From Anas platyrhynchos (Eukaryota; Chordata; Aves; Anseriformes; Anatidae): DNA of 64,000 bases. The stretch's first letter is position 1. The number at the start of each line of letters is the position of its first letter. This document shows positions 1 to 64,000 of this stretch, piece by piece. The stretch covers positions 21,752,501 through 21,816,500 of the forward strand of contig NC_092592.1 of the NCBI RefSeq assembly GCF_047663525.1, in the 5' to 3' direction. Under the pieces are notes generated by a model, which was given only the letters and a program-made list of their open reading frames with translations, did not search any database and was not told the origin of the DNA. The position numbers were made by a program, and so were the translations under genes.

Positions 1-3000
1 CAAAAGCTTGTAGAGACCATAGAGACCAAAAAAACACTACAGAGACCACAGAGACCAAAAAAAGGCCATAGAGACCAAAAGCCTGTACAGACTGCAGAGA
101 CTCTAGTCTCTCACAGAGACTAGAGACACCAAGAGACCACAGAGACTATAGAGACTATGGAGACCATGGAGACCATAAAAATACCATAGAGATCACAGAG
201 TAGAAAGACCACAGAGACCATAGAGGCCAAAAAAGACCATAGAGACCAAAAGGAGACCAAAAGCCTGTACAGACTGTAGAGACCATAGAGACCAAAAGCC
301 TGTAGAGACCATAGAGACCAAAAAAACACTATAGAGACCATAGAGACCAAAAAGAGACTACAGAGACCACAGAGACCAAAAAAAGGCCATAGAGACCAAA
401 AGCCTGTACAGACTGTAGAGACCATAGAGACTATAGACACCAAGAGACCACAGAGACTATGGACACTATAGGGACTATAGAGACCATAAAAATACCATAG
501 AGATCACAGAGTAGAAAGACCACAGAGACCATAGAGGCCAAAAAAGACCATAGAGACCAAAAGGAGACCAAAAGCCTGTACAGACTGTAGAGACCATAGA
601 GACCAAAAGCGTGTAGAGACCATAGAGACCAAAAGCGTGTAGAGACCATAGAGACCAAAAGCCTGTAGAGACCATAGAGACCAAAAAACCACTATAGAGA
701 CCAAAAGGAGACCGAAAAGAGACTACAGAGACCACAGACACCAAAAAAAGGACATAGAGACCAAAAGCCTGTACAGAATGCAGAGACTATAGAGACCAAA
801 GACCACAGAGACTATAGAGACCAAGAGACCACAGAGACTATAGAGACTATGGAGACCATGGAGACCATAAAAATACCATAGAGATCACAGAGTAGAAAGA
901 CCATAGAGACTATAGAGGCCAAAAAAGACCACAGAGACCAAAAGGAGACCAAAAGCCTGTACAGACTGTACAGACCATAGATACCAAAGACCACAGAGAC
1001 TATAGACACCAAGAGACCACAGAGACTATAGAGACTATGGAGACCACGAAGACCATAAAAATACCATAGAGATCACAGAGTAGAAAGACCACAGAGACCA
1101 TAGAGGCCATAGAGGCCAAAAAAGACCATAGCGACCAAAAGGAGACCAAAAGCCTGTACAGACTGTAGAGACCATAGAGACCAAAAGCCTGCAGAGACCA
1201 TAGAGACCAAAAGCCTGCAGAGACCATAGAGACCAAAAGCCTGCAGAGACCACAGAGACCAAAAAATCACTATAGAGACCATAGAGACCAAAAAGAGACT
1301 ACAGAGACCACAGAGACCAAAAAAAGGCCATAGAGACCAAAAGAGTGTACAGACTGCAGAGACCATAGAGACTATAGACACCAAGAGACCACAGAGACTA
1401 TAGAGACCATAAAAATAACATAGAGATCACAGAGTAGAAAGACCACAGAAACCATAGAGGCCAAAAAAGACCGTAGAGACCAAAAGGAGACCAAAAGCCT
1501 GTACAGACTGTAGAGACCATAGAGACCAAAAGCCTGCAGAGACCATAGAGACCAAAAGCCTGCAGAGACCATAGAGACCAAAAGAACACTATAGAGACCA
1601 TAGAGACCAAAAAGAGACTACAGAGACCACAGAGACCAAAAAAAGGCCATAGAGACCAAAAGCCTGTACAGACTGTAGAGACCAAAGACCACAGAGACTA
1701 TAGACACCAAGAGACTACAGAGACTATAGACACTATGGAGACTATGGAGACCATGGAGACCATAAAAATACGATAGAGATCACAGAGTAGAAAGACCACA
1801 GAGACCATAGAGGCCATAGAGGCCAAAAAAGACCATAGCGACCAAAAGGAGACCAAAAGCCTGTACAGACTGTAGAAAACATAGAGACCAAAAGCCTGTA
1901 GAGACTATAGAGACCAAAAGCCTGCAGAGACCATTGAGACCAAAAGCTTGTAGAGACCATAGAGACAAAAAAAACACTATAGAGACCATAGAGACCAAAA
2001 AGAGACTACAGAGACCAGAGACCAAAAAAAGGCTATAGAGACCAAAATCCTGTACAGAATGTAGAGACCATAGAGACCAAAAGCCTGCAGAGACCATAGA
2101 AACCAAAAGCCTGCAGAGACCATTGAGACCAAAAGCCTGCAGAGACCATTGAGACCAAAAGCCTGCAGAGACCATTGAGACCAAAAGCTTGTAGAGACCA
2201 TAGAGACCAAAAAAACACTACAGAGACCACAGAGACCAAAAAAAGGCCATAGAGACCAAAAGCCTGTACAGACTGTAGAGACCATAGAGACCAAAGACCA
2301 CAGAGACTATAGACACCAAGAGACCACAGAGACTATAGACACTATGGAGACTATGGAGACCATGGAGACCATAAAAATACGATAGAGATCACAGAGTAGA
2401 AAGACCACAGAGACCATAGAGGCCAAAAAAGACCATAGAGACCAAAAGGAGACCAAAAGCCTGTACAGACTGTAGAGACCATAGAGACCAAAGACCACAG
2501 AGACTATAGAAACCAAGAGACCACAGAGACTATAGAGACTATGGAGACCATAAAAATACCATAGAGATCACAGAATAGAAAGACCATAGAGACCATAGAG
2601 GCCAAAAAAGACCATAGAGACCAAAAGGAGACCAAAAGCCTGTACAGACTGTAGAGACCATAGAGACCAAAGACCACAGAGACTATAGACACCAACAGAC
2701 CACAGAGACTATAGAGACTATAGAGACTATGGAGAGCATGGAGACCATAAAAATACCATAGAGATCACAGAGTAGAAAGACCACAGAAGCCATAGAGGCC
2801 AAAAAAGACCATAGAGACCAAAAGGAGACCAAAAGCCTGTACAGACTGTAGAGACCATAGAGACCGAAAGCCTCTAGAGACCACAGAGACCAAAAGCCTG
2901 CAGAGACCACAGAGACCAAAAAACCACTATAGAGACCATAGAGACCAAAAAGAGACTACAGAGACCACAGAGACCAAAAAAAGGCCATAGAGACCAAAAG

Positions 3001-5586
3001 CCTGTACAGACTGTAGAGACCATAGAGACCGAAAGCCTCTAGAGACCACAGAGACCAAAAGCCTGCAGAGACCACTGAGACCAAAAAACCACTATAGAGA
3101 CCATAGAGACCAAAAAGAGACTACAGACACCACAGAGACCAAAAAAAGGCCATAGAGACGAAAAGAGTGTACAGACTGCAGAGACCATAGAGACTATACA
3201 CACCAAGAGACCACAGAGACTATAGAGACTATAGAGACTATGGAGACCATGGAGACCATAAAAATACCATAGAGATCACAGAGTAGAAAGACCGCAGAGA
3301 CCATAGAGGCCAAAAAAGACCATAGAGACCAAAAGGAGACCAAAAGCCTGTACAGACTGTAGAGACCATAGAGACCAAAGACCACAGAGACTATAGACAC
3401 CAAGAGACCACAGAGACTATAGAGACTATAGAGAATATGGAGACCATGGAGACCATAAAAATACCATAGAGATCACAGAGTAGAAAGACCGCAGAGACCA
3501 TAGAGGCCAAAAAAGACCATAGAGACCAAAAGGAGACCAAAAGCCTGTACAGACTGTTGAGACCATAGAGACCAAAGACAACAGAGACTATAGACACCAA
3601 AAGCCTGCAGAGACCATTGAGACCAAAAGATTGTAGAGACCACAGAGACCAAAAAAAGGCCATAGAGACCAAAAGAGTGTACAGACTGCAGAGACCATAG
3701 AGACCAAAGACCACAGAGACTATAGACACCAAGAGACCACAGAGACTATAGAGACTATAGAGACTATGGAGACCATAAAAATACCATAGAGATCACAGAG
3801 TAGAAAGACCACAGAGACCATAGAGGCCAAAAAAGACCATAGAGACCAAAAAGAGACCAAAAGCCTGTACAGACTGTAGAGACCATAGAGACCAAAGACC
3901 ACAGAGACTATAGACACCAAGAGACCACAGAGACTATAGAGACTATGGAGACCATGGAGACCATAAAAATACCATAGAGATCACAGAGTAGAAAGACCAC
4001 AGAGACCATAAAGGCCATAGAGGCCAAAAAACACCATAGAGACCAAAAGGAGACCAAAAGCCTGTACAGACTGTAGACCATAGAGACCAAAAGCCTGTAG
4101 AGACCATAGAAACCAAAAGCCTGCAGAGACCATTGAGACCAAAAGCTTGTAGAGACCATAGAGACCAATAAAACACTATAGAGACCATAGAGACCAAGAA
4201 GAGACTACAGAGACCACAGAGACCAAAAAAAGGCCATAGAGACCAAAAGCTTTACAGACCGCAGAGACTATAGAGACCAAAGACCACAGAGACTATAGAC
4301 ACCAAGAGACCACAGAGACTATAGAGACTATAGAGACTATGGAGACCATAAAAATACCATAGAGATCACAGAGTAGAAAGACCACAGAAACCATAGAGGC
4401 CAAAAAAGACCATAGAGACCAAAAGGAGACCAAAAGCCTGTACAGACTGTAGAGAACATAGAGACCAAAAGCCTGCAGAGACCATAGAGACCAAAAGCCT
4501 GCAGAGACCATAGAGACCAAAAGCCTGCAGAGACCATTGAGACCAAAAGCTTGTAGAGACCATAGAGACCAAAAAAACACTATAGAGACCATAGAGACCA
4601 AAAAGAGACTACAGAGACCAGAGACCAAAAAAAGGCTATAGAGACCAAAAGCCTGTACAGACTGTAGAGACCATAGAGACCAAAAGCCTGCAGAGACCAT
4701 AGAGACCAAAAGCCTGCAGAGACCATTGAGACCAAAAGCTTGTAGAGACCATAGAGACCAAAAAAACACTACAGAGACCACAGAGACCAAAAAAAGGCCA
4801 TAGAGACCAAAAGCCTGTACAGACTGTAGAGACCAAAGACCACAGAGACTATAGACACCAAGAGACCACAGAGACTATAGACACTATGGAGACTATGGAG
4901 ACCATGGAGACCATAAAAATACCATAGAGATCACATAATAGAAAGACCACAAAGACCATAGAGGCCATAGAGGCCAAAAAAGACCATAGAGACCAAAAGG
5001 AGACCAAAAGCCTGTACAGACTGTAGAGACCATAGAGACCAAAAGCCTGTAGACACCATAGAGACCAAAAAACAACTATAGAGACCACAGAGACCAAAAA
5101 GAGACTACAGAGACCACAGAGACCAAAAGCCTGTACAGAATGCAGAGATCATAGAGACCAAAGACCACAGAGACTATAGACACCAAGAGACCACAGAGAC
5201 TATAGACACTATGGAGACTATGGAGACCATGGAGACCATAAAAATACCATAGAGATCACAGAGTAGAAAGACCACAGAGACCATAGAGGCCAAAAAAGAC
5301 CATAGAGACCAAAAGGAGACCAAAAGCCTGTACAGACTGTAGAGACCATAGAGACCAAAGACCACAGAGACTATAGAAACCAAGAGACCACAGAGACTAT
5401 AGAGACTATAGAGACTATGGAGACCATCAAAATACCATAGAGATCACAGAGTAGAAAGACCATAGAGGCCAAAAAAGACCATAGAGGCCAAAAGGAGACC
5501 AAAAGCCTGTACAGACTGTAGAGACCATAGAGACCAAAAGCCTGTAGAGACCATAGAGACCAAAAAACCACTATAGAGACCATAGA

Positions 5587-6470
5587 GATCAAAAAGCACT
5601 ATGGAGACCATAGAGACCAAAAAGAGACTACAGAGACCACAGAGACCAAAAAAAGGCCATAGAGACTAAAAGCCTGTACAGAATGCAGAGACTATAGAGA
5701 CCAAAGACCACAGAGACTAGAGACACCAAGAGACCACAGAGACTATAGAGACTATAGAGACTATGGAGAGCATAAAAATACCATAGAGATCGTAGAATAG
5801 AAAGACCACAGAGACCATGGAGGCCAAAAAAGACCATAGAGACCAAAAGGAGACCAAAAGCCTGTACAGACTGTAGAGACCATAGAGACCAAAGACCACA
5901 GAGACTAGAGACACCAAGAGACCACAGAGACTATAGAGACTATAGAGACTATAGAGACTATAGAGACTATAGAGACTATAGAGACTATAGAGACTATAGA
6001 GACTATAGAGACCATAAAAATACCATAGAGATCGTAGAGTAGAAAGACCATAGAGACCATAGAGGCCAAAAAGACCATAGAGACCAAAAGGAGACGAAAA
6101 GCCTGTACAGACTGTAGAGACCATAGAGACCAAAGACCACAGAGACTAGAGACACCAAGAGACCACAGAGACTATAGAGACTATGGAGAACATGGAGACC
6201 ATAAAAATACCATAGAGATCACAGAGTAGAAAGACCACAGAGACCATAGAGGCCAAAAAAAACCATAGAGACCAAAAGGAGACCAAAAGCCTGTACAGAC
6301 TGTAGAGACCATAGAGACCAAAAGCCTGTAGAGACCATACAGACCAAAAAAACACTATAGAGACCAAAGAGACCAAAAAGAGACTACAGAGACCACAGAG
6401 ACGAAAAAAAGGCCATAGAGACCAAAAGAGTGTACAGACTGCAGAGACTATAGAGACCAAAGACCACAGA
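5587..6470. repeat. Higher-order block A of the array, duplicated at 8346-9192
   Basis: This block shares rare variants with 8346-9192. They include a GCACTATGGAGACC start, GAGACTAAAAGCC, GGAGAGCATAAAAATACC, the GATCGTAGAATAG and GATCGTAGAGTAG forms of the marker, GAGAACATGGAGACC, and GAGACGAAAAAAAGGCC near the right end. The order is the same in both copies, with an offset of about 2759 bp at the left and about 2722 bp at the right. The difference comes largely from a run of about nine pure GAGACTATA units near 5930-6010, which is shorter in the other copy and partly replaced by GAGACCACA units. Confidence 0.8.
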
Positions 6471-8345
6471 GAATAGAGACACCAAGAGACCACAGAGACT
6501 ATAGAGACTATGGAGACCATGGAGACCATAAAAATACCATAGAGATCACAGAGTAGAAAGACCACAGAGACCAAAGAGGCCATAGAGGCCAAAAAAGACC
6601 ATAGAGACCAAAAGGAGACCAAAAGCCTGTACAGACTGTAGAGACCATAGAGACCAAAAGCCTGTAGAGACCATACAGACCAAAAAACCACTATAGAGAC
6701 TAAAGTACCAAAAAGAGACTACAAAGACCACAGAGACCAAAAAAAGGCCATAGAGACCAAAAGCCTGTACAGACTGCAGAGACTATAGAGACCAAAGACA
6801 CCAAGAGACCACAGAGACTATAGAGACTATGGAGACCATGGAGACCATAAAAATACCATAGAGATCTCAGAGTAGAAAGACCACAGAGACCATAGAGACC
6901 ATAGAGGCCAAAAAAGACCATAGAGACCAAAAGGAGACCAAAAGCCTGTACAGACTGTAGAGACCATAGAGACCAAAAAAACACTACAGAGACCATAGAG
7001 ACCAAAAAGAGACTACAGAGACCACAGAGACCAAAAAAAGGCCATAGAGACCAAAAGCCTGTACAGACTGCAGAGACTATAGAGACCAAAGACCACAGAG
7101 ACTATAGACACCAAGAGACAACAGAGACCACAGAGACTATAGAGACTATAGAGACTATAGAGACTATAGAGACTACAGAGACTACAGAGACCATAAAAAT
7201 ACCATAGAGATCACAGAGTAGAAAGACCACAGAGACCATAGAGGCCAAAAAAAGACCATAGAGACCAAAAGGAGACCAAAAGCCTGTACAGACTGTAGAG
7301 ACCATAGAGACCAAAAAGAGACTACAGAGACCACAGAGACCAAAAAAAGGCCATAGAGACCAAAAGCCTGTACAGACTGTACAGACCATAGAGACCAAAG
7401 ACCACAGAGACTATAGACACCAAGAGACCACAGAGACTATAGACACTATGGAGACTATGGAGACCATAAAAATACGATAGAGATCACAGAGTAGAAAGAC
7501 CACAGAGACCATAGAGGCCACAGAGGCCAAAAAAGACCATAGCGACCAAAAGGAGACCAAAAGCCTGTACAGACTGTAGAGAACATAGAGACCAAAAGCC
7601 TGTAGAGACCATAGAGACCAAAAGCCTGCAGAGACCATTGAGACCAAAAGCTTGTAGAGACCATAGAGACCAAAAAAACACTATAGAGACCATAGAGAGC
7701 AAAAAAAGGCCATAGAGACCAAAAGCCTGTACAGACTGTAGAGACGATAGAGACCAAAAGCCTGCAGAGACCATAGAAACCAAAAGCCTGCAGAGACCAT
7801 TGAGACCAAAAGCCTGCAGAGACCATTGAGACCAAAAGCCTGCAGAGACCATAGAGACCAAAAAAACACTACAGAGACCACAGAGACCAAAAAAAGGCCA
7901 TAGAGACCAAAAGCCTGTACAGACTGTAGAGACCATAGAGACCAAAAGCCTGCAGAGACCATAGAAACCAAAAGCCTGCAGAGACCATTGAGACCAAAAG
8001 CCTGCAGAGACCATTGAGACCAAAAAAACACTACAGAGACCACAGAGACCAAAAAAAGGCCATAGAGACCAAAAGCCTGTACAGACTGTAGAGACCATAG
8101 AGACCAAAGACCACAGAGACTATAGACACCAAGAGACCACAGAGACTATAGACACTATGGAGACTATGGAGACCATAAAAATACCATAGAGATCACAGAG
8201 TAGAAAGACCACAGAGGCCATAGAGGCCAAAAAAGACCATAGAGACCAAAAGGAGACCAAAAGCCTGTACAGACTGTAGAGACCATAGAGACCAAAAGCC
8301 TGTAGAGACCATAGAGACCAAAAAACAACTATAGGGACCATAGAG

Positions 8346-9192
8346 ATCAAAAAGCACTATGGAGACCATAGAGACCAAAAAGAGACTACAGAGACCACAG
8401 AGACCAAAAAAAGGCCATAGAGACTAAAAGCCTGTACAGAATGCAGAGACTATAGAGACCAAAGACCACAGAGACTAGAGACACCAAGAGACCACAGAGA
8501 CTATAGAGACTATAGAGACTATGGAGAGCATAAAAATACCATAGAGATCGTAGAATAGAAAGACCACAGAGACCATGGAGGCCAAAAAAGACCATAGAGA
8601 CCAAAAGGAGACCAAAAGCCTGTACAGACTGTAGAGACCATAGAGACCAAAGACCACAGAGACTAGAGACACCAAGAGACCACAGAGACCACAGAGACCA
8701 CAGAGACTATAGAGACTATAGAGACTATAGAGACCATAAAAATACCATAGAGATCGTAGAGTAGAAAGACCATAGAGACCATAGAGGCCAAAAAGACCAT
8801 AGAGACCAAAAGGAGACCAAAAGCCTGTACAGACTGTAGAGACCATAGAGACCAAAGACCACAGAGACTATAGACACCAAGAGACCACAGAGACTATAGA
8901 GACTATGGAGAACATGGAGACCATAAAAATACCATAGAGATCACAGAGTAGAAAGACCACAGAGACCATAGAGGCCAAAAAAGACCATAGAGACCAAAAG
9001 GAGACCAAAAGCCTGTACAGACTGTAGAGACCATAGAGACCAAAAGCCTGTAGAGACCATACAGACCAAAAAAACACTATAGAGACCACAGAGACCAAAA
9101 AGAGACTACAGAGACCACAGAGACGAAAAAAAGGCCATAGAGACCAAAAGAGTGTACAGACTGCAGAGACTATAGAGACCAAAGACCACAGA
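8346..9192. repeat. Higher-order block B of the array, duplicate of 5587-6470
   Basis: This is the second copy of the block described at 5587-6470, with the same rare variants in the same order. The stretch homologous to the long GAGACTATA run reads as three GAGACCACA units followed by three GAGACTATA units. The block ends where the array becomes irregular towards its right boundary. Confidence 0.8.
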
Positions 9193-9712
9193 GACTACAT
9201 AGACCAAAAGACTATAGAGACTACAGAGAATAAAAAACTGTAGAGACTATAGAGACCACAGAGACCAAAAAATATCATAGAGATCAGAGGCTAAAAGGAG
9301 ACCATAGAGGCCAAAAGGAGACCATAGAGGCCATATACACCACATAGAGACCAAAAAAAGACTAGAGAGACCACAGAGACCGAAAAAAGGCCACAGAGAC
9401 CATAAGACTGTACAGACTACAGAGACCATAGAGACCAAGAGAGTATAGAGACTACACAGTCCAAAAGACTATAGAGACTACAGAGACCAAAAAACTGTAG
9501 AGACTCTAAGGACCACAGAGACCAAAAGACTATAGAGAGTATAGAGATCAAAAGACTATAGAGACCAGAGAGACTATCAATACCAAGAGACCAAAAGACT
9601 ATTGAGACCAAGAGACCACAGCGACCATAGAAAGTATAGAGATCAAAAGACCATAGAGACTATAGAGACCAAAAAAAGACTGCACAGAGACCGCACAAAG
9701 ACTGCACAAAGC

Positions 9713-10067
9713 ACATGTGGTCAAACATGCAGTTTTACATACCAGTGGAGAATCAGATTAGAGAGAAAACCTGTACTATAATATATGCACCTGGGGAGTG
9801 ACCCTTCTCACCTGAAAGCAGTAAGTTTACCACTATAACTCTCAGTAGATTTGTGTTCATTCCTATAAGTAATGACCAAAATGTTTCTCAGAGCACAAAA
9901 CCTTTATAATAGTGTCTTTAATTCCTCCTGTCAGGCTTTCACCCAATACATGCTCAAAAATAGATCTGTGTAATTTCAAATATTGTTACACAAAGTTTCC
10001 TGTCCAACACTCTCAGGAGTATCCCACTGTTTCACAATCATGTATCAAAACTTAAGAGTTAACTTAC
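9713..10067. other. Unique intronic sequence between the tandem array and WASHC2 exon 9
   Basis: This is ordinary AT-rich intronic sequence forming the first 355 bp of WASHC2 intron 9 in the direction of transcription, ahead of the array. The intron donor (GTAAGT on the minus strand) is at its right edge. I see no other element in it. Confidence 0.7.
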
Positions 10068-13000
10068 ACGAACGGTCTTCATCCTCTTTGACCAGTACTT
10101 CTCCTTTGATTCGGGCTGCAAGCTCATCGGCAAATGATGTTGGTCTTTTCTTTTTCTGAGGAGTATGGAAAATAACAGCATATTCCTTATATGCAGTCCC
10201 ATTACCAGTTTGATGCAATTGCAATTGTAAGTATTGTATTCTACAGCCTCAATTGTACAATTTCCTATCCACAATTTGATTGAAGCACTCACAAGAGGCA
10301 ATGCAGCTTTCTATTAAGAAAGCAATTAGGAGATTATGTGTGAATCAAGGAAAAGCCATTTCTAGTCCTTTATGATAATAGTTTTTAATATCACCTCATT
10401 TTGGGAACATGACCAGCAAGAAGCATTTGCCACACACAAATGCAACAATTTCTTAATGACATTTAGAGACAGCTTTGATGCCAATTTAGGGTTCAAGAAG
10501 CAAAACTGGAACAATCACGTTGAAAGACCATACAGGATTCTTACAGGCCCTCTCTATAGGATCCCATCTCATGTAACCACAAGTTACTGTTATAATCACA
10601 CCTTTCAGATTTTTCATGATAGAAGTAAAAAAATCTATTCCCACAAAGAGGCAACATTTACTTACAGTCCTCGTGCTTACCTCTGTGTCTCCATCCTCAT
10701 CTTCCTCTTTTTCAGAGTCAAAGAGATCGCCACCATCATAATCATCTTCATCACTCATCTGTGCCGTCCTCTAAGAAAAAAAATAAATACGCTGTTGTGT
10801 TCTCCTGAAGTTGGCATACAAAAGCATAAACAAAAAAAAAATAATTAAAAATTCACCTGCTTCGATAAAATATTCAAAGCAAATTCACTGAAAGGATGGA
10901 AATATTCAGCCAGTTTGAGGTACCACGCAACTTTTTAGAGGTAAGAACAGAGTGCCTTTAGCTGTAAGTAACTTAATGTATTCTCTAGTACACTAGCTCT
11001 ATGGTGCATCACCAAACATTTCTCAATCAGGATCAACTGAGGACAATAAGGCTGTCCTCACAAGGAGCGTACTCCTACCATACACAAGCCTGAACTGCTT
11101 TGTCTGCCCAGTTTCCCTTAGTTTACTAACTGTTCTCCACCAAAGACCTAGTAATTACGCCTTATATGTGGAGCACTGAGATTAGCTAGTAAAAAATTTT
11201 GCCATTTTGAGCTATTCCAAAGGTAGATAGCAGTATCTTAAATATAGTACTAAGTTACTAAGTACTTAAAAATACATCAGGCATACAAAGTTACCCTATG
11301 AAGACCAATACAACTTCAGGTAACTAACATCTGAGTGCTTTTGTAACATTGCTTTAACAATTTTAAAAAAGGGTTAGTTTTTGAAACACTGTTCTTTTGG
11401 CCCTCATCTTCTCAGCAGGTGGGTCCCCAGTATAAGTCTCTTTTTCACTGATACGTTTAACGTGGATAAGATTCCTTCCCCTAGCACCAACAGTTGAAGT
11501 CAGGCTTTAATTTCTAAACCTAAACGTTTATTTTTCTCTTTTCATCTGTTACCCAAATAGTCACACTTTCCAAATGCTTCATACTATTCTTATCTTTCAT
11601 TTCACACCATACCCAGACTGCATTGTTCCTTACTACTTGCTTTGCAAGTTCAGAACTTTAATTAGACATAATAATTCCTCAGGAACCTAGTTTTCCTAGG
11701 GTTGATTCTTTCAACTCTCTTGGATCCAAAGTTATTGCTGAGGAAAACACACATCAGGCAATGCTATTGCACATACGCTTTTCATCTAATGATAGCTTGC
11801 AAGCATGTCTTTAACCCCAGTACAGGTTCAATTGCACAGTATAGTGCCACCTGGTCAGGACAACGTACCCATACAAAGTTATACAGACCAGGCTTAAACA
11901 AGCCTTTTAATAGTTAACTGTCTAGAGCTCTGATCTCCTCTTTATTACATTCTCAGTCTGTCTCAAGCAGTGAGTCTTTCAGGTGGTACCAAAGTGTATA
12001 ACCATACCGTCTTTTGGTCATCTTCACTAGGGTTTCCAAATTCATCATCTGATTCCTGGAACATAAGAGACCAAAGACAAGCATCACACATTGCTTCATT
12101 CAGTGGCTAAGGGATAGGGCTCAGAAACTTTGGACTTGCTTAGGTTTAGGAATTCACATCTCCTCACTGCAAACACATGATTGTTTGCCCACCACTGACC
12201 ATCTACATGAAAGGAGCTCAGTAAAGCCATCACTGAGTTAGCAAATAGAGCAAGCTCCATTTCAGTAACTCAAAAGGGATTAAATTTTAATTGAACAAAG
12301 ATACCAAAACCAAATTCCTGAGGAAAAAGGGAGTGCTTCTACAACACAGGCATAAACCAGAAACATTCCAGCTAAGGCATACAAAATATCAGAACTTGTT
12401 ATTCCAATGCAGTGGATTCATAAGGCAAAGCCTGGAGATGCATCACTGAAACCTGTTTAAATATATTCCTGTTAGTTTCCATTCCATTCTTTGTCACTGT
12501 AACTTACAACAAATTTGCCCTCCGTCAATTCAATTGTTCATTGCAAAAAGCTTCAAGCTGAAACTAAACTAGAATAAAAAATTTCAGTCTGAAATACTCT
12601 ACTATAACAGCAGTTAGAGACAACACCACTTTGCTGCTCTTCTGAAAGGCTGCAGAGGAAATTATTGTGTAAGAATAGTAACAGAAAAATACATTTACAA
12701 CTGACACAGGGAGCATACCTTGCAATACTGTCTTGATACCACACACAGAAAACCAAGGTAGGTAATGGCCTCGCAGGCAAACAAGGACTCATGAATATCT
12801 ATTCAAAGTAGCTAGTACTCTGTTGCTTACCTCTTCATCCTTTTCTTCGCTGTCAATCACACTTCCACGATCACTATCTACTGATCCTTCTATTTTAAAT
12901 GAAAACAGAGAAGTGAAGATCAGACGTGACATCTGCACACAGAGCTTGCTGGTCAGAAGGCATATCTACTGCAACTTTAAAGGCTTTGTGATGAGAACTA

Positions 13001-16000
13001 AAAACCAGGTAAAAAAAGAGTGGTTTGGAAGTGCTTTGTAGTCTGCTGAAATTCCAGCATTTTGTGTTTCCAATAATACACAGAGCACGAGGTACTGACA
13101 ACTCACATATTTGGAAAGGTGGTTGTTACAGCATAGCGCATGTTTCGCCAGCTAACTGCAGTATGCATCTAAACATGCAAAAACACTATGCAGCATAACA
13201 AAAGCTATTCAATTAAAACCAAAGACCAAAGTCTTAAATTAGGAGCTAGTTACTCCCATAGAAATAAAAGGTCATTCCAGCACATACCTTCACTAGTCAG
13301 ATCTCCAAGGCCAACATCATCTTGTTCCATGAACTGCTGAGAGCCAATCAAGTAAGGTAAAGGCCTGTCAATATAGAGATCCTAGAAAGAGACAACATGA
13401 AGTCTTTCTGATATCTAGGAACAGCTCTACATTGCTAATGAATCCTACAACCCTTATTTTAAGGCAAGGAAGATACAAACTAGATTCATGAGAATCCCAC
13501 CAGACATACACTTCAAGTTGGGTGGGCCAACTGAGATTTATTCCTTTTAATGCTGTCAAAGAACATGGGCTACTTCTATCTGCATGGTCCCAGCACATTT
13601 TCTAGATGTGTTAACAACATAAAAATATCTTTGCAAATCCTACATCTAGGATTCTTCATTACTGGCAGTAAAAAATGACTACAAAGATACTGTTTGTACC
13701 TAAAGAGCATGACATTTAAAGGTGCCCTTCCACCCAGAACTCAGACTTTCATTTCCAAGTTCATCACTGTTGAAATAATTCCATAAAGTGAGACATTCTT
13801 TAAAGATAAACCCAACTACAAGACAAGCACGCTACACAAGAAAATAGCTCAGCAAGGAGCATTTCTGCTTTAGACATAGTCACCAAATCCTCTTTTTAGA
13901 TAAAAAAAATATCAATTTTATATCCACACAGTGACACTGCTTGCAGAAGTGAAGAGCAAGTCCAATAAAACCAAGCACAAACGCAGTACTCCCAGCAAGA
14001 ACAGGTCTCTCTACCTTTGGCTCAAGTATCAGTTCCACCCTTTCATTACTTTCTTCCTCTTCCGAGTCAGAGTTGCCTGCTTTGATGTCTAGCTGTTCAA
14101 AAGCACTGTCTAGAACTTGCAACCCATAATTCACTGCTTCTTGGATTTTGGGAATCAGATCAGCTTCTTTCTGTTCCCGTGTCCTTTCCTTTAACAACAA
14201 GAAAAAACACACTGTCATTGCATTTTATTCAAGACTCAATCTCACTGCAACACGTATGCAAAAATTTAACTTCAGATTAATGTGGAGAAAGCTTTTTCAC
14301 TATATGCAGGAGAAAAAGACCTTCATGAGCTTCCCCCCCCCTTAATTCACCTTTATCAACCTGGTGAATTGAGACATTCTAAAGACCCACTCCAGCAAAG
14401 CACAATCCTATTTGGGCTTCCAGCTCACCAAGGGAACCTTTGTGGTATAACACACTAAGACTATAAGATATATAAAAAAGCTCTGAGTTTCTCTCCCTGG
14501 GAATTGTTGTTAGATTTTGCTTCCCTAGTTCACTACCTCTGAATCCAATACAGCCTGAGGCCTCAATTCTCTTGCTGAAAAAATATGCATAGCTGTTGAG
14601 AAATCAACACAAGTCTTGTCTACTAGATTACAATATTGAGTTTGGGTGGGCTCTAACAGGTTATCATAAGCTTCAATACTACTTTTCAATGTTATGCTTG
14701 AATGACATAAGCTTATGGAGTAGAAAGACTTCAAGGAGAAAGGAAACACTTTACTTTGTAAGCTCATAGAAGTAAATACTCATGGAAGCTTAAGTTAACT
14801 ACCTGCTCTGTTTTGTCTCCAACATCAGCTTTGGGAATAGGCTCTTCCACTTCTTCATCATAGACTCGCTAAAAATTCAAGCACAAATAACTCAAGAACA
14901 ACGTACTGCTGCAAGGGCTAAATCATGAGCACTGCCAACAAAATAAAATACACTGTTAATATGTGATTAAACTATACATTAATTCATGAAATATTAAAAA
15001 AAACAAAAACACATAGATGATGCCAGGCATCTTCATAGCTTCCTTCCTGCGTTGCAGTCATTATCAAGTTCCTATCATGCAGCCTTTCAAGCCAACTGAG
15101 GTGATTCAAGACTGCAAATGTCACTACAGTAGAAGAAGACAAGTTGAGCATTTAATCCCATTCACAGATTGACCTAAATATGTTTTAAAAAATACACACA
15201 ACACTGTTTAACCCTCTTTTATTAAGCTGTTCCAGAAGCCTTCAAAAATCAAGACTAAATTTATTTATGGTCAGTCAGGTTTGGTCACCCAGCAGCTTTT
15301 CTCCTTTTTTTGTATCTTTCTCCCGTTCTTACAGAGAAAGGTCACATCCTCCCTCAGCCTTCAGTTTGTTCTGATGATTCCTCCATCCAGCACTTTTGGC
15401 ACTCTCTTGTAGGAACAGCTACAAGGAGACACAGGGAAATAAAGAGTACCCCTTGAATCTCTCAAGCACAGATGGAAGTTATCCTCTTGGAAGAGACAGA
15501 TCTCTTTCTATTGCTAAATTGAGAACTAGAAGTGAGGACCCATTTCTGTGCACTTAAATTTGGGCACAAACATTTTGAAGCACCCAAGACTTAAGACATT
15601 TGGTACAAACTGTTCTCAGTGAAGTCATTAACGCTGAACAGCAAAGGTAGGCCAGAAAAGACACTGCTGTACTGAGAAAAAAAAAAAAAAAAAAAAAAAA
15701 AAAGCCACCCACAACAGAAACCCAGATTTTCATTGCCTTGTCCTCTGCCAGCATCTTTCCAATAATGGCATCATGGCTTCAGAGGAGATACATGTGGCTT
15801 GCGAGGAATGCTGATCAAAACAAAATACTTGATAAAGGCCAATGATAGGGAAAAAAACAAAACCCACAAATGTGTAAAACTATTAAAGCTCTATATCTTA
15901 ATTACACACTAGCTTTTAGCAATACAGTATCACAAGGGGCTTTCACATCTTTCTTGTAACCTTTCCAAAATAGCAACAATCACAAAATGGTACAATTCAT

Positions 16001-16906
16001 TAACAGGCAGCTCTTCCTGACCAAATATTAATAGACAACCACCTGCAGACTAGCACCTTTAATTTTATGTTAAAAGCAGTTTGTGTAACAGCACTGAGCA
16101 AGCCTACAGCACTGTACAGCATTTTTTATATTTAGACAGACAACCGAGTGCAGCCAACGGCTACATTGACGCTACCTGTAAAGATACACCAAGAAATGGA
16201 AAGGAAATCCCAATCACCACATCACATGTAAACATGGCAAGTAATGCAGAAGAGGCAAAAGGGAATGCACACGTCTTGGACTGTGCATCACTCACAAAGG
16301 AGCTGGGAGGCCTTTTAAAACAAAGTGTTTATAAGCCACTCCATCTCTAAACCACCACTTGCCACAAAGCGAAAGCATTTTTACCCGTTGCAGCGCGGGG
16401 ACCCACCAGGGTTTGAAGCACAAGCTCGGCGCCACACACCAACATACTCACGTTCTCTATGAACTGGGTGTTTGACAGCATGAGAAAGTCGTTGAAGACA
16501 TTGTGGAGGCGGCAGTCCGCGGCTTTTGTTTCGCTGATCAGCCCGTCCACTTGCTTCTTGATCTCGTGCGTCCTGGAGATGGTTTGCTGCGAGAACTCTT
16601 GCAGGAAACGCAGCAGCTGCCGGGGACAGGGGAAGGCAGCGCTAGGGGCAGCTCCTTCTGCCCCCCAGCGCCACAGCCGGCTGCGATCGCGCCCTCACCG
16701 CCACGCACACGCCTGGCCCCGGCCCCGGCCCCGACCCCCGGCCCCGACCCCCGGCCCCGGCCCCGGCCCCGACCCCCGGCCCCGGCGCTCACCCCGGCGT
16801 CCGAGGCCAAGGACCAGCTCTGGCTGCCCTTACGGATCTCCTCCAGCGACCAGGGCCGCTCCCACACCGCCGCCGGCTCTGCCGCGTCCCGCGCCCCGTT
16901 CATCAT
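10068..16906 (-). CDS. WASHC2: WASHC2 (FAM21), N-terminal nine coding exons, 3' part outside window
   Basis: WASHC2 is the large flexible subunit of the endosomal WASH complex. Its head binds the other subunits, and its long acidic tail with repeated LF motifs binds retromer VPS35 and capping protein, directing Arp2/3 actin assembly to sorting endosomes. I read nine minus-strand exons with GT-AG introns and continuous phase: 16906-16793, 16616-16452, 14868-14803, 14188-14015, 13381-13288, 12889-12831, 12055-12008, 10770-10681, 10155-10068. They total 898 bp, or 299 codons plus one base. The family head is clear: [13 protein letters not shown] and [11 protein letters not shown] (exon 1), [20 protein letters not shown] and [20 protein letters not shown] (exon 2), [20 protein letters not shown] (exon 4), [14 protein letters not shown] (exon 5). 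Exons 6-8 are acidic (residues 205-270) with a DLF motif at 255-257. Exon 9 has [15 protein letters not shown]. The start is the first of two adjacent ATGs, as in mammalian FAM21. Mammalian proteins exceed 1300 residues, so about three quarters lies beyond the left edge. Confidence 0.95.
10156..16792 (-). other. WASHC2: WASHC2 introns 1-8
   Basis: The introns, all with minus-strand GT...AG ends, are 16617-16792 (176 bp, very GC-rich), 14869-16451, 14189-14802, 13382-14014, 12890-13287, 12056-12830, 10771-12007 and 10156-10680. Intron 2 holds a run of 27 A at 15677-15703 on the plus strand. I see no nested gene or intact mobile element in them. Short open frames inside them do not resemble proteins I know. 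Confidence 0.85.
16720..16790 (-). repeat. GGGGCC-type G-rich repeat in WASHC2 intron 1
   Basis: The plus strand reads as alternating GGCCCC and GACCCC units. The transcribed sense is therefore tandem GGGGCC/GGGGTC. There are well over four G-runs of 4-5 within about 70 bases, so the sense RNA and DNA are strong G-quadruplex candidates. The tract fills a large part of a 176-bp intron. Confidence 0.9.
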
Positions 16907-16980
16907 CTGCGGGAGAAGGGCCGTGAGCCGAGGGGCCGAGGGGGGCCGCGGCCGCCACCTCCAGCCTCCCCGCCGCTCAC
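16907..16980 (-). other. WASHC2: Possible 74-bp intron in the WASHC2 5' UTR
   Basis: On the minus strand the start-codon exon is preceded directly by CCTTCTCCCGCAG, a good acceptor. Just upstream, at 16979-16985, there is a CAGG/GTGAGC donor. If both are used, the ATG opens the second exon and the leader exon ends at 16981. This is inferred from splice signals only; the leader could equally continue without splicing. Confidence 0.4.
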
Positions 16981-17249
16981 CCTGACCGCGGGCCGGGCCG
17001 GGCCGGGCCCCTCCCCGCAGTCAGCTGAGCGCGGTCATGTGAGGCCCGGCGGGGCCCGGAGCCGCCGCCACAGCCGGGCGAGGCCTGCGTGAGGCCCGGC
17101 CGGGCCGGCAGGGGGCGCGGCGGCGCCGCGGGAGCAGGGCGCGGGGCAGGCGGCGGCAGGCAGCGGGCAGGCCGCAGGCCTCGGGGCGTGTGCCTGAGGG
17201 GAACAAACCGCCCTCCTCCGTGCCCGCTCTGTAATATAAACACACCACC

Positions 17250-20200
17250 GCTAGGCTGGCCCAAACCTTAGCATTTCAAGAATTTTAGTACACGTAATAA
17301 AGCAGAAAATCAAAAAAAAAAAAAAAAGTACAAGGAGACAAATGTTTGTTCGGGGTCGTTTCACAACAATGTCCTGAGCAAGGTTGTAAAAATGCTACAC
17401 AGATGGGATTAATCTAAAATTGTTCTCCGGGCTCTTGATGTTTTGCCGCAGTTCCTTCCTCTGCAGCATTCCCAAAACCAGCAAAGCCTTTAGTTAGTTT
17501 CCATATTTATTGAAATGTGGGATTAAATCCAACACGTTCTTGGTTGTTAATGTGAAGTGTTTGTCTGCTTGGCACAGAACTGTGTGCGTTACAAAACGGG
17601 GGGTTTATACGCTCTGTGTGTCGTGATGCTGAAAAATGGGCATCTTACAATCGGGCAGCTTCAGGTCTGAGGACCTTGTGGATTAGGTTCCACTGGGAAA
17701 AAAGAAAGACAGCAACATGGAAGCTAAATGTTCCTTAGGGAAAATTGTTTCTCTGAGACACGTACACCGATCTCTGAGCAGATGGGGCTACAAAGAGCGC
17801 AATAAAAATCTGCCATTTAGAAGGTCCAACCTAAACATTATTGTCAGGCACCCAAAGAACATTGCAATCCCAAAATTCCTTTTGGAGAAAAATTTTGCCA
17901 TATTCCTTGTAGAGGTTAAAGAGAAGATGACAACAAGAAAAATCACTCGCTGTTCTCCTCAGAACTTTACATATAAGTACCAATATTTACATTTATCATC
18001 AGGGATTGATCTGCATGATAAGAAACTGACCATGTAAGACTGCACAGATCTGAGCTGCCTGATACCCATGCTTACAGGCATGCGTGAGCTCTGTGGCATA
18101 GCTTGCTATTTCTATGTGATATTGAGATCTGTATCCGTATGCTTCAGATTCCCTAGGACCTTCCAGAGCAGGGCAGAGTGCTTCTGGAATTGGGCTGGGG
18201 GGCAAGCTCTTTCCTGCATGGTCACCAGGACAGAAGTTACAGCTCCTTGCCATTCTTGCAGTCCCACTGCTCTGTTTTGTGCATTTGCAGCAGTGTGACA
18301 AGTGCCAGACGTCTTCTGGTGGGGCTCTGAAAGGATGCAGTGGAAGTGTCTAAGGTGGGGTCAAACAGAATGTTACTGCAGTCCTTGTGAATTGCAAAGG
18401 TGGGCCAGAATACAGGGCACAAAAAGTTTGAAGAAAACATGCGCAAAACAGAGTTGAGAAACATAGCGCACACTGCAACTGCTGCTCTCTTCTCCTGGAC
18501 ATCCTTCCAGTTTCTGGTGAAGAACTGGCACAGTATAACGTGTTGCTATATTTACTCAGACATGAGATGCAAGAGGAAACAAACGTTCATGGACCTCTTC
18601 CCGGTCCTATTTCACTCTGTTTTCTGTAGTGAAGCTCCATGGCAGAAAAAGTCACTGACCATCCAGAAACTGCTTGTTAGCCTTGTCTCTAAACGTTTAC
18701 TATCCCAGACTGCTGCCAGCTCATGAATCTTCTGGTTGGTTCTAGTAAAACAACGCTTAGGATTGAAGGCAATAGCAATGAAAGCTTGCTGTTCTGATCT
18801 AGAAGCTTGCTTACATACAGACTTGGCACCAGGAATATGAAATTACAGCTGTCTCTGGGGATTTCCCAAACTGAGCTGGAGACACAGATGTAAATATGTG
18901 TCTGGAGTTTGCCTCCTCAATATGATAATGAAATTAGCTGAGCTTAGACTGAGCAGTGGAGAGTTCATCCTGGCACACATTAGTATTCTGTGCTGTAGCA
19001 ATCTGGACGCTTTTCTCCTGGCTTAGGTCCCTAAACTTCCTTCCTCTGGAAACTAAGGCATAGGCTGGGGAAAAAAAAGGGTGGGATAAGTATGAGAAAT
19101 GGTTGGAGGTACTCAGACCAAAGAGCACAGTAAGACTCCTTAATCCACCAGTTTAAGTGTTGGTTATCCTAACCACAAAGCATGTTCTTTATGTTCACAA
19201 AGAAATATCTGCAAGCATCGGTACAAAAAGCAACTGCAATGCAAAGGAGAAAATCCAGTATTTACACTCTTGCACAAGCTGACAACTCGTTTTCAATACA
19301 CAATGATTTCCACAGGCTTATGGAACTGCACAGGACGTTTTGCAGCTGTGGAAGGCTAAAGACAAGATGATGGAACCTTGAAAATCATTTGGAGGCCAGT
19401 GGCCTATACTTCATATGTATGACCACAGTTATTGCTTCTGCACAACTTCTACAGAGCTGAGGGCAAACATTTCCATTTGGAATGGATCCTGTCTACTCTC
19501 AGAGCAAGTAATAGGTTGCTTTGTCCAGAAAATATCCCAAAAGCAACATGGCCAGCTTTAAGGGAGGTACTGTGTATGTTGTATTTATTTGCTTCTAGAC
19601 CATAAGCAACTCTTTTAAACACAGAATAATTTCTAAACCATATATGCTGACTATGAAATAAAATATATATGTATATTCTGAGTTGGTACAGGACTATTCA
19701 AAGGGTCATCTGATTTTTTTTTCTTTTATTTATTTTTCAACTCTTTGGATGAAGCATTTACTAAATTCATATTAGTGTTTGCTCATGATGAATTTACAGC
19801 TTATAGTAGACAAAGATTAAGGATCTTGATGTGAAATTTGATATCAATTTAAATATAATTTTCTCTTCTTGAGAATCCAGGGTAATGATATGCCATACAG
19901 CTAGCCTGGATTTTTTTATTTTTTTTTGTAGGTAAAACCTTTGGCATAAATACTGCTTTATGTTGCCTTAAATTTGAAATGCTAACAAAAGCTTAAACAG
20001 ACACAGCATTTGGTTAATCTCACAAATGTTTACAAAGAAAAAAAAAAAAAAAGAATACCACAACCAGCTTTCCTAACACAAAGTAAATATGTTTTTTATA
20101 CTTTCAGAACAGGATGCAAACAAAAGAAACATTTCATTTACAATAAGAAGATAAGCTCCTTTATCATTGTAGGAAAAAAAAAATGGTTCATGCATTGTTC

Positions 20201-23200
20201 TTTATTTTTCCTGCCACTCCTCATTCTTCTGCATATATTGTGTTGTGTAGGTTGGTACAGACAAGGATTGAGATGCAGCTGTCCAAGCCCTGCAATTACC
20301 AGAACTTGGGGCTGGCTACTGAAGTCAAGGCTGGAGGATGCCTTGGTGCCTGGCACACAGCGTAGAAAGGAGTGTCTATAGCTAGAAATAAGTACATGCA
20401 CTGGACCTGCCTGAAGCCTTCTTCCTCCTCTCCTGATTAATGCATGACAGACCACACCACTTGTGTATCAGAGAATTTATCTCAGGGAATCCAAAACCAG
20501 CTGACCTTTCCTTTAAAATAATTAATTATAACCTGTGTGTCAGAAATTAGCAGACTGTGATTACCCATTACCTAAAAGACCTTGCTGCCAGATACTTAGT
20601 CAAATTAAATGGATTTTTCTTGTTGAAATGAGTTGTCATACAAGCAGGAAAAACAAAACACCAGCCAAAAACCAAACCAAACCAAAAAAAAAAAAAAAAA
20701 CAAAAAAAACAGGGCTGATAAACCCATTTCAGGTAAATAGAAGTCCTAAAGAAGTAAAAAGAGAAGAACTGCTAGCCCTCTAAAAGAACTTGGGCTCAGA
20801 CACACATGACTTTGCTGGCTCATCAATTATCGCATGTGGTTTTTGATGCTAAAAGTTGACCTCTCATGGCAAAACCATGGTCTTAGAAGGATGATCATTA
20901 CCCTGGAATTCCCTCGCAGTAGGGCAGGATTGCCTAGTTTGAGGAGGAAGAGGGAAGGTGAGTATTGGGCTCCATCTCTGGGGTCCGAAGTCCTCTATAG
21001 TCAGGTAGTAAGCTCTGAAACTTGTAACCTCCGACATGCTTAAGCAAGCCACCCAAAGTAATGCATCAGGTCAATATTAGAATCAACAAATAATAATAAT
21101 AATAATAATAAAAAGCTCTTAAATCATAGTCCCATGGCAGTCCTGTTTATTCTTTATCGAAAAATGGAAATATGAAACTCACATGAGTAGTGAAATATTT
21201 CTACCCTCCCACTTTTGTAAATAGGTCAAGAAATCATACTTCCCATATCAGTTGATATATCGTACCTGATAAAGCAACAAGGATGCAGGAAAACTGTGAG
21301 TTTATGTTCCCACCTTATGACCCTGTTTTGATCCAGCAAAGCCTTTACCAAGCATATGCTTGAGAACAAGGAGTGGCTTCACTGGAAACAATAAAATGAC
21401 CCACATGTCTAAAGCCAGGGGCATACTGAAGTGCTTTGCTCGATTCAAGCCCTAAGATCTAATCTGAAGAATGCAGAAGTTAACAGGTGCTTTCCAGCCT
21501 TCTTCAGTGGACTTGGAACTTAGTTAAGCTAAAACTACTATTTCCAACGTATGTAAACTTTAGTTCTCTGTGTGACTTCTGTACAAATATTTGTCTGTAT
21601 GGTACATATATCTTTGATGGAATCGGCAGTGAACATTGCAAAATCCTTGCTCTCCCATCAAGGATTAGCCCCCAACAAAGACAGATGTCCTCTGGTTGGG
21701 CAGAAGCTGAAAGTGAAAGCTTTGATGATAGGAAGTAAGAACATGCAGCTTACATTTAAAAAGAAAGGAAAGGAATATTGCTTTTTAAGTGAATTTGGAT
21801 ACATCAAAAATATACATACTTTGTAGCTGCTTTCAGCTTCTCGCCTAAGAGAATAAAGCTACAGGATAGTTTAGAAGCATACCAAAGAATTCATGCTAGG
21901 TTCTGTATATGCATATTCATATAAGCAACACTGCTATTAAAGGATCATTAAAGGGCTTTTTAATTGCTGTTAACAGATTGCTGTTGCAGTGTATGTATCA
22001 ATCCTGGCACACAGGAATGGCACAACAGCAGCAAATCACCCTCTTTCCATCACGCCATATCAGCCTGGTAGGATTTCATACACCCCTGAAAGAAGGTGGA
22101 TTCAGCTCCTTTGAACTGAATCCCTTCCACCTTGCTTTCCACTGTTGCTGCTGGCTTGTGTCTCTTGCTGCTCCAGCTCCCTTGAGTGGGCTGTCTGTTC
22201 TGGGAGACCTTCTTGTCCAGCCTCAGTTTGCCCAGGCAAAGGCAAGAGACGGTCTGAATACCTGCTGCTGGTCCACAACAGGCTGGATAAATACTGGGTC
22301 ATACTGGGCTGCCTACTGGAAGGTCCCAGAGCAGTACTCGTAACATCTAGAAAAATAATACCATGATAGCTGGGCAGGATGAGCTTTTCAGGTATTTCTC
22401 CAAGTGTCAACACTTCTGAGAAAGTGCTGAGACATGAGAAGCTGAAAGAGACCAGACATGTTTAGCAGCATTCAACTGGGAAGCTAAGAAGGGTCCAAGT
22501 AGCAGTTGTCATACCAGCAAAGCCTTACAAATGTTTCCTGATTTTTAGTAGTCTTGGGCCGACCTTCAAGGCAGTTTTGTCTCTCTTCTTCCTGTATGAC
22601 AACTGGTGAAAAGCAAATTAGCACCATATTACGGAAGCAATCATTCTTGCAAAAAGTGTGTTAAAATAATCTCACTAGAAATGTAGCAAGATCTAAGACT
22701 TGATGAAGAGACTGGGGAAACAATTCTCTTAAAGCAAGATCCTGAAACGGGAGGTACAAAGACACTCGGAGGAATGCCAGCCTACCAGCAGACAATGAGC
22801 AGCATGGCTGGCAGGGCTCCAACGTGTTTATCAAGAGCTCATTGACAGAAGAATAAGGTGTTCTGCCTAACAAGTGCCTTGAAAGCAAAAGCAGTCTTGC
22901 TTTGAGCTGTCTATGAAAAACCACAAAAGGACAGGCATAAAATTTCTTGTCAAGCCCAAGGTGACCTAGGGTTAGAAAAGCCTGAATGTGATAGGTGAAG
23001 GTAGGAATAATGTCATCTGGTGCAAGCCGTAGGTGGGTACACATGGTCAATAGTTCCTCTACACTTGTGTGATTCATCTATATCAAGTGATCTGGGTGAA
23101 AACAAATTCATTGTTGGTAGAGTTTGCAAACAATGCTTAATGAGTCAAATACTGATTAAAGTTGTGCTGATGGTGAAATAAACTGTGCTTGCTTAATTAA

Positions 23201-24930
23201 TGCTTTAGAGATTCTTTACAGTTTGTAGAAATGGGAATTTTATATGAATATCAGTGGGTCTGAAAAGAGTTCAGGGATGGAAACCCAAAGTTTGGTACCT
23301 AGAAAATATCGTGCTTAAGATAGCAGTGGTGATACAGCAAAAGCACTATGTCTTTCCTTAATATCTGGGGTTATTTTCACAGCACAGGCAAATTTCCGTG
23401 TCTTTTTCTCTATTCAGTTTTAAGACGAGATACTGTCAAATTGGAAACTTCAGAAATGGGTTACAGGAATGAAAGGAAGTCAGGCCTGCACACCTGATGG
23501 CTAAAACCAGTGTACTCATCTGAGAGAAGTTATAAGCTGACTTGACAGCCTATAAGCACAGACAAAAGGAAGATTTTGATGATAAAAGACTATTACCAGG
23601 TATACAGGAAGCAAAGGATGAAAAATGAAAGTTATTCATTTTTTCTTAGCAACATAAACAGGATTTTCATGAAATGAAAGTTTTAAAACATGTAGTGATT
23701 ATAGCAGAACAACAACAAAGAAGAGACAGGTGCGTAGTCTGTAAAATTGAATCCTTATGAACTTTTTGTGAATTATGTATTTTTTACTAAGTGATTATTA
23801 AACCCGCACAGACTTCAACTTCAGCATTTACTCTAAGGGGATTGTGGAATTATGATGTGATGTACTACAATTTTGTTGTTGTTTTTCCTGCTGAATTCCT
23901 TGGAATGAACACATCCAAAAGCTAAATTAATTATTAATAGTACTCAGAAATACACAGTACATGGAGGTATGTGAATGACAAATTCTCTTGCTACCACTCC
24001 AAAATATCTAAAACTCTGTGAATAGTTTGACTCTTACAACAAATAAGCCCCAAATTGTTTAGCTTATAGTATAGCCAAATTTTATTTACTATTCCAAACT
24101 TTCTAAATGTAATCTTAAAACCATAGGCTAAATTCCTTTATCTGGTGATCACTCTCATGTGGGAATTAATTTTCTATTGCTTGCTATCATCCATAGCAAA
24201 GTATTTATTTTTAAAACATAGGTAGGCCACAGCTTATTATTACTTTCTGAAAAGAGGTTGCAGGAGTAAGAGAAAGCAGAGTATTTGATCAGCACTCTAA
24301 CATTTTTCACTTGTGAAAGCATTTTGCACATATGAAAGTGGTCACATACTCTTATCACAGTTACTCAAATCAAAGCCTGAACAGTCCCACAAGAGCAGCA
24401 GGTGGCTTTTGATTTATTAGAAAATACTTCTTTTAGTTGAGGAGAAAGAAATGTTGCAATTGATCCAGCTTTGATTAACATCTGAATGTTAAGAGGTTTT
24501 AATAGTGGTATTTCCAAGTACCTTTGGTTATCTTGCAGTACACACAGTAGCATTAAGTATGCATATCCTACGATCTGGCAAGAGATCTCTAAGCTATTAA
24601 TTCCTTGTTTTCTAGTCTAAGCATGTTCCAGCCCACTGATAGAAGAAATGATTGGTGTGCATTCCTCCCACTCCTGAAAATTACACTGTACAGTTCTGCC
24701 TACAGCTTACCTAGCAATACTTGAATTTTATCAGAAGGACATTTTTTCTAATCATAATGCTTCCGAGTAATACTTGATTCTGGGCTCAACTCTTTACTCA
24801 GGTCGGTGCTGTACAGAATCAAACTTTGCCAGCTGGCAAAATTTCAGCAATTTCTTCAGAAATTTCAACATAAGTGCATTTGAGTTGAGTAAGCTATTTT
24901 TCTAGACTTAAATTGCTCAACATAAACGCA
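17250..24930. other. Intergenic region between the WASHC2 promoter and the first MSMB-like gene
   Basis: No spliced gene or conserved domain was recognised on either strand. It contains A-runs (17312-17326, about 20039-20052, about 20683-20700) and an (AAT)n microsatellite at 21088-21113. At 17296-17301 an AATAAA lies shortly before an A-run. The longest open frame is a minus-strand one of 138 codons (22661-23077) that I cannot assign. Short open frames elsewhere look random. Confidence 0.6.
21088..21113. repeat. (AAT)n microsatellite
   Basis: About eight consecutive TAA/AAT units followed by an A-run, in intergenic AT-rich DNA. Confidence 0.9.
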
Positions 24931-24931
24931 C

Positions 24932-24938
24932 CATAAAA
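24932..24938 (+). promoter_or_regulatory. Candidate TATA-like box (CATAAAA) of MSMB-like gene 1
   Basis: CATAAAA lies 89 bp before the proposed ATG. That spacing is longer than in the two downstream paralogues (53 and 72 bp), and the match to TATA is weaker. If used, transcription would start near 24965. Confidence 0.3.
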
Positions 24939-25020
24939 CATTTGCTTTCAGGTTCCACAACAAAGCGCTTGCGGAGATCTTCTGGGGACGTGGAGCTCTT
25001 TGGGAGCCACACGTTACACA

Positions 25021-28000
25021 ATGGTGAGTAAAGGCTTAGCTTTTTTTTAAAAAGGAAGGTACAGATCAATATATGTTTTAAAACCGCAAAAGAAGGATGT
25101 TTGAAAGGTTCACCTAATTATGCCTATATCTACATCCCTATTAGATATGGATGTATTCCATTAAAAACTGACAGAAGATGCAAAGAAAGACACATTTATG
25201 AAGATTACTGTGAATTTGGGTTTTGCTTTGTAATGATTTGGAAAAAAACAAAACAAAAAAAAAAACAAACAACTACATATATCTCTCTGGGTATTTCTCC
25301 TGCTGTTATCCTTTTCTCAGACTTGTTTGTGATAATATTCAGAATTTTGTAAGGTATAGATATGAAATAAAGCATAAAGCATAGCCTCTTTACAAGAAAA
25401 TGTATAATACAGTGTACTCGTTCTCTTTTTCTCTTTTTTCTCTTATCAAGCCATGTCCTATTTCAGCTTTTCAAGCCTCCAAATCTGTTTGCAGAATCTG
25501 AATCAACAGTTAGGTATTGCTAAATAGATAGACAAAGCCCTATGGCCCAGTTATCCTCTAATTTGTGCTCACCTAGTCCCCAAAACTACAGACATCAATT
25601 ACTGCCTCTGACGATAGTCTAGGGAATGGCATAAGTTTTAAAGAAGAGTTAGCAGTTTCTTCAATACATGTAGATTTGGAGATGAAGGAAGAAATTATCA
25701 TCTACTTATTTCTCTGCTAAGCTTTTCTTAGGGCTTGTCTTGTCTGTAATCAGTTGGAAAAGATTTTGTTGGACAAGGTGATCTGGCACCTCATTTCACA
25801 TTAATTCACCCAGTTGCAAAGGCCATTAAATCCAGTTCAGAAGATCTTGCTCTGCAAGATGACTGGTGGCATTCCCTTTTTAAGAGAGCAAACAAGCAAA
25901 AAGTATTCCCTGAGGTGCCTTGCTCTTGAAAACCCAGAGCAACGCAACCCTTATGTTGAACTAGAAATCCTTGGCATTACTGTGACAGTAATAACATCAC
26001 CTATTTTTTAATAAAGGGTATTGTTTCTGGCACTGCTCATTGATATCTTCTGCGCTCAGCCTGATTATATGTGGGACCTTTACTGCTAGCTAACTGTTAC
26101 TTAGCTGGTGTACCCGTTGGTTGTTCCAGAAAAAGGTCAGTTCAGAAGTGGTTACACAACACACACTTCCCCTTCTCTTTCTGTTCTGATCCAATAGAGG
26201 GTCCAGAACTTTGCTCTTTAGAGAGAGGAGTGCGCCCAGTTTCACCTAACTGACATTTCTTTGAATACCAAGATAAGGACAGATGTTGGAGCAAACTAAA
26301 GACAAAACATTCACAGAACACAGCCCAGGACAGCAAATGACAAATTGTAGTCAGTACTATAAAGACATAAGTACAGCACTCAGACCTCTGGTAGAAGTAG
26401 CCTGTGCAGCTGCAAACTTCTGCACCAGTTCAGAGGAAGCACCACCACCAGCATGCTCTGGACAACGAATATAAAGCAGGCAGCTTTAGTTAAATTGTTT
26501 AGTTAATAATAATCTCTCCTTAATAATTACTGTTATTTTCCCTTTAATTAAATTAAACTCATCTCAACCTGTGAGTTGTTCTTTACTTTACTTCTTCCCT
26601 TCCTCATCTAAGGAGGGGGAGTGAGAGAGCGGTTGTGGTGTTTAGCTGCCTAGCACGGTAAAACCACCACAAACGTACAACACAGGGATTCTGCCCCAAG
26701 GCACTAATTTGTGTCTCTTCCCTATCTGGCCACCTATTTCATGAAACTTACCAGAATCTAATTGGCTTTAAGACCCCAAATTTGCCAAAATTTTGGTGAA
26801 ATTGCTGTGCTCAGAAGTGATGCTGGGATGCTACACAGACAGTGATTTACAGGAGAAATAGCTAAATCTGACTCAAAGGCAATAAATAAAGCACTAATAA
26901 GAATCTGACAGGGCTTTTAAGTCTGCGCTACTATGGAAGCTTTTGGTAATTTATAGAGCTTGGACTTTGACAGGGAGCGATGCTACAGACACATTTATAT
27001 TACACCATTTTGTCTCTTCCCACACAAGGAAAATGCAGTGAAGTATCTAGAGTTCCCTTTTCCAACATTTTCGTGTGCACATAAGGTTGTTTCTAGCTAT
27101 TGTTTTGAGAAGCTAAGTCACTGAACCTGAAACAAAGATAATCAAAGTCGAATTACATTCATATCATGTGCTCCATGTCTCTTTTACAGAAAAGCTTTCT
27201 CGCGTTCCTTCTTGCAATGGGCATCATTGTGACACTGGGTGATGCATACTGCTTTACAAAAATAAACAAGCCAGGGGAGTCTGACAAAGGTAAGAACAGG
27301 GAAAGTGCTCTCACTTGATAGTTTTTTGTTGGCTCAGCTCTATGCAGAACTGCTGGGAAGGGCCCAAAATATCGGGGAGGTGGAAGTTGTCAGAAAGACC
27401 TGAATAAGATGTTCCAGCACTAAGGTTCCAAAACTAGGGAAAAATGGAATTTTCACCTGGACTGGGTATAGTTGCAGCAATACTACTGCTATTGGTGGTG
27501 GGTTGCTAGTGCTATGCCAGCACACAGAGCTGCTGCTGGAGTTGAGGGCGTTTCTGATTGCAGTGTGGTACTAGATGGCAAACCTGGCTGTTTGGTTGCT
27601 CATTTTCACCCCAGGTCTATAACACTGAAACTGTCTCTAAGAAGAAGATACAAGTTCAGGCTCTCAAAATAGTCCAGGTAATAGCCAGGAGGACAAAATG
27701 ACTTCTGTTTAATCATTATCAGGAAAAACATTTTCAGAAAATATACAGGCATTTTTAAACCTTTCATCTTTATTGTGGAGGCTTAAAGAACATCTTTTGT
27801 TTTGTTCCTGTGTTATGCAGGCTGTGTCCTGGATGGAAAAGTGTACCCATTTGGACATATCTCAAGGACAGATGATTGCTTCCGATGCACCTGCACCCAA
27901 AGCCAAATATCTTGCTGCTCCCTGTAAGTCTGAACTCACTGGCAGCATCATTGCCCATAGGAAGACCACAGGTTTTCATCTGCTGGGAATAAATGAGGCT

Positions 28001-28913
28001 CTAAAGGCACAAGAGAGCCTTTCCTCACCTCTCACAGAGGGATAAAAGCCACATACGGCTTCAGATGACTTGACTCCTTGGCTGTGGTTACCTTAGTTCA
28101 CTTTCTCCTGACTGGGGGTGGACACAGGCCCTTCCAGGCACATCCAGTTGGTGCTTGCCTTTAATGCTGAGCCACTTGTGAGCCCCTCTTACACTGTAGT
28201 TAAGTAGAAAGGAGTTCATTCCACAAGCTGCTTAAGTGCAGATCTTCTAAAGAACTCATGATGATCTGAATCCCTTTTCAGAGATGCTTTTCTTCACTGA
28301 ACATGCAGACATTAGAGTGGCATGGCTCTGCTCTGAAGTATCTCTTTCTAACATCCTCTTTTCCTCTTATCCCACCTTCTCAAAATACCAAAATGGCTAG
28401 ATTATGATCATTGCCTTTTCTCAGGTGACACCCACTTTCAGGAAATGGAAACCACACTCTAAGCATACTGAAAATAATGAAAATTGATGGAAAAGAGATA
28501 AAACAAGCTGAGACCATGCTTATCTCACATTGTAGAGTGCTGTGCTAAAAGAATTCCCATACTGGTACATCTACAAGTCATTGCAGAAGGACATCTGCTG
28601 AGGTGCTGGAAGCTGTAGCTGTGGGTGCTCAAGCTAGCTAGGCTGGTCTAAGCCACAGTTTCAGAGATTTCTTACTCTGCACTAGTTCGGTAGTTCAATA
28701 TATAGTCACCAAAGCACTGAATTATTGAATCTTTTATTGCTTTCAGTCTAACTTTTTTTTTTCTTTCTGTTTATCAACAATAGCTTTCATACTCCTGTTG
28801 GTTATGACAAAGAAAAATGTAAAATTGTTTTCAACAAGAGAAGCTGCAACTATGATGTTGTGGAGAAGAATGACCCCTCCAAGGAGTGCTTTGTCCACAG
28901 TCGTGTGGGTTAA
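25021..28913 (+). CDS. MSMB: Beta-microseminoprotein-like gene 1 (MSMB/PSP94 family), 111 aa, four exons
   Basis: Exons are 25021-25023 (ATG alone, followed by donor GTGAGT), 27190-27289, 27821-27923 and 28784-28913, all with AG/GT boundaries and intact phase. The product is a small secreted protein. It has a hydrophobic signal peptide (residues 1-20, SFLAFLLAMGIIVTLGDA) and a mature domain with ten cysteines (C22, 36, 54, 57, 59, 66, 67, 81, 90, 104). This spacing and the motifs TPVGYDKEKC and VVEKNDPSKEC are those of beta-microseminoprotein, an abundant secretory protein in mammalian seminal plasma and mucosal fluids. The avian role is not established. Net K/R minus D/E is about +3. Exon 1 is the least certain part, since it rests on one ATG/donor and a weak TATA. 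Intron 1 carries a copy of an interspersed repeat. It is the first of three intact tandem paralogues. Orthology to a single mammalian gene cannot be assigned. Confidence 0.88.
26490..26670 (+). mobile_element. Interspersed repeat copy 1 (avian family, class uncertain)
   Basis: It contains CTCATCTCAACCTGTGAGTT, a run with GGGGGAGTGAGAGAGCGG, and TGGTGTTTAGCTGCCTAGCA followed by GGTAAAACCAC. The reverse complement of 40326-40455 has the same order of segments with diverged bases, so the two are copies of one dispersed family. From memory it resembles a repeat common in non-galloanserine birds, probably LTR-derived, but I cannot name the subfamily. It lies in intron 1 of MSMB-like gene 1. Confidence 0.6.
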
Positions 28914-29112
28914 CAATGCACCTGCTCCAAGCCTACAGATGCTTTGCCATCAAAGATGCTCAAATACATGGCAGATCTTATGAAAGAGAGTAGTTCAGCA
29001 GCTCGCTTTTAATCTCCCAATTATTCTAATTCAGTAAACAAGGCACATAATCAGATACAAAGTCTTATTTCTGTCATTACTTGTTTTGGTATCACTGAGC
29101 TTTGTTGAATGC

Positions 29113-29118
29113 AATAAA
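29113..29118 (+). promoter_or_regulatory. Polyadenylation signal AATAAA of MSMB-like gene 1
   Basis: AATAAA lies 200 bp after the stop codon of MSMB-like gene 1, giving a short 3' UTR like those of the paralogues. Confidence 0.65.
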
Positions 29119-29139
29119 TGCAGATAAAACATCCAGAAA

Positions 29140-30830
29140 TGCTTCATAACGATGGCTCTTTTTATGTAATAATCCTGGGGAACATCACCTTCTTTGACAG
29201 AGGAACGCATTTGTCTCAGTACTTCAATGCGCCATACACCAGTGCCCTGGCAGAAGCTGCGCTCACGCTTTGCAGCTTCTGTTCTTGCCAAGCATCAGAG
29301 CAGCCATATTAGCTCCCCAGGTGTCAAAATTTAGAGGGGAAGCACTGTTTGGGATATGCTCGGCCACAACTCCTACTCCAGGCACCAGGCCTTGGGAATG
29401 GAGGAGGACACTGGACCAGATTCCCTTCAGTATGCTCTCTCCTTCATGTCACAATCTCTGAGGGTAACTTTTCAATATCTTGTTAGTGACTGGCATAGCT
29501 GGATCCCACCTGCCAGACACTGAGAATCCACAGAGTTTGAAGAGAACCCAATGCCAGCATAATCTTAGCTGTCTCAAGGTATGCTCTTGGGATGCAGAGC
29601 CTGTGTCACATCTTTGCCAGAGCTGGACATGCAGATGAACTATCTACTGCCAAGATCCAGAAAACACCTTGCTAAATTAAACATACACTTTCCTACCACT
29701 ACTACCAAAGCCAGAAGTGCAAGCCTTCAAACTACAGTGTAATTCTTTGGGTGGGAGTCACACTCAGCCAAGCTAACAAGCCTTTCTATTATGTAGTAGG
29801 CAAAGCACCAGTGATTACAAATCAAATAGAAAGCATCAGATTTTTGAGCCATTGTCTTCCTACTATATCTTCTTTCTTCTGGGGCAATGTCTGCTGAGTA
29901 GAGGGAGACACATTTCCCCCTGGCTCGTTGCCATATTTCAGCCAGACTTTGGACACAAGGAGATAGAAGAGGTTGCAGAGAGAAGCAACCAGTTTTCTTT
30001 CACAACCTGCTACTCCTCTGACAGTTAACTCCCGGATCAGCCCAAAGCCAGGTACTCACTTTCCAAGGCAACATCCTTTCCACCTGCCCTGCTCATTCTG
30101 GGGGGACCTAGTACCTAGGTCTGCTGCTGTGAGCATTCAACAATGGTCTGCTTCAGTTTGACAAACTACTTTCTGGTTCCAGTTCACAGGAACTGCAGCC
30201 AGGCCGGCCAGGGAGTAACAAGCTGTAAAATAAAATGGACCTTGTAGCTCGGACAGTACACACTGTGAGTTCCTAAGTCCCTAAAGCATTCATGAACTGC
30301 CCATGGAGGTCATTTGCACTGCTGCAGGAGTTTTGGCAAGACCCATGCTGCTAAAACGCATGACCTCTGAAAAATCACTGAGGATGACAGATCATTGCCC
30401 TTTTTCTCCCCCTTCCTCTCTCTCTCGCTTTTTTCTCCAGCAACATCACCACCCAATAGCAGCCACTATTCCTCTCCACAGCCCCCTCTGACTTGCTGCC
30501 AGGTGTCCTCCTCCAAGCTCCACTCCTGAAGCCTGTACACACTGCACTGCTTAATGGTTCTTGCCCACACTGCAAAGAGAGCTGGGTCAGCTCCTGGAGA
30601 CGTGCTGAGCCACAGCTTCCTCATGGCATAGGGTTTTCTTCTACGAGCAGGTAGTTCGTTGCTAATAAGAACCAGGGATTTTCTTCCTGAATTCTTCCCA
30701 CTAAAACAAGCGAATCTGTGCACCTAAATATGTTCACCACGCACATTTGCATTAGATCTAGACTTAGCATCCATCACATGCCCTTCAGATGGGAAAGCAG
30801 AGGGGAGTTAATCTTATTTTCCACTTCTGA
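29140..30830. other. Intergenic, MSMB-like gene 1 to decayed copy
   Basis: No exon with MSMB-type cysteine spacing and no other recognisable coding sequence. Only short open frames and ordinary sequence are seen. Confidence 0.55.
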
Positions 30831-30835
30831 GAAGG

Positions 30836-30842
30836 TATAAAT
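30836..30842 (+). promoter_or_regulatory. Relict TATA box (TATAAAT) of the decayed MSMB-like copy
   Basis: TATAAAT lies 54 bp before an ATG joined to GTAAAC. This copies the TATA-to-ATG spacing of MSMB-like gene 3 (53 bp), so the promoter and first exon of the duplicate seem to be preserved. Confidence 0.5.
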
Positions 30843-30889
30843 TGTGTCTTCCCAGCTACTGCTCCATGTTCTATCTTCTGGAAGGAAAA

Positions 30890-33625
30890 ATGGTAAACAC
30901 TGCAGTCCTTGTTAATTCAAATACTCGGTCAGCCTGCAGGTGCTAGGACCAATTTGGTACTGGAGAATTTCCAAGATAGCAGAGAGGTGGAAACAACCTT
31001 CTGACTGACAGGGTAGGTTGCAAGGACAAGTTACAGACCAATGCAGCTGTGTGCTGGAGTCCTGTGTAACACATCAAGAATGTCTTTTCTGGGTTTTTAA
31101 TGTAGCCGTTGGAACAACAAGAGTCTCTTCCTGTAAAACTCAAACTTGGACTTCTGCTGAATGACACTTACACTGGGCTGGAATTTGGGGAGGTAAATTC
31201 TTGTCTGCATGAATGGACAAACTAACACAAAACGAATGAGTGGCTGGGATTTGACAAGGGAAATAGCAAGAAAAACATGCTGCAAGGTGAGTTAATCCAC
31301 TGTGTACCACAGTTTCACCAAGGGCAACCTTTTCCTGTATAGTGTAGGCAGTGCTGAGCATTGCTGCTTTCTGCCTTGCCACCATTTGCCCTCTGTACTG
31401 TAACAATAGCTTCATTTCTCTTGTTGCTTTTTCTTTTCTTCTTTATTTTTTCTTTTCTTACCATGAGAGCCTTACCCTCCCCAGACAGCAGGTGTTCTTC
31501 GGCCTCTGTTTCATTTGAACAGCTGTGCTATGCCATGACACTAGCTTCTGCTCCCCTGTCCTGCCTGTGATCCCATTGCCAAGGCCACCCCAAACCCAGT
31601 TTCCTGCTACATGCAAAGCTCCTGCCTGGGGCCTCCTAAATCCCTGTGTTTCTACAATCCAGAATTTTGGATTCTGCCTATCACTGGGGATAGAATTTCA
31701 GCCACTGATGGGCTTCTAACAGAATCTCCCACTCATTAATGGCCTACATCTGCCCACAAATAAGAGACCAGGCAACAATACCCCCCAAATATGCTGCTTC
31801 TGCACAGTCTCTTGTCTCCAGAACTGATTATTTAAAAAAAAAAAAAAAAAAAAAGTCTGTGGTTAAGCGGTGTATGGTTTGAAAATACACACGTCTTCCA
31901 GGGTAAGTGCACTGTTTAATGATACTTCACAGTCATGAAGAGTCTGTTGTGTTGTAAAAGTGAGCATTCTTAGGTAGGAAAGAGATCCTTGCTTGGCCTA
32001 AAATAAATTGTCACCTTATGTTCATTCAGCAGAGGTATTGGCTTCTCAAGAAAACCTGTGTCAAACTCTGCTGGCCGTTAATAAAATCAGATGGATTTGT
32101 GGAATGTTTTCTCTGGCGTTGCTTTTGGTAAATTGCCTATGAACATTGTTTTAAAGCTTTCTTATGGCTTCATTTGAGATACCTCTTTTTGGGAAAAACA
32201 TCCAAGCAGTTTGCAAGCACTAGTATTACATTCTTAGCCTTTTAAAGTCCTCTGCACTGTGGGCTGGATATCAGTCAATAATTCCATGTTTCTGTAAAAT
32301 TGCTTCCTGTGAAGTTGAAGAAAATGTGAGGGGCCAGAAATAGAGTTGGTTCAGCTTTTTCCAGCATGTACATTTGCATATGATTTTTTTTTTAAACTTG
32401 ACCTTTACCCCTTGATTTAAGCATGTTATTCCTCAAGTTGCAGATGGAAGGCACTGTATGTGGCTGCTAGTACTTCGCATATCTTTGTTGTTTCATTATC
32501 CATTTCTCATCTTGCATTCCTTTATTATTCTCAGTGAAGTTCTTTATGCGAGGTAAAACATTCTCAGTGTATTTACAGCCATAACCATGGATAGATCTCA
32601 GTAGCTGCAAGCTTTGCAGAACAGACAGCAGGTTTTATGCAAAACCTGTTTCATAAGAAGTGGCAAGATGGTGAATGGAGACAGGGCTGGAAGAGATGAT
32701 ATCCCGAGTCATTGAGCACTGTTCTTTACCATTGCAAAATATGCATCATACTATCATTTTCATGAGCTTAGAGTAGTGTCCAAGTCCTACCCTTCCGGTG
32801 CTTCCCCTTTTCTTTCTCAAAGAGAGGGAAAACAATTCTTCTAGCACAAGTATGCTTTCACTGACTATTAAAATGCTTCCTATAAACAGCCATAGGCAGT
32901 GTGTGTGTGCTTCTTTACAGCAGTGTTTCCTGAGCTTCCTTCTTGCCTTTGGCTTCTTCACATCACTATGCAATGTATACTGTTATTATGAACTACATAG
33001 CCCAGGAGCAATTCTGGTGAAAATTGCCAGAAGAGCCACAACAGCCCTCTTTAGGTTACTCTTTTCTAGTTGTTGCCTACTGGAAACAGAGAGAATGTAT
33101 ACATGTATAGAATAGGAAATGGGATGAAGCAGGATTTTATACATTACAGTGGAAAACAGCAGAGAAAGAAAAAAGAAAACATCCAGACAGCTGAGATATC
33201 CCATGAGTTTGACTGAAGCACTCTGTGGCTACCCTCCCCACCCCAGACTGTTATGAGTCCATGCAGCAATAATATCCAAGCAATGAGTTTTTATCTTCAT
33301 GGAATCAGTGACTAAGAGATTTAAAAAAAAAAAAAAAAAAAATGGAAACAAGCTCAAGTCTCTCAAAATAGAGCTGAAATATAGTGCAGGTAGAATATAA
33401 ACAGAATTAACTAATTTTTCCCAAAATGGCCCTGGCCCTAAGATTGCTGAGTTATGTAACTTCAGTTTTATGCTGTCAATTAAACAGGAATATTTCCTTT
33501 CATTTGTGCATACATTACAGATGATGTTAAAGGTGGAAGGCTGCCTGAGTTTGGCACCATCTGGAAGACCAAAGGAGTACTTCCAAAATCAGTGTAGCCA
33601 GACTGGAATCTGCTGTTGCACCACA
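30890..33625 (+). pseudogene. Decayed beta-microseminoprotein-like copy (exons 1-3 traceable, exon 4 not found)
   Basis: Exon 1 is a lone ATG at 30890-30892 followed by GTAAAC. Exon 2 begins at 32921 after TTCTTTACAG and encodes CFLSFLLAFGFFTSLCNVYC, which keeps the signal peptide and the first mature cysteine at residue 22. Its likely end at 33016 puts it in phase 0, whereas the intact genes have phase 1. Exon 3 (about 33521-33625) still reads EFGTIWKTK and then, after one extra base in 33571-33577, EYFQNQCSQTGICCCT. These align residue by residue with TEDCYECSCSREGIDCCT of gene 2. Two family cysteines are replaced (Y and N), the GC at the exon start is lost, and the donor GT is mutated to AT. 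No exon 4 was found before 37.8 kb. The gene cannot make a normal product. Confidence 0.75.
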
Positions 33626-35068
33626 TTAAGTTCCACCAAGCCAAATGCACCCATGGTAGGAATGGCAGCAACACTCCCACCTGCCTCCCTTCTCATAGCT
33701 GACTGCTTAGGTCACACCTCCATCAAAAATCTTTGCTTTTTCATGGACTTATGATCTTCATTTGCTTAATCAACTGCAGAGTTTGGATAACGATCTGTTT
33801 TATGGAAATACTGTGTTTTCTCATTTCTGGAATAAGCTTTTCTTTTATTTTCTGGTTTGCAGAAGATTTCTAAGATATTTTTGTTACCACATGGCTTGAA
33901 GTGAAAATTAGCTATGTAGGAAATACTGCATTTCCCATAAATTCAAGCTCTTTTTTTGGCTGACTATGCCACTCTTAACCATTCTGTTTTTCTGCTCCTG
34001 GACTTTTAACCTTGCTGCCATAGTATTTGTGATAATCTTCCCCAATGCTGCCCACACATCAGAGACAGAGGTAGCCTTCTTGCAAACACAGCCTGGGCTT
34101 TACTTTACTTTAGATCTTCTTGTCTTTATGTTCTTTACCTAGCACTGATCCTTTATTTTTGCGATCATGACAGGACAGGATTTTCTGGGCCAGATGAAGA
34201 ATTACCATGCATTTTAAAACATGTGCCTTCGCAAGAGGGATCTTTGCTTTCCCACAGAACTAGACAGGAAATAATCCAGTGTTTCTCATCTCCCTGAAAC
34301 TACGTTGAATTCAAACTGAAATTTGGCCCAGTGATGGGGACTCTGTTACATATGGAAGGAGAAAACGGTGTTCAAGTCAGGGAAGAAATGACGTTGTTGA
34401 CTCCAGCTTAGGCCTTCCAGCTTGAACTGAGACTTCAGTTCAAATTTCTGCTCTGCCAGATACCATCCTGGTAAAGCCATTCACACCATCAGACTTTTGA
34501 CTATGACATTTATACATCTTTGACAACGCCTAGAACAGGAGAGATCTGAGGGCACAGGTTTTGAGGTTTGTGTGTGTATAAGCCTCAGAGTTAACAAAAA
34601 TGTTCCCACCAAGATAAAACTTTCTTCTAACAGATTTACTGTGTCAAAAGCTCACCATATTCTTTATTGCTGTTTAACTATACTTCTCCTTAAACAATTG
34701 CCTTGTTTTGCATGCATATGTGGAAGATATCATTCAACAGTTGTAAAGCCAACATGCACTACACCTAGCATTGTCCACTTAAGATCACCATGAATTTATT
34801 TGTAAAGTGGTGTTTACTTGTGATCTGTGAGCTGATATGCCTCACACTTCCTCTTGCTTTCTCCCTTCGAATGGCAGTGCCAGTCAACTTCACATATCCA
34901 GTGAGTAAAGCAGTGACTTGTCTTCCATAAGGAATACAGCACATAGTCTCTCCCCTGCAGAAAGCAGAGCATTCTAAAGAAAGTGAGGGTGGTACTGAAA
35001 TGGTGTGCTAAGAAACAGGGTTCCTGGGCTGCTTTCTTTTTATCTTGAAGTTGTTCTTGGATATTAAC

Positions 35069-35560
35069 TTTTTTTTTTTTTTTTTTTGGTTGTTTAAGAA
35101 CTTTACTGCTCTGAAATAATGCTGTATTTCTCTGTTGACTGCCTACCACTGAAAAATACAGACAAAAGCAAGGGTGATGGGGGGTGCATTACGCTAGTTA
35201 TCTCAGTGGTCATCAGTGACCTGTATCCAGAAACTCCAGGTGAGGAATGACCAACTAAAATAGCGAGATAGATCTTCAAGAAAGTCTCCAAGATTTCCCC
35301 CTCCCCCCCTTCCCTGGGGAAGGGACGGGATACTCTGTTCATCAGTGTGAGTGCAAAGAGGGCACAGAACTCGGTGGAACACGGATATATTCTTTGAATG
35401 TTTTTAAGAAGAAATAAACTGGTTGAGCAGACAACAGGAAATTTCAACAGAGCAGTATCTGCTGTAGATATCTGTTCGTGCCCCATGGCATCTATCCTCC
35501 TGCACACGAGCAGCATGAAGAAATGCAACATAGTATGGGCCATATACATGTCTGACAACC
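35069..35560 (-). other. Possible retroposed transcript fragment with poly(A) tail (minus strand)
   Basis: On the minus strand, AGTAAA (a weaker polyadenylation signal, 35102-35107 reversed) is followed 14 bases later by 19 A (35069-35087). An open frame of 151 codons (35103-35558) precedes it but resembles no family I know. The layout fits a retrocopy of a 3' UTR or gene end. Target-site duplications were not seen, so a chance A-run is also possible. Confidence 0.25.
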
Positions 35561-35643
35561 TCAGTAAGCATATATGAATGGACTATACACAGAATTTGCT
35601 ATTCTGAGCAGTGTCAGAAACACAGCATGTTTTAAGGGTCACC

Positions 35644-35680
35644 TGAGGTGATCCTGCAAACTGAGGTGATCATGCAAAAA
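35644..35680. repeat. Short imperfect tandem duplication (about 20-bp unit)
   Basis: CTGAGGTGATCCTGCAAA is followed directly by CTGAGGTGATCATGCAAA, differing at one base. It is probably a local slippage product. Confidence 0.75.
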
Positions 35681-37873
35681 GCTTCTTCACTGTCCCTAGG
35701 CATTGCACAGGCTTAGACAGATCAGACCCTGCTGCATTCCAAAGAAAGCTGCTTGCAAGAGCCTCTCTCCATTCCTGGCATAGCTTGTGCCTAAAAATCA
35801 GGGAAGGGCCCTGCAATGGGGATGGCTGGGCAGTCCACACTTGTCTGAAAGGTTGACAGACTGCACACACCCATTGGTTGGATTTGTGTTTTTTGGAATT
35901 AAAGCAATAAACACATTCTCTGTCACTCAGCACCAAACCAGCAAGTTCAATGGGTCTTGGCTGTAACAGATTCCACGGGTTTCACTCCCACATACCTGCG
36001 TCACAATTTGCAATGGTGAGTTTTGTTCACACACAAAACCTGCTGCAGGACACACATCAAGCAAAATGTTGTGTGCAAGCTTCCACACTATGGAAGGAGA
36101 AAAAATATAAATGACTCACTAAGACTAACAGAATCAAGATGATATAATTTGATGGTCATTTCTTAGGAACTATCACAGAATACTTCCTCCTTTAACCTTT
36201 GTAACTCCCATAGCCTTCTCAGCCAAGGTCAAATAGTTACTTACCCACCATGTAGGAATTACAAAGTACAGGCAAGCAAATCAAGTACCTGCCCTCAGCC
36301 ATCTCAGATGTAAGCAATTAGGTCAGGCAACATAGCGACAGGACAATGAAAGGAAGAATGTGAACTCTCTCCATCCTCACTGTAACCAACACAAAAGAAG
36401 GCCTTGGCCAAGGACCAGGATATATGTTTTTGTTAACCTACAGAGTCTTTTATTTCCTTCAATAGAACAATGCATCTGGTCTGGAATACCTCGTCTGAAA
36501 AACTATCCCAGACCACAATGACACTGTGAAATTGGTTTCATATATGTTTGTGACACATCTAAAGTGGATATTTGTACTCTGCTGATGCCAGGAAAGAAAT
36601 TTCCAGTACCTATGCTCATGGACTAACATGTTCTGTTGATTTATTAATGATTAGAGCTCAAGGGCATTAACCATGTGGCTGTGGTACTAGTCATTTCAGG
36701 ACAGTGCATACATCGATGTTGCCAAATCCAGCTTATTAATTATAAGCTGATTCTGGGCAGTTTTATCAAACCTAAGAATACCTGAAAACTCTGTAGGTCT
36801 TTTCTCCCATCCTGAAGAAAGATCTTGTAACTAAAGAAACACACACACTGGAAGAAAAAAAGGGGGGAGGTGGAGCGGGGAAGTTACAAAAACACTGTCT
36901 TCTCATGCTGCAATGAGAATTTACCCAGCCTACCAAGTTGAAAGCCAGCGAAGGCTGCCCCTATGAGTTGTCACACTGTGACATGCATTGCAATAATGCT
37001 GGCTTTCTCAAATGGACATCCTGAGTGAGCTCTCAACTCTGGAGTTTGGGTAGAAGTGGAGTAGTCACCCCAGCATGGAGTTAACCTCAACTGTCAAATC
37101 CACACAATGAGGCAAAAGAGTTAGGCAGCCAGAATAGCTGAAGTATTGCTAATTGTGTAGCCCTGTTAACAAGAAGCCTTCCCATTCCTATCAGAGCTAC
37201 ACAATCTGCAATACCTGAATGAACTAAACCAAAACTAAGCAAAAGAGATCTGTTCTTGACACCTTCGCTATCAAATTACTGATAGTGAAAAACTAAGAGT
37301 GTCTGTCCTGACACTGCCTACCGCACACACAGAGGGCCTCAGCACTTGGGTCTTCTAAATGATGGAAAAGTAAATACTGAAGAAAATGGTCATCTAGCAC
37401 CCTTTTTTAAGGGCTCATAGATGCCAGCTACTCTTCACAGAAACCCATCTTTCCACATAATCCTTTCAACCACCACTCCTTTTCCACAAGAGCCTTCCTG
37501 CATCTGATGAACAAGAAAGATGAAAAATTGCTCAAAATTTGTCTCTTAAAATCTAGATGGTTCAAATTAAGCATGAAAATATTGGTGTGAGCAACAGCCA
37601 CAACCACACAGTCCCTAATGGGTTTTTCAGTGCATTAAATATTCCTCTCAGGCTTGAAATTCCTTCTGAAGTACCTCCCATAGCTCCCTTCTAAATGTGG
37701 AGTGGAACAAAAGCCACACCTATTTCATCAGTGCCTTTCAGAACCAAACCTTCCTGAGTATAATTGGCTTATTTTAATAATCTCCACTGCATGAGGTCAT
37801 TTTGCAGAAACCTTATTGGAGTTATTCATGTATGTTCAGTTTGCTCAAGAACTGGTATCAGATGTTTCCTCTC

Positions 37874-37880
37874 TATATAA
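37874..37880 (+). promoter_or_regulatory. TATA box (TATATAA) of MSMB-like gene 2
   Basis: TATATAA lies 72 bp before the proposed ATG, predicting a start near 37905 and a leader of about 40 bases. No other regulatory site could be read with confidence. Confidence 0.65.
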
Positions 37881-37945
37881 GTTCTTGGACAAGATGAACT
37901 TCCTTCAGGCTGGTTCCTTACTGGAAACCTCATAATTCTACGAGA

Positions 37946-40900
37946 ATGGTGAGTCCCTACATCTTACATCGTAAATGACAATGATATGTTGCCACAGATT
38001 TTAGAAGAGGTTCTGCTGGGTTTTTCTGAGTATTCAGAATTCTAAATGACTCAGAGAAAGTAGAAACTGTGTTTTAAGAACAAAAGTCAGACAGATAAGG
38101 ACAGGCAGGTAAGAACCCCGGGTAAAAGATTCCAGGATTTACAAGGAGGGTGTCATCTAACAGGACTCCAGTTGAAAGTTTTTAATATAACCTTCTGTTT
38201 TCAATTCCAGTAATGTTTAGATGTAATCACTTTTCTGGCAGAAAGCAACTGTTTTGCCTCAACCTAGCGCTGGCCTTCATTTTCATGAAAAGTTTGGGTA
38301 ACATACAAGTGTTTAGTTAAACTCAAAAAATGTTATCTTGATTTTTAGTCATTTTTCAGCTCAAATATAGCAGAGTTCTCCCCACAAAAAATAACTCATC
38401 TCTGTAAGTACTAGAATCTTCTTTTCTTCTTTCAAGAAATAAAAATATTTGAGTGAGATATGTTTAAAATCTTGATCCAACACCTACTGCTTAGTATGAC
38501 TGCTCCCAGCTCTATAGTGTACTCATAGGCTTAGCAGACTGATACCTAGTACCTGATAACTAATACCATTCTAGCAGGGTTCTGCAAATCTGTACCAAAA
38601 TACTGCTTTCTGGGGCCAGACCATAAACAACATCTACATCAGCAGCTTTCAGCTTATTTTTCTTTGAAATTGTTTCCTGTTTCAAGACTACCTGATCCCT
38701 TCTATGACAGAGTTTGGTCTACAGGGAAAGCTAGAAATGAGTACAGGTTGTGAACACAGAGGACATGTTAATATTTTGTACTTGACTTGCTTATGGTGAC
38801 CAGATGCTCATACCTATGTGTCACTGCAAATGTTATGGAAACAATGATCACAAGGTTTGCATGATTTAAATAACTATTGTCTTTGTAGATTTCCTGTTCT
38901 CCAAAGAAGTCCCTTGTTTTCAGTGCTCAGATTGGTTTATTTTCTTTAACTTGTCCCTCCACCTCCACCAAACAAGCTGGTGATTTTTAACCTCACCTTT
39001 GCAAAATTGAATGCTTGTTTATCCCTCCTTCCATATCTAAGGTAAAACTTTTTTCTAAGAAGTCATCAGTTCTACTCTCTGACAGAGAGAGAGAAACATT
39101 GTTTACTTGTCTGTCTTTTCTCTTACCAAGATTTTAAACTCATCACAGATAATTCCATCCCAGAGTTCTTGCACTTATTTCTCTCATGCCCTCACTGAAA
39201 GCCATTCAAACATTTCAACCTAACATTGAAGGATGATGGACTAACTGCGGAATTTAAGCTAAACTTTGTCAACAGCTTTTTCTGAAAGTTTATAGAATAT
39301 AGAATTATCTAGGTTGGAAGGGACACCTGAAGGTCATTTAGTCTAAACTCCTGCTTAAAACAGGGCCAAATCATGAAGGTTTAACTTTGAGTAAAGTTCT
39401 TTAGCTCATTCCTTCAATATTAGGTTGAAACATCCAATCAGTTCTTCAGACTCCAGTGAAGAAGATTTTTTTTTTTTTTTTAAACAAGCACGCAGTTAGT
39501 GGCAGAGACAGTTGATGATCAATCCTATGGAGAAAATAATTACAAGAAAAATGAATGTGGAGGAGGAAGGAGTAAAATACATTCCCTGTGCAGGTTACTT
39601 TCACAGACAGTGTCTGGATCTACCAATCCTGTATCAGGCAGTGCCTGATTTTAACACCTTGGAAAGACAGACTGTCTTCTCAAATGATGCTCTGCTTCAT
39701 CTAAATGGCTTCTTGATTGTATGTTAAAGTGTATAAAATGCACAAGACAATTCGATTTTGGTTCAAAAGCACAATATATTTTCCTATCTCTAACAATAGT
39801 ATTTACAACCAGGAAGTTTTAATATATACTTATGTATTCACAATAATTCTGCTTTCTTGTTAGAAAACCTTCTTGGCCTGCCTTCTTGTTCTTTCTGTTA
39901 GCGTGGAAGTGTCCAACGCTGCTTGCTACGTTGAACCGTTGAAGCCAGTGAATCCTGGTGATGAGATCAAAGGTAAGAAGTCAATTGTCCTCAACGTGAC
40001 ACACACTACCACAAGTACTGCCTGATTTGATTTGATTCAGCACATTTCATCACAATTTAGAAATAATTGGAAAGAGTGGAGAGGAACCACTGCAAAACGA
40101 GGAAAATGGGGTATGGAGAGTAACGGATTTATAATATGTTATAAAAGAGAAAAATTTGTCTAAGAAGCATGACACAGGCCAAATTACACATGGATTTTGC
40201 CTAGGGAAGTAGCATAGGCTTAGTTTATTCATCTGCATGAAGTCATACTTCTTGTTTTTACTACGATTGCTGCTACAAGAAAATAAGTGTTCAAAAGCAA
40301 TACTCGATTATTTGGACACACAATTGTGGTTTAGCCCAGCAGGCAGCTAAGCATCACACAGCTGTTCACTCCCTTCCTGGGACAGGGGAAAGAATTGGGG
40401 GGGAAAAAATGTAAAAGCTCATGGATTGAGATAAAGAAAGTTTGATAAGTTTTGGAAGTTTGTTGTTCTGCTGAGAACAACAAGGAACAGAGCAGCTGAG
40501 GACATCCTTTTCCATGTTTTTATATAATAATAGTCCCACTACATTAATGGAAAAAGCCAGCAGATTTCCTATACGCTTTGTGCGGGCAATAGCATTGTTA
40601 GTGCAATGTGTTTGACACTAACAGATGCTTGTGTACTACATTTTCAGGCTGCTATGACTCAAAGGGAGAGCTGCATGAATTTGATTCCCAGTGGAAGACT
40701 GAGGACTGCTATGAGTGCTCCTGTTCAAGGGAGGGGATTGACTGCTGCACCATGTGAGTTCAGAGCAGCTGTGGGGTTTCATCTGCTGCCACAGCACAGC
40801 ACAAAGCACTTCACTTCATGAAGGAGTCTCTGAGAAACTACCATGACTCTTCTCTCACTCCTTTCATATCACAAAGTAACGTATTAACCCAACATCATCA

Positions 40901-41601
40901 CTAAGCATGCAAGAAGTTGCTCTAAAAAAACAAAACCCATGTTTAAAAAATAATCCTTTTTTTAAAAAAAAATAGTGAATTTTTCTTGGGGCTAAAGTTT
41001 CAGGTAAGATACTGATTCATGAGGAAACATTTAGCTGCTTAAGAATTTTCTACTGCTGCTAATCCAGGTCTTTCCCAAGCCACATATTGCCCCTCTTTTC
41101 TCTCTGAGGGACAGCCTAGGATACACTGGCTTGCCTGTAGTTTTTGCTGTAGTGACACCTAACCACTCATGCAATTCTTGTTCCATGTCATGGCTAGATA
41201 GAAAAGGCAATGGTATTGTTGATATTGGAGCAACAAATAAACACAAACATCCCTTGGTCATAAATCAGATCAGTAAGCTACAACTCTCTCTTCATCCTGT
41301 TTAAGCAGCAGGGTAAGTCACCTTTTATCTGGGAGATTCACATGAGCTCCCTTTTCTGCCCCTAAACACTGCCTCAGTATAGTGTCTTCATATTAGAAGT
41401 GTGTAGATACAACCTCAAATGGAAGCTGTTTTTTTCTAGGTCTCATCACCTCTTTCTTTTTCCAATGACAGCTATTCAACACCAGTTGGTTATGATAAAG
41501 AGAAATGTGTAAGCATTTTCAACAAGGAGACCTGCACTTATGAAGTAGTGGAGAAAAATGATCACTCAAAAACATGCCCAGTATATGAGATGGTGGGCTA
41601 A
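37946..41601 (+). CDS. Beta-microseminoprotein-like gene 2, 115 aa, four exons
   Basis: Exons are 37946-37948 (ATG, then donor GTGAGT), 39864-39972, 40648-40753 and 41472-41601. All boundaries are GT-AG and the phases match the paralogues. Residues 1-20 form a signal peptide (TFLACLLVLSVSVEVSNA). The mature chain keeps the ten family cysteines (C22, 39, 58, 61, 63, 70, 71, 85, 94, 108) and ends YEMVG. Exon 4 has STPVGYDKEKC and VVEKNDHSKTC, very close to gene 1. The segment between C22 and the second cysteine is slightly longer than in gene 1. The mature protein is markedly acidic (about 19 D/E against 10 K/R). Intron 1 holds a CR1 fragment and intron 2 a second copy of the interspersed repeat found in gene 1. 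It is a predicted secreted protein whose avian function is unknown. Confidence 0.92.
39297..39470 (-). mobile_element. CR1-type LINE 3' fragment
   Basis: The plus strand reads GGTTGGAAGGGACACCTGAA, then GGTCATTTAGTCTAAACTCC, then an AACAGGGCCAA stretch. This is the antisense of the 3' end of avian CR1 retrotransposons, here diverged and truncated. It lies in intron 1 of MSMB-like gene 2. It supports a sauropsid, most likely avian, source. Confidence 0.8.
39466..39481. repeat. T-run
   Basis: A homopolymer of about 16 T next to the CR1 fragment, in intron 1 of MSMB-like gene 2. Confidence 0.8.
40326..40455 (-). mobile_element. Interspersed repeat copy 2 (same family as 26490-26670)
   Basis: The plus strand reads TGGTTTAGCCCAGCAGGCAG, CTAAGCATCACACAGC, a G-run after GGGGAAAGAATT, and CTCATGGATTGAGATAAAG. 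Reverse-complemented, the segments match copy 1 in order. It lies in intron 2 of MSMB-like gene 2, in the opposite orientation to copy 1, so it reflects an independent insertion and not part of the gene duplication. Confidence 0.6.
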
Positions 41602-41945
41602 CACAGAAGAGCTCTAGATTTGAGCGATATCTTTTTTTTTTTTTTTCTCCTCATTTCAAGGCTTCTTTTTCACAAATTCAAAAACACTGAAAAATGCAGC
41701 CATCAAGGGAAATCTACTCAAGAACTTGCTAAGTGATAAAATTGAATATGTATGCACAAAAGATTTCCTCTTTTCTCTGCCTTTCTCATCTCCATGGAGT
41801 TAGAACTTATACTTTCCTTGACATCTGAAATTAAAGCTGACTTTAAGTATCATCAGTAGCTGCTAATTTTAATTCTTCTCCTTTCACACTTCACTGTCAA
41901 GGAGTATGCTCTGCTATCTTCACACAGCTGTATCTTAAAGCTAAA

Positions 41946-41951
41946 AATAAA
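41946..41951 (+). promoter_or_regulatory. Polyadenylation signal AATAAA of MSMB-like gene 2
   Basis: AATAAA lies 345 bp beyond the stop codon. An ATTAAA-type signal nearer the stop (about 41830) could be used instead. Confidence 0.5.
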
Positions 41952-41959
41952 ATCAGATG

Positions 41960-44900
41960 AAGCACCAAACATTCACATGACTTTTTTTTTTTTTGGAGAA
42001 AGAAAACCTGAAGAATTAACAGTCCAAAAGATATGGGACAGCAATGAAAAGCAGCTTAAAAGTCTTTCTGAACACTTTTCTAGGACAGTGTCTCATATGA
42101 CGATCATTTATCCTACTTGTCTCCCTGAAGCCTGCCCAACCTATGGACTTCATGATCCAACACCTACCCTGTATTGTATGCCTACAACACAGCAAACCCA
42201 GTCCTCAGCCAATTCTCTGATTAATCTTTAAAAGATTCAACTTGAGCCCCATTCACAGGAGGAATCAGTCTTCTTACCAGGTTTGTCCTTGAAAGATGAA
42301 GTGGCCTTTACCTCAAACTTCAGCTCACTAATCACTTTAATTTTGCAAGTGCAGGCCACTGGTTTCCTGCCTGCCTCTTGCTCCTGCCTGCCTTACTCTG
42401 GCACCCAGATTGTGTTTTCCAACAATCTGGGCTCCAACTCACTGTGCTAGGTGGCTAGCCCCAGCTCTTCCGGCACCTGCCAAGGATACTGAAGTTGGGC
42501 CAGAACTACTTCAAAACCACACCTGCACTCTTACACATGCAATCTCAATTCAGCTACCACAAACCACATGCTTCTGTTTCTCAGGGAAACTTTAGCTGAT
42601 AGTGTAATTGCAAGCAGTGATACCAGCTTCCCTCTTCTGTTTCTGCTTCCCACTCTCTCAGCTGCTTGGAAAGCTCAGGACTTCCCATACACAAAATAAT
42701 CTATCAGCATTCAGTGGCATTGCTTGGAAGACACCAGCCCCAATAGCATGAGGGTCATGAGACAGTTTACCTCCCTTTATTCACCTGTGCTAAGAGAAAG
42801 CATATTTGAAGGCATTTTCTAATGACACTGTGTCCAGTACAGACTCCAACACTTGAGGTTTGAGTCTGGAGGACCCAGAAATGGATAACAAAAAAAACTA
42901 CTGCACAATGGATATTGTAGGGTTACTCTTTGTAGTTTCATCCATAGGAGATGACACAGGAAAGATAGCAGCATGGACATCTTTCTGTCTGCAAGAGACC
43001 TCCAGATTCAGTTGTAAGGCATGTCCATAGAGAACATTAAGTTTTGAGTAAGCTGTGACCAAAGATTTAATTTCCTTTTAAAGGCTAATGACGTATGTAC
43101 CCAAACTCCAGAAAAGCCAGCCTTACCAGTACTCCTACTGGATTCAAACTAATTTAACCATATTTTAAATGCATTCAAGCACCTTTCTCTAGCATCCGAC
43201 AATTATTGTTTTATGTGGATCTACCCTGTCTACTATGCAAAAATAAGATTCACATCTAAACCAAAATATCTCCAGGGAGCTGTCTGTTCTCCTCTTTTCT
43301 GCTCAAAGCTTCAGCATGGGAAACAATAATGTTACTTATCACATCTAGTTTCAGAACACCAGAAGCACAGCAGAAACTTGGCTGCCTTCTCTAGCAAAGA
43401 ACCTAGCTGAGGCAGGATGATAAAGCCTTCCAGACGGAGAGCATAAAACCTCTGCTCCTCCCACTTCTGCCAAGTCTGCCAAGTAATGTTTTTGACTTGC
43501 CATTTCTCTACTTCAATCCACATAGCTACAGTCCCCTACAAAGAACACATTCTCAGTCCCAGCCTTCAAGCTTTAGGTAATAACACCACTAGCTCCATGT
43601 AGAGTAAAGAAAACATTTGCATAGGAGTTTACCATTATCTTGACATGTAAAAATTTTAAAACAGATTGCAGAAGCTTGGGAGTCCAAGCATAGCCCCAGG
43701 CAGAATGAAGAGACTATGTCCTCTCTTCTATGCCCATTACCATCTCCCTATCTGTAAGAATGCAACACTTCCACTAGCCTTACTAGAAAAAGAAATGAAA
43801 TTTCAGGTGGCTGATCCTGATCCCTCTAATCCCAGTAATTCTTTCTGAGGCAAGACTTTTAAATACCAATAAGACATTCTTGCCCTAAAGCCAAAATATC
43901 ATGCTTACCCTACAAAATATATTTGAACCTAACAACAGAACACATATGCCATAATCTGGTGGAAATTTTCCAATTAAGGAGTGTTAATCACTTAAATCCT
44001 AATAGTTTTTACACCCATTTATTTATTGTTCCCATAAAGATTTTTACAAGCCTTAAAATTAAAATCCAGTTTAAACAATCATAAATAAGGAATGTACATA
44101 TCTTATTTACATTACAAGCTAGAAATTTCCTGCTCACATTCTGCTTTGTGCTGCTTTTTTTTTAAATACTGTTAAGCATGTTCACTTTGGTTTTAATTAA
44201 TGCTTCTGTTGGTATGCAGGAAAGTTTGCCTTGGCACCTTTTGAAGGCCTGAAAGTTTCTGTTCAAATCTATTGTTGTGCACATGTTTCACTAAGCCAAG
44301 CTGTGGTTTATTTTAGGGCAAACTAATGGGCTTTATAATAGTAATTTATATGAAACTCCAGAACACGCAAGTCATATGACCAATCTAAAACACTCAATAA
44401 GACTGGGTTACTTTAACATTTATCCCCCACTTCCAAATTCTTCAACATCTTGTTTCTTACAGCATGTAGTTCTCAGCCACTAACATGGGTTTTTACACAT
44501 CAGGATTTCAGCGCTCTTGCATAATCATTACTTCATGTAGATCTCCATTATAGAACACTGATGAACTGCACTCCTTTACCACCGTGAAGAAGTCAGCCTC
44601 TAAGAACAGCCTCCTATGTTTCTAAGTCCAGAGAGGTCTCCCATTTCTATCTTAGCCCACGAAAGACAAAACAAATCTACCAAAGCAAGCAGTTTTGTTT
44701 TGCTGATAAAAGTAATGGCTCAGAAAACCTTTAGATATCTGAATTCAGATGGGTTTACTTGACCTCTTAAAGGCTTCTTTCTTCCCCTTATATCTCAGTT
44801 TTTTCTTCCTTTTTCTAGTATTCAGCTGTGTAAGGCAGGCTATTGAACAAGTTAATTCAAAGCAGTACTAGCATTATTCCCTAATATTAACAGCAAATGA

Positions 44901-47900
44901 TAAAAAAAGTTAAATAAGAGATCAGTTCTGTAATATTGGGTTCTGAAAGGAACATTTGTGAGCGTAACACCTATAAATTCATTATCTACTTTGGCTACAT
45001 TGTTTGCATCAAGCCTAGGTTTTTAGAATATAGTCTCTTTCTATCAGTCAATATTTCTCATCTTCCCTCACTCCCTTCTGAGTATCACTTGGAACTGGGG
45101 GACTCTTCCAACCCTCTTCAGTAGAAAGGGGTTAAAAACTTAGAACAATCAAAACTGTATCAGAAATGAAGAGTATCAAGCCAGTAACACTTTGCTTGGT
45201 GCCGCTCATTGGGAGCCAAGGACTTCAGAGGGTACCTAACTTTTCCAGCAAGTGTTGTGGGAAGTATCAACAACTTGGCAGAGTAGATTGAGCTAGCTAC
45301 AACTCAGCTACATTAGTACAGCTGTTTATGTACAAAGGTGACAGATCCGAAATTTCATTTTTGTTCTCTTCTCTGCTAAAAAACAGTGAGTCACTAGATG
45401 GCATCCTAGTTCCGCAGCAGTGCTCCTATACTGGAAAGAAAGGCTGAACAAGCCAGATGTACAGATACCATGAAAACTTAGATCCTAATGCTGCTGGCAG
45501 ACTGGAACTTCATTTGTTCTAGTGAGGTTTAGGAATGCAAGCATCTTTTTAGAAGTATTCGTAATCTATTAATAAACGGAAAAACTCCAAGGAGCTGTCA
45601 TGGACAGGACTGAGTAAATTTAAGTAGGCCAGTCTGTCAGAATCCAAAAACTTAAAGCATCCTTGTTAGCGGAGAAGGAAAGCTCAATAATAACACTACA
45701 AAGTTTTATTCAGGTAGTAGATATATTAGCATCTCTAATTGTTACCAGAGGGGGAAAAAAAAAAAAAAAAGACTAAAGAGTTTGATGGGACTGATCCCAT
45801 GCTTTAAAGCATGCAGTGACAGACTTCCTTCTTGCAGACCTCTTATCAAGAACTGCAGTTTTAGTATACTCATTTTTGACTGTACCATCCTTAGGCGATT
45901 AGACTCACTGGGGAAGGGTGGGTGGGGTGGGGGGTGAGGGGAATAGCCTACAGGAAGCTGCTCTGCTAGACAGACTGAGATCCTCACAGTCAGAACTATG
46001 GAGTACAAGTACAGCAAGCTCAATGACTTCTGTATTTCTACCTAGGTATCATCTAGTAGAGAGCTAGCACACTGTTAATGAGAATTTGTATTGCTTCAGC
46101 TTCTTTCCTGAAAGGATTTAATTCCTAAATCATTTGGGGCCACCTGCATCTACCCAAGATCCTAGGCACGTGCAACACAGAGGATGGAACATGTGAGGAT
46201 GCAAGCACACAAAGTAGTTGGGCTTTGTTCCTAGTCAGTCAAGAGACCAAAACTTCCCTGGTTCTACCATATGCTTGGTAAGTGTAGGAAAGCTGACAAA
46301 TACTGAAATAAGTACTGAAATGTTGGAAGTTGTCAAAATAAGGGATAGTGTTACGATATTACAGGTTCCTGCTCCAGCATCAGGAAGTCAGTTATAAGAA
46401 GGCCTCATTGCCTAGCATCAATGAGAAGAGGGGAGACTCAGTTTAGGAGTAATTTTCCTCCCTCAACATTAAGATTAGAGATCCATGCCTCAGTCAGGAG
46501 CAGTCTGGGAATGGAAATTATGTCTGGTAACATTAGAGAAAGATTAGAGAAAGAAGGAGCTCCTCAAAGTCCAGCTATTTGAGTGCTTTATGGCAGTGCC
46601 AGTACACAGTCCCTTGTCACATGTGGAACAAGTCACACCCAAGAGGTTTAAAGACTCTTCAGTCAAGGACATCTGCCCAGAGCTGCTGTTACTGGTTCCC
46701 ACAGAGTTCAGGACCAGCTGCATCTAATCGCATTGACACCAGGACTTACTCTCAGCTCCCTGCAAAGCAGCCACATTTCAAGGGTATGGGCTGCTCTTGT
46801 CTTTGGGATGATTTATATGATCTGAAGAGAAACCAGAGTACTGCTCCCACCACTGGAGCCCCCTGGAAGGGGTGTGAGACACTCCTCTGTGTGAAGGCAA
46901 GCAGTGGTCAGATACCTACAGACTACAATGCTGAATAGACAGAGCTCTTGTTCACTGGGTCAGAGAGAGGTGGGTGGGAAATATTTAAGCTTGTTTTTCT
47001 CTTCCTTTTGCACTTTGATATCACTGGCACAAACAAGCTTTCCATGACAAACCAAGGCTAGAGTTAGTCCCTTGTATGGTCATACAGACTAGATTACACC
47101 AAAGATAGTAACAGATGCAATAAAAGCAACTCCATTCCTCCGGTAGTTTTTTCCTATCCAACAGGGAAACGGATGTTTATTTCAGCCAGTATCCATCCCT
47201 AAGCAGTGACCCATAAGCACTGTCATCTAAGCATTGCCAATAACCATAATGCCACATAACACCAACTTTTAGACATGCACACGTGCCTGTTCCAGCTGGA
47301 GTTCCCTGGGCTTTGACGTCCATTGTCCAGGAGAGGGGGAGAAATGAGCCACAAGTATAGCAAAACCAACAAATAAGAGGGAGCTGCTCTGGACTCAGAC
47401 TCAGTGTTTATGTGAGGGCCAATTCCTGATGAAGGCAAGCTGAATCTTGGGATCTACACACACGTAGACTGAGGCCTAAATTCTCCCCTTACCAAGCCCA
47501 GAACTGAAGGAAGGAAAAAAGCCAGGTTTACCTCTCTTCAACAAAGTGGAGTTATTACATTATATTTATGTTATCTTGCTGATCAGTTTAAAGAGTCAGG
47601 CCTATTGCAAGAGCAGCAATTAGAAAACTCAATTCTTGCTTCAAAGAGCATTTGGACACACCGGCATGCTGGACAAAACAGAGTATGCTCATAGGCTGAA
47701 CAACTGGAAGTAACTCAGTAAAAAAACAAACAAACAAACAAAAAAGCAACAAACAACACACTGTGCTTCACACATACACAAAAACCTTCTCTATCTGCCC
47801 CAGACTAATAGAGTTTTGAACTAATAGGGAGAACAAGTTAGAGCTAGAAAAATGTTCATTTTAAATTTCCTTTAGGGACAGGATTTGGGCAGCATACACA

Positions 47901-48382
47901 TGCATAACCTGAAAGCATCAGGAAGTCAATCCTGAATCCTTGTTGCAGAGGGAAGATGGCACCACCTGGCACAAGGGGTGATCACTCCAGTGCTACTGCA
48001 CTCAGATGAACAACGGAGTATATTCTCATAGACAAGGGCCACATCATAGAGGAGGAGCAGTCCTCAGCCAGGCAAGCTAAACTAAGCCATCCCTTAACAG
48101 AGGGACCCACAAAGGACACAGTACTACAGCCCTGAGAGGCACTGTTCACTGACACCTACACAATGGAGAACCCTTTCTGCTCCTTCATTACGTACTTGAC
48201 CTGGAAAACCTTATTTGCCTCAAGAGAAGATTTCTGAGCAGGTCAGCACAAACATTAACAGAGAAACAGGTTCAGTCCCTACTCTGTTACAAATCCCATA
48301 AACACCTCTCTCAATGTTACAGACTTTCAGAAGTATTTGGTTTCTTCATTCTCAAGTCTACAATCAAAATGGCCTTAAGCTG

Positions 48383-48414
<32 letters not shown>

Positions 48415-50330
48415 GAAAATAACAACAGCAACAAATAATAAAAAATGGAAAAAGGCATAGAGCACACGAAACGTACACATCAGGTTAAGGAAATAGCACT
48501 ACCAGGCACTTCTGGCAGCAATAGCTTTGATCACACTGCACTTGCCTATCAGAGAAACAACAGGAGTAATAAAACAGTTATTAACATCGTTACTTCTTTT
48601 CAAGAAATAAAAAAGTGAACTTATATTTTAAGTGAATCATTTAGAATGCACCATGCCCTTTGAGTCAGAAGCTACACTGTTGTTACCAATACTATACACC
48701 TTAACAGGGAACCATCAAGAAACAGTACAAGATTAAGAGTTACATTAGGGACAGGCCAGAAGTTTGAATATGATCCCATGTTTAAGGGTTTAATAGCGTA
48801 AGAGAAATTGCTGCTTCACTTGATTTCCTCTAAGAGTCAAAGTCATTTTGAACAAACCATTCTTTTCAGACTGAAGTTCGTTCATTTAAGGATTACAAAA
48901 GAAGTTTTTCCTTAAGACACTTCATTAGATACCACAACTATTTCCTAAAGCAGAACCACACAGAGTGTAATCTACCACAATCACAAGGTTAACATAAAAA
49001 TACCAGCTGCGCTACAAGATCAGAAGTAAACTACTATAAAAGCTCTAAAACTTCTTTCTAAGTGCACAAAAACAAACAACTTACGTAAATTAAATCCTCT
49101 GTCACAGCAAGCAGCAGCCACTTTTCCCACACTCATTCCTTTCCTCTGGACCCCTCTAGAGAAGGCAGGTGCTCTGCCACTGTGCCTTTTATCCCTAAAC
49201 CCTTTCCAGGGCAGCTTTGCTTCCTCCGTTTGTCAATCGGTGGAAGCTGATGTGTAACCAAGGTGTCTAATCAAGGAAAGGCTTGCTGAAAGACCCGTGC
49301 TAATAGAATTATTGCAACTCATTATGCTGGGAATCCCCTGGTAACTTTTAAAACTTGTTATGCCTGTGCTTCAGCTCAGCAAAGCAGTGGATTCCTACAG
49401 TCCCTGACACAGCTGCAGACAGTCTGGAATCTGTGCAAGTTTTCCTGGCTAATTTTGAGATGTAGCCTCACATACTGTGTATTGCAACAGTCTAATTGTG
49501 AAAGCCCAGAACACCTGCGGAAAAATGTCCTCATGATCTCCAGAAATAATGCTGCAAGATCCTAGCTGTTTCAGAGGCAGGGCATGCATAAGGTAGAAGA
49601 AAACTGGAACTCTTCTTCCTTTGCCTTACCCAGTCCTTAGCATCACTATTGTTGCTGTCAGGAATCAATGAGTAACCAGCATCCTGACTGTTACATTCAG
49701 TTCTGGAGCAAGGCAATCCACACACAGCTCATCTCACTTTTGCTGTCAAAAAGGTGCTATCTGTTCATGGTGATCTGTCTCTGCCTCCTCAGCCTGGCTT
49801 TGCTTCAGCAACTGAGAGATACAGCACTCTACAGCTAGGCCCTGCAGCTCACTAAGTATGGACAAAATAATGTGTCGCATATGAAATAATAGAAATTATA
49901 ATAAATCAGTCTGAGAACAGTGGCCACGTCTCCACACCATTGCACTGTATGAATGACCTGTTCTGTACCAAGGGTGATCTCCTTGCAGCAGGTCAGGCGA
50001 ACAATAGTGTGCGGCTGCCTTGCTTCACATGTGCCCTTTCGCCACTGCTTCTTGATGGCCTGCCAGCTCTGAAGGCATAGCTTTTGGGGGGTCAAATTCT
50101 TCCCATGACACCTGTGCCAATGTGGAGTAACTAGTGTATCTGCTGGAGTTTCTTAACATTTACACTGGCACAGTGGAGATCAAGATGCCGACGTCCGTCA
50201 GTGCACAAAACAAGCCTTTGCAGGCTTTTTGAGGTGACACCTTCTGATCGATGGTAGGAACAGGTTAGAGTGTCCACTGGAACCCTGGGTGCTCACATTT
50301 ACATCACCTCCCTTTGCACTGACCATTGTT
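41960..50330. other. Intergenic, MSMB-like gene 2 to gene 3
   Basis: No gene recognised. I looked for further MSMB exons (signal-peptide exon, WKTED exon, GYDKEKC exon) and found none. It holds several A/T runs (about 41981-41992, 45753-45770, a T8A24 tract near 48383-48414) and a G-rich stretch near 45912-45942. Open frames up to 119 codons (46579-46938, plus) lack recognisable features. Confidence 0.55.
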
Positions 50331-50339
50331 TCCTCGCTG

Positions 50340-50348
50340 TATATAAAT
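50340..50348 (+). promoter_or_regulatory. TATA box (TATATAAAT) of MSMB-like gene 3
   Basis: TATATAAAT lies 53 bp before the ATG, giving a leader of only about 20-25 bases if the usual TATA-to-start spacing holds. Confidence 0.7.
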
Positions 50349-50392
50349 AGACAACTGCCCCTCACTATGAGATGTGAACAGTCCTTGCAAGT

Positions 50393-52705
50393 ATGGTAAG
50401 TCAGCAGCTTATATTCTCTCTCTCTATATGTTTGTGTGTTTATGTGTACATACAGTGGAAGTATTTTTCAAAACCACCTAGTTTTAAATAAAGCTTCCTG
50501 TTTCTTTTGTAGAAATTCTTGCTGGTCTTCTGCTTGATCCTTCTCTTCTCAGGGACTCTGTGTGATGCTCGCTGTTACTTTAGACCATCCAGCAAATACG
50601 GTAATGGCAAAAATACCTGACAACCCCGAAGCAGAGATTCAAAGCCTAATTATGTTAGAAATGTTGGAATAGTATAATGCATATTCTGTGTTGAAGAATG
50701 ATCCAAACAGCTACACATTCAGGTACCAACCCATCTGGAAACATCTCTGGACAGAGAGACACTATCTGATGGATAGCTGAAGTTCTTGCCTACATGGCAA
50801 AAACCATATACTTTCAAGCAGCACTGACTAATCTGAGTGGGTACCTGACACTAAAATCAAAGCAAAAAATATACAACTGATTTTTAAATTCAGTTTAGCA
50901 GAACAAGTTGAAGCCTAATAAAAGCTGTGGAGGGAGGAGGAAGGAGAAACTACAGTCTAGACTTGGATGTTGAGCATGAGAAAGGGCAGAAAGCTCCTAC
51001 CATAGCCATCAGCTAAAGCATTTCTCTAGCAGAATAGTGCTTCTTTTGTATGTGATTGCTACCACATTATAGTGACGTCATACACTCACACACTACAGAA
51101 GCAAAGACATTGTATGCTTTCTGCAGAGCATTGTGTCACATTCTTCCCTGGTGTGACTCTATGGAAATCAGTGCTTTGATTGCCAGTCCACAAACATAAG
51201 ACTGTGGATTATGTCTATTAATATAGACATATATAGACGTATAATTAATATAATTAATATTAATATATAATTAATATATATAATTCATATTAATATAGAC
51301 ATATATAGACATATATAACAGTACTGACATACTGACTATTATTTTCTGCTGTGTGCATGTAGGGTGCCTTTCAAACAGAAACCTTTACGTTTTTGGTGCG
51401 GTGTGGAAGACTGAAGATTGTTACCAATGCAGGTGTAAGATGAATGCAATGATTTGCTGCAGCTTGTAAGTTCCCCCAGATTATTTTTTGGGTTTACTTA
51501 TTTAGGAACTGGTTAAAATTTTCAGACTTGAAAAGACTCAATGACAGCATGTTCTGGAATTTCATACTCACTTCAACAAAATTCCTCTTTCCGTTTCTCA
51601 GTTAGCTCTAAATACGACCAAGCAGAATTATTCGCCAACCACACAGACTTTTTTGGGATATCATCCGGTCCTTCTTTTGATTCTGACACTGGGGTCATGG
51701 GCGTATGACAACTGGATGTATGAGTCTCTCTATCCTCATTTTTCTTCCTCCTTGTCTTCAGCAGCTTGTTTATAGATACCTAAACACATAACACAAATAC
51801 ATGTGGACTCCTGAAACTGTGCTCCAGACCAGTGCCTGCCTGCAAGCATTTAATCAGGCCAGTGCTGCTCCACACCCTTCCCTGTGCTGCTGAGCTCATC
51901 ATTCCTGCTTAGCACAACAGGACACACGTGCTCTGCTCTGATCATTTGGTTTCTAAATCTTCTTGTGTGTTCCCATCTCATAGATAGCAGGTGGCACATC
52001 AAGGACAGACATCTTCCTGAGTATAATAGGGTGGACTGCTTATGTCTCCAAAAGGCTAAAAAAACTTTTTGGGGTGAAGGATAGAGTCCCATACGGGGTC
52101 TATGAGGAAGGATACAACTTGAGGAACCTGTGGTGGGGAATATTTCTGGCTTTTCTCAGCCATAAGACAAGGTGAGGTACCTCATCTGGGAGGTATTCAT
52201 GCTAGGGTGATTCAGCACTCTTGAAATGGTTTGCTCTTCACAATAATGACAAAAAAGCCTTAGTTTGAAGGAGAAAGACAGAATTAATCCCCACTTCGTC
52301 TATATGCAAGAATTTATACCAATCCCTAACAGAATGACCAGTGAGAAATGCATTTGAAGACTTGAAGACACAAGTAAATCATTTCATCTGTGACCAGACA
52401 GGATCAGGGCTCTGTATTTCTCTTACTATAATTCTTACTGCTTACATTAATGGAGTCTACAAGACAAACCAAACCATAACGTATCTTCCCCAGATTGGCT
52501 GTGGTTCAATTAACACCCATATCTCAGTCCATACCCTAACTTCTGTTTTTTCTCTTTGCCTTTTTCAAATGACAGGGTTGTAATCCCCAAGAACTACGAC
52601 AGAGCAAACTGTGTTGGTCTGTTCCACAAGAAAAGCTGTTCAATCAAAGTAGTGAAGAAGACAAACCCTGACATAAGCTGCAAAGTCTACAATGGAGTTG
52701 GTTAA
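50393..52705 (+). CDS. Beta-microseminoprotein-like gene 3, 107 aa, four exons, strongly basic
   Basis: Exons are 50393-50395 (ATG, then donor GTAAGT), 50513-50600, 51363-51465 and 52576-52705. All boundaries are GT-AG and the phases match genes 1 and 2. Residues 1-20 are a signal peptide (FLLVFCLILLFSGTLCDA). The ten cysteines are kept (C22, 32, 50, 53, 55, 62, 63, 77, 86, 100), with GAVWKTEDCYQC in exon 3. Exon 4 is diverged: the TPVGYDKEKC motif of the paralogues reads IPKNYDRANC and the VVEKND segment reads VVKKTN. The first inter-cysteine segment is the shortest of the three. The mature chain has about 15 K/R and only 4 D/E. Intron 1 is short (117 bp), unlike about 2 kb in genes 1 and 2. 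It is predicted to be secreted, with unknown function; an antimicrobial role is only a suggestion from charge. Confidence 0.92.
51217..51315. repeat. AT-rich tract flanked by 22-bp direct repeats
   Basis: ATTAATATAGACATATATAG occurs at the left (from about 51218) and again at the right (from about 51289). Between them is a self-complementary run of TTAATATA/TATAATTAATAT units. It sits in intron 2 of MSMB-like gene 3, about 50 bp before exon 3. Confidence 0.8.
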
Positions 52706-52959
52706 GTCCATGTGATGTGTTTCTCCTCTTCTGCATGTCCCTGGAAGTTGAATATGTTTTGGATCTCTCATTTAGAGGAAATCATCAAAGCAACATGGTT
52801 TCAGAAGGAATGGGTTCACCTCATGCCTTTCCCAGTTCTAATTATGGCACGTCTGTCTGATTTCTGACACTAGGAGGTTTGTCTTATTATATAAACATTT
52901 GTAACAAAGCTTTACCATAGATAATTTTGTGACTTTATTCCTGTTGGGATCCAGAGTTA

Positions 52960-52965
52960 AATAAA
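52960..52965 (+). promoter_or_regulatory. Polyadenylation signal AATAAA of MSMB-like gene 3
   Basis: AATAAA lies 255 bp past the stop codon, consistent with the short 3' UTRs of the family. Confidence 0.65.
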
Positions 52966-55900
52966 TTTCCACATATACCATATTACTTCTTTTCCTTCCA
53001 AGTAGTTACTAAGTGGTCTTGTTGAAAACAGAAGAATTCACGGTATCTATAAAAACATGGTTGCAAAGCTAATTATTGATTTAGAAATCACCTAGCAATT
53101 AGAGTAACATATATTACACAAAGCTGCCAGACAAAAAGATTCATTATGCTATTACACCCATTGACATTTCTCCCGAGGACTTGTACACTAGAACAGGATA
53201 AAACAAAGCAGAAAACAGCCCTTTGAAAGCCTCCCCCAACCTGGTGCCTTCTGTAGGTCAATCCATTAGTGCAGATGTACAAGGGAACATATTTTTCAGG
53301 AGATAACTGGTGTATTACAAAAATGGCAAGCTCATTCCTGGGAGTCCAACCTATTGCAAAGAAATGCCATATAAATAGCTCCGTAGCCTTCCATACTGGG
53401 GTAGAATTTCCTGCAATAATCTTGCTTGGACCAAAGTCCAGTGACAAACAACCCTGTGAAAGCTGTTTGTATAGAAAACCCAGACTATAAAATATGTTTG
53501 GAGAGTAGACTTTAGGCGCTACACTGTGCGTGGTACAAAGTCCATGAGACAGGTTTATATAAAAATATCCTATAAAACATATTTATACAATATAAAAAGC
53601 AATTATAACAAGAGCACTGTACAACTTTAAAGGCCCAGATAAATAATTTGAGTGAGTTTATTTAACGGTGACATCATGGTTGTTCTCTTCATGTCCTTTC
53701 TTCTATCTTGCTGAAGTGTATTACAAAAGAAATATTTCAGCTGATAGAAACACCAACATATTTTTCATAACTATTGTGGTCTATTTTTAAGTGCAGTGCA
53801 CATACTAAGTAAAACAGCTTACCAGTTTTTAGAAGAAAATCCATCCATGGCTCCATCTACTACCAGAAAGTCATATAAGTGATTACCAGAAAGTCATTAA
53901 GGTGATTTGAGAAAGTAAGTAAAATGAGAAATACAATTGTACAATTGTAGCTCCTTAAATCTGTGGCCTTTGGGATTAACAACTCCTTCAGACAGTATCT
54001 CCCAGTGCCTTTTTGGGAATAAGGGAGCGGATATCATGGATCTGGCTATGCCCCTTCCAACCTCTAAGTAGCAGGACACTGGAGAGGCCCTCACTTTTCT
54101 ACTTGCTGAGTGTGGATAAGAGGATTTCACCCATCTGTGGGAATTTCTGAGTACTCTGCTCTTGCTTTGTAAGCAAGGAAGAAAAGGCCACGAACAAGTC
54201 AAAGCTAAACCCAAGTCCATCTGCCTGATATCCTGTTTCCTACAGCATCCATGAGGGCAGGACTTGGAAACATTGTGAGCCTAGTCTAGTCTCACAACTG
54301 ATGCCGAGGGAAACTTTGGGGAATTCATGACATCTCCCTGGGGAATATTCCTACTGGAAACTTAATTCCCAGCAAATCTCTATCAATCTGCTGCAGCAGA
54401 TATCTTTCGGGTGATCCAGTTTATGACCCAATAGTCCAATTGGAGATCTGGCTAGCAGTTATTTGAATAGGAATAACAACTTTCCTCTCAGAAGCCTGAA
54501 GACCTAGAAAAGACTGAAGACCCAATATCTACATATTTCAGTGCACTAGATCCCATTGAGCATATTGAAACATTGTTTCAGTTCCTCATTTTTGTTTTCT
54601 TTTTCAGCTCTCTTGAAAAATGTGTTTCTGTGAGTCTTCACAGCACCTCTATTTTTGCAAACAAAATCCCTATCACGAATGTCCATGTATAGCTCTGGGT
54701 TTTGAGAAGGATCCATGCTCAGATCTTTACCCTGACCAACCTTCACTGGGTGCCTTTTTCATCGTCAGGCATGGAGCCCACAGCCAGTGTGCTGCTGTCA
54801 TAGCCTAGCCCCAGATTTGTTGCCCATTGTCTCTTCTGTGCTAACAGTCTGGGGGAAATCAGGTTCACTAGCTCCCGCTGTTGAAGGAGGGGTATGAACA
54901 ACGTGAAGAAGGATGAAAATGATTAAAATATCAATTCTTCCTCAGAGAGAGAGAGAGATTCTGACAAAACTAAGCAACCAAGCAAAACCAAACTTCTTCA
55001 AAATTCCTACAAAGATGCAATGTAGACCTGTTAAGCTTAGCATACAGATGGACTATGGTGCATTTTTTCCATAATACTTTTGTCATCAAATAGCCCATCC
55101 TATTCTTTGTGGACACTGTTTGCTGCCTATTTACCAGTGCCAGAGAGAGCAGGACTACAGATGATGGACCACAATTAGATTTCCTAAACGTACTGTAGGA
55201 GAATTCACCTCTGACATTCCTGGCTCAGAAGAGAGAAAGGCAGAGCCTCAGGGCTCCATCCAAGAAGGCTGATATGGCTGGAAGCCTGACACAAGAATGT
55301 TGGAGGACACCCTCGAAGCATCCAAGGTGCAGTCATAGTCCCAGTGCTATGTCAATCCCCTTTTCTCCAGGGAAACAGTTTACTGTACCCAGTGAATGTT
55401 TCTTGGTAGAGACTTTGCTATCACCATAACCTCTTGCAGAAATGAGTTATCTGGCCATCACAAAGAGGACCACGTCCCATGCACCTCCCTTGAAACAGGT
55501 TGTCTCTGTGGAGTCCAACTGTCTTAAATAAAACAAAGCAAAGCAAAGCAAAACAAAACACCTATAGAGAAAAGAGTTTGGTTCCCAAGTGCCTTCCCAT
55601 AACAGGAGCACGTGCTGTGGACAGCAAATGGGCCCACGTGTTCTTATCGCTCTGTGGGTAGGAGGGCAGGCCTACGCCATGCCAGCCGCATTTTTACTCC
55701 ATTTCCTATCAACAGTAAACAGAGGTTGGTCCATTGGTTGCTAGAGTCAATGTAAACCGACTGATAGGAACAGAAACAGCCAGTCTGACCAGCCCGTGAC
55801 TTGCAGTAGCTGGACCTACCGCACTCCTGTGCAGCTTTGGAGCAGCAAGTATCCTGGATAAGAAGGAATTTCCATGCTTGGGCACCCTCTTACAAGTACT

Positions 55901-57328
55901 GCTTGTCAAAAAGCCTTAGCAGGCCAGGATCTGCGCAGACACTCTCCACAAATAACAGCTCAGTGGTCCCCATCGTATAGTACCAGATAGGACTCTAGAG
56001 CAGCCCCATTCACCTCACTAAAAATGGCCAGATCCTTGATACATCAGTTCATCCCAAAAATCTGTCAAGAGGAAAGACTCTGATGCCATAGGAAAATATC
56101 CATAGTCAGGTCATTTCCCAATCCGTGGGCTGCATAGGCCTGAGCAGCCTTTCAAGAAGTGTGCTGCAGCTGTTCTTCGTTGCCTGTAAGAAGAGAGCAG
56201 ATGTTAATTTGCTGGTTGGAGGCTCTGCCCAAAGGTCTGAACTGAGAGAATAAATGTGACACAGTGTGTCTTTAACTGCTTGGGAGGTGTGGAGTTACCA
56301 CTGGCAGACTACTTTCACAAGCTGAAGGGGACAGGAAGAACAGCACCATAAATCAAAATATTCCCCAGGAAAAGTACTGTCTGTTTCCTAGTGGTTTCCC
56401 TCCCCTTTCTTTAATGCTTTGAACAGCAGAGCAAATAAACATATGATAAATAAATTAAGGAAGGAACAGAAGTGAACAGGCCAGCTAAATAAATCATTTC
56501 TGCTTTTCTGGCTCCAGTAAGATAGGAAGCCTCAACTTCCTAAGGAGCTGGCAGGAGGCTGAGGATCTGCATGGGCTGCTGACTTCTCAGCTGGAAGCAC
56601 AGGCTTCATGTCCCCTTCCTAGGAAGATCAGAAAGGTCATCTCCTGCTGAGGGGCCTGGGTAAAAGGGAAATGCTGTTTAAAGCTAACTGGTAAATAAAG
56701 CTCCTGAAAAAGAAGCTGGGAAGAATAAGTAACACAAAATAAACAACCGAGGCATGCACTGAAGAAAGAGGCACTAAGGACCACACTCTGGCTGATATCA
56801 TTCATCACACAGGTTCTGGTTTTAAGCCTCTCAGCATCATAAGATACAAGAAATGCCAAAATATGCTAGAAAAACATCAAATATTTCTGTTTCTGCTTTA
56901 TTTCTTTAATGAAGAAAGATGTCAGCTAAGAGCTTAATAGATGGGCACATCTCCTCTAGTAGCTGATACTAGAAAAAAATGAATACAGTACAAATAAATG
57001 ACAATTTTCACAGTTAGTTTAGCTGATATGAGCTTGTAGTTATTTTTGATATTGAAATGTTTTATTTCTGTTGACATACTACATGCCTACAAATGAAAAT
57101 ACATATTTTCTACAACTACTTATCACACCTTTATAAGAGCCCCAGAACAGCAGTAGGTAGAGTAGACCTACCTTAGACTAGGTTAGTAGCTGACCATAGC
57201 TTAAAACACACTTAAAGACAAAAATTAGGTTGTTCTGGTATGGCCCTTGAAAATATTCTGTTTGTGTATTTTCTCAATGCAAGGTAAAAATTTGCAACTC
57301 TGATTTCTGACTTGGGTTTTCACAAGAA

Positions 57329-57390
57329 GGGGGGGGGGGGGAGAACAAAACAAACAAACAAAACAAGACAAAACAAACAAACAGAAACAA
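57329..57390. repeat. G13 run followed by AAAC-rich simple repeat
   Basis: Thirteen consecutive G (57329-57341) are followed by AACAAAACAAACAAACAAAA-type sequence. Confidence 0.85.
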
Positions 57391-59192
57391 TGAAAGCTAG
57401 TACTTTGGCAAATCCTTCTTTTCCTCCATTTCCAAATTTTTCAGTGCTCTCAGATTTCTGAGTTTTTTGCATGGGTAACAGTGCACATCTTCCCCTTCCA
57501 CAAGCTGGATATTTAAAGACTTGAAGCCTGGATCATTCTAAAATAAAATTTCAATTCTGGTCTTTGGTGGACTGGGGGCAGGGAGGCTGGGGTGGGGAGA
57601 GGGGAAAAAAATGATACTGTCAACTTTTTTCTATATGTATGAGGATAAACTGTCTTTGAAACCCATAGAAATCTTGCCTCAGGAAGGAGAACAGAGTGAG
57701 GATTATTCCTGTACTTCATCCCTCTCCTTCCACTCACGTACATGCTTGTGTGCAGCATGGGTCCACATAGTGTTTCACATCGTTTCAGCTCTTTCCTGGA
57801 GCTGCATTTCATCTCACGTATCTGTAGAATTTCTACATTTCTGGAACAGCAGAGGGAGCCAGAACTTTTAAGTCAGACCAACACCATGAAACGGGATTCA
57901 TTGGCTAAACTGAACAGAGGGAAGGGGGGGAGGGAGAGAACTACCATCCAAATTACCTACAGAAACAGCGAGTAGAGCGTCTCCTCTGGATTGCTAAAAC
58001 ACAGAAGATCTTGCTTTGCTGCTACAACAGTCCTCTCTTCTTCCAAGACAGAAATGGGCAGCAGCAGTCAGTTTCTCCATCAGTGAGAGGTAAGAGTTTC
58101 ATAAAGTATTTATTTCAGCATTGTAAGAGCTCAGATTTTTTTATCAATTTTGATTGTCAAAAATTGTTCAACTGTCACTTGAGTGGCTGACAGATGATGC
58201 CATCATTATTAATTCCCTTTGTGCTCAGATCTTGCTCTGTTTTAGAGGACATTTTCTGGTCAGAAATCAGTCAGTTAACTAAGAATTCACCTGAAAATTT
58301 AACCTAGGATGTGAGGCATGAACTGTATATCAGAAATTTTTACAGTAGAGTTGCTGAGTACTTATTACACTAATATAATTTAAATAAACAAGTTTTAGAA
58401 GAATGTGAGAATATGAATTAAAACCAGTTTTGACATGATTGTTCATTCATTTAACTATAAGGGTAAACAGGAAAGAATGAAAAGCATTCAATTAGCATTT
58501 GAATTTTAAAATTGAGCCATTGGAACTGACAGAGATGTAAAGTTTAAATTCAGCAGAAGCTGTGGATTCAGAGGCTTTGCCCAGACTGAATTCCTAAAAG
58601 CAAAAGATTCTTACATAGTCCAGTTCCACAAAAAGTTGTGGATTTCTTGATGGTTTTAAACCCATACAGAAACAAGGGCAGAAATATGAAGTGAACTTGA
58701 TCCAAAGTCCACTGGGATCAATGCGCTCTGAATTCAGTCACAAGGCAAGGAAAAACACTAATAAATACTTTGCTCTGTTTGCATATTTTTAAGCTCTTTC
58801 CCCAACTCTTGTCCACATCTCTTGTCAAGAGAGAGACTTGTCTCCTCCCCTAGACCTGTATAGCACCAAGCACAAAATGACCTATTCTCAATTAGTTTTT
58901 TCAACACCACCATAATAAACATTAATATCATTATTAATGGTAATAATTTAGCAAGGTTTATAAAAGTGAGGGAGGCCTTAATAAATACTTAACTTTATCA
59001 TTCAGCTTTGATTAAGGTTGTGCAAACAATTGTTTTTATCAGTCAGTGCCTGAACCAAAACATTAAAAGTATAATTTTGAAAGGAAAGAAGACATTTTCA
59101 AATGCAATTAAAAAAAAAAAAAAAGTTATTTTGGTATGAATGTTACTTTTGTTTCATTGGAAATAAAATTTTAATCAACTTGTGAACTTCTC

Positions 59193-59228
59193 CTTTATTT
59201 ATTTATTTATATATTTATTTATTTAAAT
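59193..59228. repeat. (TTTA)n microsatellite
   Basis: About eight imperfect TTTA units interrupted by TATA. Confidence 0.85.
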
Positions 59229-62200
59229 AAACTAAAGGACTTGAGCTTGGTACAGGATATGGTGATACCAAACCTGGTATTTAACCTAGTAGAGTCGGTG
59301 ATCCTCTGAGTTCTCTCTCCTCCATCCCATTCAGAAAACAAGCATTTGAATGGACATCTCTCAGCAACATGAAATGTTCATTTTCCATTGTTTTGTGATA
59401 TGTCTTACTGGTTTTAGAGTTCCTACCTACACTATAACTTTTTTTAAATTACCCTGCCATTATTCTGTGGATTTGAGTTCAGAGAGTATGGGAACACAAC
59501 TACCATGTGCCACCAAGCAGGTGACTATTTCTGACAGATTGATCCAGTCTTGTTTATCATGAAAGGTCCAACCCATGTACACTGGGACTTTTGCAAACTT
59601 TCAAGGTCAAAAAAGGAGATGGCAACTTCTTGGGAGATCTTTGAGGCTTGGGTGTGCTCCCTGACACCTTGCAGTGTGCCACAAAGACTTTCTGGTTATC
59701 ATTAATCCCAAGACTTTTGGAACAGAATTTAACAAAGATGAAGATTAATAAAATGTTCACCACTACATTTTATTATATCAAATCCCTTACAGACTTTACA
59801 TTGCTATGAACTTTCTGTACATACTCAGTGACAGGTTCCCTTTTCTAGTTAAGTGTTGCCTTCATGTGAGCCTATAACGAAATCTACCTGATTTTTAACC
59901 CCTCTCCAAGATATAAGGTTAAACAGGGCAATTCCATTTTACTGAGATAACACAACTGCAGACAAAAATGGGGTACCACTGTTAGTTACCACCATCTCCA
60001 TTAATATCTGCAATATGGATTTCAAAGTTCTGGTAAGCCTTTCCACTGCACATTTGTTTCTACTTTATAGGAGACAGTCCATAGCTACTTTATTCGAGAT
60101 AATATGCATAACTTTGTAAATAAGTAATACAACGACTTGGCTGTAAGAATCACTTCTCTCATGAAGACTTCTGGACTGAAAGCAGCAAATAGTGCTTGAG
60201 CTACTGATCAAGTTCTGAACTTGATAATTAATTCCTTCTGAGTACCAAATAATGACGCCAAACACTGCAAGTATATTTTTTTTCCTTCTGTCTATATCTA
60301 ATGTAGAAATCAATCCACTCTGTCCATCACAGCTATATGGAGACTGACTTTTGATTGCAGGGAGGGGCTGATGCTGATTAGCTTTGCAAGAAGGACCTAC
60401 TCCCAGTTAGCAACAGAACACAATGTTAGCAGTAGTGCCATGCTTCATCCTGCCTCCAGGAGAAGTTTTTATAGAGATTTAAATGGCATGTCTTCAAGTC
60501 CATGGGTCTTTCTAAAGGGCAGTCATGTATTAACTGCCTGGGATCACTTACTGTCTAGTAATCTCTCTTTAAAACCCACTGGGGAGTTCATTTTCTTCTC
60601 TGAGCCATTTCTGCAGAACTCCCATTCTTTTGATGATTTTTTCTTGGACATATAGGATATCCCTTTATGAGAAAACTTTCAAACTGAGTAATTATAGTTT
60701 TGTTGTTGTTGTTTTTTAATATAGCCTGAATTATATTTTTTACCTTTAGAGGGCTATGCTATTCAGTAAGGCAAATCCTTCATACCTTGGCTGCTCTATT
60801 TCCTTGCTTCCAACAGGATGATGAATGTTTGTAAAAGACAGAAATGGAGAATCTAACTTACAAAAAGATTAAATTGGAAAGTCCTTTTTCATTTTTTGCA
60901 TACAGTCAAGTTGCTGCAAACTTTTGTCATGCCCACCTTTCTGAGATGCCCCTCTTGCTGCATCAGTTAGAAAACCTTGCTTTTGGAGCATGTTAGCTGT
61001 TATAACTGACCTCTTTCCTGAAGTTCAAAGGCTCTGAATATATATATTCATTCATATTTATACCCTTCCTTCTTTAAAAAACAAACAAACAAAAAAACTA
61101 ACTCTTTCTCCAACTCCCTCTCCAAACTGATTTACGAGGTTTGTTACTCCTACAATCCAATTCAGTATTTCTTAGGTTCTGGAGAAAAAAATGTTGTCTT
61201 TGTAAATTTTTTTCCTGTATTTCAGTGGGTAATTGACAAACATTAAATACAGCAAGGGGAGCTAACACTCTTTTCCACGTGCATTGGTGATTTAGTTTAT
61301 TAGCTAACATTTGACTGAATTGTCTAAACAGAGTAGGTCTGTATTGATTATTACTAGCTCTTAATTTAGACCAAACCAAATGGCAATCAAGCATTTTGAG
61401 ATGACAAGCAATTTTGCAGCAACTGACTCTAAGAATCTGTCACTTAAGGATACTGTAACAGGACGCATAAGTCACCACAATACTTCTTTTTCCTGTTTTT
61501 CTATAAATGTTTTTTTACATCATGGTTGCCAGAACAAGAGATACAGAGAGCTCTGCATGTAGGTGATCTAGGCCCTGACTTTTCCAAATACACAAGGTTT
61601 GACAGGGAGTTTTAAGCCCTGCACATTGTACCAAAGATTTCCTTGAGACACTCAGGTCTCACCTCCCTGTGTCAGTCCCCTGGTCTGTGATAATGATAAG
61701 AGGGTGATGATTTCTTATATACCTGTGGGCAATACCATGAGAATGCATGACCAGGAAATATTTGCCAGTCACTTTGTGAGAGACACCACAGAACGCAAAA
61801 TACTAAAGAGGGAATTCCTAAGCCAACAAAATGCATTGCAGAGCCTTCAGAGACATGGGAGTGCCATCTGCAACAAATGCACAGCCACTCTCTCCTTGGT
61901 GTTCCTCTTGGGAATGTGCCCTTTAAAGCTGTGGGATCTCGCTTCCACTTTTCAGGTTGCTCCAATACTTCATTTCCTTGTTTAAACTTTATTAGTTCTC
62001 CTTACTGACCCCTCAGCGTGTCCAAAGCTGTCTGGCACCCTTGAGAGGGCTTTCTCTGTGGGGCACAGATGTTTATAATAACAGCACACATTTTTCAAGC
62101 AACATGAGAACCATGTATTTGTTGTCTGGGATACTGTAGCTAAGGATACTGGGCTGGGACTGTAGTAAAAGGCCCATGTGTTCGCTTACAGCACAGTCTG

Positions 62201-64000
62201 TTTGTCCTGTCCAAATGCCAAGACCGAGCTCCTTCAACTGGTACCAAACCATATTGCAGGCTGCTGATCCCTCTGCTCTGTTCCGTATGCAGCATCTCCA
62301 CTGGCCAGCAGTCACTAAAAACTAAGGGGCTGGATACTGGTTTTTCATTTGGTCACCATCTTCACACTGAGACAGATTCTCACTAACCCTCCGCGTATGC
62401 AACTATGCAATCTACACATCACCACTGCTGCTTTTAGCTTCAGAAAATTAATCAGCCTGTTCACAGGGCTTTAGTAACAGCACAAAAGTAAGTGGATAGG
62501 AAGAGTCACACCTATACCCACAATCTGGAAAAGATCCTTCATCCTTTTTAATTACAATTTAAACTGCTGAGAAAATAAAGGAGCAAGTGTAAGAAAAGCT
62601 TAGAATGTTTTACTCTGTCAACCATCTCTGACAGGTAGACACAGATAGATGACAGAAAGAAAGATAAATCAGCAAGCCTAAAAAAAAGGGGGGAGGGGGA
62701 TTGCCTCTGCTAATTTTTGCTGATCAAACAGAACAACATCACAAAACACCTTTATATTTACTGTACACTATGCCTTTGTTGTCAGTTCTGGAGATGCAAT
62801 GCTTCATAAAGAGAAAACCAAGGCAAACAAAAGAGGCTAGCATGGCAGGCGGAGACTTTTTTCTAGAGTGTTAGTTACCTTTATGCATGTAGTTGCTCAG
62901 CAGTTAATGCTACTCAAACAGTGATAAGCTCTCTATACCATTTTATTTATGTATTAATTTTCTGACCACTTGTTTTTCTGAAGCTCTGAGAAATTTATCA
63001 CAACCTCACAAACTTGTTTGAGTAGCATTTTATTGCTGAGGAAAGGCTTGTGCAATGGGTAAATAGTGTCATTCCCTGTGTATTTATTTACTTTTCACAT
63101 TACAAGCCTTCGTACAGCATGTAACTGCCTCTGACCTGAGAAGGGCAGGGTCAGATTTTTTCTTCTAATCCTGGACAAGGAAGATGTGGACTTGAAAGTC
63201 AGGATTATAGAGCTATGGCAAGGGGTAGTCACATTATTGTACCCCAATGCCTGGCTGAAGGGAAGGAGCTAGTAACAAAGACAAAAGGGGATATTATCCC
63301 CCATGTAGAGTGGGAAAGGGAGCTGGGAAGGACAGGTGGTACCAGGTGATCATGGCAGTCTCCCAGAAGCCTTCTGGTAGAGTCCAGGCATTCCTGTGGT
63401 GGAGATTTCCAAACACATACAGCCCCAATTAACTCTGTGCGGTTGGTTCCCCAAGCCCGCTGAAAATCTCAGCTCAGGGGTTGCAGCCACGGCTAAGCAG
63501 CAGGCCCAAATACCTATGCAGAAACAGCATCCAGTAGATAGCACATGCTGCTACAACACTTGAACTGTCCTAGATAACAAGTGAATAGTTCTGCTGAGGA
63601 AGGAAGCTTCTTGCAGGAAAGTAAGAGAAGTTGTCAAAACCACCCATTCTTAAAGCCAAAATCAGGAGATTGGAATATATCCCTGATAAGCCATGCGATG
63701 GCCACATTGGCCACCCAGAAGAAGGTACCAGTACCCTGTGGACACTGGGGTTCATCCAGAAAGGGAAAGCAGAGAATTTGGACCACAGTTCCCATGACCT
63801 ATTGCAGCTGCACAGAAGCTGGAAAGTAATGAATTTTGAATTCCTTCAGACTCTTTCAAAATTGTCCCATGTTATCCTTCCTGAGGATATGAGCCTGAAT
63901 TTTTGCATGGTGATCCTGTCTCAAGCAAACATGGTTTCTGGCTGCAATTATGATTTCAGTGCACAAATTAACTCACATTAAAATATGATGGTGTTAACTT

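What the first reader, a model, noticed from the sequence alone, without database searches (positions are those of the whole stretch)
1..9712. Intron 9 of WASHC2 carries a tandem array of at least 9.7 kb
Seen: the 9-bp-based array runs from the window edge to 9712, only 355 bp from WASHC2 exon 9, and no WASHC2 exon lies inside it. Known: WASHC2 continues for about 1000 further codons. Inference: a long array sits inside an essential endosomal gene and must be transcribed and removed with intron 9. Such arrays vary in length and could affect transcription, splicing or assembly.
Basis: partly seen in the sequence, partly recalled or inferred. Interest (0 to 1): 0.7.

Follow-up and report, generated by a model that had tools for sequence, protein, structure and literature searches.

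The report
Giant repeat array in WASHC2 intron
Just inside an intron of an endosome-sorting gene, this genome carries a nearly 10,000-base stretch made of about a thousand variants of one nine-letter DNA word; it looks like an ordinary but unusually long and still-changing tandem repeat, most likely removed when the gene's RNA is spliced.

Summary
Window 1-9712 is one uninterrupted tandem array (consensus TAGAGACCA, about 1,070 imperfect copies), in one orientation (418 GAGACC, 0 GGTCTC). Longer blocks have been re-amplified on top of the 9-mer. It begins 355 nt downstream of the donor of WASHC2 coding exon 9. Nine exons map to the minus strand with splice borders; 37 of 40 residues match the FAM21 peptide printed in PMC4786876. 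Block similarity falls near 9712 but not near position 1, so the array very probably runs on past the window. A 354-bp exact internal repeat suggests recent turnover.

Exon 10, length variation, transcription, splicing and the bird host could not be tested: no genome, reads or related sequence was reachable. Best explanation: an intronic minisatellite (VNTR), grown by slippage and unequal exchange, transcribed and spliced out. It resembles the 'sequence stuttering' of chicken introns, but no copy of exon 9 was found in it.

In the gene's sense the array is pyrimidine-rich: 530 UCUCU, 236 acceptor-like and 1 donor-like site. A PTB-binding or splice-regulating role is possible, but nothing here tests it. 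New member of a known kind; modest interest.

The parts
1..9712 (.). Tandem array, 9-bp unit TAGAGACCA on the + strand (TGGTCTCTA in the sense of WASHC2), very probably continuing beyond the window edge
   Evidence: TRF, autocorrelation, core spacing and similarity profile, cyclic alignment
9401..9712 (.). Edge of the array with the lowest block similarity, ending in an 11-bp sub-array (9675-9711)
   Evidence: Best match elsewhere in the array falls to 164 and 158 identical bases of 200 for the windows at 9401 and 9501, against 175-200 for the windows from 1 to 9301. Fit to the 9-mer itself does not fall (0.79 from 9501 on). TRF rows
5021..6507 (.). Copy 1 of a block duplication of about 1.5 kb inside the array, holding the longest exact repeat (354 bp at 5578)
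   Evidence: Self-blastn 89.7% over 1502 columns; exact repeat of 354 bp at 5578 and 8336
7788..9229 (.). Copy 2 of the same block (exact 354 bp at 8336)
9713..10067 (-). Non-repetitive start of WASHC2 intron 9, donor GTAAGT at 10062-10067
   Evidence: no match of the array to 9713-64000
10068..10155 (-). WASHC2 coding exon 9 ([29 protein letters not shown]), ends in phase 1
10681..10770 (-). WASHC2 coding exon 8
12008..12055 (-). WASHC2 coding exon 7
12831..12889 (-). WASHC2 coding exon 6 (end set by hand at GAG|GTAAGC; one search was run with 12828)
13288..13381 (-). WASHC2 coding exon 5
14015..14188 (-). WASHC2 coding exon 4
14803..14868 (-). WASHC2 coding exon 3
16452..16616 (-). WASHC2 coding exon 2, holds most of the segment matching printed FAM21 residues 40-79
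16793..16906 (-). WASHC2 first coding exon, in the G+C-rich stretch at 16-17 kb

Best explanation
It is a large intronic minisatellite (VNTR). A short 9-bp word in WASHC2 intron 9 was multiplied by replication slippage (inferred), and larger blocks of it were then duplicated by unequal exchange or gene conversion (shown as structure, inferred as process). It is carried passively: transcribed as part of the pre-mRNA and removed when exon 9 is joined to the next exon (inferred). Its length probably differs between individuals (inferred).
For: Uninterrupted 9-bp array in one orientation, 418 GAGACC against 0 GGTCTC and 486 AGAGAC against 1 GTCTCT on the + strand. Superimposed block repeats of many sizes: 28 landmark copies spaced 179-708 bp, a 1.5-kb pair at 89.7%, and a 354-bp exact pair. 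Block similarity falls at the 9712 edge only. The array follows a good donor (GTAAGT, exon 9), and no exon was found in it. It holds 1 donor-like GTRAG in 9.7 kb on the sense strand, so decoy exons are unlikely to be defined (inference). Nine exons joined in one open frame argue against a dead gene copy.
Against: The far side of the array was not seen, so 'inside intron 9' is shown on one side only. No reads, alleles or relatives were examined. Against a purely passive reading: the sense strand is richer than its dinucleotide shuffles in UCUCU (530 against a mean of 351, sd 14) and in acceptor-like sites (236 against 137.5, sd 7.6). Both also follow from repeating the unit. The lack of donors is no sign of selection (1 against a shuffle mean of 3.6, sd 2.1). 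Fit to the 9-mer does not fall at the edge (0.79), so the decay is in block similarity only.
Confidence: 0.85

Rival explanations
1. The array acts in RNA: the intron is a multivalent pyrimidine-rich platform that binds PTBP1-like proteins and so delays or regulates splicing of WASHC2 intron 9, or titrates the protein, as the CUCUCU-rich PNCTR RNA does in human cells.
For: 530 UCUCU in 9.7 kb of the sense strand (54.6 per kb against 2.0 in the rest of that strand), 1 on the other strand. 236 acceptor-like sites on the sense strand and 1 on the other; 1 donor-like site. PNCTR's CUCUCU repeats bind and sequester PTBP1 (passages of PMC7151548).
Against: The motif is part of the repeat unit, so its number is no evidence of selection. 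The broader pattern YUCUYY is not enriched (4.2 per kb against 4.5 and 5.3 on the two strands of the rest). Sense-strand pieces fold more stably than dinucleotide shuffles (negative z in 16 of 16 windows; none of 50 shuffles as stable in 14 of 16), which may hide the motif. No conservation, expression or binding data.
Confidence: 0.08
2. Assembly artefact or rearrangement: the array is a collapsed, expanded or misjoined repeat, and WASHC2 exon 10 is not on its far side, or the gene is broken here.
For: Only one flank is in the window. A 354-bp exact repeat, and 22 of the 195 internal matches of 300 columns or more are 85% identical or better; such repeats are hard to assemble.
Against: Block similarity falls over the last 300 bases before the unique intron, as at a natural array edge. 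The array is a diverged mosaic: 173 of 195 internal matches of 300 columns or more are 72-84% identical, so long reads should be placeable (inference). No Ns in the window. Exons 1-9 are in frame.
Confidence: 0.07
3. It is an instance of avian 'sequence stuttering' (PMC12954441), a locally driven intron expansion typical of dot chromosomes, and not a common minisatellite. (This overlaps with the best explanation, so the odds do not add up to 1.)
For: Local expansion in one intron, imperfect tandems, a second layer of blocks of hundreds of bases, exons intact. The paper's spans reach 23,555 bp.
Against: The basic unit here is 9 bp; the paper's blocks are tens to hundreds of bases. No match of the array to exon 9 or any other sequence in 9713-64000. 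Introns 1-8 carry no array over 100 bp (intron 1 has one of 81 bp), whereas genes with variable introns on dot chromosomes have on average 6.9 of them. Outside the first-exon region, window G+C is mostly 35-48%.
Confidence: 0.1

Closest known systems
Intronic minisatellite / VNTR (pattern of 7 bp or more in PMC8096271, start of abstract in the search listing only; PMC4992247, passages, would class a 9-bp unit as a microsatellite)
   Same: Head-to-tail short unit in an intron, mosaic unit variants, block re-amplification
   Different: Very long (over 9.7 kb) and strongly diverged; polymorphism not shown here
Avian 'sequence stuttering' introns (PMC12954441; sections 7 and 8, part 1 of 2 of each, and passages seen)
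   Same: Local expansion in an intron, imperfect tandems, kilobase scale, coding exons untouched
   Different: 9-bp basic unit, no copy of exon 9 found, introns 1-8 without such arrays, chromosome type unknown
PNCTR, CUCUCU-repeat architectural RNA (PMC7151548, passages seen)
   Same: Short repeats that put hundreds of UCUCU into the RNA
   Different: An independent noncoding RNA reported to bind PTBP1; here an intron with no expression or binding data

Membership tests
Minisatellite / VNTR | Head-to-tail repeats of a unit of 7 bp or more | tested here: met
   TRF period 9, 1071 copies; further periods of 188, 197, 320 bp
Minisatellite / VNTR | Copy number differs between individuals | not testable with these tools
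   No reads or second assembly; the 354-bp exact internal repeat only suggests recent turnover
Intron 9 of WASHC2 | Upstream exon of WASHC2 with a donor site next to the array | tested here: met
   Exon 9 with GTAAGT donor; 37 of 40 residues equal printed FAM21 residues 40-79
Intron 9 of WASHC2 | Downstream WASHC2 exon on the far side of the array | not testable with these tools
Avian sequence stuttering | Imperfect tandem expansion confined to an intron, exons intact | tested here: inconclusive
   Met on the exon 9 side; the other flank was not seen
Avian sequence stuttering | Repeated blocks tens to hundreds of bases long | tested here: inconclusive
   Basic unit 9 bp, with a landmark recurring every 179-708 bp on top
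Avian sequence stuttering, exon type | Copies of the adjacent exon in the intron | tested here: not met
   No match of the array to 9713-64000, which includes exon 9; exon 10 side not seen
Avian sequence stuttering | Location on a dot chromosome (strong preference, not a strict rule in the paper) | not testable with these tools
   No chromosome assignment; window G+C
PTBP1-sequestering repeat RNA | Many pyrimidine-tract binding motifs in the RNA strand | tested here: inconclusive
   530 UCUCU on the sense strand, but YUCUYY is not enriched; the CUCUCU hexamer itself was not counted
PTBP1-sequestering repeat RNA | Expressed RNA that binds PTBP1 | not testable with these tools
   No expression or binding data

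The most novel reading that the evidence does not exclude
A one-way, nearly donor-free, acceptor-rich pyrimidine array of more than 9.7 kb has grown just inside WASHC2 intron 9. It works as a length-tunable PTB-type binding platform that sets how efficiently exon 9 is joined to exon 10, so that array length controls the dose of full-length WASHC2 and hence of the WASH complex.
Probability: 0.05. Interest if true: 0.7.

Novelty: new member of a known kind. Interest (0 to 1): 0.3.

Why it matters
Very long intronic arrays are easily lost or collapsed in assemblies, and length changes in such arrays can affect splicing or expression (general knowledge). This one sits 355 nt from a good donor in a gene of the endosomal WASH complex, in a window with no other tandem array over 100 bp. 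It is a clean place to ask whether array length matters to splicing, and whether 'stuttering'-like growth also happens in genes whose other introns are stable.

Tried and rejected
Rejected: array as coding sequence. The longest open stretch is 211 codons on the sense strand, with 70-76 stops per frame, as a 9-bp (3-codon) unit would give. Rejected: known structured RNA or tRNA in the window (0 Rfam matches at gathering scores; 0 tRNAs with the bacterial-code run). Rejected: origin from exon 9 or its flanks (no match at E up to 1e-3). Rejected: inverted organisation of whole units (0 GGTCTC and 1 GTCTCT on the + strand).

Led nowhere: the Pfam scan of the nine-exon protein gave one family at E 0.13, below its cut-off, and the PDB search gave 0 at 0.001. 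The gene name therefore rests on the FAM21 peptide printed in PMC4786876 and on recall for the rest of the protein. Viral-contig search with that protein: 21 stretches matched a pattern, none was confirmed. An array-specific 24-mer: 0. A scan for two tandem units gave 4 viral-contig and 5 prokaryote stretches, each with at most 5 exact AGAGACCA on a strand, so no comparable array. Ten of the 55 open stretches of 85 or more codons beyond 17 kb were given to Pfam and had no match at 0.1. Folding: single 300-base pieces gave z -6.5 in the array and -1.2 outside. In 16 array windows the sense strand had a mean z of -4.9 and the other strand -4.0 against dinucleotide shuffles; against arrays with permuted unit positions the means were -2.7 and +0.7, and on the sense strand 8 of 16 windows had none of 50 as stable. 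Absolute energy on the sense strand (-71 kcal/mol) was like that of 9 windows outside (-75). I do not build on it.

Paper searches: WASHC2 + tandem repeat + intron gave 1 paper, on ovarian cancer xenografts; repeat sequences gave 0; WASHC2C + chicken + tandem repeat gave 0. Three wider searches listed 20 of 146, 8 of 8 and 8 of 1,804 papers. One search for window peptides found the FAM21 paper and one on PTBP1 listed 12 of 62. All cover only the held open-access library, so I make no claim that the array is unreported.

Full report
What is there. Bases 1-9712 form one tandem array. TRF gives a 9-bp unit, TAGAGACCA, from 11 to 9671 with 1071 copies (65% matches, 10% indels), and an 11-bp sub-array that ends at 9711. 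The self-match at lag 9 is 0.59 over the array and averages 0.27 in 250-base stretches of the rest of the window. Aligned to a cyclic 9-mer, 78-82% of the bases in each 500-base piece fit the consensus. Positions 2, 4, 5 and 7 are the most constant (90-99%), and positions 1, 3 and 8 the most variable (58-70%). There are 572 exact GAGAC cores with no gap over 82 bp, and 884 with up to one mismatch with no gap over 26 bp. The units face one way: on the + strand 418 GAGACC and no GGTCTC, 486 AGAGAC and 1 GTCTCT. The array is A-rich (46.5%) and T-poor (10.3%) on the + strand, with 28 CpG against about 452 expected from base composition.

Layers. On top of the 9-mer lie longer repeats. A 34-base landmark occurs 28 times with up to 5 edits, 179 to 708 bases apart; TRF also reports periods of 188, 197, 215 and 320. 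Self-comparison shows a 1.5-kb pair, 5021-6507 and 7788-9229, at 89.7%. Inside that pair is the longest exact repeat, 354 bp at 5578 and 8336. Of 195 internal matches of 300 columns or more, 173 are 72-84% identical and 22 are 85-95%. So older and more recent duplications coexist, as in minisatellites that grow by slippage and then by exchange of blocks (process inferred).

Edges. For 200-base pieces, the best match elsewhere in the array keeps 175-200 identical bases for the windows starting from 1 to 9301. It falls to 164 and 158 for those at 9401 and 9501. Fit to the 9-mer consensus does not fall there (0.79), so what is lost near 9712 is similarity to the re-amplified blocks. This is what a natural edge looks like, while position 1 (191 of 200) looks like interior. 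I infer that the array continues beyond the window by an unknown length.

The gene. On the minus strand I placed nine coding exons by hand from the ORF list. They keep one reading frame, and introns 1-8 have GT and AG borders. Exon 6 was run with one codon too many and is given here as ending at GAG|GTAAGC. The segment across the exon 1/2 join matches the peptide printed as FAM21 residues 40-79 in PMC4786876 at 37 of 40 residues (passage seen; count). Pfam and the PDB gave no meaningful match. The rest of the identification, including the length of about 1000 further codons, is recalled. Exon 9 ends at 10068 with donor GTAAGT, so 355 nt separate it from the array. No gap in the array is large enough for an exon of ordinary size.

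What it probably does. The best reading is passive: the array is transcribed, then lost with the intron (inferred). In the sense of WASHC2 it carries 530 UCUCU (shuffle mean 351), 236 acceptor-like sites (137.5) and 1 donor-like GTRAG (3.6, sd 2.1). The rest of the same strand has 2.0 UCUCU, 4.6 acceptor-like and 1.9 donor-like sites per kb. Acceptors without donors are unlikely to define exons (general knowledge of exon definition), which would let a cell tolerate such an array. The lack of donors follows from base composition and is no sign of selection. The same numbers leave room for PTB-type proteins: CUCUCU repeats of the human PNCTR RNA bind and sequester PTBP1 (passages of PMC7151548). 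But the motif is part of the unit, YUCUYY is not enriched, and no conservation or binding was tested. I give this kind of role 8%, and its boldest form 5%.

Compared with what is known. Imperfect tandem expansions in introns are described in chicken as 'sequence stuttering', mostly on dot chromosomes, with spans up to 23,555 bp and strong length variation (PMC12954441; sections 7 and 8, part 1 of 2 of each, and passages). This array shares the local, imperfect form. It differs in its 9-bp unit, in having no copy of exon 9, and in that introns 1-8 carry no array over 100 bp. In that paper 11% of macrochromosome introns and 18% of non-dot microchromosome introns also vary in length, so a variable intron elsewhere would not be unusual. 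I file it as a long intronic minisatellite, a new member of a known kind. It is worth a check of the far flank and of allele lengths.

Noticed in passing
window 1-9712, minus strand: Sense-strand RNA pieces have a negative folding z against dinucleotide shuffles in 16 of 16 windows, perhaps through near-palindromic words (104 CTATAG, 49 CTGTACAG); absolute energy is like the rest of the window.
   Followed up: partly
L007 419-473 and L006 2883-2932: Short arrays (6.1 and 5.6 copies) of the same 9-mer occur in two prokaryote records (an Oscillospiraceae and an Alistipes MAG); they were found by searching for the unit, so chance or convergence is likely.
   Followed up: partly
window 16715-16795: An 81-bp G+C-rich tandem repeat (GGCCCC-type) in WASHC2 intron 1, reaching the donor end of coding exon 1.
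   Followed up: no
window 17000-64000: No second gene recognised: 10 of the 55 open stretches of 85 or more codons were tried against Pfam with no match; the other 45 and shorter exons were not tried.
   Followed up: partly
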